Positions 1 through 64,000 of a DNA stretch of 64,000 nucleotides are shown one piece after another. Below the pieces are notes generated by a model, which had not been told where the DNA came from, did no database searches, and saw nothing but the letters and a program-made list of their open reading frames with translations. The position numbers and the translations under genes are program-made. The DNA is from Beverwykella pulmonaria (Eukaryota; Ascomycota; Dothideomycetes; Pleosporales; Melanommataceae), in contig BCHH01000001.1 in assembly GCA_001599595.1 (NCBI GenBank), forward strand, positions 4,245,068 to 4,309,067. The letters run 5' to 3'. Within the stretch, counting starts at the first letter, position 1. The number at the start of each line of letters is the position of its first letter.

Positions 1-653
1 TAGCCAACTGTCAAAGAACTATCCGGGAAGTTTATCTTCTGTCTCACAGGCGATCACAACACCAAACATTATTATGCCGAGCATATGACGGCCGAAAGCC
101 TATGTTTCTGTGACTTCGACTCTGGGAAACTCTGAGACACACAAGTATTAGGTCTCGCACGATGCGCCCTTATAGTAATCGGGCTTAACCTCAAACAATA
201 GTTAGCAATACATTGGTTACTACTTGATCGAATACTCTTTTCAGAAAGCCAACCCCTTTACTGTCTTAGTATCGCACCGTTGATCTTCGTCTACACTCAT
301 ACCCCGAGAACCAACCCGCTAGACCTCTAGTAGTCATCTTCCTCGCCCGAAGCTCTTCGACCACTTTGAGAACTTAACAAAGTTCCTCTAGTTTAATTTA
401 TCTAAATAGTAGTTAATTTAAAGCTTTTTATAGGCAATTTGTATAAGATATATTATACATACTGCGCCGTAGCGGCACTGGTTGAAGGCTTGGATGCATG
501 GTACAAGGAACAGATCTTGGATTCCTTGTCAGCTGCTTGCTTCGTCAAATTGACGCGACATATATATATGGGCATCGGAGCATCACGCCCCCGAGGAAGA
601 TCATCATCATCACAACGAACACGAATCATTTCTTCTGTCTTTCATCACATCAT

Positions 654-850
654 CTTTCTTTCATTCGCTTGGTAGCTAGATATACTGAAATTGCAACAGT
701 CTGCTGCCAAACCTCATCTTCTATGTGAACATCATCCTACCATTAGTGCATTGCTGCTTCGGACATTGCATGGATGCAAGTCGCCTTCTATCCTTGTGAT
801 TTTCTATGTCACACCTTTACTCCACCACAATAGCTATAATAGTACTTCTA
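654..850. repeat. Dispersed repeat A, copy 1
   Basis: This stretch aligns by eye with 51876-52030. Both contain the words AGTGCATTGCTGC, AGTCGCC and TTTACTCCACC in the same order and similar spacing, with many substitutions between them. It is probably an old, degenerate mobile-element fragment or a duplicated intergenic segment. No coding capacity or terminal repeat was recognised. Confidence 0.55.
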
Positions 851-1104
851 AAGCAGCTTTATTGTTTGCATTAGTTTCTGTACATATTTTTGTCACGAAG
901 GCGCAGTATCACAAGAGAACCAAGCATCAGATTCTCTAGATTGATAGACTACGTACGACTATCGTGGTTGTCGAAGAGGAAAGCTAGAGAACAAAGAAAG
1001 GACCGGGTGCCTCGGCTATATACTCAGGGATATGGTCAAGGCGCAGGGGCATGGTTAAGGCTCAAGGCACTCACGCGACGAGCGTGTGTGTGGCGGGAAC
1101 GACG

Positions 1105-1312
1105 GTTACCGTCATAATTTTATGGCATAGTAAGTAGTGTACTAAATTTTATTAAATAGTATTAGGTTCTTAGCCTACTAAAGTATAGCTAGTGTTTGTT
1201 TACTAAAGGTATACTAGATGCTTTTCTTAAGAAGCTTAGTTAGTAGTTATATAATACGTCTATAGTTCTTAAGAAAGATATAATAGAAATTGTAAAAGTC
1301 TAGAAATAATTA
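1105..1312. other. AT-rich, TpA-rich block
   Basis: The block is dominated by A and T, with many TA steps and short words such as TTAGTAG and TAGTATT. It contrasts with the near-balanced composition on both sides. In filamentous ascomycetes such islands are often relics of repeats mutated by RIP, but no parent element is recognisable here. Confidence 0.4.
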
Positions 1313-2017
1313 TAGGCTTGGGCGGCGGCGCTGCTCATGATTTGTTCTGCGGGCTGTGCTTTTGCTTGTTACGATTTTGTTGAGCTTTGGAACGACGGGC
1401 CCCGCCTATGGGGCTACGGCTTTTATCTTTCTGTTTCAGCTTGTAATGGGAATTGGATAGGTAAGTTCTCCTGTTTTCTTTGGCTTCCAAGTTCTTTTTC
1501 ATTGACGAAATTTCCAGCTTCCGGTCCCCTGGTTCTATCCCTCTGAAATCAGCACGACACGCATGCGAACAAAGATGCAAGCCATCTCAGCCTGGAACTA
1601 GATGTCCGTCTTTATTGTTGTGAAGATCACGCCTATCGCATTCGGTCCGCACTCGGTCACTTGCCCCCACTCATAAAACGAGCTAACCTATTGGATAGCG
1701 AGCATCTCCTGGCACACATTTATCATCTTCGCGATCCTCAATGCAGCATTTTTATGTTTTGTTCTATACTGGGTTAGGCCGCCAAGCTTCTCAGCAAAAG
1801 TTCCTGAGTCGATCCCAGGATGCCTCAGAGCCTCAACCATCAACTATCAGCAACCTCATCAAGCAATCAATTCGGCCCCAGATTGTACAATTCTGCGATC
1901 CCGCCCACCATCCCATAGTTCTCTGTTTTTTGCCCGTTGTAGATAGTTATCGCGCTTTGCGCTCGGCCGAACAGCTGGCTCACGATTGACGCGCTGAGTG
2001 AGATTCAGGATCAGGTA

Positions 2018-2175
2018 TTGACGCTCACGGCAGCTTAAGAACCTGGTCAAGATAGCTGAATCCCCCTTGATGAGGTTTGACGCTCACGGCAGCTTAAGAA
2101 CCTCATCAAGACAGCTAAATCTCCCTTGATGAGGTTTGACGCTCACGGCAGCTTAAGAACCTCATCAAGATAGTA
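2018..2175. repeat. 59-bp tandem repeat with internal hairpin
   Basis: The unit starts at 2018, 2077 and 2136 (59-bp period, about 2.7 copies) and opens with TTGACGCTCACGG. Copy 2 contains a perfect 12-bp inverted repeat: AACCTCATCAAG, a 15-nt spacer, then CTTGATGAGGTT. Copy 1 differs at two positions in the left arm (CTGGTC for CTCATC). No gene overlaps it convincingly. Confidence 0.85.
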
Positions 2176-2566
2176 GTCACGTGAACCCACTTCGAGCCTA
2201 CGCCCCCAAATATAGCCTTGTTTTTCTCCCAAAAAACCAACCACCACACCTTGCTCGGGCCGATGAGATTGTATAGACCTCTGGTCTACTGCTTCTACCC
2301 CGAAACGAAAGGTATTCATCTCGAAGACATCCCGTTGCTGTTCCACAAAAGTGATATTACTGGAGGTTTTTTCACATCGAAGGGAGGGAGAATCGTAATC
2401 CCGAGTCAGCACGCACAGGAGGCGCATGTTGACTAGAAAATTCAGAGTAAACAAGAAGAATAGGGTATCCAGATGGAGGTCAAGCCATGAACATTGAATA
2501 TTCATGATTAGAAGAACTCTGAGACTTAAGTTGAGGCAATTCAGTATTATTTCTGATCCTGCTAAA

Positions 2567-4213
2567 TCACCACTGATAGAGCTTGCTCATCCAATCTAAC
2601 AAAAATGCCCTCTTCTCCTCACTTCCAGTGAACTCTGCCGCCCCCCACTCATCTCCTAACCACATAGTCTGCGCCTTTGCACTCTCCGACGGCGGCCACG
2701 CAGTCAAATTCCCTCCATTCGGATTTCCCGTCTTGATAAAATTAACCCAGTAATTCGACATTGTCTCAGCAATTTGATAGTCCTTCGTTGTCCACGTAGC
2801 ATTATCGTAGGATGCATACGGGATGTTGTTGAATGTGTACCACAACTCGCTCCCGTGATACGCACCCGAAGCACTATTTTCAGCTGGGGTGTGAGTCCAG
2901 TAGTACGTGTAAACGCTGCTCTTCGCGCCACCGGCAGCCCACTCGCTTGCCCACTTCCACGTCGAGGTGCGGGAGAGATCGCGGTAGAACGCGTTCGCCT
3001 GGCTTCCTGCAGTGCTGTCGTTTCCAGGTGGATAAAGGGCAAGAAACTCGCTGCTGTAGTTCTGGAACATGGTGCTGAAATCAGCGGTGTACTTAGCTGC
3101 AGTGAGGGTCGTGGTAGGAGATGCACCAGACTCGTCTTTGTTGTTACCGGTCAGGATTGGCACGTCGAGATGTGCGTTCAGGCGTAGTGATTCGCCGTAA
3201 TTATATGGGTAGACGTAGCCGTCGATGACAGGACGCCAGAGAGGTGGGTTCATGAATGCTGAGGAGAGGTTGGCGAAAACGGTGCCGTCGAAGGTGTGAT
3301 CGCTGCTTGAGCCGAAGGAGACGAGTGTCTCAACAGATGTATTTCGCGCAGCGGCAATAGATGACACATTGAGCGAGGTTTGCAGGAATGTCACTCCCTG
3401 CGCCTCTGCTGCTGTCTTGTTACGATGACTAGTGGCCAGTGATCCAGTCATGGGATCGTGAGATGCACGGGCGCCAGATTCTGCAATCACACCATGCACC
3501 AGACCCTTGGTGAGAGCGCTATACATGACAGACAAAGCACTTGCGGATCCGGCTGACTGCCCGCCAACGACGACCTGATCCGGATTTCCACCGAAGCTGG
3601 CAATGTTTTCTTGAACCCATTTCAGCGCAAACTGTTGGTCCAAGATACCGTAATTGCCGGAGCTGTTGTGTCCCGATTCGGCTGAGAGATCAGGATGCGC
3701 AAGAAAGCCAAACGCTCCAAGTCGGTAGTTCAGCGTTACAACAATGACATCTTTGATGGCCAGACCAGAGCCATCGTAGGTTAATACGTCGGCTGATCCG
3801 CCTTCGAAACGCCCACCGAAGATCCAAACAAAGACAGGTAATCTCCGGGATGCGAGGTTGGATGTATCGTTATACGTGGGCGTCCATATGTTGAGCGTGA
3901 GACAATCTTCGCTGTAAGTTGAGAGTCCATTCCCAAAGATACCTGCTGACCCTCCTGCACCCTGTGCACACTGAAGTCCAAATTTCGTTGCATTGAGTAC
4001 GCCGTCCCAAGACGAAGCTGCTTGTGGAGCTTTCCAGCGAAGGTCTCCTGTGGGCGGCGCGGCGAAAGGAATGCCTTTGTATACAGTTGCGCCAGTTCGG
4101 TAGGGAGATACCATGCCACGGAGTTGACCTTGGTTAGTTTTGATGATTGGAAGAGTAGAGCCTGCCGTCACAGAGGCTACGGTCAAGACAGAAGCGAGAA
4201 ATGAAACGCGCAT
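2567..4213 (-). CDS. Secreted type-B carboxylesterase/lipase
   Basis: An intronless gene of 548 residues, the usual size for fungal alpha/beta-hydrolase type-B carboxylesterases. The chosen ATG at 4213 opens with a signal peptide (MRVSFLASVLTVASVTAG). An earlier in-frame start would add 23 residues in front of it. Visible hallmarks are EDCLTLNIW (type-B signature 2), the nucleophile elbow GGQSAGS with Ser about 220, the acid in NNKDESGA (Glu about 361) and the histidine in AYHGSELWY (His about 453), so the triad is complete. It should hydrolyse carboxylic esters outside the cell or in the secretory pathway; the substrate cannot be read from sequence. It ends YQW-stop. No co-functional neighbour is evident. 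Confidence 0.93.
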   Translation of the reverse strand: MRVSFLASVLTVASVTAGSTLPIIKTNQGQLRGMVSPYRTGATVYKGIPFAAPPTGDLRWKAPQAASSWDGVLNATKFGLQCAQGAGGSAGIFGNGLSTYSEDCLTLNIWTPTYNDTSNLASRRLPVFVWIFGGRFEGGSADVLTYDGSGLAIKDVIVVTLNYRLGAFGFLAHPDLSAESGHNSSGNYGILDQQFALKWVQENIASFGGNPDQVVVGGQSAGSASALSVMYSALTKGLVHGVIAESGARASHDPMTGSLATSHRNKTAAEAQGVTFLQTSLNVSSIAAARNTSVETLVSFGSSSDHTFDGTVFANLSSAFMNPPLWRPVIDGYVYPYNYGESLRLNAHLDVPILTGNNKDESGASPTTTLTAAKYTADFSTMFQNYSSEFLALYPPGNDSTAGSQANAFYRDLSRTSTWKWASEWAAGGAKSSVYTYYWTHTPAENSASGAYHGSELWYTFNNIPYASYDNATWTTKDYQIAETMSNYWVNFIKTGNPNGGNLTAWPPSESAKAQTMWLGDEWGAAEFTGSEEKRAFLLDWMSKLYQW

Positions 4214-5671
4214 GGTTGGAGATAGGAAACGAAAGCGTGTGTGACTGATTTGATGCAAAGAAACAATCAGAAAGATGTGCAACTCGAATTCTTAAGGATT
4301 TTATGAGAGAAACCCTTGGTACGACCTAGCATACGCGTCGTCATTGTCCCAAAGCTCATGTCGTATATTCCGAAAATTTAAGACTTAAAAATGGATGGAA
4401 AAAGTTCGGAAGAACCAGGTTATAGTACCCTCTGGCAACTGTCGCACAGCCGAAAGTGCAGCTGGAGCGTATAATCTGCTAAGGATAGCACTATAGTAAG
4501 ATTGAGGGTGGCAGGCTGTGCGTCATGCTTGCGTGGAAGTTTGTACGACTTCGTACATCCGTCTTTAGTCTCCTGTTTTTTTTGTCACCCAGCCAAACAT
4601 TCTGTTGTCCGACTGTGGGCCAACCGGTGCCTCATCGCTCGGCCCGTAGGAATTCGCATGCCTACATGTGGAATGTTCAGCTAATGTTTCCAAACAATAT
4701 CCGCTCTGTTGAAGCATACGCGGCTTGAAAGTCTTGAAACATGACTGCTAAAGCCGCCTGACGAAGGGTCTGTGTCTGTCATCTTTGGTGTAGGCCGTTT
4801 GTAGTCGAGTTACAGCAAAGAGGAGATGGATGTTTGATGCACTGGGGAAATTGTGCAAGTGGAAATATAAAGCCAGCCTAGCTCGGAGCTAAATCGCAAT
4901 CGTCGGCGCTAATATTTTGAGGTTTTCCCCAACACTCCGACGCTCATCGCAAACGCATCACATATATCATATCTAACTCATCCTAACACATCTACCAAAA
5001 AAGGTTGACCGATTGTCTCACATCACCATCCCCCTTCCTTAAAAGAAAAGCAAATAGGTCTTTCAGCACCACTGCCACAGCCATAACATGGACTAAGGGC
5101 TTCTCTTCCTCATTGCCTCTCCTCCCCATCTTGCTTCCACATCGCCTCTATCCCTTTTAATTTTCCCCTCAACTACTTTATCGGAACATGTCATTACTTC
5201 GGCCCTATTCTCACAAAGCACTGCCCTGGATTTAGCTCCAAAAAGACAATCGCAAAGCCTGGCTGTATAGGATGCCTGTTGTGGTAAGCTTGGGAACTAA
5301 TGAGTGGGTGGAGAGGGCTTACAATGGCTGTTCTCTGTCCTAATTTCAGTGGATCAACTGTAGCGGACGCGAAGGCCAGCAGAGTAGTAATGGAACGCGC
5401 AATTGTGATAGAGATACACATTCCGCACAGCTAGATTCGATAGCTTGAAGGATTGATCTGGGACTTGATGCAATCTTTTTGGAGAGGATTGGCGAAGTCA
5501 GATGGTGCGCTTTATACTCGAGAGCCTCCAGCTACACACATTTGTGCAACTATGTTCGGGCGGTACATTTGAAAGCGAAATATCCCGCGCAATTATTGGT
5601 GAACGATTTGTGCTGGTTGTCTATGCTCGTACACATATCCGAGGTTTTGCTACGTCCATATTGACAGGGTT
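4214..5671. other. Intergenic, esterase promoter side
   Basis: This is the upstream region of the minus-strand esterase and the 3' flank of the minus-strand thioesterase. A pyrimidine-rich stretch lies near 5080-5160. Short open frames on both strands lack domains and splice partners, and none is called. Confidence 0.5.
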
Positions 5672-6367
5672 TCATATCTTCACCGCCAGCCCATTAGCCT
5701 TACTCTTCACGAAGCTGCCCCTGCCCTCCGCGAATACCCCCCCATGCCCATCTTCTATCCACCCCACAGTCTCGATCCATCTCCCTGCTTCCCTCACAAT
5801 CCTGGCTCTACACAGCACTACTGTAGGCGTGGTGATAACCTTCTTATACTTGACATTGAGCTCCGCCGTCGCACTCGTATTCTCATGCGAAAAGCTTATC
5901 AAAGAGCCCATAACCTGATCCAACAACGTAGCTGTTACGCCTCCATGTAGCCGGTGCGTCGCTCCATCAATTCCCGACCCCAATGAAACCAGTATCAGGG
6001 CCTCTGGCTCATCGAGCGCGGCCTGGGTGTCCAACTCCTTCCGTTCCTCTCCCTCTTCCCTTCCAACTCTGTTATCTGGCGTAGAAGTATCAACCCCAAG
6101 CAACGCATCACTCGCTGCCTCCGCATCTGCGATCCCTGCCGCTCTGCCTCTCCCCGGTCTATACAGCGAGAGATAGGCGCGCACCGCATCATTTGTAAAA
6201 AGCGTCTTTGCAAAGAATGTATTTGAGACACCTGTCGATTCCTGCTCGGGCGGCACTCGCTTTGTGATTTTGGTAACGGCGGGGTCAGAGAGGAGAGCGT
6301 TGCACCATTCGTGTTTAGTGAAGTCTTCGAGGTGCTCAATTTGGTGCGATGGGAGGGGTGGAGTCAT
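5672..6367 (-). CDS. Hotdog-fold thioesterase (PaaI-like)
   Basis: A single-exon gene of 231 residues. The start at 6367 is chosen because it is an ATG in strong context (CCACCATGA); the 14 upstream codons of the open frame have no ATG. The C-terminal half carries the 4HBT/PaaI hallmark: RLHGGVTATLLDQVMG, then beta-strand segments with TAELNVKYKKVI and a closing VFAEGRGSFV. This is the segment that binds the acyl-CoA thioester in the family. An Arg/Glu-rich variable insert (about residues 90-120) separates it from an N-terminal helix region (HEWCNALLSD). The predicted role is hydrolysis of an acyl thioester, possibly mitochondrial or cytosolic. No biosynthetic cluster surrounds it, so the substrate is unknown. 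Confidence 0.85.
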   Translation of the reverse strand: MTPPLPSHQIEHLEDFTKHEWCNALLSDPAVTKITKRVPPEQESTGVSNTFFAKTLFTNDAVRAYLSLYRPGRGRAAGIADAEAASDALLGVDTSTPDNRVGREEGEERKELDTQAALDEPEALILVSLGSGIDGATHRLHGGVTATLLDQVMGSLISFSHENTSATAELNVKYKKVITTPTVVLCRARIVREAGRWIETVGWIEDGHGGVFAEGRGSFVKSKANGLAVKI

Positions 6368-8380
6368 GGTGGATCGCGGGGTATCGTGAATGCGTAGGAA
6401 TGGGTTCAAGGTTTCAATTGCAGGAGGTGGAGTAGGAAATGTTGTGCCTGAGGCGGTAGTTAGTTTGAGCGGGTTAGTGCATAGATCTAGTTTGGATGCG
6501 AGTCCTCAGTTTCGAGGTTCATAGTATGGGAGGAACTGCCCGAGGTTGCGGAGGCTGCGGAGATAATTAGACAACCTTGGCAGGAGATCCCTCGGCAGAG
6601 CAACGTCACGTGGTCGCCACTGTAACTAAAACATATCACGATGAAACGAGATTGATGAACAAGCCTAGAACACCACGCCTCTATCTGAAGAGTGTGATGA
6701 AACAAAGTCAAGCGCGGGAGGGTGAAAGAGGGGTTCAGCCGTTAGACTTCTTACTAGCTCTTTCACTTGAACCCTTTCCAAAGAGTAGCCTCAGACGAGC
6801 CGCTCCTACTCCGGGAGAGATGTCTCCGATGGTGCGTTGAGACGGATCGCACTCCTCAAATCTCGCTGCATGAGGGGATACTCGTTAAGATGCTACTTGC
6901 CGCCTTGGTAGCTGCAAATTTCGAAGCACCTGTCCGTCAACGAGGTCTTGAAATAGTGACACTCTTGATCGCGCGAAACTCGACCTTTCAGTCTTCCGAG
7001 GCTGCACTCGAGACTCGGGAGATTTGATATCAAATATAGAAGTTCATCCTGGATGGGCGTCAAAGTAGGCGCACAAAGAAATGGAGACGAATACTCGCAG
7101 ACAATGCGCACCTATCAAGTGCTCTCGGTTGCGTTGTGCCTCGATGCGCTAGCCTCCAATCCGACGGCTGCGTGCGCTCAGACATGAAACGGGCCAAGGA
7201 CTGTCGACATCCCACTCCCATTCCGTCGCTCCACTTCCCACAACCTTTCTGCTCCTTCCGAAGCACCTCTGCGGCGAACACTCGCCTGTCGTCGCGTGGT
7301 GCAAGCCTCATCTTCGCACGCCCTTGATACATCGTCCATACGTGGTGAATGATTTTCGCTGCCGTGACGCGTCCACCGCCTCTCACCGAGATGTTTCGTT
7401 CCGACTCTCGAGAGACAGAACTCTCTCTGCCAGTATCGCAAGGAAGAAACGGAAGGCTGCGGCCAAGAGTGTCGCACGCTATCCAAATGCCTGAGTAGTC
7501 TGGTAGGGGCCTCTCATGGTCAACCGAGATGCTGTCTTGTTGCGGTTTCCTTGATTCTGGAGTGGTAGCGGTAGGCGCGCATTATCACTTTTTTACTTCT
7601 TCACCGCTTCAACGCAGCGTGTGAGGCGCTGCTTTCCTTGCTCTTCATTTCCTTCAATAGACTACCGCCTTGCGATGTCGGCGCAAGCCTCGCCGGCTGC
7701 GCGTAGAAGGTTCGGCTCGGCTCCCCATCTGGCGGCTACAGATGTGGTCCACGATGAAACGCAGATCGAGCACCACACATCAGGCTCAAAAGCTTAAATG
7801 CGGGCTGCATCTGTGGCGTTTTGGTTTCGCTACTTCTCTTTGCGTGCTCTTCATTGGCTCCTATCACATCTGCAAGACTGTCGCGGGCAATTCTTAAATC
7901 TTCCGGGCGTTTGTCTCACCACAAGACTTGCGTTCTCCCGCTTGAATAAAGCATGGCCAGGCCCCGGGAATACGAAGGACTCTTCATAGCTCCTGCTCTG
8001 TTCCGCTTCCCTTCTCTTCTCTCTTTGTGTGAATCCTGGTTGCGGGCAACAAAGAATACGCTTTTATTGTTCACAGAACAATGGCTTTGTTACCTTCCAG
8101 GTGAAGGAGGAATCGTCACGTGCTATCCAACATCGTGCGCTAATAACGTCGTCAACCAACCAACTTCGACTACTATCATATTTTTCTTCTACACCGTAGC
8201 CTCTTTTCGTCCGCAAACGCAAACACTCTCACGAAACCTGCCTGCAGCAAACCCATCAGTACTGTACGCAGCTACCGGATAGCATATATTCTACAACATC
8301 CTACCCTCTTTGCCGGCCAAGTCTACACTTCGTCATACGACACTTTCACTCACAGAACCGGTTTCTGCACCACTGAAAAC
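6368..8380. other. 2-kb intergenic region
   Basis: Divergent upstream regions of the thioesterase (minus) and the DUF7492 gene (plus). Open frames up to about 108 codons occur on both strands around 7060-7490 but overlap each other and show no motif. Pyrimidine-rich DNA just before 8381 looks like a fungal promoter or leader. Confidence 0.45.
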
Positions 8381-9649
8381 ATGCGTTGCCTCAGTACGAC
8401 CACGGCGCTGGCCATGTGCTTCGCGTCAACTGTGCTCGGACATACCTGGATCGCCCAGATGCGCACGATTGACAAGAATGGCGAATACGTGGGTGAATAC
8501 GGCTATCCGCGTAACTTCATTGCCACGACAGACCCGGGTTACAACGGTGACTTGAGCATGGTCCATCTTAGCCCGCCGCTCGAACAGCAGCCCCCCTTCA
8601 TAAATGCCACAAATCCTCTCTGTCACCGCAATCAGACAAAGCCCGTCCAGTCCGCCAAGTACCCACGCCTTCAGGCCAACCCCGGTGTTTGGATGGCCTT
8701 GAGGTACGCGGAGAACGGCCACACTAGCAACCCTAGTCCTTTGAACGGCCACACCCCTGGCACTTTGGACCTTGGCAGGCGAGAGAATGGGGGCACAGTC
8801 TTCGTTTTCGGCACAACGGAGCCCAAGGAGGACGAGAAGATTGCCAATGTCATCCAATGGACAAAGGACGGCAGCGGCGGCGATAAGCGTGGTATTCTTC
8901 TCGCAGCCAATGACTACGACGATGGCCGATGCTACCAGGTCAACGACTCTCCTGTCACCGGTCCGCGCATGAAGGCAACCCCCAACTTTGCCATGGGTCA
9001 GCCCGACGGGCCCGGAAACTTCGAACTGATGTGTGAGACGAATGTTCAATTGCCTAAGGACGCTGCCGTCGGCAAGCCTTACACTCTGTATTGGGTATGG
9101 AATTGGGGAATGGACCCAGTAAAGAGCAATCCTAATCCCAACCCCACCTTTCAAAATGGCAAAGACGAGTACTACACAACCTGCATGGACGTCGATGTTG
9201 TTGATGCCATCTCTTTGGACACCAACGTGAAGTTCGCTCTCGCTCAACAAGATGCTATGAAATTGGCCGTCCGAAACTACAAGTCTCGCACCGCGCTGAT
9301 CGAGGACCCGGTCAAGGCCGAAGTTGGCGATCTGTTCAAATCCGACCCATCATCCAACCCCACCAACACCCGTGCCGTGCCGCCTCAATCTACGTTCGCG
9401 ACCAGCATTGGTGCGCCGTATTTGAATGCTACATCCAAGGCGCTCGAGATTCCGACGCTCACCAAGCGCCCCAGCGACAAGCCAACGACGTTGCCGAGCG
9501 ACAACAACGACGTTGTCACCATCACCGTAACAGAGAAGGTGACTGTGACTGCCGCGGCTGTCACGTCGCTCATTACTCCTCGCTCCGAGCATCTCGCTCA
9601 CCGCAACGGTGCTAAGTTTTGGGGTAGGTATACAACCACCACCTTTTAA
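8381..9649 (+). CDS. Secreted DUF7492-type protein with LPMO-like N-terminal His
   Basis: An ATG at 8381 starts a 422-residue frame. Residues 1-20 form a signal peptide whose predicted cleavage after LG exposes His21 (HTWIAQM) as the mature N-terminus. The following GEYGYPRNF, NDSPVTGPR and YTLYWVWNWGMD segments match the fungal DUF7492 family as I remember it. Histidines at about 114 (NGHTS) and 124 (NGHTP) could complete a copper histidine brace as in lytic polysaccharide monooxygenases; this is inference. The tail from about residue 320 is Ser/Thr/Pro-rich and probably O-glycosylated. The 3' end is uncertain: GTAGGT at 9624 and an acceptor ending at 9759, with TACTAAT between, would splice to a short exon ending Gly-His-stop at 9767. 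Confidence 0.85.
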   Translation: MRCLSTTTALAMCFASTVLGHTWIAQMRTIDKNGEYVGEYGYPRNFIATTDPGYNGDLSMVHLSPPLEQQPPFINATNPLCHRNQTKPVQSAKYPRLQANPGVWMALRYAENGHTSNPSPLNGHTPGTLDLGRRENGGTVFVFGTTEPKEDEKIANVIQWTKDGSGGDKRGILLAANDYDDGRCYQVNDSPVTGPRMKATPNFAMGQPDGPGNFELMCETNVQLPKDAAVGKPYTLYWVWNWGMDPVKSNPNPNPTFQNGKDEYYTTCMDVDVVDAISLDTNVKFALAQQDAMKLAVRNYKSRTALIEDPVKAEVGDLFKSDPSSNPTNTRAVPPQSTFATSIGAPYLNATSKALEIPTLTKRPSDKPTTLPSDNNDVVTITVTEKVTVTAAAVTSLITPRSEHLAHRNGAKFWGRYTTTTF

Positions 9650-11164
9650 GTTTAACATTTCAATTTTTTTTGGTTCTTGCGTTGGATCATATACCCTTTA
9701 CGTTGTATTTCATCTTGTCTAGAACATCAATGTACTAATGATCTCCTTCTCTGTGGCAGGCCATTGAGACGGTGATGACTTTCTATTCTCAAATTTCGTA
9801 TAGAAACGTGCCCTCGTCATTCAATTTCTACTCTCAGACAAAGATCGCCCTCGAATCTCTCTTGTATGGTGCACAGTTATGGCTGCGAAAATCGAATAAA
9901 TTGGTATCGAACCGGCATTGGGTTGAGTGGCGAACATAGTTTTGGCATGGCATGGGCAAGGCAACGGTTATACCCCTGCATACACACTGGCGTTTCAAGC
10001 ATGACACGGCATGCATTCATGCTCAGCTATATATACAATATGCATTTGGCGGCGGTTTGCTTTCTGGCGTTCATCGGTCTTAGTGGAGATCTCCGATGCA
10101 GTAGTCCCCATATGGGATGCTGGATGTTGCCGGCGATCTCTCTGTGTATTAGTGAATGGAATGCTTGAATTTTTGGATATAGTGTGCATATGCTTCATGA
10201 TGTGTGCTGCGCCATGATTCTGATATTGTTTGTTTGCAGGCGTGAGGCGTTGGGTAGACAATAACTTTGTCACGTTGAGGGAGCGTTTGCAATATCTTTG
10301 TCACGTCGGTCTATATCTTGCTGCCGAACTGTGCCCACGTTTTCTATGTAATGTCCCCCCGTTGGATGGCGGAAAACCTACCGTGACGGAAAATATATGG
10401 GGTATTTTGACAAGTATACTTTCGAACGTTTAGGAACGTTTAGGGTCATTTTAACCTATAAACTACATCGCGGCCTTCTCTGTGGCTACCTTGTTTGGAC
10501 AAAGGCTCATCACTGGCTCGTCCTTAACGAAGTCGGTATCATTCTAACGCGATCACCTGTCTTGGTTAGAGTAAAGCCGCCCACACATTGTACATAATCA
10601 TTACGGTAATATTTATTTTTATTGGCTGTTAGACCTGTGGCTGCGCAAAGCCTTGGCAAGCGGGTCGATCCCAGCCCTACAGCCGCCTCGCGATTCAACT
10701 CAACCTTAGCCATGCTCATCAACCGACTCGACTCTCTAAAAACACCTACAGAATCGCCACCTTACAAGGGTGTGGCCAGATGCGACAAGCTTAAGGCAGC
10801 GTGGACGTTCGACAAAAGTAGGAAAAAGGACACGAGCTTCGGAGAAACATGCTTCCGTGCTTACTCTGCAGCGCAGCCTGATCGAACTGAAAAATGGACC
10901 ACCGGACCTGAAACCTATCAAACAGACAGCAAGGCTGAAAGGTTGTCACTGTGATACTGGTGAGTTAAAACTCAAGTAGTGTTTTCTGCACACGAAATTC
11001 CCTTGCTACTAGCGAGCACTTTTCGATTTCACGAGGTTTCACTAATAGCCGCTATAGTTGAACTTCGCACGATTGCCCCCCTCCGCTACCGCTACCTATG
11101 CGTAACGATTTACAATATAAACAACAGGAGAATACATATGGGAATAGGATAGCTGGATAACAGA
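9650..11164. other. Intergenic between DUF7492 and TPR-kinase genes
   Basis: No supported gene. It contains one copy of the shared TTTTCCGCC/GGGACRTTAC motif (10349-10378) and an ATG-less, domain-less stretch with open frames around 10622-10979. Those frames have no recognisable homology and are not called. Confidence 0.5.
10349..10378 (-). repeat. Shared ~30-bp motif, copy 1
   Basis: On the minus strand this reads GGTTTTCCGCCATCC, then AACGGGGGGACATTAC. The same architecture occurs on the plus strand at 16866-16894 and 25065-25092. It may be the end of a transposon or solo terminal repeats. Confidence 0.5.
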
Positions 11165-14062
11165 ATGGTCTTAGAGCTTAGATTGCAAGATAGACGAAAC
11201 GAGGAGTTTGAACCAGTACATGCACTCTATGAGAAAGAAAAGTGCAGTGAGACTGAAGGGCTTCCCCAACGAGTAGTAGACTGGCAAGAGAGGACACTTG
11301 GCAAAGACTATAAACAAACATTTGACAGCAAACACTTACTAGCACACACACTCTACGAGCAGAAGAAATACAACGAGGCTGAGGGGCTGTTCCGACAAGC
11401 AGCAGACGGGCGGGAGAGGATACTTGGCAAAGACCATGAACAAACATTTTACAGCAAACACTTTCTATCACACACACTCTACAATCAGAGGAAGTACAGC
11501 GAGGCTGAAGGGCTGCTCCAACAAGTAGTAGACGGGCGGGAGAGAACACTTGGCAAAGACAATGAACAAACACTTGACAGCAAACACTTGCTAGCACTCA
11601 CACTCTGCAAGCAGGAGAAGTACAGCGAGGCTGAAGGGCTGCTCCAGCAAGTAGCAGACGGGCTAGAGAAGACACTTGACAAAGACCATCAACAAACACT
11701 TTACAACAAACACCTGCTATCACACACACTATACAACCAGAGGAAGTACAGCGAGGCTGAAGGGCTGCTCCAACAAGTAGTAGACGGGTGGGAGAGAACA
11801 CTTGGAAAAGACAATGAAAAAACACTTGACAGCAAATGCTTGCTAGCACACACTTTCTATGAGCGGGAGAAGTATAGCGAGGCTGAAGGGCCGTTCCGAC
11901 AAGTAGTAGATGGGCTGGAGAGAACGCTTGGAAAAGACAATGAACAAACACTTGACAGCAAACACGTGCTAGCACACACACTCTACGAGCAGAAGAAGTA
12001 CAGCGAGGCTGAAGGGCTGCTCCAACAAGTAGTAGACGGGTGGGAGAGAACATTTGGAAAAGACAATGAACAAACACTTGGCAGCAAACACTTGCTAGTA
12101 GACACACTCTACGAGCAGAAGAAGTACAGTGAGGTCGAAGGGTTGCTCCAACAAGTAGTAGACGGGTGGGAGAGAACACTTGGAAAAGACAATGAACAAA
12201 CACTTTACAGCAAACACTTGTTAGCACACACTTTCTATGAGCAGGAGAAGTACAGCGAGGCTGAAGGGCCGTTCCGACAAGTAGTAGATGGGCTGGAGAG
12301 GACGCTTGGAAAAGACAATGAAAAAACACTTGACAGCAAACACTTGCTAGCACACACACTCTACGAGCAGAAGAAGTACAGCGAGGCTGAAGGGCTGCTC
12401 CAACAAGTAGTAGACGGGCGAGAGAAGGCACTTGGCAAAGACCATGAATACACGCTTGACAACAAACACTTGCTAGCACTCACACTCTACGACCAGAAGA
12501 ANTACAGTGAGGCTGAAGGGCTGTTCCGACAAGTAGTAGACGGGCGAGAGAGGACACTTGGCAAAGACCATGAATACACGCTTGACAGCAAGCACTTGCT
12601 AGGACACACACTCTACAATCAGAAGAAGTACAGCGAGGCGGAAAGGCCGCTCCAACAAGCAGCGGACGGGCGGGAGAGGACACTTGGCAAACGCCATAAA
12701 GACACACTTGCAACTGTACGCTTGTTACAAGAACTGCAACTATATTTCTCCTCGCTCTCAACAACTAAAAGCAATATTCAGCAGGCCTTAGCTAGCCAAC
12801 TAAACGCCTTCTTCTTAGACAGACAGGATGACCAGAAATTATTTACAGACTCTGAGATTTTTGAAATGTCAACGCTGTTAAAACACTCAAATCCGCAATG
12901 GAGCAAGGTACCACGGACGTATATTGTTCTTCGGACTATTGGCTATTTGCAATTCCTCGACAAAATTATCGACGCTGGCTTTTCTGATTACTGGTTCCCT
13001 GTTACTGAACACAGCCTTCCAGGCTGCTTACTCCCAAGCATTAAAGCGTTGTTTGTTAGAGCTCAGAGCCTAGTATTGACTTCGTCAATAGACCTTGAAA
13101 GGGGTAAACATGGACGGCATTGTTATTTCAAGGAAGGAGAATCTCCCCCCCTTGAGTCAAAAAGGATCTTGGGCGCTGGTGGGTTTGGTCAGGTTGACAA
13201 AGTTCTTAGCCAAATTAGCTTTAAGGAGTATGCTAGGAAACGGGTCTCTCGAAGTTCTGCCTTTAGGGGCCGACAGAAGGAGTACATAAAGCAGTTCATC
13301 GCTGAGATCGAAATCTTAAAGCGCCTTAAACACCACCACGTTGTAGACTTTGTCGGAAGCTACACAGATGCTAAATACATTGGCTTAATAATGAGTCCTG
13401 TTGCCGACATGGACCTAGCCGCTTATTTAGCTGGCGCTACTGTATCTCATCGCCCAGAGCTGAGGACCTTTTTTGGCTGCCTAGCCACCGCACTTGAGTT
13501 TCTGCATGAGAACCACATTCGACACAAGGATATCAAGCCAGGAAATATCCTTGTACACGCTGGTAACGTTTTGCTTACAGACTTTGGCTTATCTCTTGAC
13601 TTTACAGATGCAAGTGGTAGTACCACCATAAGCATGGTCAACGGGAAGAGCCCAAGATATTGCGCACCAGAAGTCGCTCGGGAAGAGCCTCGGAACACAA
13701 TGTCTGACATCTGGAGCCTAGGCACTGTCTTTATGGAGATAATTGTTGTTCTTAAGGGCAAATCAACTCAGTACATGGATCAATTCTACAAGCAGCACAG
13801 GTCATGGCAAGCCTTTATTTGCACAAACCCTGCTGCATTACCGGAGTTTGTTGCTGAAATTGAAGGGATAGGAGCGTGGTCAGACAACAGAGCCTTTAGT
13901 TGGACTCAAGAAATGCTCTCAGTGGAGCAGCAATTGCGTCCGACTGCATCGTCCCTAGTCACATCTATCACGGAGTCTAGCCAGGAAGAGGAAGGAACAG
14001 GTTTCTGTGGGATATGTTGTGTTTCTTCCGAAGAACAGTTTTCTGATTGGATGGAGGAGTGA
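11165..14062 (+). CDS. TPR-repeat / protein kinase fusion
   Basis: An intronless 965-residue protein. Residues 20-520 are twelve kinesin-light-chain-like TPR units of about 42 residues (consensus YSEAEGLLQQVVDG, then LGKDNEQTL), nearly identical to one another. A helical linker (about 530-660) contains FLDKIIDAGFSDYWFP. A kinase domain follows (about 664-930) with a Gly-rich loop GAGGFGQVDK (about 670), lysine in YARKRV, catalytic loop RHKDIKPGN (Asp789; Lys replaces the Arg of HRD), DFG (806) and a CAPE activation-segment end. All catalytic residues are present, so it is probably active. This linker-kinase module is familiar in filamentous ascomycetes next to ankyrin or TPR arrays; its biological role is not established. 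One base is undetermined (N near 12502). The start is the first ATG, with TPRs beginning almost at once, so a 5' exon could be missing. Confidence 0.88.
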   Translation: MVLELRLQDRRNEEFEPVHALYEKEKCSETEGLPQRVVDWQERTLGKDYKQTFDSKHLLAHTLYEQKKYNEAEGLFRQAADGRERILGKDHEQTFYSKHFLSHTLYNQRKYSEAEGLLQQVVDGRERTLGKDNEQTLDSKHLLALTLCKQEKYSEAEGLLQQVADGLEKTLDKDHQQTLYNKHLLSHTLYNQRKYSEAEGLLQQVVDGWERTLGKDNEKTLDSKCLLAHTFYEREKYSEAEGPFRQVVDGLERTLGKDNEQTLDSKHVLAHTLYEQKKYSEAEGLLQQVVDGWERTFGKDNEQTLGSKHLLVDTLYEQKKYSEVEGLLQQVVDGWERTLGKDNEQTLYSKHLLAHTFYEQEKYSEAEGPFRQVVDGLERTLGKDNEKTLDSKHLLAHTLYEQKKYSEAEGLLQQVVDGREKALGKDHEYTLDNKHLLALTLYDQKXYSEAEGLFRQVVDGRERTLGKDHEYTLDSKHLLGHTLYNQKKYSEAERPLQQAADGRERTLGKRHKDTLATVRLLQELQLYFSSLSTTKSNIQQALASQLNAFFLDRQDDQKLFTDSEIFEMSTLLKHSNPQWSKVPRTYIVLRTIGYLQFLDKIIDAGFSDYWFPVTEHSLPGCLLPSIKALFVRAQSLVLTSSIDLERGKHGRHCYFKEGESPPLESKRILGAGGFGQVDKVLSQISFKEYARKRVSRSSAFRGRQKEYIKQFIAEIEILKRLKHHHVVDFVGSYTDAKYIGLIMSPVADMDLAAYLAGATVSHRPELRTFFGCLATALEFLHENHIRHKDIKPGNILVHAGNVLLTDFGLSLDFTDASGSTTISMVNGKSPRYCAPEVAREEPRNTMSDIWSLGTVFMEIIVVLKGKSTQYMDQFYKQHRSWQAFICTNPAALPEFVAEIEGIGAWSDNRAFSWTQEMLSVEQQLRPTASSLVTSITESSQEEEGTGFCGICCVSSEEQFSDWMEE
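11290..12715 (+). repeat. 126-bp coding tandem repeats (TPR array)
   Basis: DNA repeats with a 126-bp period (42 codons) make up the TPR array of the fusion gene. For example, the word GAAGTACAGCGAGGCTGAAG recurs at 11494, 11620 and 11746. Neighbouring units differ at few positions, including synonymous ones, which indicates recent amplification or homogenisation rather than ancient divergence. Confidence 0.85.
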
Positions 14063-14791
14063 AGTTTTATAAAGAATTTCGGGGGTTTGGTTTATAGCGT
14101 TATGGTCTGATTGCCGTTATTAGATAGCATCTCTATGATTCTTTAGGACCATGCATATGGCAGCTAAACCAGGCAAAGCTACTCCTACATTAAACCCTGC
14201 TGAACCCTGAGAATTGCCGGACCGATGGAAATGGCTATAAAATCAGTGGGCAAGCCCTTCATAATAGGAGACCTCTTCGCCAACACTTTATATTCCGTGC
14301 TTTTGTATTTCTAAGGCATCATACTAGCAGCGGACACCATTTTAGATCCCGCCATTCCAGGTGCCGGGTGCCAGGTGCCAGCTCCATCTCTTCTGAGATC
14401 AGATCTGTGCCGTAGCTGGTGCTGAACCTCTTAGCGCCCATGCCCCGTCCATGTCATATGCTACTTGTATGTAGTGGCGACACCTCTTACCCCAAATTCT
14501 TCTCTTTATCCACATACAAATATTAAACACCCTCTATTGTACCGAAGTAACTCCCTTTGCACACAATTTACTGGCCGCTCTAACTCTGTGAGATTCAGCT
14601 GTTGAGAAGTGAAATGATCTACGAAAATGTGAGCTGGGTGAGGGTATATATATCTGTATTTAGTGTGTACGATGTATGTAATGTACAGCTGATATATATA
14701 TGTACAGGAATTGACTGGTTAGTGGTATATCCACGTGACTGGTATGGTGTCCTGGGCTTACAACTCAGCTCTGTTTGCAGTATCTTTCAAG
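14063..14791. other. Convergent intergenic region
   Basis: Both flanking genes (TPR-kinase plus, ankyrin minus) end here. The only recognisable content is the short inverted-repeat element at 14628-14762. The rest holds no supported gene. Confidence 0.5.
14628..14762 (+). mobile_element. MITE-like element, copy 1
   Basis: A 135-bp, non-coding, AT-rich stretch. The left end reads TGTGAGCTGGGTGAGGG and the right end carries TATCCACGTGACTGG, then GTGTCCTGGGCTTACA. The ends match those of the elements at 24639-24825 and 31303-31416. The outer 7 bp (TGTGAGC/GCTTACA) are inverted with one mismatch. No target-site duplication is evident, so this copy is probably older. Confidence 0.6.
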
Positions 14792-16594
14792 CTACGCGTT
14801 GATACTGGCGCCCTGGTCGAGCAGAAGCTTCACCACCTGCTCGTAGCCTTCAGCTGAAGCTGCCTCAAGCGCGGTGCTGTATACTCCACCTTCTGCATTG
14901 ACGTCGGCGCCCTTGTTGAGCAGCAGCTTCACCACCTGCTCGTGGCCTTGCAGTGAAGCCGCATGGAGTGCGTTACCATAGCGTCCACCTTGCACGTTGA
15001 CGTCGGCGCCCTTGTCGAGCAGCAGCTTCACCACCTGCTCGGTGCCTCCATATGAAGCCGCCTGGAGAGGGTTACCGTAGAATCCACCTNNNNNNNNNNN
15101 NNNNNNNNNNNNNNNNNNNNNNNNNNNNNNNNNNNNNNNNNNNNNNNNNNNNNNNNNNNNNNNNNNNNNNNNNNNNNNNNNNNNNNNNNNNNNNNNNNNN
15201 NNNNNNNNNNNNNNNNNNNNNNNNNNNNNNNNNNNNNNNNNNNNNNNNNNNNNNNNNNNNNNNNNNNNNNNNNNNNNNNNNNNNNNNNNNNNNNNNNNNN
15301 NNNNNNNNNNNNNNNNNNNNNNNNNNNNNNNNNNNNNNNNNNNNNNNNNNNNNNNNNNNNNNNNNNNNNNNNNNNNNNNNNNNNNNNNNNNNNNNNNNNN
15401 NNNNNNNNNNNNNNNNNNNNNNNNNNNNNNNNNNNNNNNNNNNNNNNNNNNNNNNNNNNNNNNNNNNNNNNNNNNNNNNNNNNNNNNNNNNNNNNNNNNN
15501 NNNNNNNNNNNNNNNNNNNNNNNNNNNNNNNNNNNNNNNNNNNNNNNNNNNNNNNNNNNNNNNNNNNNNNNNNNNNNNNNNNNNNNNNNNNNNNNNNNNN
15601 NNNNNNNNNNNNNNNNNNNNNNNNNNNNNNNNNNNNNNNNNNNNNNNNNNNNNNNNNNNNNNNNNNNNNNNNNNNNNNNNNNNNNNNNNNNNNNNNNNNN
15701 NNNNNNNNNNNNNNNNNNNNNNNNNNNNNNNNNNNNNNNNNNNNNNNNNNNNNNNNNNNNNNNNNNNNNNNNNNNNNNNNNNNNNNNNNNNNNNNNNNNN
15801 NNNNNNNNNNNNNNNNNNNNNNNNNNNNNNNNNNNNNNNNNNNNNNNNNNNNNTCCACCTTGTGCGTTGACGTCGGCGCCCTTGTCGAGCAGCAGCTTCA
15901 CCACCTGCTCGGTGCCTCCGTATGAAGCTGCCCGGAGTGGGTTACCGTAGACTCCATCTTTTGCGTTGACGTCGGCGCCGTTGTTGAGCAGCAGCTTCGC
16001 CACCTGCTCGTGGCCTTGCGATGAAGCTGCCTGGAGTGCGTTGCCGTAGAATCCACCTTGCGCGTTGACGTCGGCGCCCTTGTTGAGCAGCAGCTTCACC
16101 ACCTGCTCGTGGCCTTGCGATGAAGCTGCCTGGAGTGCGTTGCCGTACTCTCCACCTTGTGCGTTAATGTGGGCGCCCTTATTGAGCAGCAACTTCACCA
16201 CCTGCTCGTGGCCTCCGTATGAAGCCGCCTGGAGTGCACTGCCGTAGTGTCCACCTTGCGCGTTGACGTCGGCGCCCTTGTCGAGCAGCAGCTTAGCTAT
16301 CCCCTCATGCCCTTTCTCTGCTGCCGACAACAGCGATGTCTGGTTGCAGTCACCTGTGGCTTGCACATTGGCTCCTTCTCCTAGCAGTCTTCGAACCGTT
16401 GCCTCTTGTCCATGCTGGGCAGCCCAGAACAGCGCTGAGCTTCTGGACTGTTGTATGTTGTGACGGTAGAGATAGTTGTTTAGCAGACAGTAAAGGTGGC
16501 GGTTAGCCTGCGCAAATGCGTTGATATCTCTCTCCGATTCTAAATTTTCTGATATGCAATGGAGAAACTCGTTCGCTAAATCAAGTAGCAGCAT
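14792..16594 (-). CDS. F-box/ankyrin-repeat protein (interrupted by assembly gap)
   Basis: The ATG at 16594 opens an F-box-like segment (LANEFLHCISENLESERDI, residues 5-45), followed by 33-residue ankyrin repeats up to the stop at 14792. Six repeats are visible before the 764-base N run (15090-15853) and three after it. Most share the core EQVVKLLLNKGADVNAQGG. F-box/ankyrin proteins normally recruit substrates to an SCF ubiquitin ligase, with the ankyrin array as the binding surface; that role is inferred here. The last repeat ends in ASINA-stop with no further domain. The frame is open on both sides and the N run preserves it, but the real number of repeats is unknown. Confidence 0.8.
   Translation of the reverse strand: MLLLDLANEFLHCISENLESERDINAFAQANRHLYCLLNNYLYRHNIQQSRSSALFWAAQHGQEATVRRLLGEGANVQATGDCNQTSLLSAAEKGHEGIAKLLLDKGADVNAQGGHYGSALQAASYGGHEQVVKLLLNKGAHINAQGGEYGNALQAASSQGHEQVVKLLLNKGADVNAQGGFYGNALQAASSQGHEQVAKLLLNNGADVNAKDGVYGNPLRAASYGGTEQVVKLLLDKGADVNAQGGXXXXXXXXXXXXXXXXXXXXXXXXXXXXXXXXXXXXXXXXXXXXXXXXXXXXXXXXXXXXXXXXXXXXXXXXXXXXXXXXXXXXXXXXXXXXXXXXXXXXXXXXXXXXXXXXXXXXXXXXXXXXXXXXXXXXXXXXXXXXXXXXXXXXXXXXXXXXXXXXXXXXXXXXXXXXXXXXXXXXXXXXXXXXXXXXXXXXXXXXXXXXXXXXXXXXXXXXXXXXXXXXXXXXXXXXXXXXXXXXXXXXXXXXXXXXXXXGGFYGNPLQAASYGGTEQVVKLLLDKGADVNVQGGRYGNALHAASLQGHEQVVKLLLNKGADVNAEGGVYSTALEAASAEGYEQVVKLLLDQGASINA
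15090..15853. other. Assembly gap (764 N)
   Basis: A run of undetermined bases lies inside the ankyrin array. Both flanks carry the same repeat type (YGG-TEQVVKLLLDKGADVN), so the gap probably reflects near-identical repeats that could not be assembled. Measured between equivalent points of the flanking units the distance is 771 bp, which is 7.8 units of 99 bp rather than a whole number. Confidence 0.97.
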
Positions 16595-16865
16595 TGCTAA
16601 AGCAACGTTTAGCTGGCAGGTGCTATGAAGTACGCCTAAAGGAGTGAGTTTAAGGAGGATGGTGAGGCAGGCAACAGGGCAGCTGAGTAAGCGCTCTGCT
16701 CGTCCATAATTACTACATCACGTGGCCGGTAGACATTCGGCCCGAGGACCCCCGAAGTGCCCTTCGCGAAACAGGAGTATCTCACAAGAACTATATTCGT
16801 AACTTAATAGAACCGCAGGAGAGAGCGTTAAGATGCTTAAATAATATATTTATTCTGACATAGGT

Positions 16866-16894
16866 GGTTTCCGCCCACTATGGAGGGACGTTAC
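16866..16894 (+). repeat. Shared ~30-bp motif, copy 2
   Basis: Reads GGTTTCCGCCCACTA, then TGGAGGGACGTTAC. It shares GGAGGGACGTTACT exactly with 25079-25093 except for the first flanking bases, and has the same overall layout as 10349-10378 reversed. Confidence 0.5.
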
Positions 16895-16935
16895 TGCGTC
16901 CATTATCCGCCACCTACTCACTTACTCTCTTTGCT

Positions 16936-17340
16936 TCACTCAATCAGGCCAAGCAACGATACGTCGTTCTCGTCCTTGCTTTGAATACCCTGTATGTGTT
17001 CCTTTGACAAATTAGTTTGGAAGAAATTACACACACCCACATCCTGTGAAACTAGCGTTACGTTCAGATTTCGCGCCCCCGTCACTCGTCTCGAGGTACC
17101 CTTACCCCAAGTCTTGCGCCATACCACATTCCGCAATCCGCGATGCAGATCAGGAGTCGCGTTCACATTCGGGCCTACATACCCCGCACCACCGGTCCTA
17201 CATATTCCTTCTCCCGCGAAATCTCCGTTGTCATTCAAAGTTCCAGGGCCACTAAACAAACTTTTACCCGGGATCGTGCAATTGCCGGAGCATTCCCCGC
17301 AAAGACCACAAAGAAAACCACATGCGCAGTGATCGAATGA
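16936..17340 (-). other. Cysteine-cluster open frame, no start codon
   Basis: On the minus strand an open frame runs from beyond 17440 to the stop at 16936. At 17328-17278 it encodes the dense cluster CACGFLCGLCGECSGNC (C-x-C-x3-C-x2-C-x2-C-x3-C), followed by a Gly/Asn-rich segment and two more cysteines. There is no ATG in the frame, so if real it would be a 3' exon of a gene whose first exon lies antisense to the SMP-30 5' end. I could not find a convincing splice join. It could be a chance frame. Confidence 0.22.
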
Positions 17341-17489
17341 GGGGTTGATGACGCTGTGGTTGGAGTCGGTCCGGGAAGTATAAGATGGACGGAGCGTACT
17401 ACGATGGACTGATACACGGCGGCGCCCACCTCTCCTACAATTCGCCGTATCACACTATCTGGAAGATCCTCACTACGACGGTCGTCAGA

Positions 17490-18581
17490 ATGAGCAGCAT
17501 AGTCCCCGTTGACCTTCTCGCTGCCGCCACAAACCCATCCTACTTCTCCACACTCGCGACAACAAACATCTCAAATCCAACCACCATCTCTCTCCTCGCG
17601 TACAATGCAAACTTCACAAATGTCCTCGGCGCAGGCGCAACGGCGCGCCAGCTCTACAACCTCGACTGGCAGGCCTTCCACGAAATGGGCACGTACAACC
17701 GCGAAACAAATTCCCTGTATATAACATCGAACTACGTGTCTCTAGACGACCCGATCAATATCACTGTGCTCGACCTGGGGAATAACTACAGTCTGACCTC
17801 GACACAATACGCGAACGTGCACGAGGCCAACGGCGGCACAAACTGGTATCCCCCGGACATATCCCCCACGAACGGATCGACGCCCCCGAGGTTGCTATTT
17901 TGCGACGAGGGGGACTTTGAGCATGCGCCTGCGCTTGTGTCTGTTGACCCTGTTACTTCCGAGTCCACTGTCATCTTAAACAACTTCCTGGGCCGCAATT
18001 TCTCGAGCGTAAACGATGTAAGACAGCACCCTGTGACGGGGGACCTGTGGTTCACCGACGCCGACTATGGGTATTTCCAGAATTTTCGGCCTGTTCCGAC
18101 GATCCCGAAACAGGTCTATCGGTTTGATCCGAGGAGCGGGGAGATACAAGTCGTGGCTGATGGCTTCGATCAGTCAAACGGCCTTGAATTCTCCCCCGAC
18201 CTGAAAACGCTTTACGTGACGGACACAGGCGCGCAGCACTTCAGTCCCAACTTGACGCGCCCGGCAACCATCTATGCATTTGACCTCACTCCTGATGCCA
18301 AATCCCTCACCAACCGCCGCACATTTGCTTATGCGGACTCAGGGTTCCCCGATGGCATTCATACGGATACGGAGGGGAATGTGTGGGCGGGGTGTGGGGA
18401 TGGGGTGCATGTTTGGAGTCCGGCCGGGGTGTTGCTGGGGAAAATTTGGGTCGGGGTTGTGAGCAATAATTTTGCGTTTTTGCCGGGGAAGGTGCTGGTT
18501 TTTAGTAATGCGCAATTGTGGGTGGTTGAAGGGGTCAAGGCTGTAGGAAGAGAAATATGTCGGGATTTTGGGGTGTGCTGA
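17490..18581 (+). CDS. SMP-30/gluconolactonase-like beta-propeller protein
   Basis: A 363-residue, single-exon protein from the ATG at 17490. An in-frame ATG at 17385 would add 35 residues, but a TATA-like TATAAG immediately precedes it, favouring the downstream start. SMP-30/LRE-like propeller hallmarks are NDVRQHPVTGDLWFTD, QSNGLEFSPDLKTLYVTD and FPDGIHTDTEGNVWAG. They contain the Asn, Asn and Asp that bind the divalent metal in this family, with an acidic segment FCDEGDFEHAP earlier. The family hydrolyses sugar lactones or related esters; the substrate is unknown. No clear signal peptide is seen, although several N-glycosylation sequons occur. It ends DFGVC. Confidence 0.85.
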   Translation: MSSIVPVDLLAAATNPSYFSTLATTNISNPTTISLLAYNANFTNVLGAGATARQLYNLDWQAFHEMGTYNRETNSLYITSNYVSLDDPINITVLDLGNNYSLTSTQYANVHEANGGTNWYPPDISPTNGSTPPRLLFCDEGDFEHAPALVSVDPVTSESTVILNNFLGRNFSSVNDVRQHPVTGDLWFTDADYGYFQNFRPVPTIPKQVYRFDPRSGEIQVVADGFDQSNGLEFSPDLKTLYVTDTGAQHFSPNLTRPATIYAFDLTPDAKSLTNRRTFAYADSGFPDGIHTDTEGNVWAGCGDGVHVWSPAGVLLGKIWVGVVSNNFAFLPGKVLVFSNAQLWVVEGVKAVGREICRDFGVC

Positions 18582-19370
18582 GGTGTTGGAGAGAAAATAT
18601 AGATACACACTAGGAACTGAGAAGAGGAAATGTATTTATATATCACCCTCAATGCCATATATGATAGGGAGACAGCGGAACCGAACAGAAATACAGTGCC
18701 TGACTAAACCTCAAGCCACCAAACAATCAACTCCAGACACAACAGACCCTGCTTTTCTCCGTTCAAGGCCATGATTTTCCTTTCACTCACTCACTATCTG
18801 ACACCACGAGGCCCGAAATTGTCCATAAGGTTATATATATAACACGGATACCTCAGCCGCCCGTATCTTCGTAACCCGCTTTCGTATGTCTATCTACCAG
18901 TGGTGCGTAACATTAAGTTGACAGATGCTTGTGATCACAGCTTGACCTCTAAATAATGAAACTGCTGAGAATCTTAGTTCCAACCAACTCGCTTGTGACA
19001 CTCGTAGTCCTGCAATCGAAAATCGTAGCCCCTCATTCGCCATGTCTTCTCCAATTAAGACGATTATCTGGCTGGAACAAAGCTAGCATGTGCAACCCAG
19101 AATGTCGAGGAAACATGATCCACGTTCACGAGTACAATTTTGCGGCGCTCGTATGTAGCAGAATCTGCGATGCTGGACCAAGTCCAGGCCTTCGACCACC
19201 TCAGCGTAACTTGCGAAAAGTTTTGGACTTCGCGCTATGTTGAGTGGCTTCAAGTGTCGTCGACTACTTGGATTGAAGTCTCTAGAAAAGCCACGACCGC
19301 AACCCCCAAGCCAAACCATCTCTTGTTTCAGAATTCAGTTGTGAGCCCAGAGCTTCCAGGCCTCTCACTA
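18582..19370. other. Convergent intergenic region
   Basis: Shared 3' flank of the SMP-30 gene (plus) and the Zn2Cys6 gene (minus). Only short frames without motifs; nothing else recognised. Confidence 0.5.
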
Positions 19371-21291
19371 TCAATACTCATAATGCTCGCCCTCCTTTGG
19401 CAAATAACTCGGCACAATCTCGCCCTTCCCGACCCCTAACCGATCCAAATGCACCTTCAAATTCAATGCATTACTCAAGACCTTCGCCTGATTAATTCCA
19501 AACTCACTCTGCACCCTCTCAAAGCTCCTCTGTATGAATTCCTGACTCTGGGGAGTAGCTACCGGCGTGGTGCCAGCAACATACAGTGCCCATAAGGAGG
19601 AGTAACCCCCCGAGATGCGAACGACGGGGATCCGGTCTTCAGAAACGCCGGCAACCATGGATGAAACGAGGAAATTGTGGTTGCGGAAGTTTGACCAGAA
19701 GAATTTGGTGGTGGGGGATGAGGGCTCGAAGGCGGATGTGCCAAATGATGAGAGTGATGGCGACGGAGAATGGACGACTGAAGGTGCAAATAATGCCTTT
19801 GGTGTGTCGTGGAGATGTTGGGGAATACTGGCGAGGATGTCGTATTGCATGCGATATAGTGTTTCTTGAGATTCCTCGAGGAGACGGATGTATCGCGCCT
19901 CGGTGAAGGCTGGCGGCGTCATCGAGAAGCCGGAAATGAGGGTGTTGCGGATGATGTCGTGGATATAAATGCGGTTATATCTGACCCAGTTCCAGACTTG
20001 GGCGGCTGCGATGGTTGGGTAGATGTGGTACGAGTTTCCAAATATACTTGGAGTACCGTAATCGACCTGGACAATTTCGTAGTCCCATTCCGGCCCTGAG
20101 TGTGTGAAAATCTTTTTAGCTGCCTCGTCAATCTCCAGTGCTCGTTCGATGATGGCTCGCAGATCCGTTATCTCGCTGTGCAGAATTTGCGCTCGAAAAT
20201 CAATAACGTCAATGTGGAGGTAGTAGAACCTATTCGCAGGATCATCAAAACTTTCCCACTTCTGAAGCTCCTTATTCATGGCGTGTACGTGGTCGGGGAC
20301 AGGCTTGCCCATGCCCATGCAGTTCATTGTGACCAGTGCAATCGCTTGCTTGTACATTCTTCTGCCGGCAGGAGTCGTGAACTGTTTTGCACCTCTCGTT
20401 CGTATGAGCGATTCCGAGCCGGAGACATGGTTGCTCCATCCAGCAAACGACTTCTCATTGCTGGTCGCCTCAAAGAAGCTTAGTAATAGTGTAGCAAACA
20501 AAGTGTTGTCGGACTTGACTTCGGTCGGAGAGGCGAGAGCGGCGTTTGTCATTTGCAGTGCCCTGGAGTACCATTGCATCGCTTCTCTCTTAAAGTTGGC
20601 ATCCATGCAAATATTTGATATGCCTGCGAGCCCCAAAGCAGTCATGGTGGTCGCTATTAAAGGATGGAAACCAAAGGTATTGAGATGACGATTATACGCA
20701 TCAGACTGTACAGGCGGCTGGTCCATGCCCAATGCATAGTTCATCATAAAGAAATTAATACCTTGGTCGATCAACGGCATGAGAAGCGGGAAGCCAATCG
20801 ACTCCTGGACCTTGATGATTGCTGTTTGGGCATTCTTCTTTTTCTTCTTCTTATCTTCATCGTCTCGCTTTGCGATGGCTTTCGCTTTTGATCTCTGGGC
20901 CTTTTCTTTCACCTTTACGGATTCGTCTTGGAAATATCGGTCGAGGATATTATCATAGCCAGGACACGTGTAGTTTCTATCTGCACACTTGGCACACCCG
21001 TCGGGCCGTTCGTCGCACTGGTGCTTGTCAACAATGCACATGCGGAGCGGGCCACGAAGTGGGGTGCTTGCTCGCGATGGTATCCAAAGCAAGACGAATG
21101 TGGCTGTAGACCAGGGGAGGCGAGGAATATGCGGAGATCCTTAGGTGTTTCGAGCGGCCAAGCAGCCCGAGAGAAGGATGCCCAGTATGCCGAAGGTGGA
21201 CAGGGTATTGCAGAGAATATATCATACTTACTTTGATCTTCCTCTGGCGGCATTTCAAACAACCAGTCGACGGTTTCCCTCTATACACCAT
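19371..21291 (-). CDS. Zn2Cys6 transcription factor with fungal TF domain
   Basis: Two exons: 21291-21232 (20 codons) and 21017-19371, giving 568 residues. The 214-nt intron (21231-21018; GTAAGT donor, CAG acceptor) splits the zinc cluster: exon 1 ends CLKCRQRKIK and exon 2 begins CDERPDGCAKCADRNYTC. The join gives the perfect pattern C-x2-C-x6-C-x6-C-x2-C-x6-C, which supports the model. A lysine-rich stretch (KKKKKK) follows, then the fungal transcription-factor middle-homology region (for example GLAGISNICMDANFKREAM and FLEATSNEKSFAGW-like segments). It should act as a nuclear DNA-binding regulator. Targets are unknown, and no pathway genes adjoin it. The intron is longer than its neighbours' but no alternative restores the zinc cluster. 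Confidence 0.92.
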
Positions 21292-21966
21292 ATTGTTCGT
21301 AGGGGCAGATTCCAAGACTCGTTTACGCAAAGATAGTACTCGATGAAGAAGAGTTGTTTCAGATGGAAACGTGAAGCGAGAGTGGCTGGTGGTTCACTTC
21401 GATTGTTGAATCGAGGCGCCACAGGCATTCATAGAGCAGTATTCATGGCAGAAGCCGGCTTGAAGTCGCAATCTCAGCTGTGGCTGAGCGGGTGTGAGAT
21501 GCAGAGCGACGCGTGGCTGACGACGTTACAAGTATCGCGCTTACCTATCTGGGAATGCTGTGCGTGGTTGGTTAGATTCAGCCTTATCAATGCCTCGCTA
21601 GATTTACCATCACTCTCTGGAAGACTTCCCGAATACCAAGGCGTAACAAATCAACGGCCCGCAGCTGACAAACATCTAATTCCTTATGATCACCGGAAAT
21701 GCTATGGACGGACCGACGCTCCTGGGCGGGTCCTTTCAGCACACACCACCTCCAGAAATCCACCTGCTAGCCGTGGCGACATCAAATGCAGCATCACTAG
21801 ATATTATTTATGAGTGCTTACACGTGTGAATCCCTCCGCATTTGCACTACCTTCTGTCTGCTGCTTTAATAATAATTTCAAAACATCACCCATTAGCTCT
21901 GTTGAGAAAATGCCCTTTTCTAAAGAAAACTAGCATAGTTATAAGCGTACAGCAGATCAAGTTCTG
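21292..21966. other. Upstream region of the Zn2Cys6 gene
   Basis: Promoter side of the minus-strand regulator and 3' flank of the NLR pseudogene. A 156-codon plus-strand frame (21343-21813) has no recognisable motif and is not called. Confidence 0.45.
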
Positions 21967-23983
21967 TCAAATGCCAATCTCCATATTCTCCAACCGCCAC
22001 CTGTTTAGAGCTCGTAGTGATGATGCTGTGCGTGGGTGCAGAGGGCCAAGCACGTGTTTGCATAGTTGGAAGCATTTTTCCAGAAGTACAATAGCGTCGG
22101 TATTGCGAGATTGGCCCCTTAACGTAAATGCAAGATTGTTCATGCTGATTAGCGTGTCTGGATGTTCCCCCCAAGCACCCTCGCACTCGTCTCCATCACT
22201 TGCACAAACAGCTCTTCGGCCTCTTTCCACCGCCCTTGATTCCCGTACGTCGACGCCAGGTTGGCTATGCTGGTTAGCGTGTCTGGATGCTCCTTCCCAA
22301 GCACCCTCGCACTTATCTCCATCACTTGCACAAACAGCTCTTCAGCTTCCTTCCACCGCCCCTGATTTCTGTATGCCGACGCAAGGTTGGCTATGCTGGT
22401 CAGCGTGTCTGGATGCTCCACGCCCAGTACCCTCACACTCGTCTCCATCACTTGCACCTCCAGCTCTTCGGCCTCCTTCCACCGCCCTTGATTCCTGTAC
22501 GTCGACGCCAGGTTGGCTATGCTGGTCAGCGTGTCTGGATGCTCGTCCCCAAGCACCCTCTTTCTCGTCTCCATCGCTTGCACAAATAATTCCTCTGGCT
22601 CGTTGTACCGTCCGTCGCTATGCAGTGTCATGGCACATTTCCATTCCATGATCATCCTATCCGCGCCTTCTTGTTCAGTAAGACTATGTGACAGAGCATA
22701 CTTAGCATGTGGAAGTAATCGTCTCCACTTGCTTCTACTACTATTATCATGGTTTGGAAACACTTTGAGTAGGCGTGTAATTGCATTTTGGGTCCATAGG
22801 CACAGCCAATCCTGCTTTTAGAGCCACTCCCATAGGGCACAATGTACTAGTTGGTGGAGATCAAGTGCGGATTCAGCAGGTCGCCTTGTAACAAGCGCGT
22901 AGCTGTTGAGAATTTTTATTGCGTCTTCTCTTTCATGAGGTGAGGATGCTTCCAGAAGATCGAGCGGAATATCTTTTTGGTCTACGCATGCCAAAAGGAA
23001 TAGATAGTCAGCTGTCAGCGAATTATTACGACGGATCTGGTCCACTGAGATGAGAAGTGTGGTTGCTACAGGACTTTTTGTATTGCAGTCTTGTTCTTGT
23101 AGCTTTCCCTCAGATAATTTGCCGCTATGCTTGAGAGTTTCCTCTTTTTCCCTGACTAGTTGTGATAAGTAGTTCTGCAGGGTGAAAAAGCTGCACGGCT
23201 TAGTCCTCGTCCATAGCGGGCACTTCCTTGATATTATTGTAGCCTCCTACTAGCCAGGTTGCAGCATCCTTGCTTCGCGATGTGACTAAGATGGATCCAT
23301 TGCGGCTCTAGGGCAGGAATGCTGCCAACGCCGCTGGCATGCCCTCAGAATCGTCCCTTCTGCGTTTTTGCTTTAGATAGAACACTTCAACATTATCTGC
23401 ATTGTCCAGCACCATAGTCCACCGCCCGTTGGCGTCGTCGCGCAGCCAGTTCCTTACTAGCTGGAGTGTGTTGATCTTGGGGTCGTTTTGGCCAGGAAGC
23501 TCTAGCTGATCCGCGATGCTTTGGTATGCTTCTTCAAAGCGTGCCCGGGTGCTGGCGTGCACCCAGAACACCCAGGTCTGCGGCGACGCTTCGCGGACAT
23601 TGTAGCAGTGTTGGATGGCGAGCTGCGACTTGCTGTGGCATTGTTTAATGTAAAGCACAGTTAACTAGTAGTGGTAACGTACCCTATACCCCCAAGACCA
23701 ACAAGGGCCGCGCGACTGGCTGGGGCGGCGCAATTCTCGCAGATCCAGGCTAGGATGTCAGGGCGATTGACAAAGTCGGGGTCACGGCGGAATGGGACCG
23801 TTGAGAAGGGCTTGCGTTTTCGCTGCTGCTCTGTTGGCTGTTAGGTGTGCAGAGGTTAATACTCAGGTCCAGTGTACCGTTTGCTGTAGGCCTAAAGTTA
23901 AAGTTCATCGTACCGCCCGGCCCGCAGTGCGGGGCAGGTATAACGATATGGCCGTCAATGGGCCCATGGTACTCGCTGGCCAT
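21967..23983 (-). pseudogene. NB-ARC/TPR NOD-like receptor, decayed
   Basis: The order is a short N-terminal peptide, NB-ARC NTPase, then kinesin-light-chain TPRs, as in fungal NOD-like receptors. Exon 1 (23983-23878) starts MASEYHGPIDG. Introns 23877-23831 and 23682-23633 are both well formed. The second splits the P-loop GLGGIGKSQLA, and its splicing restores it. LRNWLRDDANGRWTMVLDN resembles the Walker B region. The frame then breaks: TAG at 23308-23310, TAA at 23200-23202, a shift near 23184-23196, TAA at 22818-22820 and a shift in a six-base C run (22167-22172). Five TPR-like units remain (core LGxEHPDTLTSIANLAS). All three stops can come from CAG or CAA by C-to-T change. It is very probably non-functional as a full-length receptor. 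Confidence 0.82.
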
Positions 23984-24216
23984 CCTTGGGGTAGACTGTC
24001 CTCCGGCATAGAGCGGGAGTGGAGGCGATGGTGGAGCGACGTGGTGTTTTCAACTGCGCAGATCAGTTGAAGTGTTGGCTGCGCCTCGCGTTGCATCCAG
24101 TTCCATCGCTCTTGCTGCACACACCATATTGTACTTCTCGATATTTCGACACGACACGCTATGCTCAAAACTTTCTCTGTCCATTTCTTCATCTACAGGT
24201 GTCTGACGACCTTATC
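23984..24216. promoter_or_regulatory. Shared divergent upstream region of NLR and HET pseudogenes
   Basis: The two decayed genes face away from each other with start codons 233 bp apart, so one short region must have held both promoters. No specific operator was recognised. Confidence 0.4.
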
Positions 24217-24572
24217 ATGCGTCTCCTCACCCTAGACGACGATGGCGAGCTCAGCCTGATCAAGTTTGGTGGGCGATAATATCCCTCGCTACGCTATTCT
24301 GTCGCATACTTGGAAACAAGCGGCGGAAGATAACCTCCAATACATTTTAGTAGACACTTGTCGCGTCAACAAGTCAAGCAGCGCAAATCCTTCTAAGGCA
24401 ATCAACTCCATGTTCCACTAGTGCTGTGATGTAACCAAATGCTACGTGTATCTATCCAATCTTTTAATTAGATAAATCCATTAGAAACGACATATCCTCA
24501 TAGCAGATATTGGAATCAGCCTTTCAGCACAGCGAATAGTTTACTCAAGGCTAGACGCTCTTAGAGCTCTAA
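24217..24572 (+). pseudogene. HET-domain (heterokaryon incompatibility) gene remnant
   Basis: Starts with the typical HET opening MRLLTLDDDGELSLIKF (ATG 24217). The frame shifts in the GGTGGG at 24268-24273, then continues GDNIPRYAILSHTWKQAAED, VDTCRVNKSSS and AINSMFH, with TAG at 24419-24421 where the family has Trp/Arg. The piece around SHTW is shortened relative to the family (an internal deletion). A further segment at 24510-24572 reads ESAFQHSE, stop, FTQG, stop, TLLEL, matching the family's ESAF-HS-WFTRGWTLQEL with TAG at both Trp positions. HET domains trigger cell death on non-self recognition; this copy cannot make one. Confidence 0.8.
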
Positions 24573-24638
24573 CATCTTTGCACAGCCACAGATCTAACAG
24601 CCGCTACGAGTGAATTACACCGTATAGACTTATTCTAT

Positions 24639-24825
24639 TGTAAGCAGGACACTCTGTCACGTGGATATGCCACTGACTAATCAGTCCGTCATATACATAT
24701 CTCATACACTCATCATACACATATCACACACATACCACACACACACATCACACGTACATATATACATACACACACAGACATACAATACACATCTTGATAC
24801 TCTTTCCTCCACGCTCCAGCTTACA
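24639..24825 (-). mobile_element. MITE-like element, copy 2 (with CA-rich core)
   Basis: A 187-bp element. Its outer 7 bp are a perfect inverted repeat (TGTAAGC / GCTTACA), and TCTAT flanks it directly on both sides (24634-24638 and 24826-24830), a likely 5-bp target duplication. The left end continues AGGACACTCTGTCACGTGG and CCACTGACTAATCAGTCCGTC-like sequence; the right end is CTCTTTCCTCCACGCTCCA before the terminal repeat. The core is an expanded CA/TACA microsatellite (about 24700-24790). It has no coding capacity. Confidence 0.75.
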
Positions 24826-25064
24826 TCTATAGTGCGAGATTGTTTTTATTCGGCGCTAGCTGGAATTGATCGCTTCAATTAGAGGTACTGTTACACCGTA
24901 AAAGAAGGCTCTCTGTAAAGTATGCGCGACAGCGGCAATGTGGACTTCATTTATTAGGTAGGAGGGTCCCTGGAAGCTCAGAATGTTTGTAAATATCAAC
25001 GTGTGCGGAGAGTTTTTGTTTCTCAAAGTCAAAGTACCCCTCATAGTTTTTTTGACGCGATGAG

Positions 25065-25092
25065 TTTTCCGCCACGTAGGGAGGGACGTTAC
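25065..25092 (+). repeat. Shared ~30-bp motif, copy 3
   Basis: Reads TTTTCCGCCACGTAG, then GGAGGGACGTTAC. Related to 10349-10378 (reversed) and 16866-16894. Confidence 0.5.
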
Positions 25093-25288
25093 TTTCCGCC
25101 GTCACAATAGAGGTCTGATCGTGGGGAGTGTCTGTGGACACCAGACGTTGGTTTTAAAGGTCGCAGGACCATCTTGGCAGGTGGCCCAAGCTCCAGGGAA
25201 TTTCATGATGACGGCAGCGTTTCTTCGACCTTACCTGTTAGCCATTTCTCTATAAATTTAACGCATTTATATATCAATTGCATATTGC

Positions 25289-26111
25289 ATGATGAAGCGA
25301 CAATTAATCTTCTTTCCACGATTTCTCCCTCGTGCTTTAAGTTCCGATACTTCACACGCTTCCGCATCTACCACTCGGGGCTTTTCATCGGTCCGTACCA
25401 TATCTCGATCAGCGCACACTACAACGACTGCACCTTCTCGATGCCCTCGTTCAACGGCGTATCGATGTCTCCACTCAAGTCCATCCTCGTCATTCGCGTC
25501 GAAACCCCCGAAGTCGCGCGACCGCGGCCCCAAGAGCTCGGAAGACACACAGACAGACTTTAGCGCGCTCGACGTTCTGCGTAACACGGTGGCCCCAGCG
25601 ACCTCGATAGATGCCTGCACGTCGGATGGTTTTGCATTGAACAATATGGCGCGGATAAGCGGGAGTGGGGTCCTGTTAGTCGGCGGGGAGGCGTTTCGGT
25701 GGCGGCCATGGTTGCGAGCAAACCGGAAAGAGGAGACTGTGGAGGAGGGTAGGGAAGGAAATGACGGGATGACGGGACGGCTGCGGAATGCGAATGGACA
25801 GTTTGATGTAGCAGACGAAGTGTGGGGGGTGCTGGAGCTGATATATCCGAAGCCAGGTAGTTTCGAGTCCTGCACGAGCGTTTGACGAATTGGACTGACG
25901 TATATATGCAGATCTCCTGATCATAGGAACCGGACCTCATATCACCCCCATATCGCCGTTGGTCCGCCAGTACTTGATCAACCTTGGAATCCGGGTCGAT
26001 GTTCAGGATACGAGAAACGCCGCGTCGCAGTTCAACCTTCTGGCGACAGAGCGGGGCGTGAGCCAGGTGGCTGCTGCACTTATACCAATTGGGTGGAGAG
26101 AAGGAAGGTGA
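25289..26111 (+). CDS. Complex I assembly factor, NDUFAF3/DUF498-like
   Basis: Two exons, 25289-25856 and 25912-26111, give 255 residues; the 55-nt intron has a GTAGTT donor and TGCAG acceptor. Residues 1 to about 80 are rich in Arg/Ser/Thr with almost no acidic residues, as expected for a mitochondrial presequence. The DUF498 domain follows: DACTSDGFALNN, VLLVGGEAFRW, then across the splice LIYPKPDLLIIGTGPHITP and DVQDTRNAASQFNLLATERG. The family assists assembly of the peripheral arm of NADH:ubiquinone oxidoreductase in mitochondria. The 3' end could extend: GTGAGT overlapping the stop (26108-26113), with an acceptor near 26145, would replace the last residue by about 25 more. Confidence 0.87.
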
Positions 26112-27114
26112 GTGAGTGTATTGTCGGAACCCACCGATTTCCACAGGCGTGATGCAGCAGAGAAGAACTGCCACATATGGGTGCCCTCTCGTTCAACCGC
26201 AGGACGCGAACTTTGTACATTTATGTAGCATATTGTATATCGTTACGAACTTGTCACACAGCCTGTAAGGCATAGGACAATAAGTGTATCCACGTGAGTG
26301 GTTCTGTTACTTCTCAGAGCTTCAACACACTTCTTGATTATTCACCCGATGATCCTTGTTGCACATGCACTTGCCGTGAACGGTAAGCGCGCACCTGTCA
26401 TATAAGTTCGCCGACACTTTCACCTTTCTCTTCTCGCTCCTGTCAGCCACATCGACTTCTTCTAACATATTTCTTGCAGTTCAGCTCACTCAAACTCTCT
26501 CTTTTCTACACATGCAATCTCCATCAACCAATATAATTTAATAAGAGGCCAGTGGGGTGAAATGGATGGATAGGAAAGCAAAGGAGTTCTATCGCCCGCT
26601 TGTGGTGCCTTCGTGAGTCGAACAGAGGGAGATGTTCATGATGTAGAGGCCTGGAGGATGAGTAACATACATTATAGTCCCTCACATCACAACACTTCGT
26701 TTCACATCAACGAGCAAGTGAAAAGCCCATTGCATGATTATCTCTTTTTGGCAATGAAGATGGTATGTATGCATTGCACATCTATCATCTAGGATGCCAT
26801 GCGCATCCACCTCTACACATATCTCATGACTGCCACCAAGACCAAAACCATTATCCATCGAAAAAGTAAGCCTGAGTCCGAAAAGGCACAGCAGAACAAG
26901 GAAAGCGGGAAAAATATGCAATGACCCTCAATAGGGAGAATAGATTCCGACGGTAGAGTGGGATGGATGACGTAAGAGGAAATGACATGAGTGAACAAAC
27001 GGAACTAACCACGAGGGAAAGGAAAGGAAACACCACCACATGAATCCACAACCGACGATTCAGATTACGGATGATGCCTTCTCACTACCAATCTCCCGTG
27101 AAGGACGGTGGTTG
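26112..27114. other. Convergent intergenic region
   Basis: Shared 3' flank of the NDUFAF3-like and SRK genes. It contains TATCCACGTGAGTGG near 26287-26302, reminiscent of the MITE right end, but no complete element. No supported gene. Confidence 0.45.
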
Positions 27115-29405
27115 TCATGTGGGGATTTGCTCTCTTAAGGCACTGGGTGCCACCTTCTTATTCCTGCGTCCTAATAACGTCGAGTTATCAAGACTCAGCT
27201 CAAATGTGCCCTTGTTTTTGACCTGTCTCTTTGCGGCGGCGGCCACAGCAGCGGAGTGCTGACCGTATCCCCTCTCTTGCTGCTTCGGTGGTGGCGGAGC
27301 AGCTTGCTGCCGTGCTTGTGCAGCGGCTGAGAGCGATGTGTTCCGCAGCTTTTGCTCCATGGCGGACACATCGGACGCTTGAGACTTTGGAAGCTTGGCC
27401 GGCGGATTGGCTTGTGACACGTCGTATGGTATGGACTCGTTTGTGTATTCGTCGTCATCCTCGCCCTCATCGAGCGCATTCAGCGAGTTGATTGCATTGG
27501 CGCCGCGGTACCCTTGCTTGAAGTTCTTTCTCCTCTTGCCCTCTTCTTCCTGTCGGTGTACGGCGTATCCTACGTCAAATACCTCTCGCAGGTTGACAGC
27601 GCCGGGAGATCGGAAATCGGAACGCTTAGCACCTGGAGACTCGAGGTAAGCAAAGTTCTGTTGTAATGCGCTACCTCCACCCAGTTCGTACTCCTTTTGT
27701 CTAACATGAAGAGGTGTGGCGAGCGGGGGGGCATCGGCGGCGCAGTAGGTTGGTTCATCGGCTTCGCGAATCCAGGGGTGGTTCAAAAACTGTTTGATAT
27801 CATATCGCTTATCTGGGTCGACGGTCAGAAGATGCGAAACCAAATCTTGGGCGGATTTGGAAATGTCATCCCACCATGGCGAGAGGAAGGTGTATTGGCC
27901 GCGGGCGACCTTCTCGGTAAGGGTTTGAATGGATTCGTCGTAGAAGGGTGGGAAACCGCAGAGCAGGGTGTACAGCACACATCCCATAGCCCACATGTCT
28001 ACACTCTTCGAGTAGCGCTCATCCTTGACAATCTCGGGTGCCGTATACCCAACAGTACCGCACGGGGTCATGGTCTGGCTGTCCCAGATGACTTTGGACA
28101 GACCGAAGTCAGCAATCTTGATGACGCCGATGCCACCGGCGCCCTGTCCCTTGATGAACTCCCCCTCGTCCGCCTTGTCCTCGTCGTCAGGACCTTTCGG
28201 CTTCGGGTTGCGAGTGGGGACAAAGGGTATAGGGTAGAATAGCAGGTTTTCGGGCTTGATGTCACTGATAGGACATCAATGATTATGATTTCAAAGCAGA
28301 ACACGGGAGGATACTCAGGAGCACATACCGATGGACAACGCCTGCCTCCTCATGCAAATATTCCAAGGCCTTGGCAACCTGGACGATGACATGCCGTGAG
28401 AGGTCCTCGCTGAAATAGGTTAAACGGACGATCTGGTGGAAAAGTTCGCCGCCTGGGCATAGCTCTAGGATGATGTAATAGTACTGTCGGGATTCGGAGA
28501 AGTCGAGGAGCTTCACGATGTTGGGGTGGTCGAGCTGGCGCATGATCTGGACCTCTTTGAGGATGTTCGCTCTCTAGATAGTGCATTACGTCAGTGTCCG
28601 TCCGGCAAAGCTAGAAGGCGGAGTGGTAGGCAAATACTCTCGGGGTCGAGCATCCGCGCTGGTTGATTGTCGCACCTCTACCGTTTTGGGTGCCTTCTTG
28701 AAATCCGGATGCATATGTTTATCTCCCTACACCAGGCCACGTGTTGGCAACATGCACTCTAACCAACGGCTGCGACACGGCGGGACGGGACGGGACGGGA
28801 CAGGGGAGGGAGGCGCAAAGATATGGGCAGGAGAGGGCAGTCCTCCTGGGGAGGGGTATACTGACCTGGCTGGCGTTCATCTCAAACTTCCTGACCACCT
28901 TGATGGCGGCCTCACCGTACTGGCCTGTGTTGTCCTTGGCTCGGTATACGTTACTGAAAGCGCCGTCGCCCATCTTCTCGAGCAGCGTCCATCGCTCGAG
29001 CCCGGGGTAGTTGGGCAGCTTGCCCTTGGCCTCGCGCTCTTCCGCCACGATGCGCTCGAGCAGTGTCGGGTCGATCTCCTTGCCCTTGCGGTCGGTGGCG
29101 CCCGCGTGGTCGCGAGCCTGCTGCTTGTGCTTGTCGCCGGCCTCGCGTGCTGCTACGTTCCCAGCTTGGGCGGCCACATGGCGGTTGTCAATGGCAGCGG
29201 CGGAGAAGTCGCCGTGCATGCCAGCGTTGCCTTGGGGCGGCTTTTGTTCCAGGACGTTGGGGTCGCTGTGGGCGTACTGGTGGTCTTGCTGGTGTCGCTG
29301 CTGCTGTGCGTGCACGTTGGACACGTTGGTAGTGGGCTCGGCGTGGGCGTTGCGGGCCTGCCTGCCGTGACGCAGGAGGTTCTTGAAGTTCTGTATATCC
29401 ACCAT
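27115..29405 (-). CDS. srk1: Srk1/Rck2-type MAPK-activated protein kinase
   Basis: Three exons: 29405-28866, 28573-28329 and 28264-27115, total 644 residues; the introns are 292 and 64 nt. The N-terminus MVDIQNFKNLLRHGRQARN is characteristic of the ascomycete Srk1/SrkA branch of CaMK-like kinases acting below the Hog1/Sty1 stress MAPK. The kinase has glycine loop MGDGAFSNVY (about 145), lysine AAIK (169), HRDIKPEN across the second splice (Asp263), DFG (314) and GTVGYTAPE. An acidic insert (PDDEDKADEGE) lies between the catalytic loop and DFG. The tail (about 420-644) is charged and Gln/Ala-rich and ends in LGRRNKKVAPSALREQIPT, the sort of region that docks the MAPK. Expected role: translation and stress control in cytosol and nucleus. 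Confidence 0.92.
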
Positions 29406-31302
29406 GGTTTAGTGCGCGTTCTGTGGAGCGTAGACAGCCGATGGTGGTGGGTGAGTGGCAGGATGGGGGGGAGGGGAGGGGAGGAGGGGCGTGAGAGGAG
29501 CAAAAGAGAAGGAACGCAGAAAGCGCAGCCGTGGGCGAGGCGCCAGCGTTTGCCAATGACGAAACAGCGAGCAGAACACAGTAAGCGGGAGTGCGGGCGG
29601 GAAACAGTGGTGAAAAAGGAGAGGCGTTTGTGGTGCGCGGGCGGGGTGGAACAGAGAAAAGAGACGATGTGCTTGCTTGCTGGTGGTGCAGCGATGAAGC
29701 CGGCGGGCAGAGAACAAGGTCGGCTCGGTACAATGACGCACGGCGCTCGGGCCCACGTTTGGTTATGACGACTCCGACATCATCGCAGCAACCACACGTC
29801 CTCACGCCGCGCCCGCCGCCGCCTGCAGTGCATTTTGGCGGTGGAATATAGCCATGTGGATACAGCGAGGCATCGCTCACTCACCTCAATATTGATCACC
29901 GGCATCTTGCTGGTGGTGCTACGACGTCTGCGGAACCGGAGGCTGAACCGCATCTACCTGTTCCCCAGAAGTGCGTGGCTGCCTCACGGTCTCTCCCACT
30001 GCAGACCTACAATTACGTCGGCGGTGCGTTGAGCAGCAGCCCCCTAGCTCGGTGCAAGGGGTTGTGCCGATGGGAAGTCGTCGGGCGGTCGCACCGAGGG
30101 AATTCGACACTGCTGGGCCTGCTCGACAGGCGTGTGGTCTCCGTGGACGTGGTCCTGATCTGAGAGACGAGGTGGATCTCGATGCTCGTTTCGTGCGGTG
30201 GGGGGTGTGGGGTGGGAGAAAAAGTCGACAGTAGTTACAAAAGCCCACATGCGCTGTCTCAGCTTTCTAAAGGCTCTCAGTCGGACGTGTCTTCTGCTCG
30301 ACGTGCCCTTCAATGCACATGGGCGCTCTAGATATTCCACTCAGCGCTCAGCGCCGGACAGAGGCGGGCCCTCCGGCGTGGCCTTGTCCAAACACCGAAT
30401 ACCATTGTCTCCCCAAAGGCCTCACGTCCCTGCTGCTCACTGGCCCGCTCGCGCTTTGCTAGGGGGGCACCAGCCAGAATCCTCACGCCACGCAGAAATG
30501 CTGCCGGCAAAGGCTTGGAAGTTGGCAGAAGCAAGGCCTGGAACATGCACTCTGCGCGCGTCCTTGAGCAGGGCAGCACCCATGACCTCTCGCACGCGTC
30601 AGAAAACAATGTCGGTTTCATGCCCTTCTCCCAGCCATCTCCTGGTGGTGTTTTCATCGTGGTCCAAGTTCGACATTGTTTCGGCCTGCGAGCCCAAAAG
30701 CTGATCGTCTGCAGGGTCCGCTCTAGCCGGTGCCATTTACGTCATTCGTAGATCGCCTTTCGCCAATCCTTGCCCCATCTCGCCTGAAGCACGACCGAAT
30801 CTTTGTGGCCAACGACCAGCAACATCTTCGCGGATATCCATGGTCAAATATGTGCTTTGGGGGCCGTCTTCACCACACTTCGTTACCGCAAACCTCTCTG
30901 CTCGTTGAAGAGAAAGTCACGCTTTCAATTCATGCAATCCAAGTCATGCTGACTGTGCGCTCGCTAACTTTCGGCTCTCGGATCGATCCCGCCCCACCCC
31001 CATGTGGCTGCATTCTCATGGCCTGGACGTCACGCTGCTGTCTACTTTTTAAGGATTGGTAACTTCCAACAGCATCCGAGGTATATACAAAGTCGGCCCT
31101 CCGTAACCGAATATCTAAGCAGTTAGAAGTTAGGTAAGCAAACCAAGAAATGGAAAAAAAATGGGCTCCTCTATATGCAGTCTTTTTCATCGTCACATCC
31201 AAGTTGAGTTTGCACAAAGGTTAAAGCTGCGTCTGTCATGACTGTCTCTATCACTAATCCGTAGGGCTTGAAGGGGGGGGTTACACTAAAACCAAGGTTA
31301 AC

Positions 31303-31416
31303 TGTAAGCAGGGTGTGGGAGAAAGAGTGTTATTCTATGTGAAGTACGTACATCTGATATATATGACGGACGGATTAGTCAGTGGCACACCCACGTGATG
31401 GTGTCCTGAGCTTACA
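31303..31416 (+). mobile_element. MITE-like element, copy 3
   Basis: A 114-bp element with terminal TGTAAGC / GCTTACA inverted repeats. The left end AGGGTGTGGGAGAAAGAG is the reverse complement type of the right end at 24639-24825. The right half GACGGACGGATTAGTCAGTG, then CCACGTGATGGTGTCCTGAG, matches that element's left end. So it is inserted in the opposite orientation. Flanks TTAAC and TTAAA suggest a 5-bp duplication with one mismatch. Confidence 0.75.
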
Positions 31417-31474
31417 TTAAAATAATGGGATCTGCAAACCGCAACTATCTGTACAACATGGTCGCATTTCCAGC

Positions 31475-31485
31475 AAAAAGGAAAA
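31475..31485 (-). terminator. Pol III T-run terminator of tRNA-Gln
   Basis: On the minus strand, downstream of the tRNA, TTTT (31485-31482) is followed by CC and TTTTT (31479-31475), about 24 nt past the mature 3' end. That is the usual RNA polymerase III stop signal. Confidence 0.7.
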
Positions 31486-31508
31486 GTATTCGAAGAATAA
31501 GGTCAGAA

Positions 31509-31591
31509 GGTCGTACCCGGGATCGAACCGGGGTCACCAGAATATCCGTAATAGTCAGAATCTGGGGTGATAGCCACTACACTATACAACC
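31509..31591 (-). tRNA. tRNA-Gln(CUG) with a 12-nt intron
   Basis: The 83-nt gene has a 7-bp acceptor stem (GGTTGTA with TACGACC, one G-T pair), A box TAGTGTAGTGG and B box GGTTCGATCC. The anticodon stem is CCAGA/TCTGG. Its loop reads TTCTGA, then the intron CTATTACGGATA, then T, so the intron sits after position 37, the canonical site for eukaryotic tRNA introns, and the anticodon is CTG. The acceptor stem and D arm resemble other fungal tRNA-Gln genes. CCA is not encoded, as expected. Confidence 0.93.
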
Positions 31592-32049
31592 GTTGTTTGA
31601 TCAATCGACGGCTTTCGAAAATTATTAACAACATATACATATTCGTTGCAATTTTCAACAATTTGACAACTTGCTTAACTTAACCCCGACGCTAGTACTA
31701 GCTCCGTCGAAGGTCTCGACCTAGACCGCAACCTCAACCTCACACCTCACACCGCCTGGACATTTCTCCCTCCAATCTCTACCAACGCAACAATTTACAG
31801 ACCTCAAGTCAAGCGTCATGGCGCTGCTCTCGTACTCATTCATATCCGACAAAAGGAGTAACCAAAATATGCGCAGATTCATTTGATCTGTCATTTCCAG
31901 GACCAGTCGTCGAAAGCTCACTCTCTCGTACTTTCGACCACTTTAGCAATTTTGCTTGCTCCATTCAACGTTGCAGCTTCATTCAAGACTACCGTTTACA
32001 GCTTTCCAATCAGCTCTATACAGCAAACAGTTCATTCATTGTGCTGCTC
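31592..32049. other. Intergenic, SET gene promoter
   Basis: Lies between the tRNA 5' end and the SET-domain start codon; an AT-rich start followed by pyrimidine-rich DNA. No gene is supported; a 66-codon minus-strand frame is unremarkable. Confidence 0.45.
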
Positions 32050-33111
32050 ATGATGCAGGACTCCCCACTCTACGAAATCCGAGACACGCCCCACAGCGGC
32101 CGTGCCATCTTCGCCACGTCTCCGATCCCCGCACACACGCACATCCTCACCACCTCCGATCTCAAACTCTCCGTCCTTCTGCGCGACTACCGGCGCGAAG
32201 TCTGTGGCCAATGCTTCAGCTACGCTCAAGGGCGCGACTTGCCTCTCCGCGATTTAGGCGTCGGCTTTGTGTTCTGCGCCGAGGCCTGTCGAGAGAAATG
32301 GAGAGTGGACGCGGGGGTGGTGGGCGTGCAGGCTTGGACTGTGGTGGAGACGCTTGTTAGAGAGAGGGCGAAAGAGAATAGTGAGATGGTGGATGTAGGG
32401 CTGCCGCGACCGGGGAAGGTGGATATTGAGATGGCGTGGGAGGGGGCGCGGGTGCAAGCTGCGTTGATACGGATCGCGAGGCAAGGAGAAATTGACAAGG
32501 TGGGTGGAACTGATGCGGCTGATGCACGCGTGCAGGTTACCAAACAACACACTCGCGCTCTTGCCAAAGCGCTTCGACAACCCATCTCCGCCGACGTGAT
32601 GAGTTTCTGCGTTAGCGGCCTTCTCTGGCTGTACAACAACCCCCTCGACCTTCTTTCAATCCTGCATCTTGAACCAGACAGCACGCCCTACCTCAACGCC
32701 CCCGACCTCCTCTCGTTCACGCGGTCCTACCACCATCTCCTCGCCATCCTCCCCCTCCCCCTGCTCGCCGTGCTCACGCCTGCAAACCTCATCCTCCTCT
32801 CAACACGCGATTCGCACAATGCATTTGGAATTCGCTCGCTGGATGACGACGGCTCAGAATACTTTGGATATGGATGTTGGCCTGCGGCGTCGTATTTTAA
32901 CCATTCGTGTGCGCCGAGTGTGGTCAAGAGGAGGGTAGGGAGGGGTTGGAGGTTTGAGACGGCGAGGGATGTGGAAGCAGGAGAGGAACTTTGTATTACG
33001 TATTTGAGTGGGGAGGAAAGAGCGCAGGGGAGGGGAAGTCGGATGGGGACGCTGAGGAGGAACTGGGGTTTTGAGTGCGGGTGTATTAGATGTGCGGAGG
33101 AAGGCTGTTAG
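32050..33111 (+). CDS. SET/MYND (SMYD-like) lysine methyltransferase-type protein
   Basis: A single-exon gene of 353 residues from the ATG at 32050 (a second ATG follows at once). The SET domain is split, as in SMYD proteins: an N-terminal YEIRDTPHSGRAIFAT, an inserted zinc-finger-like segment (CGQCFSYA at about 52, FCAEACREKW), a helical region, then SHNAFGIRS and the pseudoknot GYGCWPAASYFNHSCAPS (NHSC at 284-287), closing with GEELCITYL. A C-terminal CGCIRC is the post-SET zinc ligand set. NHSC and the Tyr in ITYL are the cofactor-binding and catalytic residues of the family, so it may be an active S-adenosylmethionine-dependent protein methyltransferase. The substrate is unknown. The nearest named analogues are yeast Set5/Set6-like proteins. 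Confidence 0.88.
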   Translation: MMQDSPLYEIRDTPHSGRAIFATSPIPAHTHILTTSDLKLSVLLRDYRREVCGQCFSYAQGRDLPLRDLGVGFVFCAEACREKWRVDAGVVGVQAWTVVETLVRERAKENSEMVDVGLPRPGKVDIEMAWEGARVQAALIRIARQGEIDKVGGTDAADARVQVTKQHTRALAKALRQPISADVMSFCVSGLLWLYNNPLDLLSILHLEPDSTPYLNAPDLLSFTRSYHHLLAILPLPLLAVLTPANLILLSTRDSHNAFGIRSLDDDGSEYFGYGCWPAASYFNHSCAPSVVKRRVGRGWRFETARDVEAGEELCITYLSGEERAQGRGSRMGTLRRNWGFECGCIRCAEEGC

Positions 33112-33804
33112 GCCTAATTAGTGAAGAAAGATTTAACAAAAAAAAGGTGGGTAATCCGACACTGTTCATTGCATTCTGTTTCCAACAAATCGATCTCCTT
33201 TGTTCCCCTCTACTCAAAGCCAACCTACTGCATTCGGCCGCACCACTTCCCCTCGTTAAATAGTTTTAGCTCTACCAAAACATACCGCAGCAAAGTTGAG
33301 GATGTGAACAAGCCCTTGGGACCAGCTGACCCTGTTTATTCGTGGCCAGCAGAGTGCTCTCCTCCATTCCCATTTCCAATTCCGTTTCCAATTCCAATGG
33401 TATATGGATTGCAACTCTTCAGCTTGCTATTCACATCTCCCTACTTTGATTCATATCCTTTGTTATTCCTCAGGCTTCGTTGGTTAAGTCAATGTTACTC
33501 ACGCCTCTTCATTGTCATTCTTACTATCTTTTGGTTCTTGCAAGGTGTGTAAATGTATGGGCAAAGGGCCTTTAATGCAAAAGAGAAGGGGAGAGAAAAT
33601 AAGCAAACCAGCAAAGGATAACCTTTTATCGCCAAGCTCTCATCCTTTCGTCGTTTGAAGATATCGCAACCCAAGCCGATGGGAGAAAGATCTCGGGGTC
33701 GACACATCCAAACGATCTCCGAGTCCGTGCAGCCACTTCTTGCTTCGGGGCAGTAACCTTCGTCGCTGCAGTCTCATCAACCCGCCAGGCATCGTACCGC
33801 GGAC
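33112..33804. other. Intergenic, 3' of SET gene
   Basis: Contains poly-A and pyrimidine-rich runs and a short imperfect tandem CCAATTCC/CCATTTCC array near 33366-33400. A 143-codon plus-strand frame has no motif and is not called. Confidence 0.4.
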
Positions 33805-34101
33805 ATGTCATACTCCACAACACCGTTCCGCCAACCGCCCAACTTAAGGCATGCACATAGTGCGTCACCCTCTCCAGCAACCCCTCGCTCGACAACCTCT
33901 CCCTCTGCCTCCTTTCCTACTCAAAGCTTAAGTAATCATTCGTCATACACACCGACCTCACCGCTGCCCCTCCGAACGACGAGTTCGACAACCAACCGAC
34001 ATAACCTTGAATTATACAACCGCGCCCTAATCGGGCTTGGTCTACGCATGAACCAGACCCTTGACGCACGAACCATCCCCGAGTACTTATTGAACGCGTA
34101 G
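33805..34101 (+). CDS. Small Ser/Thr/Pro-rich hypothetical protein
   Basis: A 98-residue frame with an ATG in fair context (GGACATGTC). The first 65 residues are Ser, Thr and Pro rich and look disordered. The end, NLELYNRALIGLGLRMNQTL, could form a helix. I do not recognise it. A GTAGGA just before the stop could be a donor, and AT-rich relic DNA starts immediately after, so it may be the 5' part of a longer or truncated gene. It could equally be a chance frame. Confidence 0.3.
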   Translation: MSYSTTPFRQPPNLRHAHSASPSPATPRSTTSPSASFPTQSLSNHSSYTPTSPLPLRTTSSTTNRHNLELYNRALIGLGLRMNQTLDARTIPEYLLNA

Positions 34102-35164
34102 GACCTCTGATTAAGCTCCTTATGCAACGTCTTGTATGATAACTATATCGCACTTTGAGTTATATCCGTAGTCTCCGATAGCTAATTAAGCTCTAGTCAC
34201 AAACTAATGATAGACTCTCGTGACAACAGCATTTTCTCTACAATTCTTATTTCTACTTATATATTACGATAAAATTAGAAAGAAATCTATTTCAGCTTCA
34301 AACTTTGCAAAGCCTAGCTTTCTACTGAATGGGTTGCCTATCTAGCAACAATCGAATATCTTGCTTTACTTATAACACATTCGACTGTAGTTAGAAATAT
34401 TTCCTGCACGCAGATATCTATTGCCTGACTATAAGCAAAGTGTCTTGCGCATGCGTAGCTAAGAAACAGCACAATCTACTAAGGTCTCACGCGTTTAGAT
34501 TTATTAGTCCTGGAAGTAGGGTGTGGGCAAGTCCTAATTGCAGGGCAAGTCGCTATTGGAAAAGGTGCGGGAACATTCCTATCCTTATTATTCAACTACA
34601 TACACACGCTCATTGGCTTTGAATGAAACTCGGATTTTCAGTAGTCGCCAAAGAGAGGCAAGTGTAGCAAAAGCAATTGCTATTAGAGACATAAAACATT
34701 ATCATATGACCAATACTCATAACATTACTCATTCATTGATATGAATTAAGTCGCCCCACTTAGTCAAGGGGCAATAAGAATCATACTGCTCATGCTGTCA
34801 TGCCTTACTGCCAATTCCCAAAAGCCCACCATAACTGCATTGCAATTGGATTGTGATGCTGGGAGTGTCTGTAGAGAGAAGAAAACACAAAGAGATATTA
34901 TTCTGCTCGATTGACTAAGAAAGCTGTATCCAGAGTGGGAGAAGGGAATTGAATGAAAGCAAAGAAAGGAAGTAAAGGGCATTCGGTCCAACTATATATA
35001 GAGGCAGTTCGCTGTGAGTTAATGATAATCGAAGGGGGGAAACACCTAAATTTGCCGATTTCTTATCCGCCTGCCTCAGCAATTCAAGGAGATAATGTCG
35101 AGGGAATGAAGCTGTAATTGGTACAGTGTTGTAATTCTCATCGTCTCGCTCAGCCGTTAGATGT
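34102..35164. other. AT-rich relic and gene-free DNA
   Basis: 34130-34450 is conspicuously AT-rich with dispersed TAG/CTA words, like the block at 1105-1312, and is probably decayed repeat DNA. 34450-35164 holds only short frames without motifs and is the 3' flank of the large hypothetical gene. Confidence 0.45.
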
Positions 35165-38100
35165 CTATGGGTCGCACTTGTGGCAAGCTCCCCCTCCCCA
35201 CTCGGTCGTGGTCTCCATGATCATTTCGTCACAGCCTTTGTCCTCTAGTACTCCAAAGCCGACATAGTACTTTGGGGTACAGAATTCGACACAATTACGC
35301 AGGCCTGGCGGTGGGACTAGGTTGGGAAACAGGGCCGTGGCGTGCACAGGGATTCCAGCAGCAGCATGATGATTACGGCCTTGGTATGTCGGTCTGAAGT
35401 TATCGTAGAGGTCATTGCCACTGTAGTGGCGATGATAGGGATGTCTGTCACGGTACAGCGGCGAGTATGGCGGCAGAGTATTGTGGCTGAAATCAAAAAT
35501 TTTGTTGGCATGTTGACCATACAGATGCACGTTGTGTGGGCCATATAGTATCTCCAGGGGCGACAAATGGGAGTGAGACGGCACGTTGTATATGCTCGAC
35601 CAGTCGATCGCTGTCCTGGAGGCTCTTCTTAAACTACCTTCATGGTTGCGTCCCGAGTCTTGACAAGTAATAATATCCATTTGCATCTTGAATGGGGCAT
35701 TTTCCCTGGAAATGTCCTTAAAAAGGTTCGAACGCTCTTGCACACTCAAAGTATCACCTTGGGCTAATGAACCTGGCCGAGGGCACGGTGCAGTGCCACC
35801 CTTCGATTGACTCGCAGGCCCATTCTTTACTTGCGTGTCAGATTCATCATGCACTCGACCGGCAGATACGTCTCTTCCTCGGGTGGGTTTGGTTGACGAA
35901 GAGTTGTCAGAATAAACTCTCGGCTTATGTCCTCGAGTATTTTGATTTAAGAAATATGTCTTATTCTTACCCATATTCAGTGAGTTCGGGAAACGCCTAC
36001 CATCGTAATTGACAGGAACGCTAGAAACTGGATACATATGATGGTACAGTTGTATTCTATACAGACTGTCCAAAATGAACGGATTGAACAGTGATCCGGC
36101 TGGTGGGGGCTGGATCCACTCGTTGAGGGGGCCAGGTCGGTTCCGAGCGATTGACGCACTCCACCTGTTTGGTTCAAATATGGGTGCAGTTGCCCGCAGA
36201 TTGGAGGGGACGTTGGGCACCTGGTAAGCTTCGCTTTGCCTCTGGCTACTGGTTCGAGCGGGAAACGTGTTGAAACTATTCTCAGCTCGGCGCGCCACTT
36301 TAGGACTTGCCGACATGAAAAACGAAGCGGAATCCTCAAGATGCGGGTTAGATTGGGCAGTACCTAGGTTGATTGTGTGAGCCATCATGACGCACAGCGG
36401 AGATGTATCAGTTGGGGTGCTTGGAATCATACAAGAAGCACCCGACTTCTTGCGACTAAATATGATGGCTGGATCTTGGAAATCTTCTATCACACTCCTA
36501 TCCTTGATGTTTTCTTCATTAGATTCCCTCAGAGTGCAGTTGTGAGTTTTCACACCAGTGATCCACTTTTCAATGTCTAGGCGAAATTCAGCCGGCTGGT
36601 CAGCCAATCCTAAGTCTGACGAAGTCTTGGACACGCCCGTGCGGTTGAGCATCGTCGATGTACCGGCAGTCTTATCCATTGAAGCTGACCTTATAGTTTT
36701 TGTCATTCGCATAGTATCCTTTATATGCGAAGTGGGCATGTGAGGCGTTTCTGAGCGATGTAGGGCTGAGGGGTCGTCGATCGGAGATGTGCTTTCTCGA
36801 ACAGCTTCTTCTTTCGAAACATCATTTTTGGCCGTGCCAGGGGATGAGGTCTTGTCAATGGGAGCTGAAGACACTCGTGGCAATATTGGTGTTGTGCCCA
36901 GGCTGTTCACCGTTTTCACATGCCGCAAAGGAGCGGTGGTTGGAGTACCAGGCAGTTTGCGATCAGTGGACTGGGAACTTGAATGCGGGATTCTCAGACA
37001 CAACTTCGGAACGGAAGGCCTGTTGAAGGTCGTCTTTCCGCCAGCCACCGCCAACTTAACATGTGGCTCCGACCTTCCTCGAGTGTGAACAAATTGCAGG
37101 GGTTTCGTACCGTCCGAGGACTCCGTCATCAGCTCATCATCACCAGTGCCAGTCAAATCTAGATGTGAGATCTGAAAATTGGGGGACTCGAAAGCCGTCA
37201 TGAAACTCTCCACTGAGCCTCTAGAACTTGTACTCACTGGTGAATGTCTCGCTGATGCATAGAGCGTGTTCCCGGTAGATGAAACTACGCTCTGAGCGTG
37301 CATATGCTCATCATTATTGTCAACCTTGCTCTGGTGGACACCATCAGACCTAAAATCGGTTGCATTCTTACTTGGTGACATCGTGATTCTGAAAGTTGAA
37401 TGCCGTCCAGGGCTGTCGCGCACGGAAGACGTAGCAGGGTTCTTCACCGCGCTCTTCGAAGGGGTATGGCGGCGTGTGCTGAGACCACGTACAAATGACT
37501 GTGAGGTGATGTCGCTCTCGACAGCAGCCGCTGCATCCTTTGTGAGTAACGTGATCATCTCCGTGCTGTGAGGTTTACCCAATTCAACTGGGCTGCGTGC
37601 ACCTCGAGTCATGTTCATATTAGATTCATTCAGCCACTCGCCGTGAGCCTTCTTGCAAGATTCTCGTTCTTTTGCTCGCTGTGCCATTTTTAAGAGTGGG
37701 CTTTTAGTCTTGGCTGCCATCCATTGAGAAGAGATCGACTTTCGTGGGCTCTGCGGATTGACTTGGTGTTGCTCGTCACCAATAGAAGTAGTTTTCTCTA
37801 TCTCTCTGCTCTTGCCGTTTTGTGCGGTGCCCCGAGTGTGGTCTCCAGCAGGCGCGAGAAGGTCAGGCACGAGCTCAGACGCCCGTTGAAGAACGCAGTC
37901 GCTTTGCGACAACATGGCTGAAGCATGCCGTCGAAGGCTATCATCTCCACTACCGTTGATTGGGGAGGCTCGAATCACCTCCGTGTCAGCGTTGGTATCG
38001 CTCTGACGGGGAGTGGAGGAACTGCAAGCGCGAGTCCTAACAATACCAGCGTCTATACGTGATTTGCCAAAGGGTAGCCAGACAAAGTCTTCGCCATCCT

Positions 38101-38591
38101 CACAATATTCATACTGGGTGACAATTTCCTTGGCCTTACTATCTTGCTGCTCAACCTTTATTGGCAGCAAGGAATATAGGTCGAGTAGGATGTTTCTATT
38201 CAAGTTGTTGTAACTCGCGGTGTCCAATGCAGTGTTCCATTGCGATGCATGATGGTGATACTGCTGCTGGTCATAGCCCTGTGGATATAGGCCTACAACG
38301 TCCGCATCAGGTTGAACCGACCGTGGAATGAGGTTGACACGTGGCAGGTAATAATTGCAGGACAATGAGCCTGACGACGAACCTGAGCCTGACTTGCAAG
38401 CGTACATGTTATCTGTATCGGAGCCACGTCGGTAGAGATTGTCACTGTCGTCGAGTTAGCTGCGATGCAATTTTTGGGAGGGCGGCGGCGATCTACCTCT
38501 GTCGCAGTTTGAGTGCCTTGCTGCAGTAGGATTCCCGATAGACTTCGCCGTGCTGGCAGATGGAATAATAAACATAATGGTAGTAACACAT
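35165..38591 (-). CDS. Large disordered protein with N-terminal Cys/His motif, unknown function
   Basis: Two exons, 38591-38497 and 38444-35165, make 1124 residues. Exon 1 encodes MCYYHYVYYSICQHGEVYRE then SYC, a Cys/His/Tyr-rich opening I associate with other uncharacterised filamentous-fungal proteins and a possible zinc site. The 52-nt intron has donor GTAGAT, branch GCTAAC and acceptor GACAG. It keeps the frame through QSDNLYRRGSDTDN into the long exon. The long exon is Ser/Thr/Pro-rich and mostly disordered, with many SP and TP sites that suit phosphorylation. Its last 120 residues are His/Tyr-rich, then contain cysteines (NCVEFC, ACHKC). The function is unknown. The minus-strand promoter is strongly CT-rich. 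Confidence 0.75.
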
Positions 38592-39027
38592 AGTGCCTGC
38601 AGCAGTCGCTGGCGAGGCGGCAGGGTCGAGGGAGGTAGTGATTCTGTGATATAGATGGGGTAGGTATGTGGAAGAAGGAGAGAGAAGAAGGAGCGAGGGG
38701 AAGAAAAAAGGCATCCTCGCGTGAAAAGTTGCAAACGAAGCGCTCAACAGAACTTTAGGTGACGGTGGGCTCTTCCCAAAGTGAAGCAATGCTCAACACC
38801 ACCACCGTTGCACGTGCTCTCTTGACTTACCGCAGTCTTTCACCCAACTTATACACCGCCTCATGGCAACCACCAAGGGAAACATCGAAGAAAACCACTG
38901 ATATCATCCGCCCAAACAACACGTGCCCATACACGCAGCAAAGTGAGAATTGTACTAGAATTGTCTTACACTCAAAGTCGCTCGTGGGTATCCGCGCGCT
39001 CATAGAGTACCAAACATGCAAGCAAAA
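38592..39027. other. Promoter side of the large hypothetical gene
   Basis: 435 bp between two minus-strand genes. On the minus strand 38640-38710 is CT-rich (TTCTTCTCTC-type runs), typical of fungal core promoters. No gene is seen. Confidence 0.5.
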
Positions 39028-40726
39028 CTAGAACCGTTTCTTCTTCTTGTTCTGCGTCTGCTTCTTTGCCAGCTCCTCATTTTTTCGCTTCAGTTCTCGT
39101 CTCTTCCTTTCCGCCTTCTCCTCCGCAGTCTCCTCGTGCCCCTCAACTGGGCTACTTGTCGCTCCTTCGGTCTTAACAACAGCCGGCTTTGTTCGGGAGT
39201 CATCGACCGAAGGTTCTGGTGTAGGCGATGGTCCACTTTTCCTCGTGCTTGCCTTGAGTGGAGACAGCGCGACATTGCTCGTGTCCCTGTCCTCAGTGGA
39301 TGCCTTCTGCTTCCCTCCAATCTTGAACGGCTTCCGTGTCGCCTTAGCCTCGGTGGAAGCAGTAGCCTCTGTACTAGGTTTCCCTCGTGATGGTATGGAG
39401 GTATCAGGTGGATCAGTATCTTCGACATCCCCCTTTTCATCTGGAGTTGCTTTCTGGGGAGGTGAATCAACTACAGGTTTCTTCGACTTTGCGCCACCTA
39501 TCCGGAAGCCTTTCGGTCTCTGAGCAGTCGACGAGCTCGATATCGGTGGGGAAGAAGGCGCAGGTTCAGCAGATTCAGCCCTTATCGACAACTTTCGGGT
39601 AGACGGGTGCGTCTGAGCTTGATTTTGGCTCTTGGGTAGTGCATCAAGATCATACTCGTCTTCTGTAGTCTCGTCTTTAGATACGGCTTGTTGCTTCTGT
39701 ACCGTTGATGATGTTGGCTCCAGGGTATTTGCTAGTCTCTTCGGTGATTCTCGAAACTGCAACAATCGTTATTGTGAAGTTCATGAGTGTTTTCAGGTAT
39801 ACAAGACCAACTTTCGAGTGCTCATATGTCTCAAACTCGTCTTCCGTCTCATCTTCACTTGTTTCGGGTTGCGGGGTGGCAAGGCGGGTTGTCTTCGCTA
39901 CCTTTGCCTTAAAGCTAGCTTCAGGACTGCTCAGGGCACTTCCAATTAATTTCCACCACGGGTCCTCCTCATCCTTCAACCTCATCCGTGGCGGCATCTT
40001 GGGCGTACACTGGGTTAGCGTCTCCTGGAACAATGCTAGGGTAGAGATCTGAGAGTCTTTCAATTGGCCGGTCTCTTTCTTCCACGATTCTTCGTTGAAG
40101 GCCTGCAGGGCGGGGACATGCCTAGCGGCTTGCTCGCGTCTGATGACTCTCCTCCCGGGCTTTGATCCGCCAATGCTCGGGAATGCCGTGGCCAAGTCCA
40201 AATTGCTGGATTCAAATTGATCCAAGAGCCTCGTAATCGCCTTGTCCTTCTCCGTGACGCTTGCGATGAGACTTTTTACGCGTTCATGCTGTATATGTGA
40301 AGAGACGAACAGAGGCAATATAAGTTCATTCGTTAGTGTCACGGGTGTCCTCTTTTCCAGGCAGAACTTCCATCGCAAGGAGTCGAGAGGCTCCGGGAGG
40401 CTGGTGGTAGCGTTTAGGATGACACCATCTGCATCATCCCGTGTTATACGGCAAGTGGTGTCGTCGGCGCTGGTCAGGGATTTTCGGACATTGTCGAGCA
40501 GAATGGTAAGCTGCTTGGTGTCTTGTTTGCTCACTTCAATTGGCGACGCTTGCTGCGATGCTCGGTCCACTATTGCGGCCAAATCTAGCTCTTCGCTCCA
40601 GATGTTATTGAGATCCGTGAGAAAGATGCGGTACGTTTGTGCACCGAATTCGGTCTTGATCAAGAGCTGCGGAATATGCGGGTCGTTGGGAGCGTTATAC
40701 AGCTCAAGAACGCGCCAGCCCGACAT
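39028..40726 (-). CDS. XLF/Nej1-type non-homologous end-joining factor
   Basis: Two exons, 40726-39812 and 39756-39028, total 547 residues. The 55-nt intron uses a GTTGGT donor; a GTATAC donor nine bases on is an in-frame alternative. The ATG at 40726 starts WRVLELYN, then LLIKTEFGAQTYRIFLTDLN and IWSEELD, the XRCC4-like head domain of the XLF family, followed by a helical stalk (HERVKSLIASVTEKDKAI). The tail is disordered and carries two related basic motifs, GFRIGGAKSKK and PFKIGGKQK. It ends NKKKKRF-stop, the sort of basic, aromatic-terminated peptide used by XLF to bind Ku. Expected role: bridging DNA ends with ligase IV/XRCC4 in the nucleus. It is divergently transcribed from Cactin. Confidence 0.87.
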
Positions 40727-41013
40727 TTTGAATGAGTTGAAGGGGCGATTCAGGTAGGTTATTGAGTGAGAGCATACATAGCAGAGTAGAAAACATGAAT
40801 AATGATGGCGCGACACGCGTTGCTGTAAAGCACTTGGGCATAAAAGGCACCAGCTTACGGAAGCACGTGAGTGTGAAGGTGGCCTATCAGATACGCTACT
40901 GCGCCAAGCCGGAAGCATTTCCTGAGCCGCATCTCCAGGTCCCAATTCAACACCCACCAAACCACAGCAACAGTCAGCACCCACACCCCACCACTTTTCG
41001 AAAAATTGCACAG
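40727..41013. promoter_or_regulatory. Bidirectional promoter, XLF / Cactin
   Basis: The start codons of the divergent XLF and Cactin genes are 287 bp apart, so the regulatory DNA is shared. An open frame continuous with Cactin runs through most of it but has low-complexity, non-conserved translation and is taken as leader. Confidence 0.6.
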
Positions 41014-42816
41014 ATGGCGGCGCGAAACCCTCCCCCGTGGCTCACCGACCGTGCACGCCCGCCCCAGCGGCCCCCGCCGCCGTCTACAATTCCGGCAAAG
41101 CGATCTGCAAATTCACGCGCCTTGGACAACCCGTCGAAACGGACCACTAATGCCGAGGAGGAGGCCTGGGTTGCAGACGAAGACCGCTTCGTTCTGCAGC
41201 AGGCGAAGACGAAGGCCGCACTACGCGTCAAGGGAGGCCGAGCAAAGCCCATCGACTGGCTCGCAGTTACCCTCCGCTTCATTGACCCCACAAAGACGAT
41301 ACTAGACGAGGAAGTTGAGGACCATGACCTAGATATTGTGGATCCGGAGGGTGTCCTAGAGGGTCTCGGCGAGGAGGATCTCCGCGATCTCGAAAAGGAC
41401 ATCGACACTTATCTCGCACTAGAAACAAATAAGGGCAATAGGGAGTACTGGAATGTAAGCAACAGAAAGACCTGAAATCTCGTGTCACCTCCGTATAATG
41501 ACTACTGTAGGCACTGAAAGCAATCTGCAAAGACCGAAGGCGTAGATTCAAGTCCTCAGCTGCTGAAGCCCGCGGCACCAGCTCCGTCTCCGCCGACATC
41601 GACCGATTGCTTGCACCCAAATCTTACGAAGACCTTGAGACTCTCGAGGTTCAGGTCAAGAAAAAATTGGACTCGGACGAGCCTATTGACTACGATTACT
41701 GGGAACAACTATTGCGCAACTTGCGGGTGTGGAAGGCCAAGGCGAAGTTGCGTCGGGTGTCGCAAGAAATCATCAACGAACGATTGCAGACCTTACGCAA
41801 ACAACAGGAAGAAACAGCCATATCCGTGCAAGAAAAATTACAAACAATGTTGGAAACTGCGGGTTTACCAGAAGGGGACCAGGATAGCACGTTCGCCTAC
41901 CATTCGCGACTAGACCCAGAACCCTTGTTGAAGCTCCGTACCGAGGATAAAAATCTTGAGCAGGTCGACGAAAAGAAGTTCATCGAAGACATTGCTGCCG
42001 AACGACGAAAAGTTGCCAAACGTGGCTACATCCCAATGCAGAACAAGTCGCAAGACACATCAACAAGTATCATCAAGCCCAGAACCAGCCAACCTAGCTC
42101 TACTGGAGTGTCAAGATTTGCACCTGTTGAGAACGTAGATTTCTCTCAGGCAACAACCGCCCTCTATGAGAGAGAAGTCGCTCGAGGGGTCGAGGAAGGG
42201 GAGGAGATATTTACTGGCGAAGAAGAGATCACGTCTGTAAAGCCACAGTGGGCCGGTAAATACAACGCAAGGAAGCCGCGGTACTTCAATCGTGTCCAAA
42301 TGGGCTACGAGTGGAATAAGTACAATCAGACGCATTACGATCACGACAACCCTCCGCCAAAAGTCGTTCAAGGCTACAAATTCAACATCTTTTACCCGGA
42401 CCTCATCGACAAAGTGAGGGCGCCAACCTACAAGATCGAGCGTGAAAATGGTCGGAAACGTGGTCAATCTTTTGCTCCCGCTGGTGAGGACGATACGTGC
42501 CTAATTCGCTTCATCGCTGGTCCGCCATACGAGGATATTGCTTTTCGAATCGTCGACAAGGAATGGGACTACAGCGCCAAGCGAGATCGTGGATTCAAGA
42601 GCAGTTTTGACAAGGTTAGTTACACTACCCCACAGAAAAGTTCTTTTGTGGGGATCGACCATTCGCAGCCATGGTCGTGTAAGGCTGGCCTGTGGACTGG
42701 GCTGACGCATCACAGGGGATTTTGCAACTTCATTTTCAGTTCAAGAAAGTAAGTCTCTCTTAAGCCATCTCCGCCTAACCGCCCCTGACATTGCATAGAT
42801 ATATTATCGGAAATGA
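41014..42816 (+). CDS. cactin: Cactin, spliceosome-associated protein
   Basis: Four exons, 41014-41454, 41511-42614, 42716-42748 and 42799-42816, give 531 residues. All junctions are phase 0 with GT..AG ends. Exon 3 (33 nt) and exon 4 (18 nt) are tiny, but they restore the invariant family C-terminus GILQLHFQFKKIYYRK. The middle region shows AALRVKGGRAKPIDWLAV and DPEGVLEGL, and the C-terminal Cactin domain shows YKFNIFYPDLIDK, RENGRKRGQSFAPAGEDDTC and FRIVDKEWDYSAKRDRGF. Cactin joins activated spliceosomes and affects splicing fidelity and cohesion in animals and fission yeast (Cay1). The start MAARNPPPW is chosen over upstream in-frame ATGs because conservation begins just after it. Confidence 0.95.
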
Positions 42817-44142
42817 TCGATATCAAGCTCACTCTCCGCCGCCATTAGCTCATGCTTGCTGCGTCTAGCTTGACAGTTTGCATCCACCATGGAGCGGAGA
42901 CCGCATCACCTAGAAAAGCTCCAGGGCTATGGGATGGATATGAGTCCGTATTAGCCACGTTCGGAATACAGTGACGGGGCCAAAGTATCAGCTTAACTGC
43001 GCTCGGGTGCGGAGTACACGTCACCCAAGACTCCAGGCAGAAGAGTAGCGGTCAGGCCTCGCCATGTCCCCTTCATTTCCTATCTATCGACCTTATGAAA
43101 GTATCTGCAATCCTCAAAAAGTGGTCTGCGTGTATCATTCGAGCTGGCGGAGGAATTCTGGCATTGTTAGCCAATCAGACACAAACACTAAAACTGGTAA
43201 TGAAATGAAGTCCCTAACCGGAAACTAAAGGCAGTAAAGATTGTGTTACATCCCAAGGGGTGGAGCTCCAAACAGCTGTCCACTGCTGCCTCTACAGAGG
43301 CAGCCTGCAGATTGCAAGTTGTTCGATCCCCGACAAACCCACCTCCCGAATCCCGATACTGATTTTCTTGCTCTCCAGCTGATTTCTAAATCTGGAAGAA
43401 ATTTGCATGTGAGGCAAGTCACAACAGAGGGGCTTTGCCCGAGGAACTGCGCATCTGTTGTGCGGGCTTTGCCGTGCTCTCTGTGTGCGAAGGGGGCTCG
43501 ACAACAGGTGTCTTACCTACTTCCCAATGATATGAACCATAGAGGCGTTGTCGGGCAGTGCTTCTAGCTTCTAGAAGGTCTGGATGGAAGCGTAGAACAA
43601 CGGAGAGAGACAGCGAAAGATCGTTGGTCGGACGTGTCTGGCGCGGCGACCGCCCGTTGCTTTGATGTTGCAATCCATCTGCAGGTTGCCGTCCCAGCCC
43701 CTTTGGAGCCTTACAAGCCCACCCACAACGCGAAACCGTTGGCTGCAGACGTGGGACGGCAAGTCATCCGTCTTGCAGCTGGGGTTGGCGCACGGCGCCG
43801 GGGCTTGCAATGCTCTGCCCCTGTGGCATCAATTCGGGATCGATAGATTCTTCGGCTCACCGAGCCTCGTGACACACACACTATGCATCGACCTTCACTA
43901 TTGCTTTGATATCTCGCAGTTTTGTTTGTCCCCCACAGCGTCAATCTCACATGTGCGCCGGCAGCAGCCTCCCGTCTCCGGTGAGAATGAAGCCACCGCC
44001 ACCCAATCCTGAGTCGAGCGGAGCCACGGAAGCGCTCAAGTGTCTCAGTTATCCCATCACTCCATCTAGAAAGCTCATCTACCGCTTCGATTGCAGCATT
44101 CTTACCACTTGTCTTGTTTCACGAACATCGTTGGCAGTGTCC
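42817..44142. other. Intergenic upstream of the forkhead gene
   Basis: Gene-free apart from the likely long leader of the forkhead gene (from about 43900). Short frames on both strands lack motifs. Confidence 0.45.
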
Positions 44143-45852
44143 ATGGCTAGACATCGCCTCAGTGATACGTTCAGTATCCCTACCAACCAGACCCATCAAG
44201 CAGACAGCTCAATGACCATGCCACACCCGCAGTCAACCCACCGACCATCCTCTTCAGACGTAGCTGCTAGCTTCAGTAACTTCCTCCCTCCCAAAGACCC
44301 TTTTTGTGCACCGCTTCCGCTTAACTCCCCGGGAAAATTATCTTCTACATCTCCCAGGCCGTCTGTGATATCTACAACCATGTCAACTGCTTTCCTGGAC
44401 TCCGCTTCTTCTCAAGAACCACGCCCCCCTCCTTCGCTTATGGGCCTCGATGATGCCAGTACTTTTCAATGGACGGCCCATTGCGAGCTCCCAATGTCCC
44501 GCCTCGACCAAGAAGGCGCTGGTTACCACATGCCTCCTCAGTATCCGCAAGATCCCGCAGGCATTTTTCAACGCTCGCAGAATGGTCTTCCATACGCCGA
44601 GAGTTACAACGTCACTTACTCACCACACAATCTTGGCGCAAGCTGTTCCTGCTCGTACAGCACTGGTTTACCCTCCAACGTGAGCATGTCAGAGTCCTAC
44701 CCGCCCTTGGCATACCAGATCGAGCCACCGAAGCTGCAAGACGTCATAGACCTGTCAGATCAAGGCAAATTTGGTCAGCTCTTGCAACCGAGTGACGACT
44801 GTGAGCACCAGTATGCTACCAAAATCAAAGTTGAAGACCATGGTGGCTACGACAACCCTTATAACTCGGACACGACACGCTGCTCCACCCCCCATGACGA
44901 CCCACGCAGGTTTCTACACGACGTGAAGAATGAGTATGCCGGTGAAGAGAATCCCATCGACAGGGAAAAGCCGTATGCGCAATTGATATACCGCGCGCTC
45001 TTGGAACAGCCTGGCCACACGATGATCCTTCGAGACATCTACAACTGGTTCAAAGAAAATACTGACAAGGCCTCCGATAAGGAGACCAAAGGATGGCAGA
45101 ACAGCATCCGCCACAATCTTTCCATGAATGGGGTGCGTCATTCATTCTCGTTTTATTCGTGTCATGGCTCGCGCTAACAGCGATAGGCATTTGAGAAAGT
45201 TGATCAGCCTTACGAAGAGTCCAAGAAAGGATTTATGTGGAGACTCACCGAGGAGGCCATTCGCGAGGGCGTCAAGTCCACCACGCGCTACCGAAGCAAA
45301 CAACCAAACAAACGTGGCAATCGCTCACAGCATCCACTGCCGCAACGGCAGGCGTCAGGCGCGAAAGGTGGCCAAGCTGCGCGAAGGTCTGCGAAAATGC
45401 AGAGGTCAAATCGCATGAGCGAGACATACAGGAGCGAGCCCTACATGTCAAGGTCCGTTCCAACCTCGTATGACCCGCACTTTGACCCAAGGAATACCGA
45501 CATATCTGTGCCGTATTCTCACTCCCCATACTTTGGTTCCGAAGCGGACAGTAGCTCTACATCGATGCAAGATGATTTCAGAAGTCTGTTAGGAGCACCC
45601 GTCCTCGATCTACCCCCTGACCGGTCCTGTTCGGTGTCGCCGCTATCTCAAGGAACCTATCATAGTTCGGGATACGTACTTAATCAAGACCCCTTGGGCC
45701 CCCTGTTCATCAACTCACCCTCACCTTCAGAAGAGGAGCCACCAACACCCCCGTCTCCAGGCGTCGATTGGGGAATGGACATGAGTAGCCTGTTGGGCGG
45801 TGCTTACATCTTCGGCGAACAGACTACAGCATTCCAAGAAACCATGCAATGA
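44143..45852 (+). CDS. Forkhead transcription factor
   Basis: Two exons, 44143-45132 and 45187-45852, make 551 residues; the 54-nt intron (GTGCGT, GCTAAC branch, ATAG) interrupts the forkhead domain. The domain (about 275-365) reads KPYAQLIYRALLEQPGHTM, YNWFKENTDKAS, KGWQNSIRHNLSMNG and, after the splice, AFEKVDQP and KGFMWRL. NSIRHNLS is the DNA-recognition helix. Flanks are Ser/Pro-rich, and the C-terminus is acidic (EEEPPTPPSPG), probably activating. It should act in the nucleus; targets are unknown. The start at 44143 has strong context (TCCATGG). In-frame ATGs at 43951 and 43987 would add 64 or 52 less convincing residues. Confidence 0.88.
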
Positions 45853-47534
45853 TGGCTGGCAAACAGCTCGGCTCTCATACCCATTCGCGCATGGTTATGG
45901 TTCTGGCTCCGCCTTTCCGGATCACACTGGCCCAATCTTAGCCCTAATCGACACTTGACCTTGAACCTTTCACATGATGTACAGGCGTGGCCAGTTATTC
46001 GAATTGATACTCAATGACGCTAGACGAATATTGGACGACTTCTCACGATACTTTTTAAGAAATACTATGAACGAGGCATTGCTTATTGTTTGAGTTAGGC
46101 TGCCTAGACCTCTCGGTTCTCCGTTACCATCTCCGGGTCTTCTGGCGTCTTCTTTTGTCTATAGACTTGTTTAGGCGTCATGATTGTCACGTCATCTCAT
46201 AACCATACCAGCGACATAGACGAGGTCTTCATCATGTATAAGGTTGCATCTAAGCGCTGTCGTGTACTACTGTCGTGTATTATTGGCTTTTGATGGACGG
46301 GGCTCGAACTACAGTGATTATGTGGGTGCTGTAGAAAGTTAGTGGTTATTTTGGATATTTTGTTTTGTTGATTTCTGACAAACGCCTCTTGCGTTTGTTC
46401 TTGCACGCGCACGCGCACGATTTCGTGGCTCCCTGATAAATCTTCACCGCTCCCTCTTGTCTGTCGTCTGAATTGGGCTTTTGGGCTAGAGCGAAACGAC
46501 GAGGCGACCCTATCTCCTTCCTTCGCACCCAGAATTCCTTTTTCCCTTCCCGTCGCCATGCACCCTATCCCACCATCACCGCTACCGCCACCGCTACTGC
46601 CACCTTCCAGGAAAGCGTTGGCCTATCCTCATCGACGGTTGCGCAAGGCTTGCGAGAATACACGCGCCAGAAGACGGGTATGTACCCGAGGAAATGGAGC
46701 CTGCTAATCTTCGAAGGACGTTTTTGGGCACGCTTCTGCTGTTCCCTTCTAATTGGACGCCACACTCGAGACGAGGTCTCTTCTGCCAGCCTAGCCTGCT
46801 CTAACGGCAGCTAGAACAGCCATTAGCACACATTTGCTCCCTGTAAACATGGACGCCCCCACATTTGCAGTCTCTGACCTGCTCGGCCATTCCGTTTTCA
46901 TGGCAATTAAGCTTACCACCACCGCTAGGTATGCACACACGAACGGCTACGGTACGGACCGACACCCACAGGGAAGTCTAATTCCCAACCTTGGGATACT
47001 AACCCTTTCTCGTCGTCCAGACGACCCCGCCGTTTCAGTGGCGCCAACGGCGAAGAGCAAGACCCGAAATGGGTTGTCTACTGTCAAGGGTGACCTTGAC
47101 TTGCAGTTGCAGAAATCCCGGGCTGTTCCCGCACCTAACCGTTGCCATCGACTGATGTTTGGAAGAGGTGTGCAATCCATGTAGATACCCCACCCTTCAT
47201 CTGCACACGATCATAGCGGTAGGAGGATATGGTCGCCCTGTCTAGGGAAATATCGCGATCATCTCACAGGTCAAGTATCTCCACCGTCTCCTGACGGAAT
47301 CGCGAGTTCAAACAGTGAAAATTCTTCATCGGCCCTATTTCTTCACTTCTCATCTTTCAGCAGTGGAATTTGAGCCAGTCATGCACCAACCACTATCTCA
47401 GGATTCTGACAGCAAGAAGGACGCTCGAACGAAGTACCACGACGAGTAAGCCACTTCGGGTGCTCCATCATGGGGTGTCGTTTCAGATGCCGTGCCCGAT
47501 TAAGCACGCTTAGTTACCGGATTGCATGTGAGAG

Positions 47535-47592
47535 GCAACTTTCTAATCATCGCGGTTGTAATCCGATAGATATGACCCTATGAATGCTAATG
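47535..47592. repeat. Dispersed repeat B, copy 1
   Basis: Aligns with 59896-59949: GCAACTTTCTAATC, then TAATCCGATAGATAT and AATGCTAATG, against GCACTTTTAATC, CAATCCGGTAGATAT and AATGCTAATG. Probably a fragment of an old mobile element; no ends recognised. Confidence 0.45.
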
Positions 47593-48049
47593 TTCTAAAA
47601 TTGGAAGGTATAGTAAGTTTGCCCCAATAGCACATCTTGTTTAAGTTAGGACCGATATGTCTGTTGCGGAGGATGAACGACGCATCTCCCAACAGGACTG
47701 CTTCTTGTTTTGACCATCCCGAAACGTACATTGAGAGTCATTTTATGATCACTTTAAGCCCTCTTCTACTCAAATCTACCACAAATTCGTCATTCACCAA
47801 TAATGTAAACACTTAGATCGCTGAACCACTGCCCAACAATTATCCTGCAAATGATTTTTCCCACAAGACACTCTTCTCCCTTATCTCAGCTCGGCTTTGG
47901 GCTTGCGTTGAGCCTGCCGTGTAGTCAGTGGTACTAGCGGCGGATGATCAACGCATATTCTTCACTCCCCAGACACGGCTCGGGGATGTGCTAAACGTAC
48001 CCCCAATATTTTGGCAGCTGTGACAACTCGCATCACTTCCCATGGTTGT

Positions 48050-48076
48050 GGTGACTCCAAGGCCCCTGGAGTCACC
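48050..48076. repeat. Perfect 10-bp inverted repeat
   Basis: GGTGACTCCA, a 7-nt loop, then TGGAGTCACC. It lies in gene-free DNA. It could be a palindromic protein-binding site or chance; TGACTC-type cores resemble Gcn4/AP-1-like sites. Confidence 0.5.
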
Positions 48077-49123
48077 TTTGACGCAACCACATCACTCGGA
48101 CGAATTTTTGGCAGTCAGTATCAACGGGCCGGACCGAATGCCCAATGAAGCGGGCCGGGAGGGATCGGAGGAAGTGACATGCTGCACGTCGCGGCGGGAG
48201 CGTGTTGGAGCTGCCGCCGACGCAAAGCACGACGTCAGCTAGACCGTCATATTGGCTCGTTGGTATTGACTCATTAGTATTGACTCATTGGTGCAGCCGC
48301 TTAGTCTCCACTCGGGTTCCCATTCGGTGCAGATGGGTTGGGACGATGCTCCATCACGTAGCACTCTGCTTCGTGTATGCACTGCGGGAAGCAGGATTCT
48401 GAAGTGGGTGGTCGTACGCTGTTCTTGAGTGAATTCTTTCTTGTGTAGGGCCTCTTGCCTTCCCGCTCTCTTGACTCCTCGTATGCGCAGATCCCCTTCT
48501 TCCATGTTCGCATGGACCTTCTCCGTCCGAATCATCGACTCGAAGACGTGTCGCTGACAGCAGCTGCAGACTAGGATGACGAGATAAAGGTGAAGAGAAA
48601 AGAGCTCTGCTGTGAAAGACGTAAAAGCGAATGTGGCAAGGCCGGCCTAAGGAAATTGATAACCACTAGTTGCTCATTTCTTGGTTCGCATATTTCGAAT
48701 AGTGGTAGCGAGCAGCACCTGTCCACATCGAGACCGAGACCAGGGTACTGTCGCCCTTCCATGTCTCTCCATCTCAAGCTACCCAAGATTCTCCACGCCT
48801 GCTATGGAGACCAAAATCCGGGGTAAAACAATCCACCAATTGCATGCACACCATATCCCGGCCCGAAAACGTCGCGAGCTGTCAAGCTGTTTTGAGCGTA
48901 GCATGTGGCTCGAGCACGTGGCGGTGCGGGGGATTTCTGACGCAACGGATAAACACAATGTCCTCGTCCGTCGATGCGCAATCACAATTCACACTCGCTG
49001 ACTCCTGGTCAATTACCCCAATATGCCTATATTAACGCTGCAGCACGCCCAATATGAGGCTCTCCATCCTCCAAGCCTCCGATATCCCGGGACTCCAGAC
49101 GTCGACGACGGAGCAGACCAGAG

Positions 49124-50653
49124 ATGCGCGTCCCGACCTACCTCGCGATAGCTCTGCTAGAAGCTTCAGCCGTCTTTGCAGCACCATCATGGCTACCTAC
49201 TGAAGACCTTCCGCTCCTCTTTCCTCGGGGCTCGTCAAAGGCGTCGCAGAGGCCCAATCACCCAATCGCTCCCAAACACCCAGGCCATCAGTTCCCCACC
49301 TCGCCTGCACGGACGAAGATTTGTTATGTGAAGAGCAATGGAAACGGAAAGGACGATTCCGCATATGTGCTCAATGCGATCAAAGATTGCAACAATGGAG
49401 GCCATGTCGTATTCGAGCGCAGCAAGAAGTACACCATTGGCACAGCATTGGATCTCACATTCCTCAAGCACATTGATCTAGGTACGCCATTATTTTACCC
49501 TCCCACCCTTCGTGAAGTACGATTTTTTTTTCTGACCGCCTGGCTGTTGTAGACATCCAAGGCACTATCCAGTTTACCAACGACACGGATTACTGGCAAG
49601 CCTCAGCCTTCAAACAAGTCTTCCAAAACGCGACCACCTTCTTCCAGTTGGGAGGCACAGATGTTAACGTATATGGTGGTGGCACCATCGATGGCAACGG
49701 CCAGGTCTGGTACGACCTCTATGCTAAGGACATCTATGTCCTGCGCCCAATCCTGTTCGGCACGATCGGTCTGAAGGGCGGCAGGATCGAGGATCTGAAC
49801 TTGAGGTACAGCCCGCAGTGGTACAACTTGGTCGCGAACTCGACGGACGTAGTGTTCAGTAACATTACCATTGAGGGCACGAGCAAGAGTGCGAACACGG
49901 CAAAGAACACAGACGGGTAAGAACTTGTTGTCGCCTTTGGATCGGCGCGGAAGCTAACAGATGCTTGCAGATGGGACACATACCGCAGCTCCAACATCGT
50001 GATCCAGAACTCTCATATCGACAACGGTGACGACTGCGTGTCATTTAAACCCAACAGCACCGACATGGTCGTGCAGAATCTATGGTGCAACGGCAGCCAC
50101 GGGATCAGCGTTGGATCGCTGGGCCAGTACCTCGGCGAGGTCGATATCGTGAAGAACATCTACGTACGCTCCTCCACCCCCACTCGCATTCCTCATCTCT
50201 AACCGTATGCAGGTCTACAACATCTCCATGTCTAACGCCAGCGATGGGGCTCGCATAAAAGTCTGGCCGGGCATCTCGTCCGCGCTCTCGGGCGACCTCC
50301 AAGGCGGCGGCGGCTCCGGCGCCGTCTCCAACATCACCTACGACACCATGGTGCTCTCCAACGTCGACTATGCGATTGAAATCACGCAGTGTTACGGCCA
50401 GAAGAACTTGACGCTGTGCAACCAATTCCCATCCAACTTGACGATTTCAGATGTCACGATTAAGCACTTCAAGGGGACGACGAGCAAGAAGTACGATCCA
50501 TTAGTCGGGTACTTGGTGTGCTCAAGCCCGAAGACGTGCTCGAATATCAAGGTGGAGGATGTGGTTGTTAAGAGTCCGACGGGGAACTCGGGGTACCAAT
50601 GTGGCAGTATCCCCGGAATTGAGACGCAGGTCAATTGCACGAAGACTACTTAA
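49124..50653 (+). CDS. GH28 exopolygalacturonase, secreted
   Basis: Four exons, 49124-49481, 49553-49916, 49971-50163 and 50213-50653, give 451 residues, usual for fungal exo-acting GH28. A signal peptide ends about VFAAP. Splicing restores all four catalytic motifs: NTDGWDTY (across intron 2), [23 protein letters not shown] and ARIKVWPG. The three aspartates (one in NTDG, two in GDD), the HG histidine and the RIK pair form the inverting active site. Many N-glycosylation sequons occur. The motif spellings NTDGWDTY and [12 protein letters not shown] are those of exopolygalacturonases, which release galacturonic acid from pectin ends outside the cell. No pectinase cluster adjoins it. Confidence 0.94.
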
Positions 50654-51851
50654 TTCGTCGGTAGTAGGCCTAGGTCGCGGGAGAAATTTACATCCATCTC
50701 TGACCACTTTTCATTCTTGCTTGGTGAAACATTGGTCGCATGAGGATGATGGGGTGCTTAAGAGCCCCACTTCGACTATACGGTCACAAATCCCTGAAGT
50801 CTATTCTGGGCTTCTGTAGTGCACTTGACCCATGCCTTCACTTTCCCTTTATTTTACCGCCGCGCGTCAAGTCTCCCTCCTCCCCCGAAGCCATCACCAC
50901 CACATTTCCAAACGCACCTCCCCCCTCACATCATCCCCTCAAACCGAAGCGCAAGGTGTCACATTTCACGCTCCTTCCTCTCACCTTTCTCGCCTAATCC
51001 CACGTTCCCACGTTCCCACGTTCTCCACACCTCCCCCCTCTCCTCCAACGTCCTCCATCAATCAACCTCTCCGTCATCTCCACCACATACTCCCCCTAAA
51101 CTTGCAGGAACTTACACTGATCACACGCTTTGCATTCGCAAACAGTCCATTTTTGACCGATGTAGCCGGCCGTGGCGCGTGTTGAATGTTAGGGGTGAAG
51201 TAGAGGGTTGTGAGCGTGATTTTGAAGGGGTGTGGGGAGTGTCGTCAGGCCAAGAAGTGGGGGGAGGGGAGGAAGAGTGGGAAGCTGCTAGAGGAAAATA
51301 GGTAAGATCGAGGATATGGGGGTGGTGGATGCAGTTAGGGACGAGATTCTGGGTGAATATGGGGTAGGGATACAGTAATTGCTAGGGGAGGGGGAGGAGG
51401 GCACGCTCAACAGCGCCAGTGGAAGGTTCTGGAGAGTGGGGGATAAGGTTTGGGTGTTGCGTGACGCTGGGGAGAGTGCTAGGGCGTAGTATGGCGGTGA
51501 TGTTCTTGCGGGTTAATCGTTGGGACATTGTGAGTGGGCACTGATATGTACATCTGATCTATGTGTTACTTTTCATCAACCGAGGGGAAGATGCGGCTTC
51601 GTTTGTTTAAAGGAAATACCTGAGGAAGGAGGTGGGCGGAGAATTGATGCATTTGTATGTATTTTGGCATTGACACTGCGCCATAGCGGAGAGCTCTTCC
51701 CAAAATAGGGTTTGTGGCAGTCTCTTGTTAAAACCCTATTGGATGGTGGCTCCTAGTTCGGATACACAGTTACATGGAAGTATGACTAAGGGTTTTAGAG
51801 GGGAGGATCTGGAAAAGGAACGAAACCACGATCATTCTTCCATCTTTTAGC

Positions 51852-51875
51852 ATATATATATATATATATATATAT
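51852..51875. repeat. (AT)12 microsatellite
   Basis: Uninterrupted AT dinucleotides directly abut the start of dispersed repeat A copy 2. Confidence 0.9.
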
Positions 51876-52030
51876 CTTTCTTTAGTACATATAACGAAAT
51901 AGCATTGGACTGCTACCAAGAACATTTCTTACATCTTGTTCAGTGCATTGCTGCCTGGCACATCACACGGCTGCGAGTCGCCTCTACGCTCCTGGTTTCT
52001 ATATATCCCTTTACTCCACCCCAACACTAA
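51876..52030. repeat. Dispersed repeat A, copy 2
   Basis: Aligns with 654-850 (same order of CTTTCTTT, AGTGCATTGCTGC, GAGTCGCC and TTTACTCCACC). Diverged and non-coding. Confidence 0.55.
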
Positions 52031-53901
52031 CTTTGGTGTATAGCCACGACCTTCACACCTTAAACTTGAATAAAAATTCTTCAATTTCCAAGGCCTGTCC
52101 TGAGCAGTGACTGGCGAGGTTACAGAAGAGAGGGAGCGAACTTGCTCTTACACCGCAAAACATATCGTCCACGTTACTGACATCACATCAGCTTCCGCTT
52201 GCGTGCGCTTGTTCCCATATTATCCCTAGATTCATTTCTCCGCCATTGATCGGTAAGCTTGACCCGCCACTGCAACCTCTTAAACTCATCGACCAGAACC
52301 CCACCATTGGGTCAAGCTCCCATAGGCCTCTAAAAATTCAACCGTCCTACCCTCCCTATCACCATCATATCTAAATCACATCGAAGTGCACATGCTACCA
52401 CACCCTCCTGTATTGTGAGTGCATCTTGTATCTTTCTTAAAGTTCGGATCCGAAGTTGCAGGGTGGGAAAAATTATGTCTTCGCTGCATTTTGGGATGGA
52501 ACAAATGGTTCCGATTTGGTGAAGTAAGTAATTACTTGATTGTCGAAAGACTCTAATGGATCGATATGATCTTGATGGAGTGTGCGAGGGTGTTAGGTTA
52601 AGTGTAGTCGAAGCGAGTATCATGATGGATTGTCTTTTCAGAGGGCGGGGGAGACGAGCTAGTGAATTGATGGCTTTTTCCAAGCTTTAATCTGAAGAAG
52701 CTCGTAGTTTCTGGGGAGCGAAACATCTTCCGGCGTGAGATCTGTGGTCACGAGGGATTCGGTAACATAAGACCAACGCCCAGTCTGATCGGAGGGCTTG
52801 TTATCAAATGATAAAGGAAGATTGTCGAGCCAGGATAGAAGGAGGGGCGCGTATACTATCCGGGGAATTTTTTGAGATCCGATATCGTGGGTTGGGGGAG
52901 CAGGGCTAAGATGTGAATAAGATAGGTCCGAGCAGCATAGTAGGAGGGTATACGAGTAGGTATCGAAAGAGATGCGAAAGGGGTTGAATTATACGGTCGG
53001 TATTGACAACGCCGAGTAAGTAGCGCATTTTGTCTCTTGACGAGCGGCAAGATGTTAGGCGTTGGAAGTGGTGGCGAGAGAACAAAGGACGATAGGTATG
53101 GTTCCTGGCGGTCGATACACCTTCCTTCCCATCTTCTTGACACCATTGCATTCGCAGTTCTCACGCTCTTTTCACTTCCGGATCATCTATGTGTACCATA
53201 TTACATGTTATCACCGATGAGAATAACATGGATGTGTCTAAGAGGAAATTTAGCAAGGTGTAAATAGCAGACTAGCAGATACAGAGGTCGTTAGTAGAGT
53301 AAAGTTGATACCATTGCCCTGACTACATTTATTTACTATTACTGCTCTTCTCTTTAGACGCGGTAGCGTGGAGTATAAAAGAACGAGAACGGGAGAAAGT
53401 ACCATCCACCCACCCACAGAAAATAATCCATCACCTCGCTGGCTTTTAGATGAGGTTCAAGCTTTGATGTTATTCCAGGGTCGAGTTGATCAAGGAATCG
53501 CAACCAGTGTGTCGGTACACCGATCGTCGTGCGGAAAGGATTCGAAGATGCAGGATGCGAGATGATCGGCGATTGGGCTATTGCGCAGAAGAGGGAAAGA
53601 TCGAGATGATCCCAAACGAATTCATGGGTATTCGCTCGGACCTCGAAGGCGCTTCGGTCTCAGACCAGATATGGCGTTAGCAAATTACCCTCGAATATCT
53701 ACGCACCCGATCGCAGGCACCACATTCACATAGTTGGTCGCATCGCGATCCACGATGAGAGGTCTCAAATTTTCTATTGCTTCCAAGCATTCTTTATTAT
53801 AAATTATTGAATTAATGATTAAAAAGGGTTATTTGTATTCATAATATCTATCTCCTCCATCGAGGCTCAGCACTCCTCAACAGCTCGTCTGACCACACCA
53901 T

Positions 53902-55240
53902 TTAAGCATAGATGTAGCAGAACGGTCCCGCAAGCGTATGGCTAGCATCGCGGATAGTGATCGTCGGGGCACCGACAAAGCCCACGTTAATGGTGTCGTC
54001 GAGAGTTGCGTTGCGGCTAGGAGGACTGTTGTTGACAGTGATGGTAGCGCCAATGGCATACTGCCTGTTCTTGATGTCGAGGTTCTGCCACGTCCACCAC
54101 GTGCGGTCAATCATCGCGTGGTGCAGATAGAAGGCAGGGTCTCCAGGGGAGGCAAAGAGGTCACCCCCGGGGTCACCACCAATCGTGAAGTGGCCACCGG
54201 TGTGCACTCCAAGGAACCCGTTGGGGAAGTCGCCCTGCATTCTGGTCGAGAAGGAGGCGAAGTCCTTGTAGTTCTTGATGAGGTCGGCGACGTCGGAATC
54301 CTTGGTCCAGCCCTGGGATGCAGCTTGGGAGATGTCGCGACGCAGGCAGCGGGGGTTGTAACCCAAACCAGTGTACGGCTCAGGGTTGGGCGTGTAGTCA
54401 GCGAGGACAGGGGCGACTGGACCGAGGTTCACTTTGAAACTATTTATATGTTAGATATTGGGGTTTGAGCGCCGGGGGGCGTTTGAGGCTGTGACTTACT
54501 CCTTGAATGGTCCCGATTTGATGCAGCCTCCGCCGTTCCCTGGCGGAAGGCTGATATTGCAAGCATCGTTGGATGGGATGCAAGTATTGTTGCGTCCAGC
54601 TACGAAAGCTCCGTCACCAGACATGCTGGTATCGCTGCCGTCAAACATGGGCGATTTGACGGGGTCATCTGCCCATCGTGCCCAGTTGTAGTAGGGCTGG
54701 TAGCCGGTGTAGCCGCACTCATTGCGAAGTGCTTGCTCATAGACCCAGGTGAAGTACCGATGCCATGAGAGGAAGTTTCCCTGAGATGAATTAGATATTG
54801 AAAGGAATTGGTTGGAGCAAGTGACTTACAGTGCCGTGAATGGACAGGGTCTGGTTGATGTGGGTTGCGACGAAGTCATCGTATCGGTTCTTGACGCCAG
54901 CAGCAAGGTCCGTGGGAGTCTTTCCCGATTTCTTGGAAAGACATTGGACGGCTGCAATGTAGCTCTTCTTCTCTGTTGAGGAGAGTGTTGACCTAGAGTT
55001 GGTTAGTTATGGTTATACAATTAAGCGACGATACGCTTACCATTCCCTTCGGATAGCAACATTTTCGAGTGTGCAAGTCTTTGGGCTCGGGTAGCCATTC
55101 ACAGCAACATTCATGCCCAAGTTGAAAACACCCTGTGCAGCCAGAGCATCAATCTCAAGGAAAAGAGAGGACCGTTGCTCGAGAGGCGCAGCGCCAACGC
55201 TGCTCATCAGCGTAGCCGCCGCGAATGTCGAGATTCTCAT
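53902..55240 (-). CDS. Secreted tyrosinase (type-3 copper)
   Basis: Four exons, 55240-55041, 54992-54830, 54780-54500 and 54439-53902, total 393 residues; introns are 48, 49 and 60 nt with CTAAC-like branch points. A signal peptide (MRISTFAAATLMSSVGA) opens it. The CuA histidines are seen in VATHINQ, SIHGT and, across intron 2, FLSWHRYFTWVYEQALR. CuB is GVHTGGHFTIGG and DPAFYLHHAMIDRTWW. All six copper ligands appear present. The short length and signal peptide match small secreted fungal tyrosinase-domain proteins rather than the long cytosolic form with a C-terminal lid. It should oxidise phenols, for example in melanin, cuticle or defence chemistry. It ends GPFCYIYA-stop. Confidence 0.93.
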
Positions 55241-57878
55241 CGTGAGGTATTGTTGACAACAAAGAAAGAACGGCTGTTCGAAAATGTTCCGAGGCTAAAT
55301 TATTAAAAGCGGCAAGTATCGAAAACGGGCCGCCAACTAGCGGGTGCTAACAATCAAATTGAAACACAAGAGTTGAAACCCGGATTGCGGCAATATTAAA
55401 TGCGCCTTGAGGTGTTCCAGGTTTGACGAGTTGACTTGACCTGGCTGGCGGGTAAAACATGAGGATAAAGGGCTCTCTATATACAATCCGCAAATTGCCA
55501 GGGTTCCACGTGGATGACTTCTCATGGCAAAAGCCGCGGAGCCGCGAGGCTGCAATGTCCAATAGTTCGGCGCCTAGGGGTCTTTTCGGAATGGTGGGGA
55601 TGGGATATTGCAGGTGGCCAGGAACAGCATGGAATGCCTACTCAAATTACGATTTTGGACCCTGAGGGTGGGTCGGAGGCGTTGGCGAACAACTTTTGCG
55701 CACGCAAACCGACTGCCGAAATATTGAAAGCAATGGGTTGCTTGAACTGACGGGCGGGTTGGAGATGCGAGTCACGCGGAAATCTTCCACAAGAGTGGCC
55801 GTCGCATCGCGCTTGGATCGAAGAGGCTAACAAATCGAGTATCATTTGTTCTCGAAGACCTCGTGTGGCGAAAGTGGAGTCGAGGCGTACTTCCCAAGGG
55901 CCTTCCCGCGCCCGACTGCCGGGTCACAGAGCCGAACTGAGTCATTTGACAAGACCGTAGACTGACCTATTCCCTCCAACACCGAATTCAAATCTTGTGA
56001 CGGAGATATCTAAGCAAGGTAGAGAGGTCGGGCTACCTACCTATTCGAGAGGCAGAATCGACTGACTGCCGCGCGTTGAAATAATATGAACCACGAAAGT
56101 GGACAACCTCTTCATGCTACCGAGGAATGCGCTTGCTTCTCGAAAGGTAAGCGCGCAAAGCCCGTGATAATTCACACAAAGTGTTCATGCTCCCTGTAGA
56201 ATCTCGCTTTTCAAGAACGGCAAAGGGTATGTTCGAAACAAGATGTCTTACCAGTTATTCCGCTTGCTCAGCGTCGTCAGCACTAAAAATCTTCCAGGGA
56301 TACTCGCCAATGAGAAGGCGTAGTATTCTCAACTACTTCGGCTTGTGATTGGTGGGCTGCAAAGCGAAATTTGACATGGAGTAATTGGAGGTTGGTGGGG
56401 CAGAGTAGCAATGCCACTGTGCCACATCGTCAAACGGTCTCAACGGGGATGGGGAAACTTCACATTAAAGGGAATCTTGCCGTGATGGGATGCTTGACAT
56501 ATCCGCCATGAAACGGTTCAAGTCTCATGGTTTAACCTTGTGTGATAGCGAAGCCTCGTTTGCAGTTCACAGAACCATAACACTCTGTCACAAATCATAA
56601 GATAGGTAGGGAAAGCTGTGCCAATACCGGTGGTTTGGGCCTGGGTAGTCATTCGCCATGACAGACTGGAAGTAAGGGATAAGGATCCGAGAACATCCTT
56701 ACTCAGGGTAAGTTGCGGTGAGCATTTCAAAAGAGCTTAGTGCAGATCTGCAGGAACCGCTCGAGTCGTTGATACCAATTGTTGAAATAATAAGGACAGT
56801 ACCGAGGCTGAAGAAGAGATGTTTCGGAAGGGTCTGCGTGTTGTTTGAGAAGGAAGGACCGATAATAGAGAGAGACATGTATCTCTAGGAGTGAATAAAT
56901 ATCACAGAGGGAACAGCAGGCTTGATGAATGCACCGCATGTGCTAATGAAATAAGGGGCCTCTGGTGTGACATTCATGCCAAGCTTCGCCTAAATCTTGC
57001 GCCACTAACTAGGGTTCCACCACAGGCTAATTTGGGCCCCGGACATCTGCTGCACCACCCCACTTCGAGCAGATATTGTGGTCCCTTTGTCACCAGGACG
57101 CCAATTGCGGGATGTAAGAAGTGCCACAGCTTGGGTTTCGCTCTCCACTGTCATGGACCTGCAGAAAGTGACGCACGTTGGGCAGAATGCAGACCTGGTT
57201 GCGACTCTTCAAAAAATCGATTCCGCAATACAACTTCTCTACGACTTCACTACGACTTCACTACGACTTCACTATCTACTGCGTCCTAGAGGATAGCATG
57301 GGACAAGTACCTGTAATGTCTCTTAGCCCTTAGGGCGTCTGGCGGAGCTCATAGGGTTCCGTCCCCGTCCGACTGTCAGAAGTTTCCATCACATGGATGT
57401 GTGAGGGGCCAGTACAACGACCCGCAACCTTAATATGGCGAACCATTCTCTGTTTCTCCTAGTGCTCTTCGCTTCAGAAGACTGAACTGCAAGCAGGACA
57501 ATAGGTGTTTAGGGGCCGAGGAGGCGTGAATTCCCACCTATCAAGCGCAAAGATATTGAGATCTGGCACATCTCAGGTACTTCCGCTAGCGAGACCATGC
57601 GACTCGAGCCGACGGTTCCTAGCTTGTTCTACGCTACCCACATCTGTGACATGGCTACGATTACCGATATTATCCTGCGCCCGTCGTATCCTTCGCGGTC
57701 GCACGTTGCACACTTTGGGCGCTCCATCCTTTTAGGTTTACGATCTTCCCGCCTAGAGGAACCGCAGTCTCTGTCTCCATTCCTATAAGTGCAAGGCCGG
57801 ACCCGAGCACCCGTCGCCGGCGCCCATCATATCCATTCACAACCGATCGACATCCTCGAACTTCCAACGATCATCAAC
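55241..57878. other. 2.6-kb gene-free region
   Basis: Divergent upstream regions of the tyrosinase and rhodopsin-fold genes. Contains a short tandem repeat (57239-57271). No frame shows a domain or signal. Confidence 0.5.
57239..57271. repeat. 11-bp tandem repeat x3
   Basis: CTACGACTTCA is repeated three times exactly, inside gene-free DNA. Confidence 0.9.
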
Positions 57879-59207
57879 ATGCCTGCGTGGACTGTCGAGA
57901 GCGTCGCCAAGCGGCAGGCGACCATGCCAGCATATTCCCCAGACGACACCAACGCCCCAGAAATTCTCACCATAACAGGGGTCTTTTTTGGAGCCGCTGC
58001 CATCGTTGTACTTCTTCGGTGCTATGTCAGAATCTCGATGCTCAAAGTCTTTGGAGTAGATGACTGGCTCATGCTGCTTGCTCTTGTATGCGCTTCCTCA
58101 AACTGCACTTTCGCAATATACTGATCTCGTTCAGGTCTTTGCGGCAGCGACATTTACGTGCTTCAAACTAGAAACAAATTACGGCCTAGGAAAGCATCTC
58201 GCAGTGCTCATCGTTAACCCCTCTGCCTTCATGAAATTCAGTCATGTTCTCTACTTCCATTCCCTCATCATCATGGTGGGTGTTTCGACAGTCAAAGTCT
58301 CAATTGCGTTCTTCCTCCTGCGACTATCTCCCAAGAAATCGCACAGCATGTTCCTATACGGCATCATCGCTTTTATAGTGGTTCTCACATTCACTTGTGC
58401 AATGACCCTCATTTTTCAGTGCATCCCGATCGAAGCGTCCTGGAACACAGCACTTCGACCGCCGCCATTTGGAACTGGCACGGCAAAGTGCTACGGCAAC
58501 ACCACCTTTCGGAACCTGGGCATGATGAACAGTGGTAAGTAGCCGCTGCCTTTCTTATACTAGAAAACCTTACTAACCACCCCGATTTAGTATTCAATAT
58601 CCTTACTGATGCTTTGTTCGCGACGCTTCCTATTCCCCTCATCTGGAGCCTCCAACTCAACACCCGCACAAAGATATCGCTCATCGCCATTCTATCTCTC
58701 GGATGGTTCGCATGCGCCGCCGCAATCGTCAAAGCCATTCAACAATTCCACGTACTCGAGGATCTGGATTGGTCATACAAAGACTCTTTCAACATCTGGA
58801 ACTTCATCGAATTCACCATCGGTATTCTGGCAGCCTCACTTCCCACTCTCAAACCGCTCTTCAACTGGGCCCTGGACACAGCTCGAGCGATCACTTCTGC
58901 AGGACGAACACACGGCTCTGGACTCAGGGGTACGGCTCACAAAGGCGCCCTTGGATATCACAAGACAAGTGAGCACTCTAGCGCCAGCAAGAGTGTTGAA
59001 CTGCACAGTTTGGCGAGCAAGGTCGAGTCAGGAAGGAGCCCTTACAACGTGGAGATAACGGGGAAGCAAGGCCCGCAGGGCATCGCAGAAAGAGATGTCT
59101 GGGAGATGGAACGAGGGAAGAGTAGTGAGGAGTCGATACTACCGCTGCAGCACCCTGAGCCAGGCAAAAACCGTATTGTCCGCACGACAGAAGTGCATGT
59201 GAGCTGA
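57879..59207 (+). CDS. Rhodopsin-fold integral membrane protein (Pth11/SAT4-like)
   Basis: Three exons, 57879-58085, 58135-58534 and 58591-59207, make 407 residues; introns are 49 and 56 nt, the second with a TACTAAC branch. There are seven hydrophobic segments. The first (ITGVFFGAAAIVVLLRCYVR) leads into VDDWLMLLAL, the fungal rhodopsin-domain signature, then NYGLGKHL, a loop-Cys-rich FQCIPIEASWN, and CYGNTTF before the later helices (LPIPLIWSLQL, KISLIAILSLGWFACAAAI). A soluble 110-residue C-terminal tail is Ser/Lys/Glu-rich. The family includes Pth11-like receptors and SAT4-type membrane proteins. This copy lacks an N-terminal CFEM domain. Location is probably the plasma membrane; the ligand is unknown. 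Confidence 0.9.
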
Positions 59208-62200
59208 GAAGAAAAAGAAAGAAAAGAAAAGAAAGCAAAAAAGGCTATCGTGTTCACGAGTCAGCATTGGGAAAAAGGCTTTTGGGGTTTGGTGTTACTA
59301 AGAGGCGGTTTTGGGCATTTATGATCGCTTGCATGGAGGCTCGCGCCCGTCCAGAGATACCCTTCAGAGACATTTAGTTTGCTTTTGTTTTCTTCGTTTC
59401 TAGATAAATGTGCATCATTATATTCATCGGTACATTCTTAGCTTCTGATAACACCTCTGGGAGCTGCAGTCGCAAAACCCTCTCATCGTTATAATGCATC
59501 CGTTATAGCCGGTCGTCACCCCAAGCTCGTATTCCCGTCAACCACAGATCATCCTGCAACTCGTTCCACACGTCTTTCTCAACACTTCATCACCGCGTTC
59601 AGCACACACACATTCAACACTACCTTACCATACTCGCCTTACGCTTGTTTCCCATGCCGGCCAAACCATGGTGTTGCAACCCTCAACACGCAAGCTAACC
59701 ATTCAGCCGGCTGCTAATATGAGCAGAGGATTACTACTAAAACTAAGCAAGGTTTCGGGTGTCTGCATTCTCAACGCCTTATGGCCAGCACCCTCGATCG
59801 CGGTGGAGATTTGGAGTCGTGCGGGGAAGCTGGTCACCCGTCCCCAACCATGGCGCTCTTCTGCAAAGCGACGTACACTGTGCAATACTCTCACAGCACT
59901 TTTAATCTATCCGGCCTGCAATCCGGTAGATATACAATCAATGCTAATGAAGGAGGATGACGAAATCTGGGGTGCGCCGCGGTTTCTGCAGGTTTGTGAC
60001 TGTTCTGCTCCAAATTTGCCATGTTGGGCTGCCATACGAGCCGGTATTTGGGATCGTTGTTACTTTTGCGGATCAGGTTCTTCAAGCTTGACTTCACCTC
60101 TCTCCGCAGTACCAAACCACGCGCACACTCGCAAAGATTTCAGGAAAGGCATTAGCGCGCATAATATACTAGCTGGTGTGTGTGTCAGAGATATGTATCA
60201 GAGACCAGATGTCTTCCCAACCAATTGATCGTTACCTGGATATCTACCAATTTTTCGGTATATGCACGCTCATCACACAAGTGTGTCGATACCTTCCTCT
60301 TCGGTGCCAAACCGCAGATTCAGCCTGGGCGACGCATCGGTCCAATCCTCAGATCTGGTGTTCACCGCAGGCAAGCGTCAGGGTTCAATAGGGCTGAATT
60401 CCCTGACACAAGGGTCTAAGACAATCCTGGCCAATAGAGGGTACAACGTACGATTTCGCTCTATCCCAAACAATCGCTTTGCCCCTTTGCAACCACTTCA
60501 CAAATCTCAAGACACAGTGTTCGTCAAGCCCCACCTGTGTGTGTCGCCTTCGGAAGCTCTTTCAAATCCTTTCTTTCTTCACGGCTCGCAACGAGTCACA
60601 GCAGCTCCGCGCGTGGCTTGTGCCATCCCCAATCCATCATTAAGTTTCGGCACACCCCCTTGGCGACGGGAGGTATCAAGCCCGACGGTATGGAAACTTT
60701 AACACTGTTAAGGTGCGTGAGTAGCAAAGCTAATGCTGCGCCTGCTACGTCTGTCACCGATTAACTTTGGCCTGACGTAACCTTGTGGGACGGAGACTTA
60801 TGAAGTTTATTGTTTAACGCAACCTCACATTCACAATGTTCCTCTTCGCAGATATATGTAGGAACGTTTCCGTTACCTGGCCCGATCCCACTTGATCCTG
60901 AGGCTTGCCTGGCTCGAATCTTTTTACTCGATTAGATCCTCAATTGGATCAACATGAAGCGCCGATTTCGAATTTCTCAAACGCGGCTATTGCGCGCGAA
61001 GGATCCAAACACGTGCTATCGATAACTGATCACACTCCACTTCAGGATTCCGATGGCGACATTTCCTTCCAGCCATACGGTGTACGGTATCCCGTCTCTT
61101 GGCATGTAGAGAGCGGGATGGAAAAGGGCCGATTCTAATCAAGACAGTAAATAGACAGCCTCGGCTACAATACGCCGGAGAATTGGCTCCATCCGGCAGC
61201 ACCGAATTTCTTTAGATCAAGCCTACGCGGGCGAATTCGATTCAGGACTCCCAACTAATTATGTCGTCCAAACTCCCTTGGCCTGTGTCCGTTGCGTTCA
61301 CACGTGGACAAGATGAGACTCGCAACCTAGCGGGAAAGACTCGAATCTAGGAGCTTGGCGGTACTCAGGAGAGGCAAAATGAGAACAGCAGGCCGAGCAA
61401 GCTTTGGGAACTATGTTCCTCGGCCGAGGGTTACAACCTGTTGTTGCAAGCATGCTCGGAAATGAGAGCCGCGTGGAGACCAGATACCACGCGAGTCTAG
61501 CATGATATGAATCTTGAGAGTGCTGGCAAGCATATGAGTGATGTTAGACTCGAACGTTTTTAAACGGAGAGCATGTTACCAGCAAAGCTATGCTATGAGA
61601 AGATCTGGGGAACAGAATTTTAAACCAAAGTAGGGTGAGTGGCTCATCTCATGGAAGATATTCGTCTCTCGTTGTCACCTAAAGCGACTTGTCGTACTTG
61701 TTCGTGTGTGGTGCTCCTAGAGGGCTCAATTACATTGGTATTGCATGCGGATAGGCCCACTCAAGTGACAACGTTAGCTGATCATCTGGGACGATAAAAC
61801 GTTGCATCAGTCCCGCAAGCTGATTCATGGATATTCTCTTGTGAGCGGAGAATATTCAAGCCACAGGGCTCTGCCGCAGCGCATAGTTCACCGGGGGGAC
61901 AAAAGGAAAATCGAGAGACCAACCATTACTAGCAATTGATTTGAAGTCGCACATGTTGCTAGAAGGGTTTTGTGCCAATTGGGGTGATTTATTCAGACAA
62001 ACTCGGATTAAGAAGGCCACGAGGCGAAAATCCCAAGTTCCTTTTGCTACTACAACTCGAGATTAGTGAGATATCTTATTGAATTCAGGATTTGCCACTG
62101 CCAGAGCTAACTTTCCAGCTGCATGTTCGAATCAATGTGTTGAACCGCAGCGGGTGAAATCAACCGGGTTATAGCGGATGATAAGTTCATCACACATTTT

Positions 62201-64000
62201 GAAATTGTGCTTCGTCCAAGAAAGGTAAAATTATATGGGTACGACTTACTTGAAGGCAGAAGCTTGTGATGCTGTTAGTACGCAATTGCTCCATAAGTTG
62301 AATGGAAAATATCGGTAGGAAGTCACTTTGATTTCAACCCTTCCTGTGTACGTAACGAGTGGCAGGACCAAGGGAGTGACACAGCCACCCATCGGATGTC
62401 GTGGCTGATGACCTGAGTAGCACGTGGTAGTGTATCTACGGTATTGGTACTAGGTATATATGTATATGAGCACAGATCCTCCCCTCACTTACGTACAAAC
62501 TTGTTCCTGTTTCAGTCTTCCAAGATCCGAAACATTCCGTCGGTGATAAGGATTACACCACGAACCGTCAAACATCAAATCAAAACCACACGCAGTCCTG
62601 TCTCGAAACCATTACAATGTGATGAAGAACGTTTACGCCGCTAAGATGTGCATGAACTTGCAGTTGTGCAATAATTTCCGAGCTCACTAAAGATGCGGGT
62701 AACAATCGCATTGAGCATCAGCATCGAGGCGAAGTCGCCCCCTATGACGATGTGGTCGAAACACCAAATATTAACCTTTCTGTGGCGCTAATAAGGAGGT
62801 CCTTGCCAATGTCGTGTTTTAAGGCTACAGCCAAGGACGCTAACCATGCTGTGTTCCATAGAGAATGATAAGCACTCTGATGATCCTGATCGATGCATCT
62901 AACACGCTGCCAACGAGTTGGTGGTACTTTATCAGGAGTTTCTAGTGCACACTGCCCCTCATTCAAGTTGCTTCTCCTCTTCAGAAGACATTTATCACGG
63001 TGAGAGATAGCAAAACTGACCAGGTGCTGGAGTAGCTCTTAATAGTCAACATGTGTATTAAACCCGCCCATTCGTAGTGCGCTCGTACTTTCAGAGTATC
63101 TCATCAGTCACGAGAGACTGTATTGAACAGAAACCGCAGGGGTTCTGTTGCAAAGAGAGGCGGATTGGGAATCCTGCTACCGAGACAAGCGTTTCGAGCC
63201 AAAACAACTCACGGTCTTTTTCGTCGACGCGAAAAGGGCTATGCGAAAGCTAAGGTAATGTTATAGCGAGGCACAGGAGAAGGGCGCAGACAAAGCCATA
63301 AGGAGCTGAGGCAATGCTTACAGGCACCAGGCGTACAATCTATCAGGTACTCGCCCATGAGTATGTGAGTAAGACAACAGAAAAGGTGAGACTGGCACAG
63401 GTTGATAATTTTTTCCAAAAAGCTTGCCACTAACTCCACGCTCGTATGAGGTATCGCATCTCGTCTCTTTTCCATTTCAATTATCGAATACTCGGGCGAG
63501 CCGGTGAGATGGGCTGTGAAGTCGTGCCCGATGCCACCCTAGAGTATAAAAGCTCGACTAAGAGGCTGAAAGTAAGCGAAAGCGATCTGTGATAATTTAA
63601 GAATAGATGCATATCGTCTATGATCGGATAGGGAAAGCACATTGGAACGCTGCATGAAGAATCCTCCATTTCTATAGAGAACACGAGGCTGAGTGTTCCA
63701 GAACCCAGATTTGAGCGAGTTTCTGGCTAGAAAGGTGCCCAAAGTGTGAGCCCACGGGCCAGGAAACAGGCGCCAAACGGGCGGAACGCAGGCAGCAAGT
63801 AGTTTAAACCGCGCACGGTTGCGTTCGCTGTCCCATGAGGTAGCTTGCTACTAGGAAATCGATTTTGGAGTGAGAAGGGTTATCGCGGCGGCATGGGCAG
63901 ATAGTTTTGGTGTTGAAGTGTGTGGGACGGTTTTCGCCCACGTGCGCCCAGCCGCTAGTCAGCCCAGCACCTGTGGCGGCTCAAATCACCCATTCCATCT
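59208..64000. other. 4.8-kb gene-free right end
   Basis: I find no frame with a recognisable domain, signal peptide or splice structure. Frames of 146-186 codons at 59668-60228 and 60262-60702 read as low-information sequence. Dispersed repeat B copy 2 lies at 59896-59949. The stretch may hold regulatory DNA, decayed repeats or non-coding RNA, none of which can be shown. Confidence 0.5.
59896..59949. repeat. Dispersed repeat B, copy 2
   Basis: Partner of 47535-47592 with shared words AATCCGGTAGATAT/AATCCGATAGATAT and AATGCTAATG. It also contains ATCTATCCGG and CCGGTAGAT in near-inverted arrangement. Confidence 0.45.

Follow-up and report, generated by a model that had tools for sequence, protein, structure and literature searches.

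A decayed head-to-head HET/NLR gene pair points to a motif that may link HET proteins and SesB-like lipases to NB-ARC-TPR receptors

Introduction

What did two adjacent fungal genes, one for an NLR-type receptor and one for a HET-domain protein, do together before both were broken, and what broke them? The genes lie head to head in a 64,000-nucleotide stretch of DNA (the window; C1:4245068-4309067) from a genome of 45.6 Mb in 31 contigs, whose gene content is fungal and which constitutes the whole sample for the within-genome paralog comparisons below. A first-pass annotation had interpreted them as a linked recognition/effector pair destroyed by repeat-induced point mutation (RIP); the linkage is borne out by the present analysis, whereas RIP is not. 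We consider it likely that the window holds what is left of two divergently transcribed genes, a HET/NLR pair that would have followed the logic of NWD2/HET-S, with the HET protein as the killer. This reading is favored because of a layout common to several loci, a conserved motif shared by both kinds of protein and a second kind of effector with the same tail. The window itself is a fossil, and its value is as a pointer to the class.

Layout of the locus and its paralogs

The NLR start codon (ATG 23981-23983, minus strand) and the HET start codon (ATG 24217-24219, plus strand) face away from each other across a shared upstream region of 233 bp (23984..24216), as had been described. The NLR-proximal part of this region aligns with the loci at C8, C1 and C6, and the HET-proximal part with C15 and, in short pieces, with C8. 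All six reported stops are present, TAG 23308, TAA 23200 and TAA 22818 on the minus strand and TAG 24419, 24537 and 24552 on the plus strand, and the paralog codons at these sites fit the suggestion that each arose by a single C-to-T or G-to-A change. The codon at 23308 is CAG in four of five aligned NLR paralogs and AAG in the fifth (C6), that at 23200 is CAA in all five, and that at 22818 is CAA in one of two aligned relatives and GAA in the other; at all three HET stops, each of the five aligned paralogs has TGG. Both genes are damaged beyond this account, as described in the following sections.

Three other paralogous loci retain the head-to-head order, with one partner damaged in each, which upholds the proposed linkage of NLR and HET. 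Adjacency of the NWD2/HET-S type is found at the window and at three paralogous loci, all of them divergent and each with at least one broken partner. The start codons are 233 bp apart in the window, 243 bp at C8, approximately 218 bp at C2:3622 and 267 bp at C15 (measured to a start-like NLR ATG), and the four intergenic intervals are alignable in part. At C8, an open A-type NLR (the subfamily of the 5′ part of the window NLR) is accompanied on the opposite strand by the first 45 HET codons, followed by decay, and at C2:3622 the equivalent place beside the NLR holds a HET start in a more advanced state of decay. The reverse state occurs at C15, where an open HET gene of 300 residues is preserved and the NLR beyond the start-like ATG is shattered; differences between this HET and four paralogs are mostly at third positions (e.g., 46/35/108 over 250 codons). 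These four divergent loci are related to one another and so represent a single ancestral arrangement. The HET search covered 22 loci and gave matches from four, of which two were cuts of the window locus and the others C8 and C2:3622; no HET was found in the examined flanks of C1, C12, C19, C6 or the remaining loci of this search.

Structure of the NLR gene

Paralog alignment shows that the window NLR is chimeric, with sequence from two NLR subfamilies meeting at approximately 23183. Its 5′ part (23184..23983, minus strand) belongs to the A subfamily and comprises the N-terminal motif, a linker, the P-loop with an intron and the NB-ARC region, including the stops at 23308 and 23200. The start and motif (MASEYHGPIDGHIVIPAPHCGPGGTMNFNF; 23894..23983, minus strand) show 87% identity to the motif of the C8 NLR, and a related motif stands at the C-terminus of the C15 HET. 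From 23183 to approximately 24095, the window aligns with the NLRs at C8, C1, C12 and C19 at 78-83% DNA identity. Past the junction, these four NLRs remain 74-88% alike mutually over at least 1.1 kb, and the window tracks the C3 NLR at 77.7% over 1064 bp, starting with the first base. The C3 gene encodes an all-in-one HET-NB-ARC-TPR protein in an open frame of 1048 residues. The 3′ part of the window NLR (21967..23183, minus strand) was accordingly assigned, from paralog alignment and Pfam, to this B subfamily, and it contains a winged-helix/DUF7779-like region and 126-bp TPR units, with the stop at 22818.

The junction (23183..23190, minus strand), placed from the pattern of divergence against the A paralogs and C3, breaks the reading frame, which had escaped the first-pass annotation, and a segment with an xPLAI stretch (presumably GLPL-like) that both parental NLRs possess is absent from the window NLR. 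Because the joint breaks the frame and the xPLAI segment was lost, the fusion was probably dead from its formation. A second frame break lies in the last TPR unit, near 22150-22170. The many intact codons of the TPR part, which had been held against RIP, are indeed there; this part is better kept because the C-terminal half derives from a different NLR subfamily.

The TPR part matches Pfam TPR_10 at 1.4e-53. By itself, the NB-ARC piece fails to reach the NB-ARC model of Pfam, and no Pfam family matches the HET piece by itself, so the identities of both rest on their paralogs, with 43 genomic places for the NB-ARC piece and 94 for the HET relic at E<=1 (self included in each count). The TPR match and these counts exceed what chance would give. 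A Pfam scan of the N-terminal piece of the NLR returned one sub-threshold, unrelated match only, with no match to a Pfam amyloid-motif model. Thus, as in NLRs of the NWD2/HET-S type, the window NLR has no N-terminal effector domain and carries a short motif in its place.

The HET remnant and the mode of decay

The HET remnant (24217..24600, plus strand) covers, by paralog alignment, roughly the 5′-terminal 150 codons of an NLR-type HET gene; the C-terminus is lost. It contains frameshifts, and compared with the C15 HET, 93 bp are missing after SHTW. Its stops at 24419, 24537 and 24552 lie in frames 1, 2 and 2 relative to the HET ATG, so this gene was frameshifted as well, a point missed earlier. 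Just beyond the remnant lies a 187-bp dispersed MITE-like repeat (24639..24825) with ends TGTAAGC...GCTTACA and TCTAT flanks. It has at least 48 genomic matches, self included, and among the matches listed many copies have common ends near query positions 100 and 286. Similar DNA to part of this repeat is found inside the decayed C15 NLR, and a piece of it adjoins a strongly decayed A-type NB-ARC copy with nine stops at C4:2940361-2940972.

The proposal that RIP introduced the stops was assessed from window-lineage changes polarised against the paralogs, and it was not supported: odds ratios for C-to-T changes at CpA versus other C were 2.28 (p 0.10) in the NB-ARC part, 0.78 in the winged-helix part, 0.99 in the TPR part and 0.89 in the HET part. 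That RIP destroyed both genes is very unlikely on these figures. All six stops are compatible with CpA-to-TpA on one strand or the other, but the stops alone are uninformative, because a transition converts CAA, CAG or TGG to a stop only at the CpA/TpG step or at the second G of TGG. The NB-ARC part, where 20 of the 31 changes (514 sites) are C:G to T:A, comes nearest to a CpA excess; however, CpG was struck there as often as CpA (10/76 and 8/70, with 2/67 for CpT and 0/81 for CpC). The HET part, with 76 changes at 278 sites, gave 11/45 for CpA against 7/28 for CpC, 11/26 for CpG and 6/36 for CpT, and no CpA excess was observed in the winged-helix part (32 changes at 296 sites, CpA 3/34) or the TPR part (33 changes at 396 sites, CpA 4/61). 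Two other NLR relics served for comparison, at C15 (CpA odds ratio 2.03, p 0.04) and C4 (1.47, p 0.26), and neither is a clear RIP case, so the test had no positive control in this genome. Indels and the chimera junction are also present in the suspected genes. The frameshifts in both genes, the 93-bp deletion and the recombination joint therefore indicate ordinary decay, and the sequence comparisons attribute the loss of both genes to ordinary mutation and recombination, with RIP unsupported. The loss of the pair, which had been suggested, is evident in the window copy, where the receptor is an out-of-frame chimera and the HET lacks its C-terminus. The window thus illustrates one death route of such pairs, in which NLR subfamilies recombine and the effector loses its end.

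A motif shared by NLRs and HET proteins

The A-type NLRs start with approximately 25 residues of the form FHGPIDGHVVVPAPYCGPGGTMNFNF, and the C15 HET ends in FNAPISGRNVIPAPRVEGGTMNFNFPG, immediately ahead of its stop. With the NLR form as a query against the whole genome (E<=10), nine places were found. Eight are N-termini of NLRs, that of the window included, and the ninth is the C-terminus of the C15 HET, the weakest match of all at E 9.5e-4. The HET-type query returned eight places, the C15 HET and seven of the motif NLRs. On the effector side, the window HET has lost its C-terminus; the motif is present at the end of the C15 HET and in 38 of the 120 HET relatives listed from other fungi, lying at most 20 residues from the end in 36 of those. 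In the opposite direction, a profile built from HET tails matches, at E<1e-3, the first 40 residues of 62 of the 120 NLRs listed.

Searching with a 52-residue tail gave a list of 18 proteins, of which 11 are HETs and 7 are hydrolases. The hydrolases are of the DUF676 type, which we take to be SesB-like, and resemble SesB lipases; the motif lies at most nine residues from the end in six of the seven, and in P0250 it is followed by 107 residues. Across 33 HETs, chosen for having the motif, the share of the majority residue was 0.83 for the HET domain and 0.86 for the motif, with lower values of 0.54 for the linker and 0.51 for the sequence beyond the motif. AlphaFold2 gave a pLDDT under 50 for residues 249-294 of P0071, as expected for a free tail.

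None of the Pfam amyloid-motif models (HET-s, PP, sigma) matched any of nine proteins (motif HETs, motif hydrolases and NLRs, three of each) up to E=1, in a scan where HMMER filters drop weak matches and where NLRs P0126 and P0157 are represented by their best 25 families only; the sigma control P0085 matched PF17106 at 2.2e-10 in the same scan. P0085 and P0107 are stand-alone HET proteins with the Pfam sigma motif PF17106, at the C-terminus in P0085, and HET tails therefore occur with more than one motif.

Relation to known systems

The effector of the NWD2/HET-S pair of Podospora anserina is a HeLo protein where that of the window is a HET, and the NLR here is NB-ARC-TPR; NWD2 is a NACHT-WD protein. 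The two systems are alike in the divergent, adjacent NLR and cell-death gene and in a short motif at the NLR N-terminus and, going by the C15 HET and the HET relatives listed, at the effector C-terminus, as far as the accessible text describes the known pair (PMC3321046, PMC9815663), and they differ in that the motif proteins scanned here show no Pfam HET-s match. In the sigma (sesA/sesB/het-eN) and PP (HELLP/SBP/PNT1) clusters, one motif is found on an NLR and two effectors, the sigma cluster including the predicted lipase SESB, according to the accessible sections of the report (PMC5485727). Similarly, HETs and DUF676-type hydrolases have a motif in common here, but the motif proteins show no PF17106 or PF17046 match. 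The PNP_UDP-associated motif (PUASM) was found in fungal NLRs and effectors by the same logic; its pattern as given in the accessible text, FxGxGxQxxGxGxF, misfits the present motif by eye, and its effector is PNP_UDP (PMC9815663). HNWD-type proteins (HET-E, HET-D, HET-R) likewise use HET as the effector of an NLR, in all-in-one form (PMC12881547, accessible parts), whereas the window HET lies on the opposite strand, 233 bp away from the NLR, in a separate divergent gene; the C3 gene shows that an all-in-one form, HET-NB-ARC-TPR, also occurs in this genome.

Daskalov and colleagues (2012) sought HET/STAND gene pairs, and the accessible text reports none (PMC3321046). In the accessible text of a 2022 motif survey, HET is among the 19 effector profiles, and paired motifs are tied to pore-forming and PNP_UDP effectors (PMC9815663). 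The visible portion of a 2025 paper names HET beside HeLo-like effectors for older motifs, in what may be a different meaning. In the literature listings and open-access text passages covered by our search, no HET effector was reported to have this motif in common with an NLR.

Proposed mechanism and alternative explanations

The ancestral pair consisted of an NB-ARC-TPR receptor devoid of an effector domain and bearing an N-terminal motif of approximately 25 residues, head to head with a HET gene. Its TPR part may have sensed a non-self cue, upon which the receptor would oligomerise, its N-terminal motif could template the C-terminal motif of the HET, and the clustered HET (TIR-like) domains would kill the cell. 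The motif common to receptors and cell-death proteins probably relays the death signal between them. We claim no membership of a named motif family; the main proposal is that the pair would have worked like NWD2/HET-S. More tentatively, a widespread, unnamed and putatively amyloid-type motif may tie stand-alone HETs and SesB-like lipases to ascomycete NB-ARC-TPR receptors, with one HET in this genome surviving as the effector for several NLRs whose own partners died, a generalization that we hold to be quite possible. The C15 HET, the sole surviving HET with the motif, could act in trans for the other NLRs that carry it. If the generalization is true, many 'orphan' HET genes would gain a receptor. 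A class of HET genes would be assigned to receptors by a conserved tail that is also found at the start of NLRs.

The shared motif might instead be a mere trace of descent: an all-in-one HET-NB-ARC-TPR gene would have come apart, or been duplicated in part, leaving a piece of its linker on both products with no signalling role. In 11 of the 43 NB-ARC places, the same strand carries a HET immediately upstream, consistent with such a fused form; moreover, 17 of the 120 HET relatives listed continue into NLR linker or P-loop sequence, and P0010 and P0013 end in sequence resembling what surrounds and follows the motif in NLRs. We nevertheless regard this explanation as unlikely, as the motif is also carried by seven hydrolases unlike HET and, in the rows chosen for having it, reaches the conservation of the HET domain, which the preceding linker does not. 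That a stray HET fragment simply came to lie beside an NLR fragment is scarcely credible. The genome is rich in both, with at least 155 HET matches besides its NB-ARC places, but rough arithmetic with 40 NLRs and an assumed 300 HET genes, a figure close to the 301 first-look candidates, yields 0.04 expected chance cases, and the divergent layout recurs at four loci with gaps of approximately 218-267 bp and partly alignable intervals.

It could also be argued that the NLR is no dead chimera and is a working gene from which extra introns splice out the stops, as the NLR family has small introns and splicing near some stops is possible on sequence alone. This is highly improbable: the stops fall in NB-ARC codons that are open in five aligned paralogs, the frame is broken at the junction with a segment missing, and lineage changes in the NB-ARC exon lack a third-position excess (10/5/6 of 133/134/95 sites, which are small numbers). 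The remnant of a NWD2/HET-S-like pair remains our preferred reading.

Other features of the window

Several repeat-rich genes lie within approximately 13 kb of the NLR/HET pair. A 969-residue ORF (11153-14062, plus strand) encodes a protein kinase domain preceded by TPR repeats, in approximately 11.7 similar units of 126 bp, and is adjoined by a gene (14792-16717, minus strand) composed of similar 99-bp units that by eye encode ankyrin-like repeats. A 59-bp tandem repeat of 2.8 copies is located at 2009-2173.
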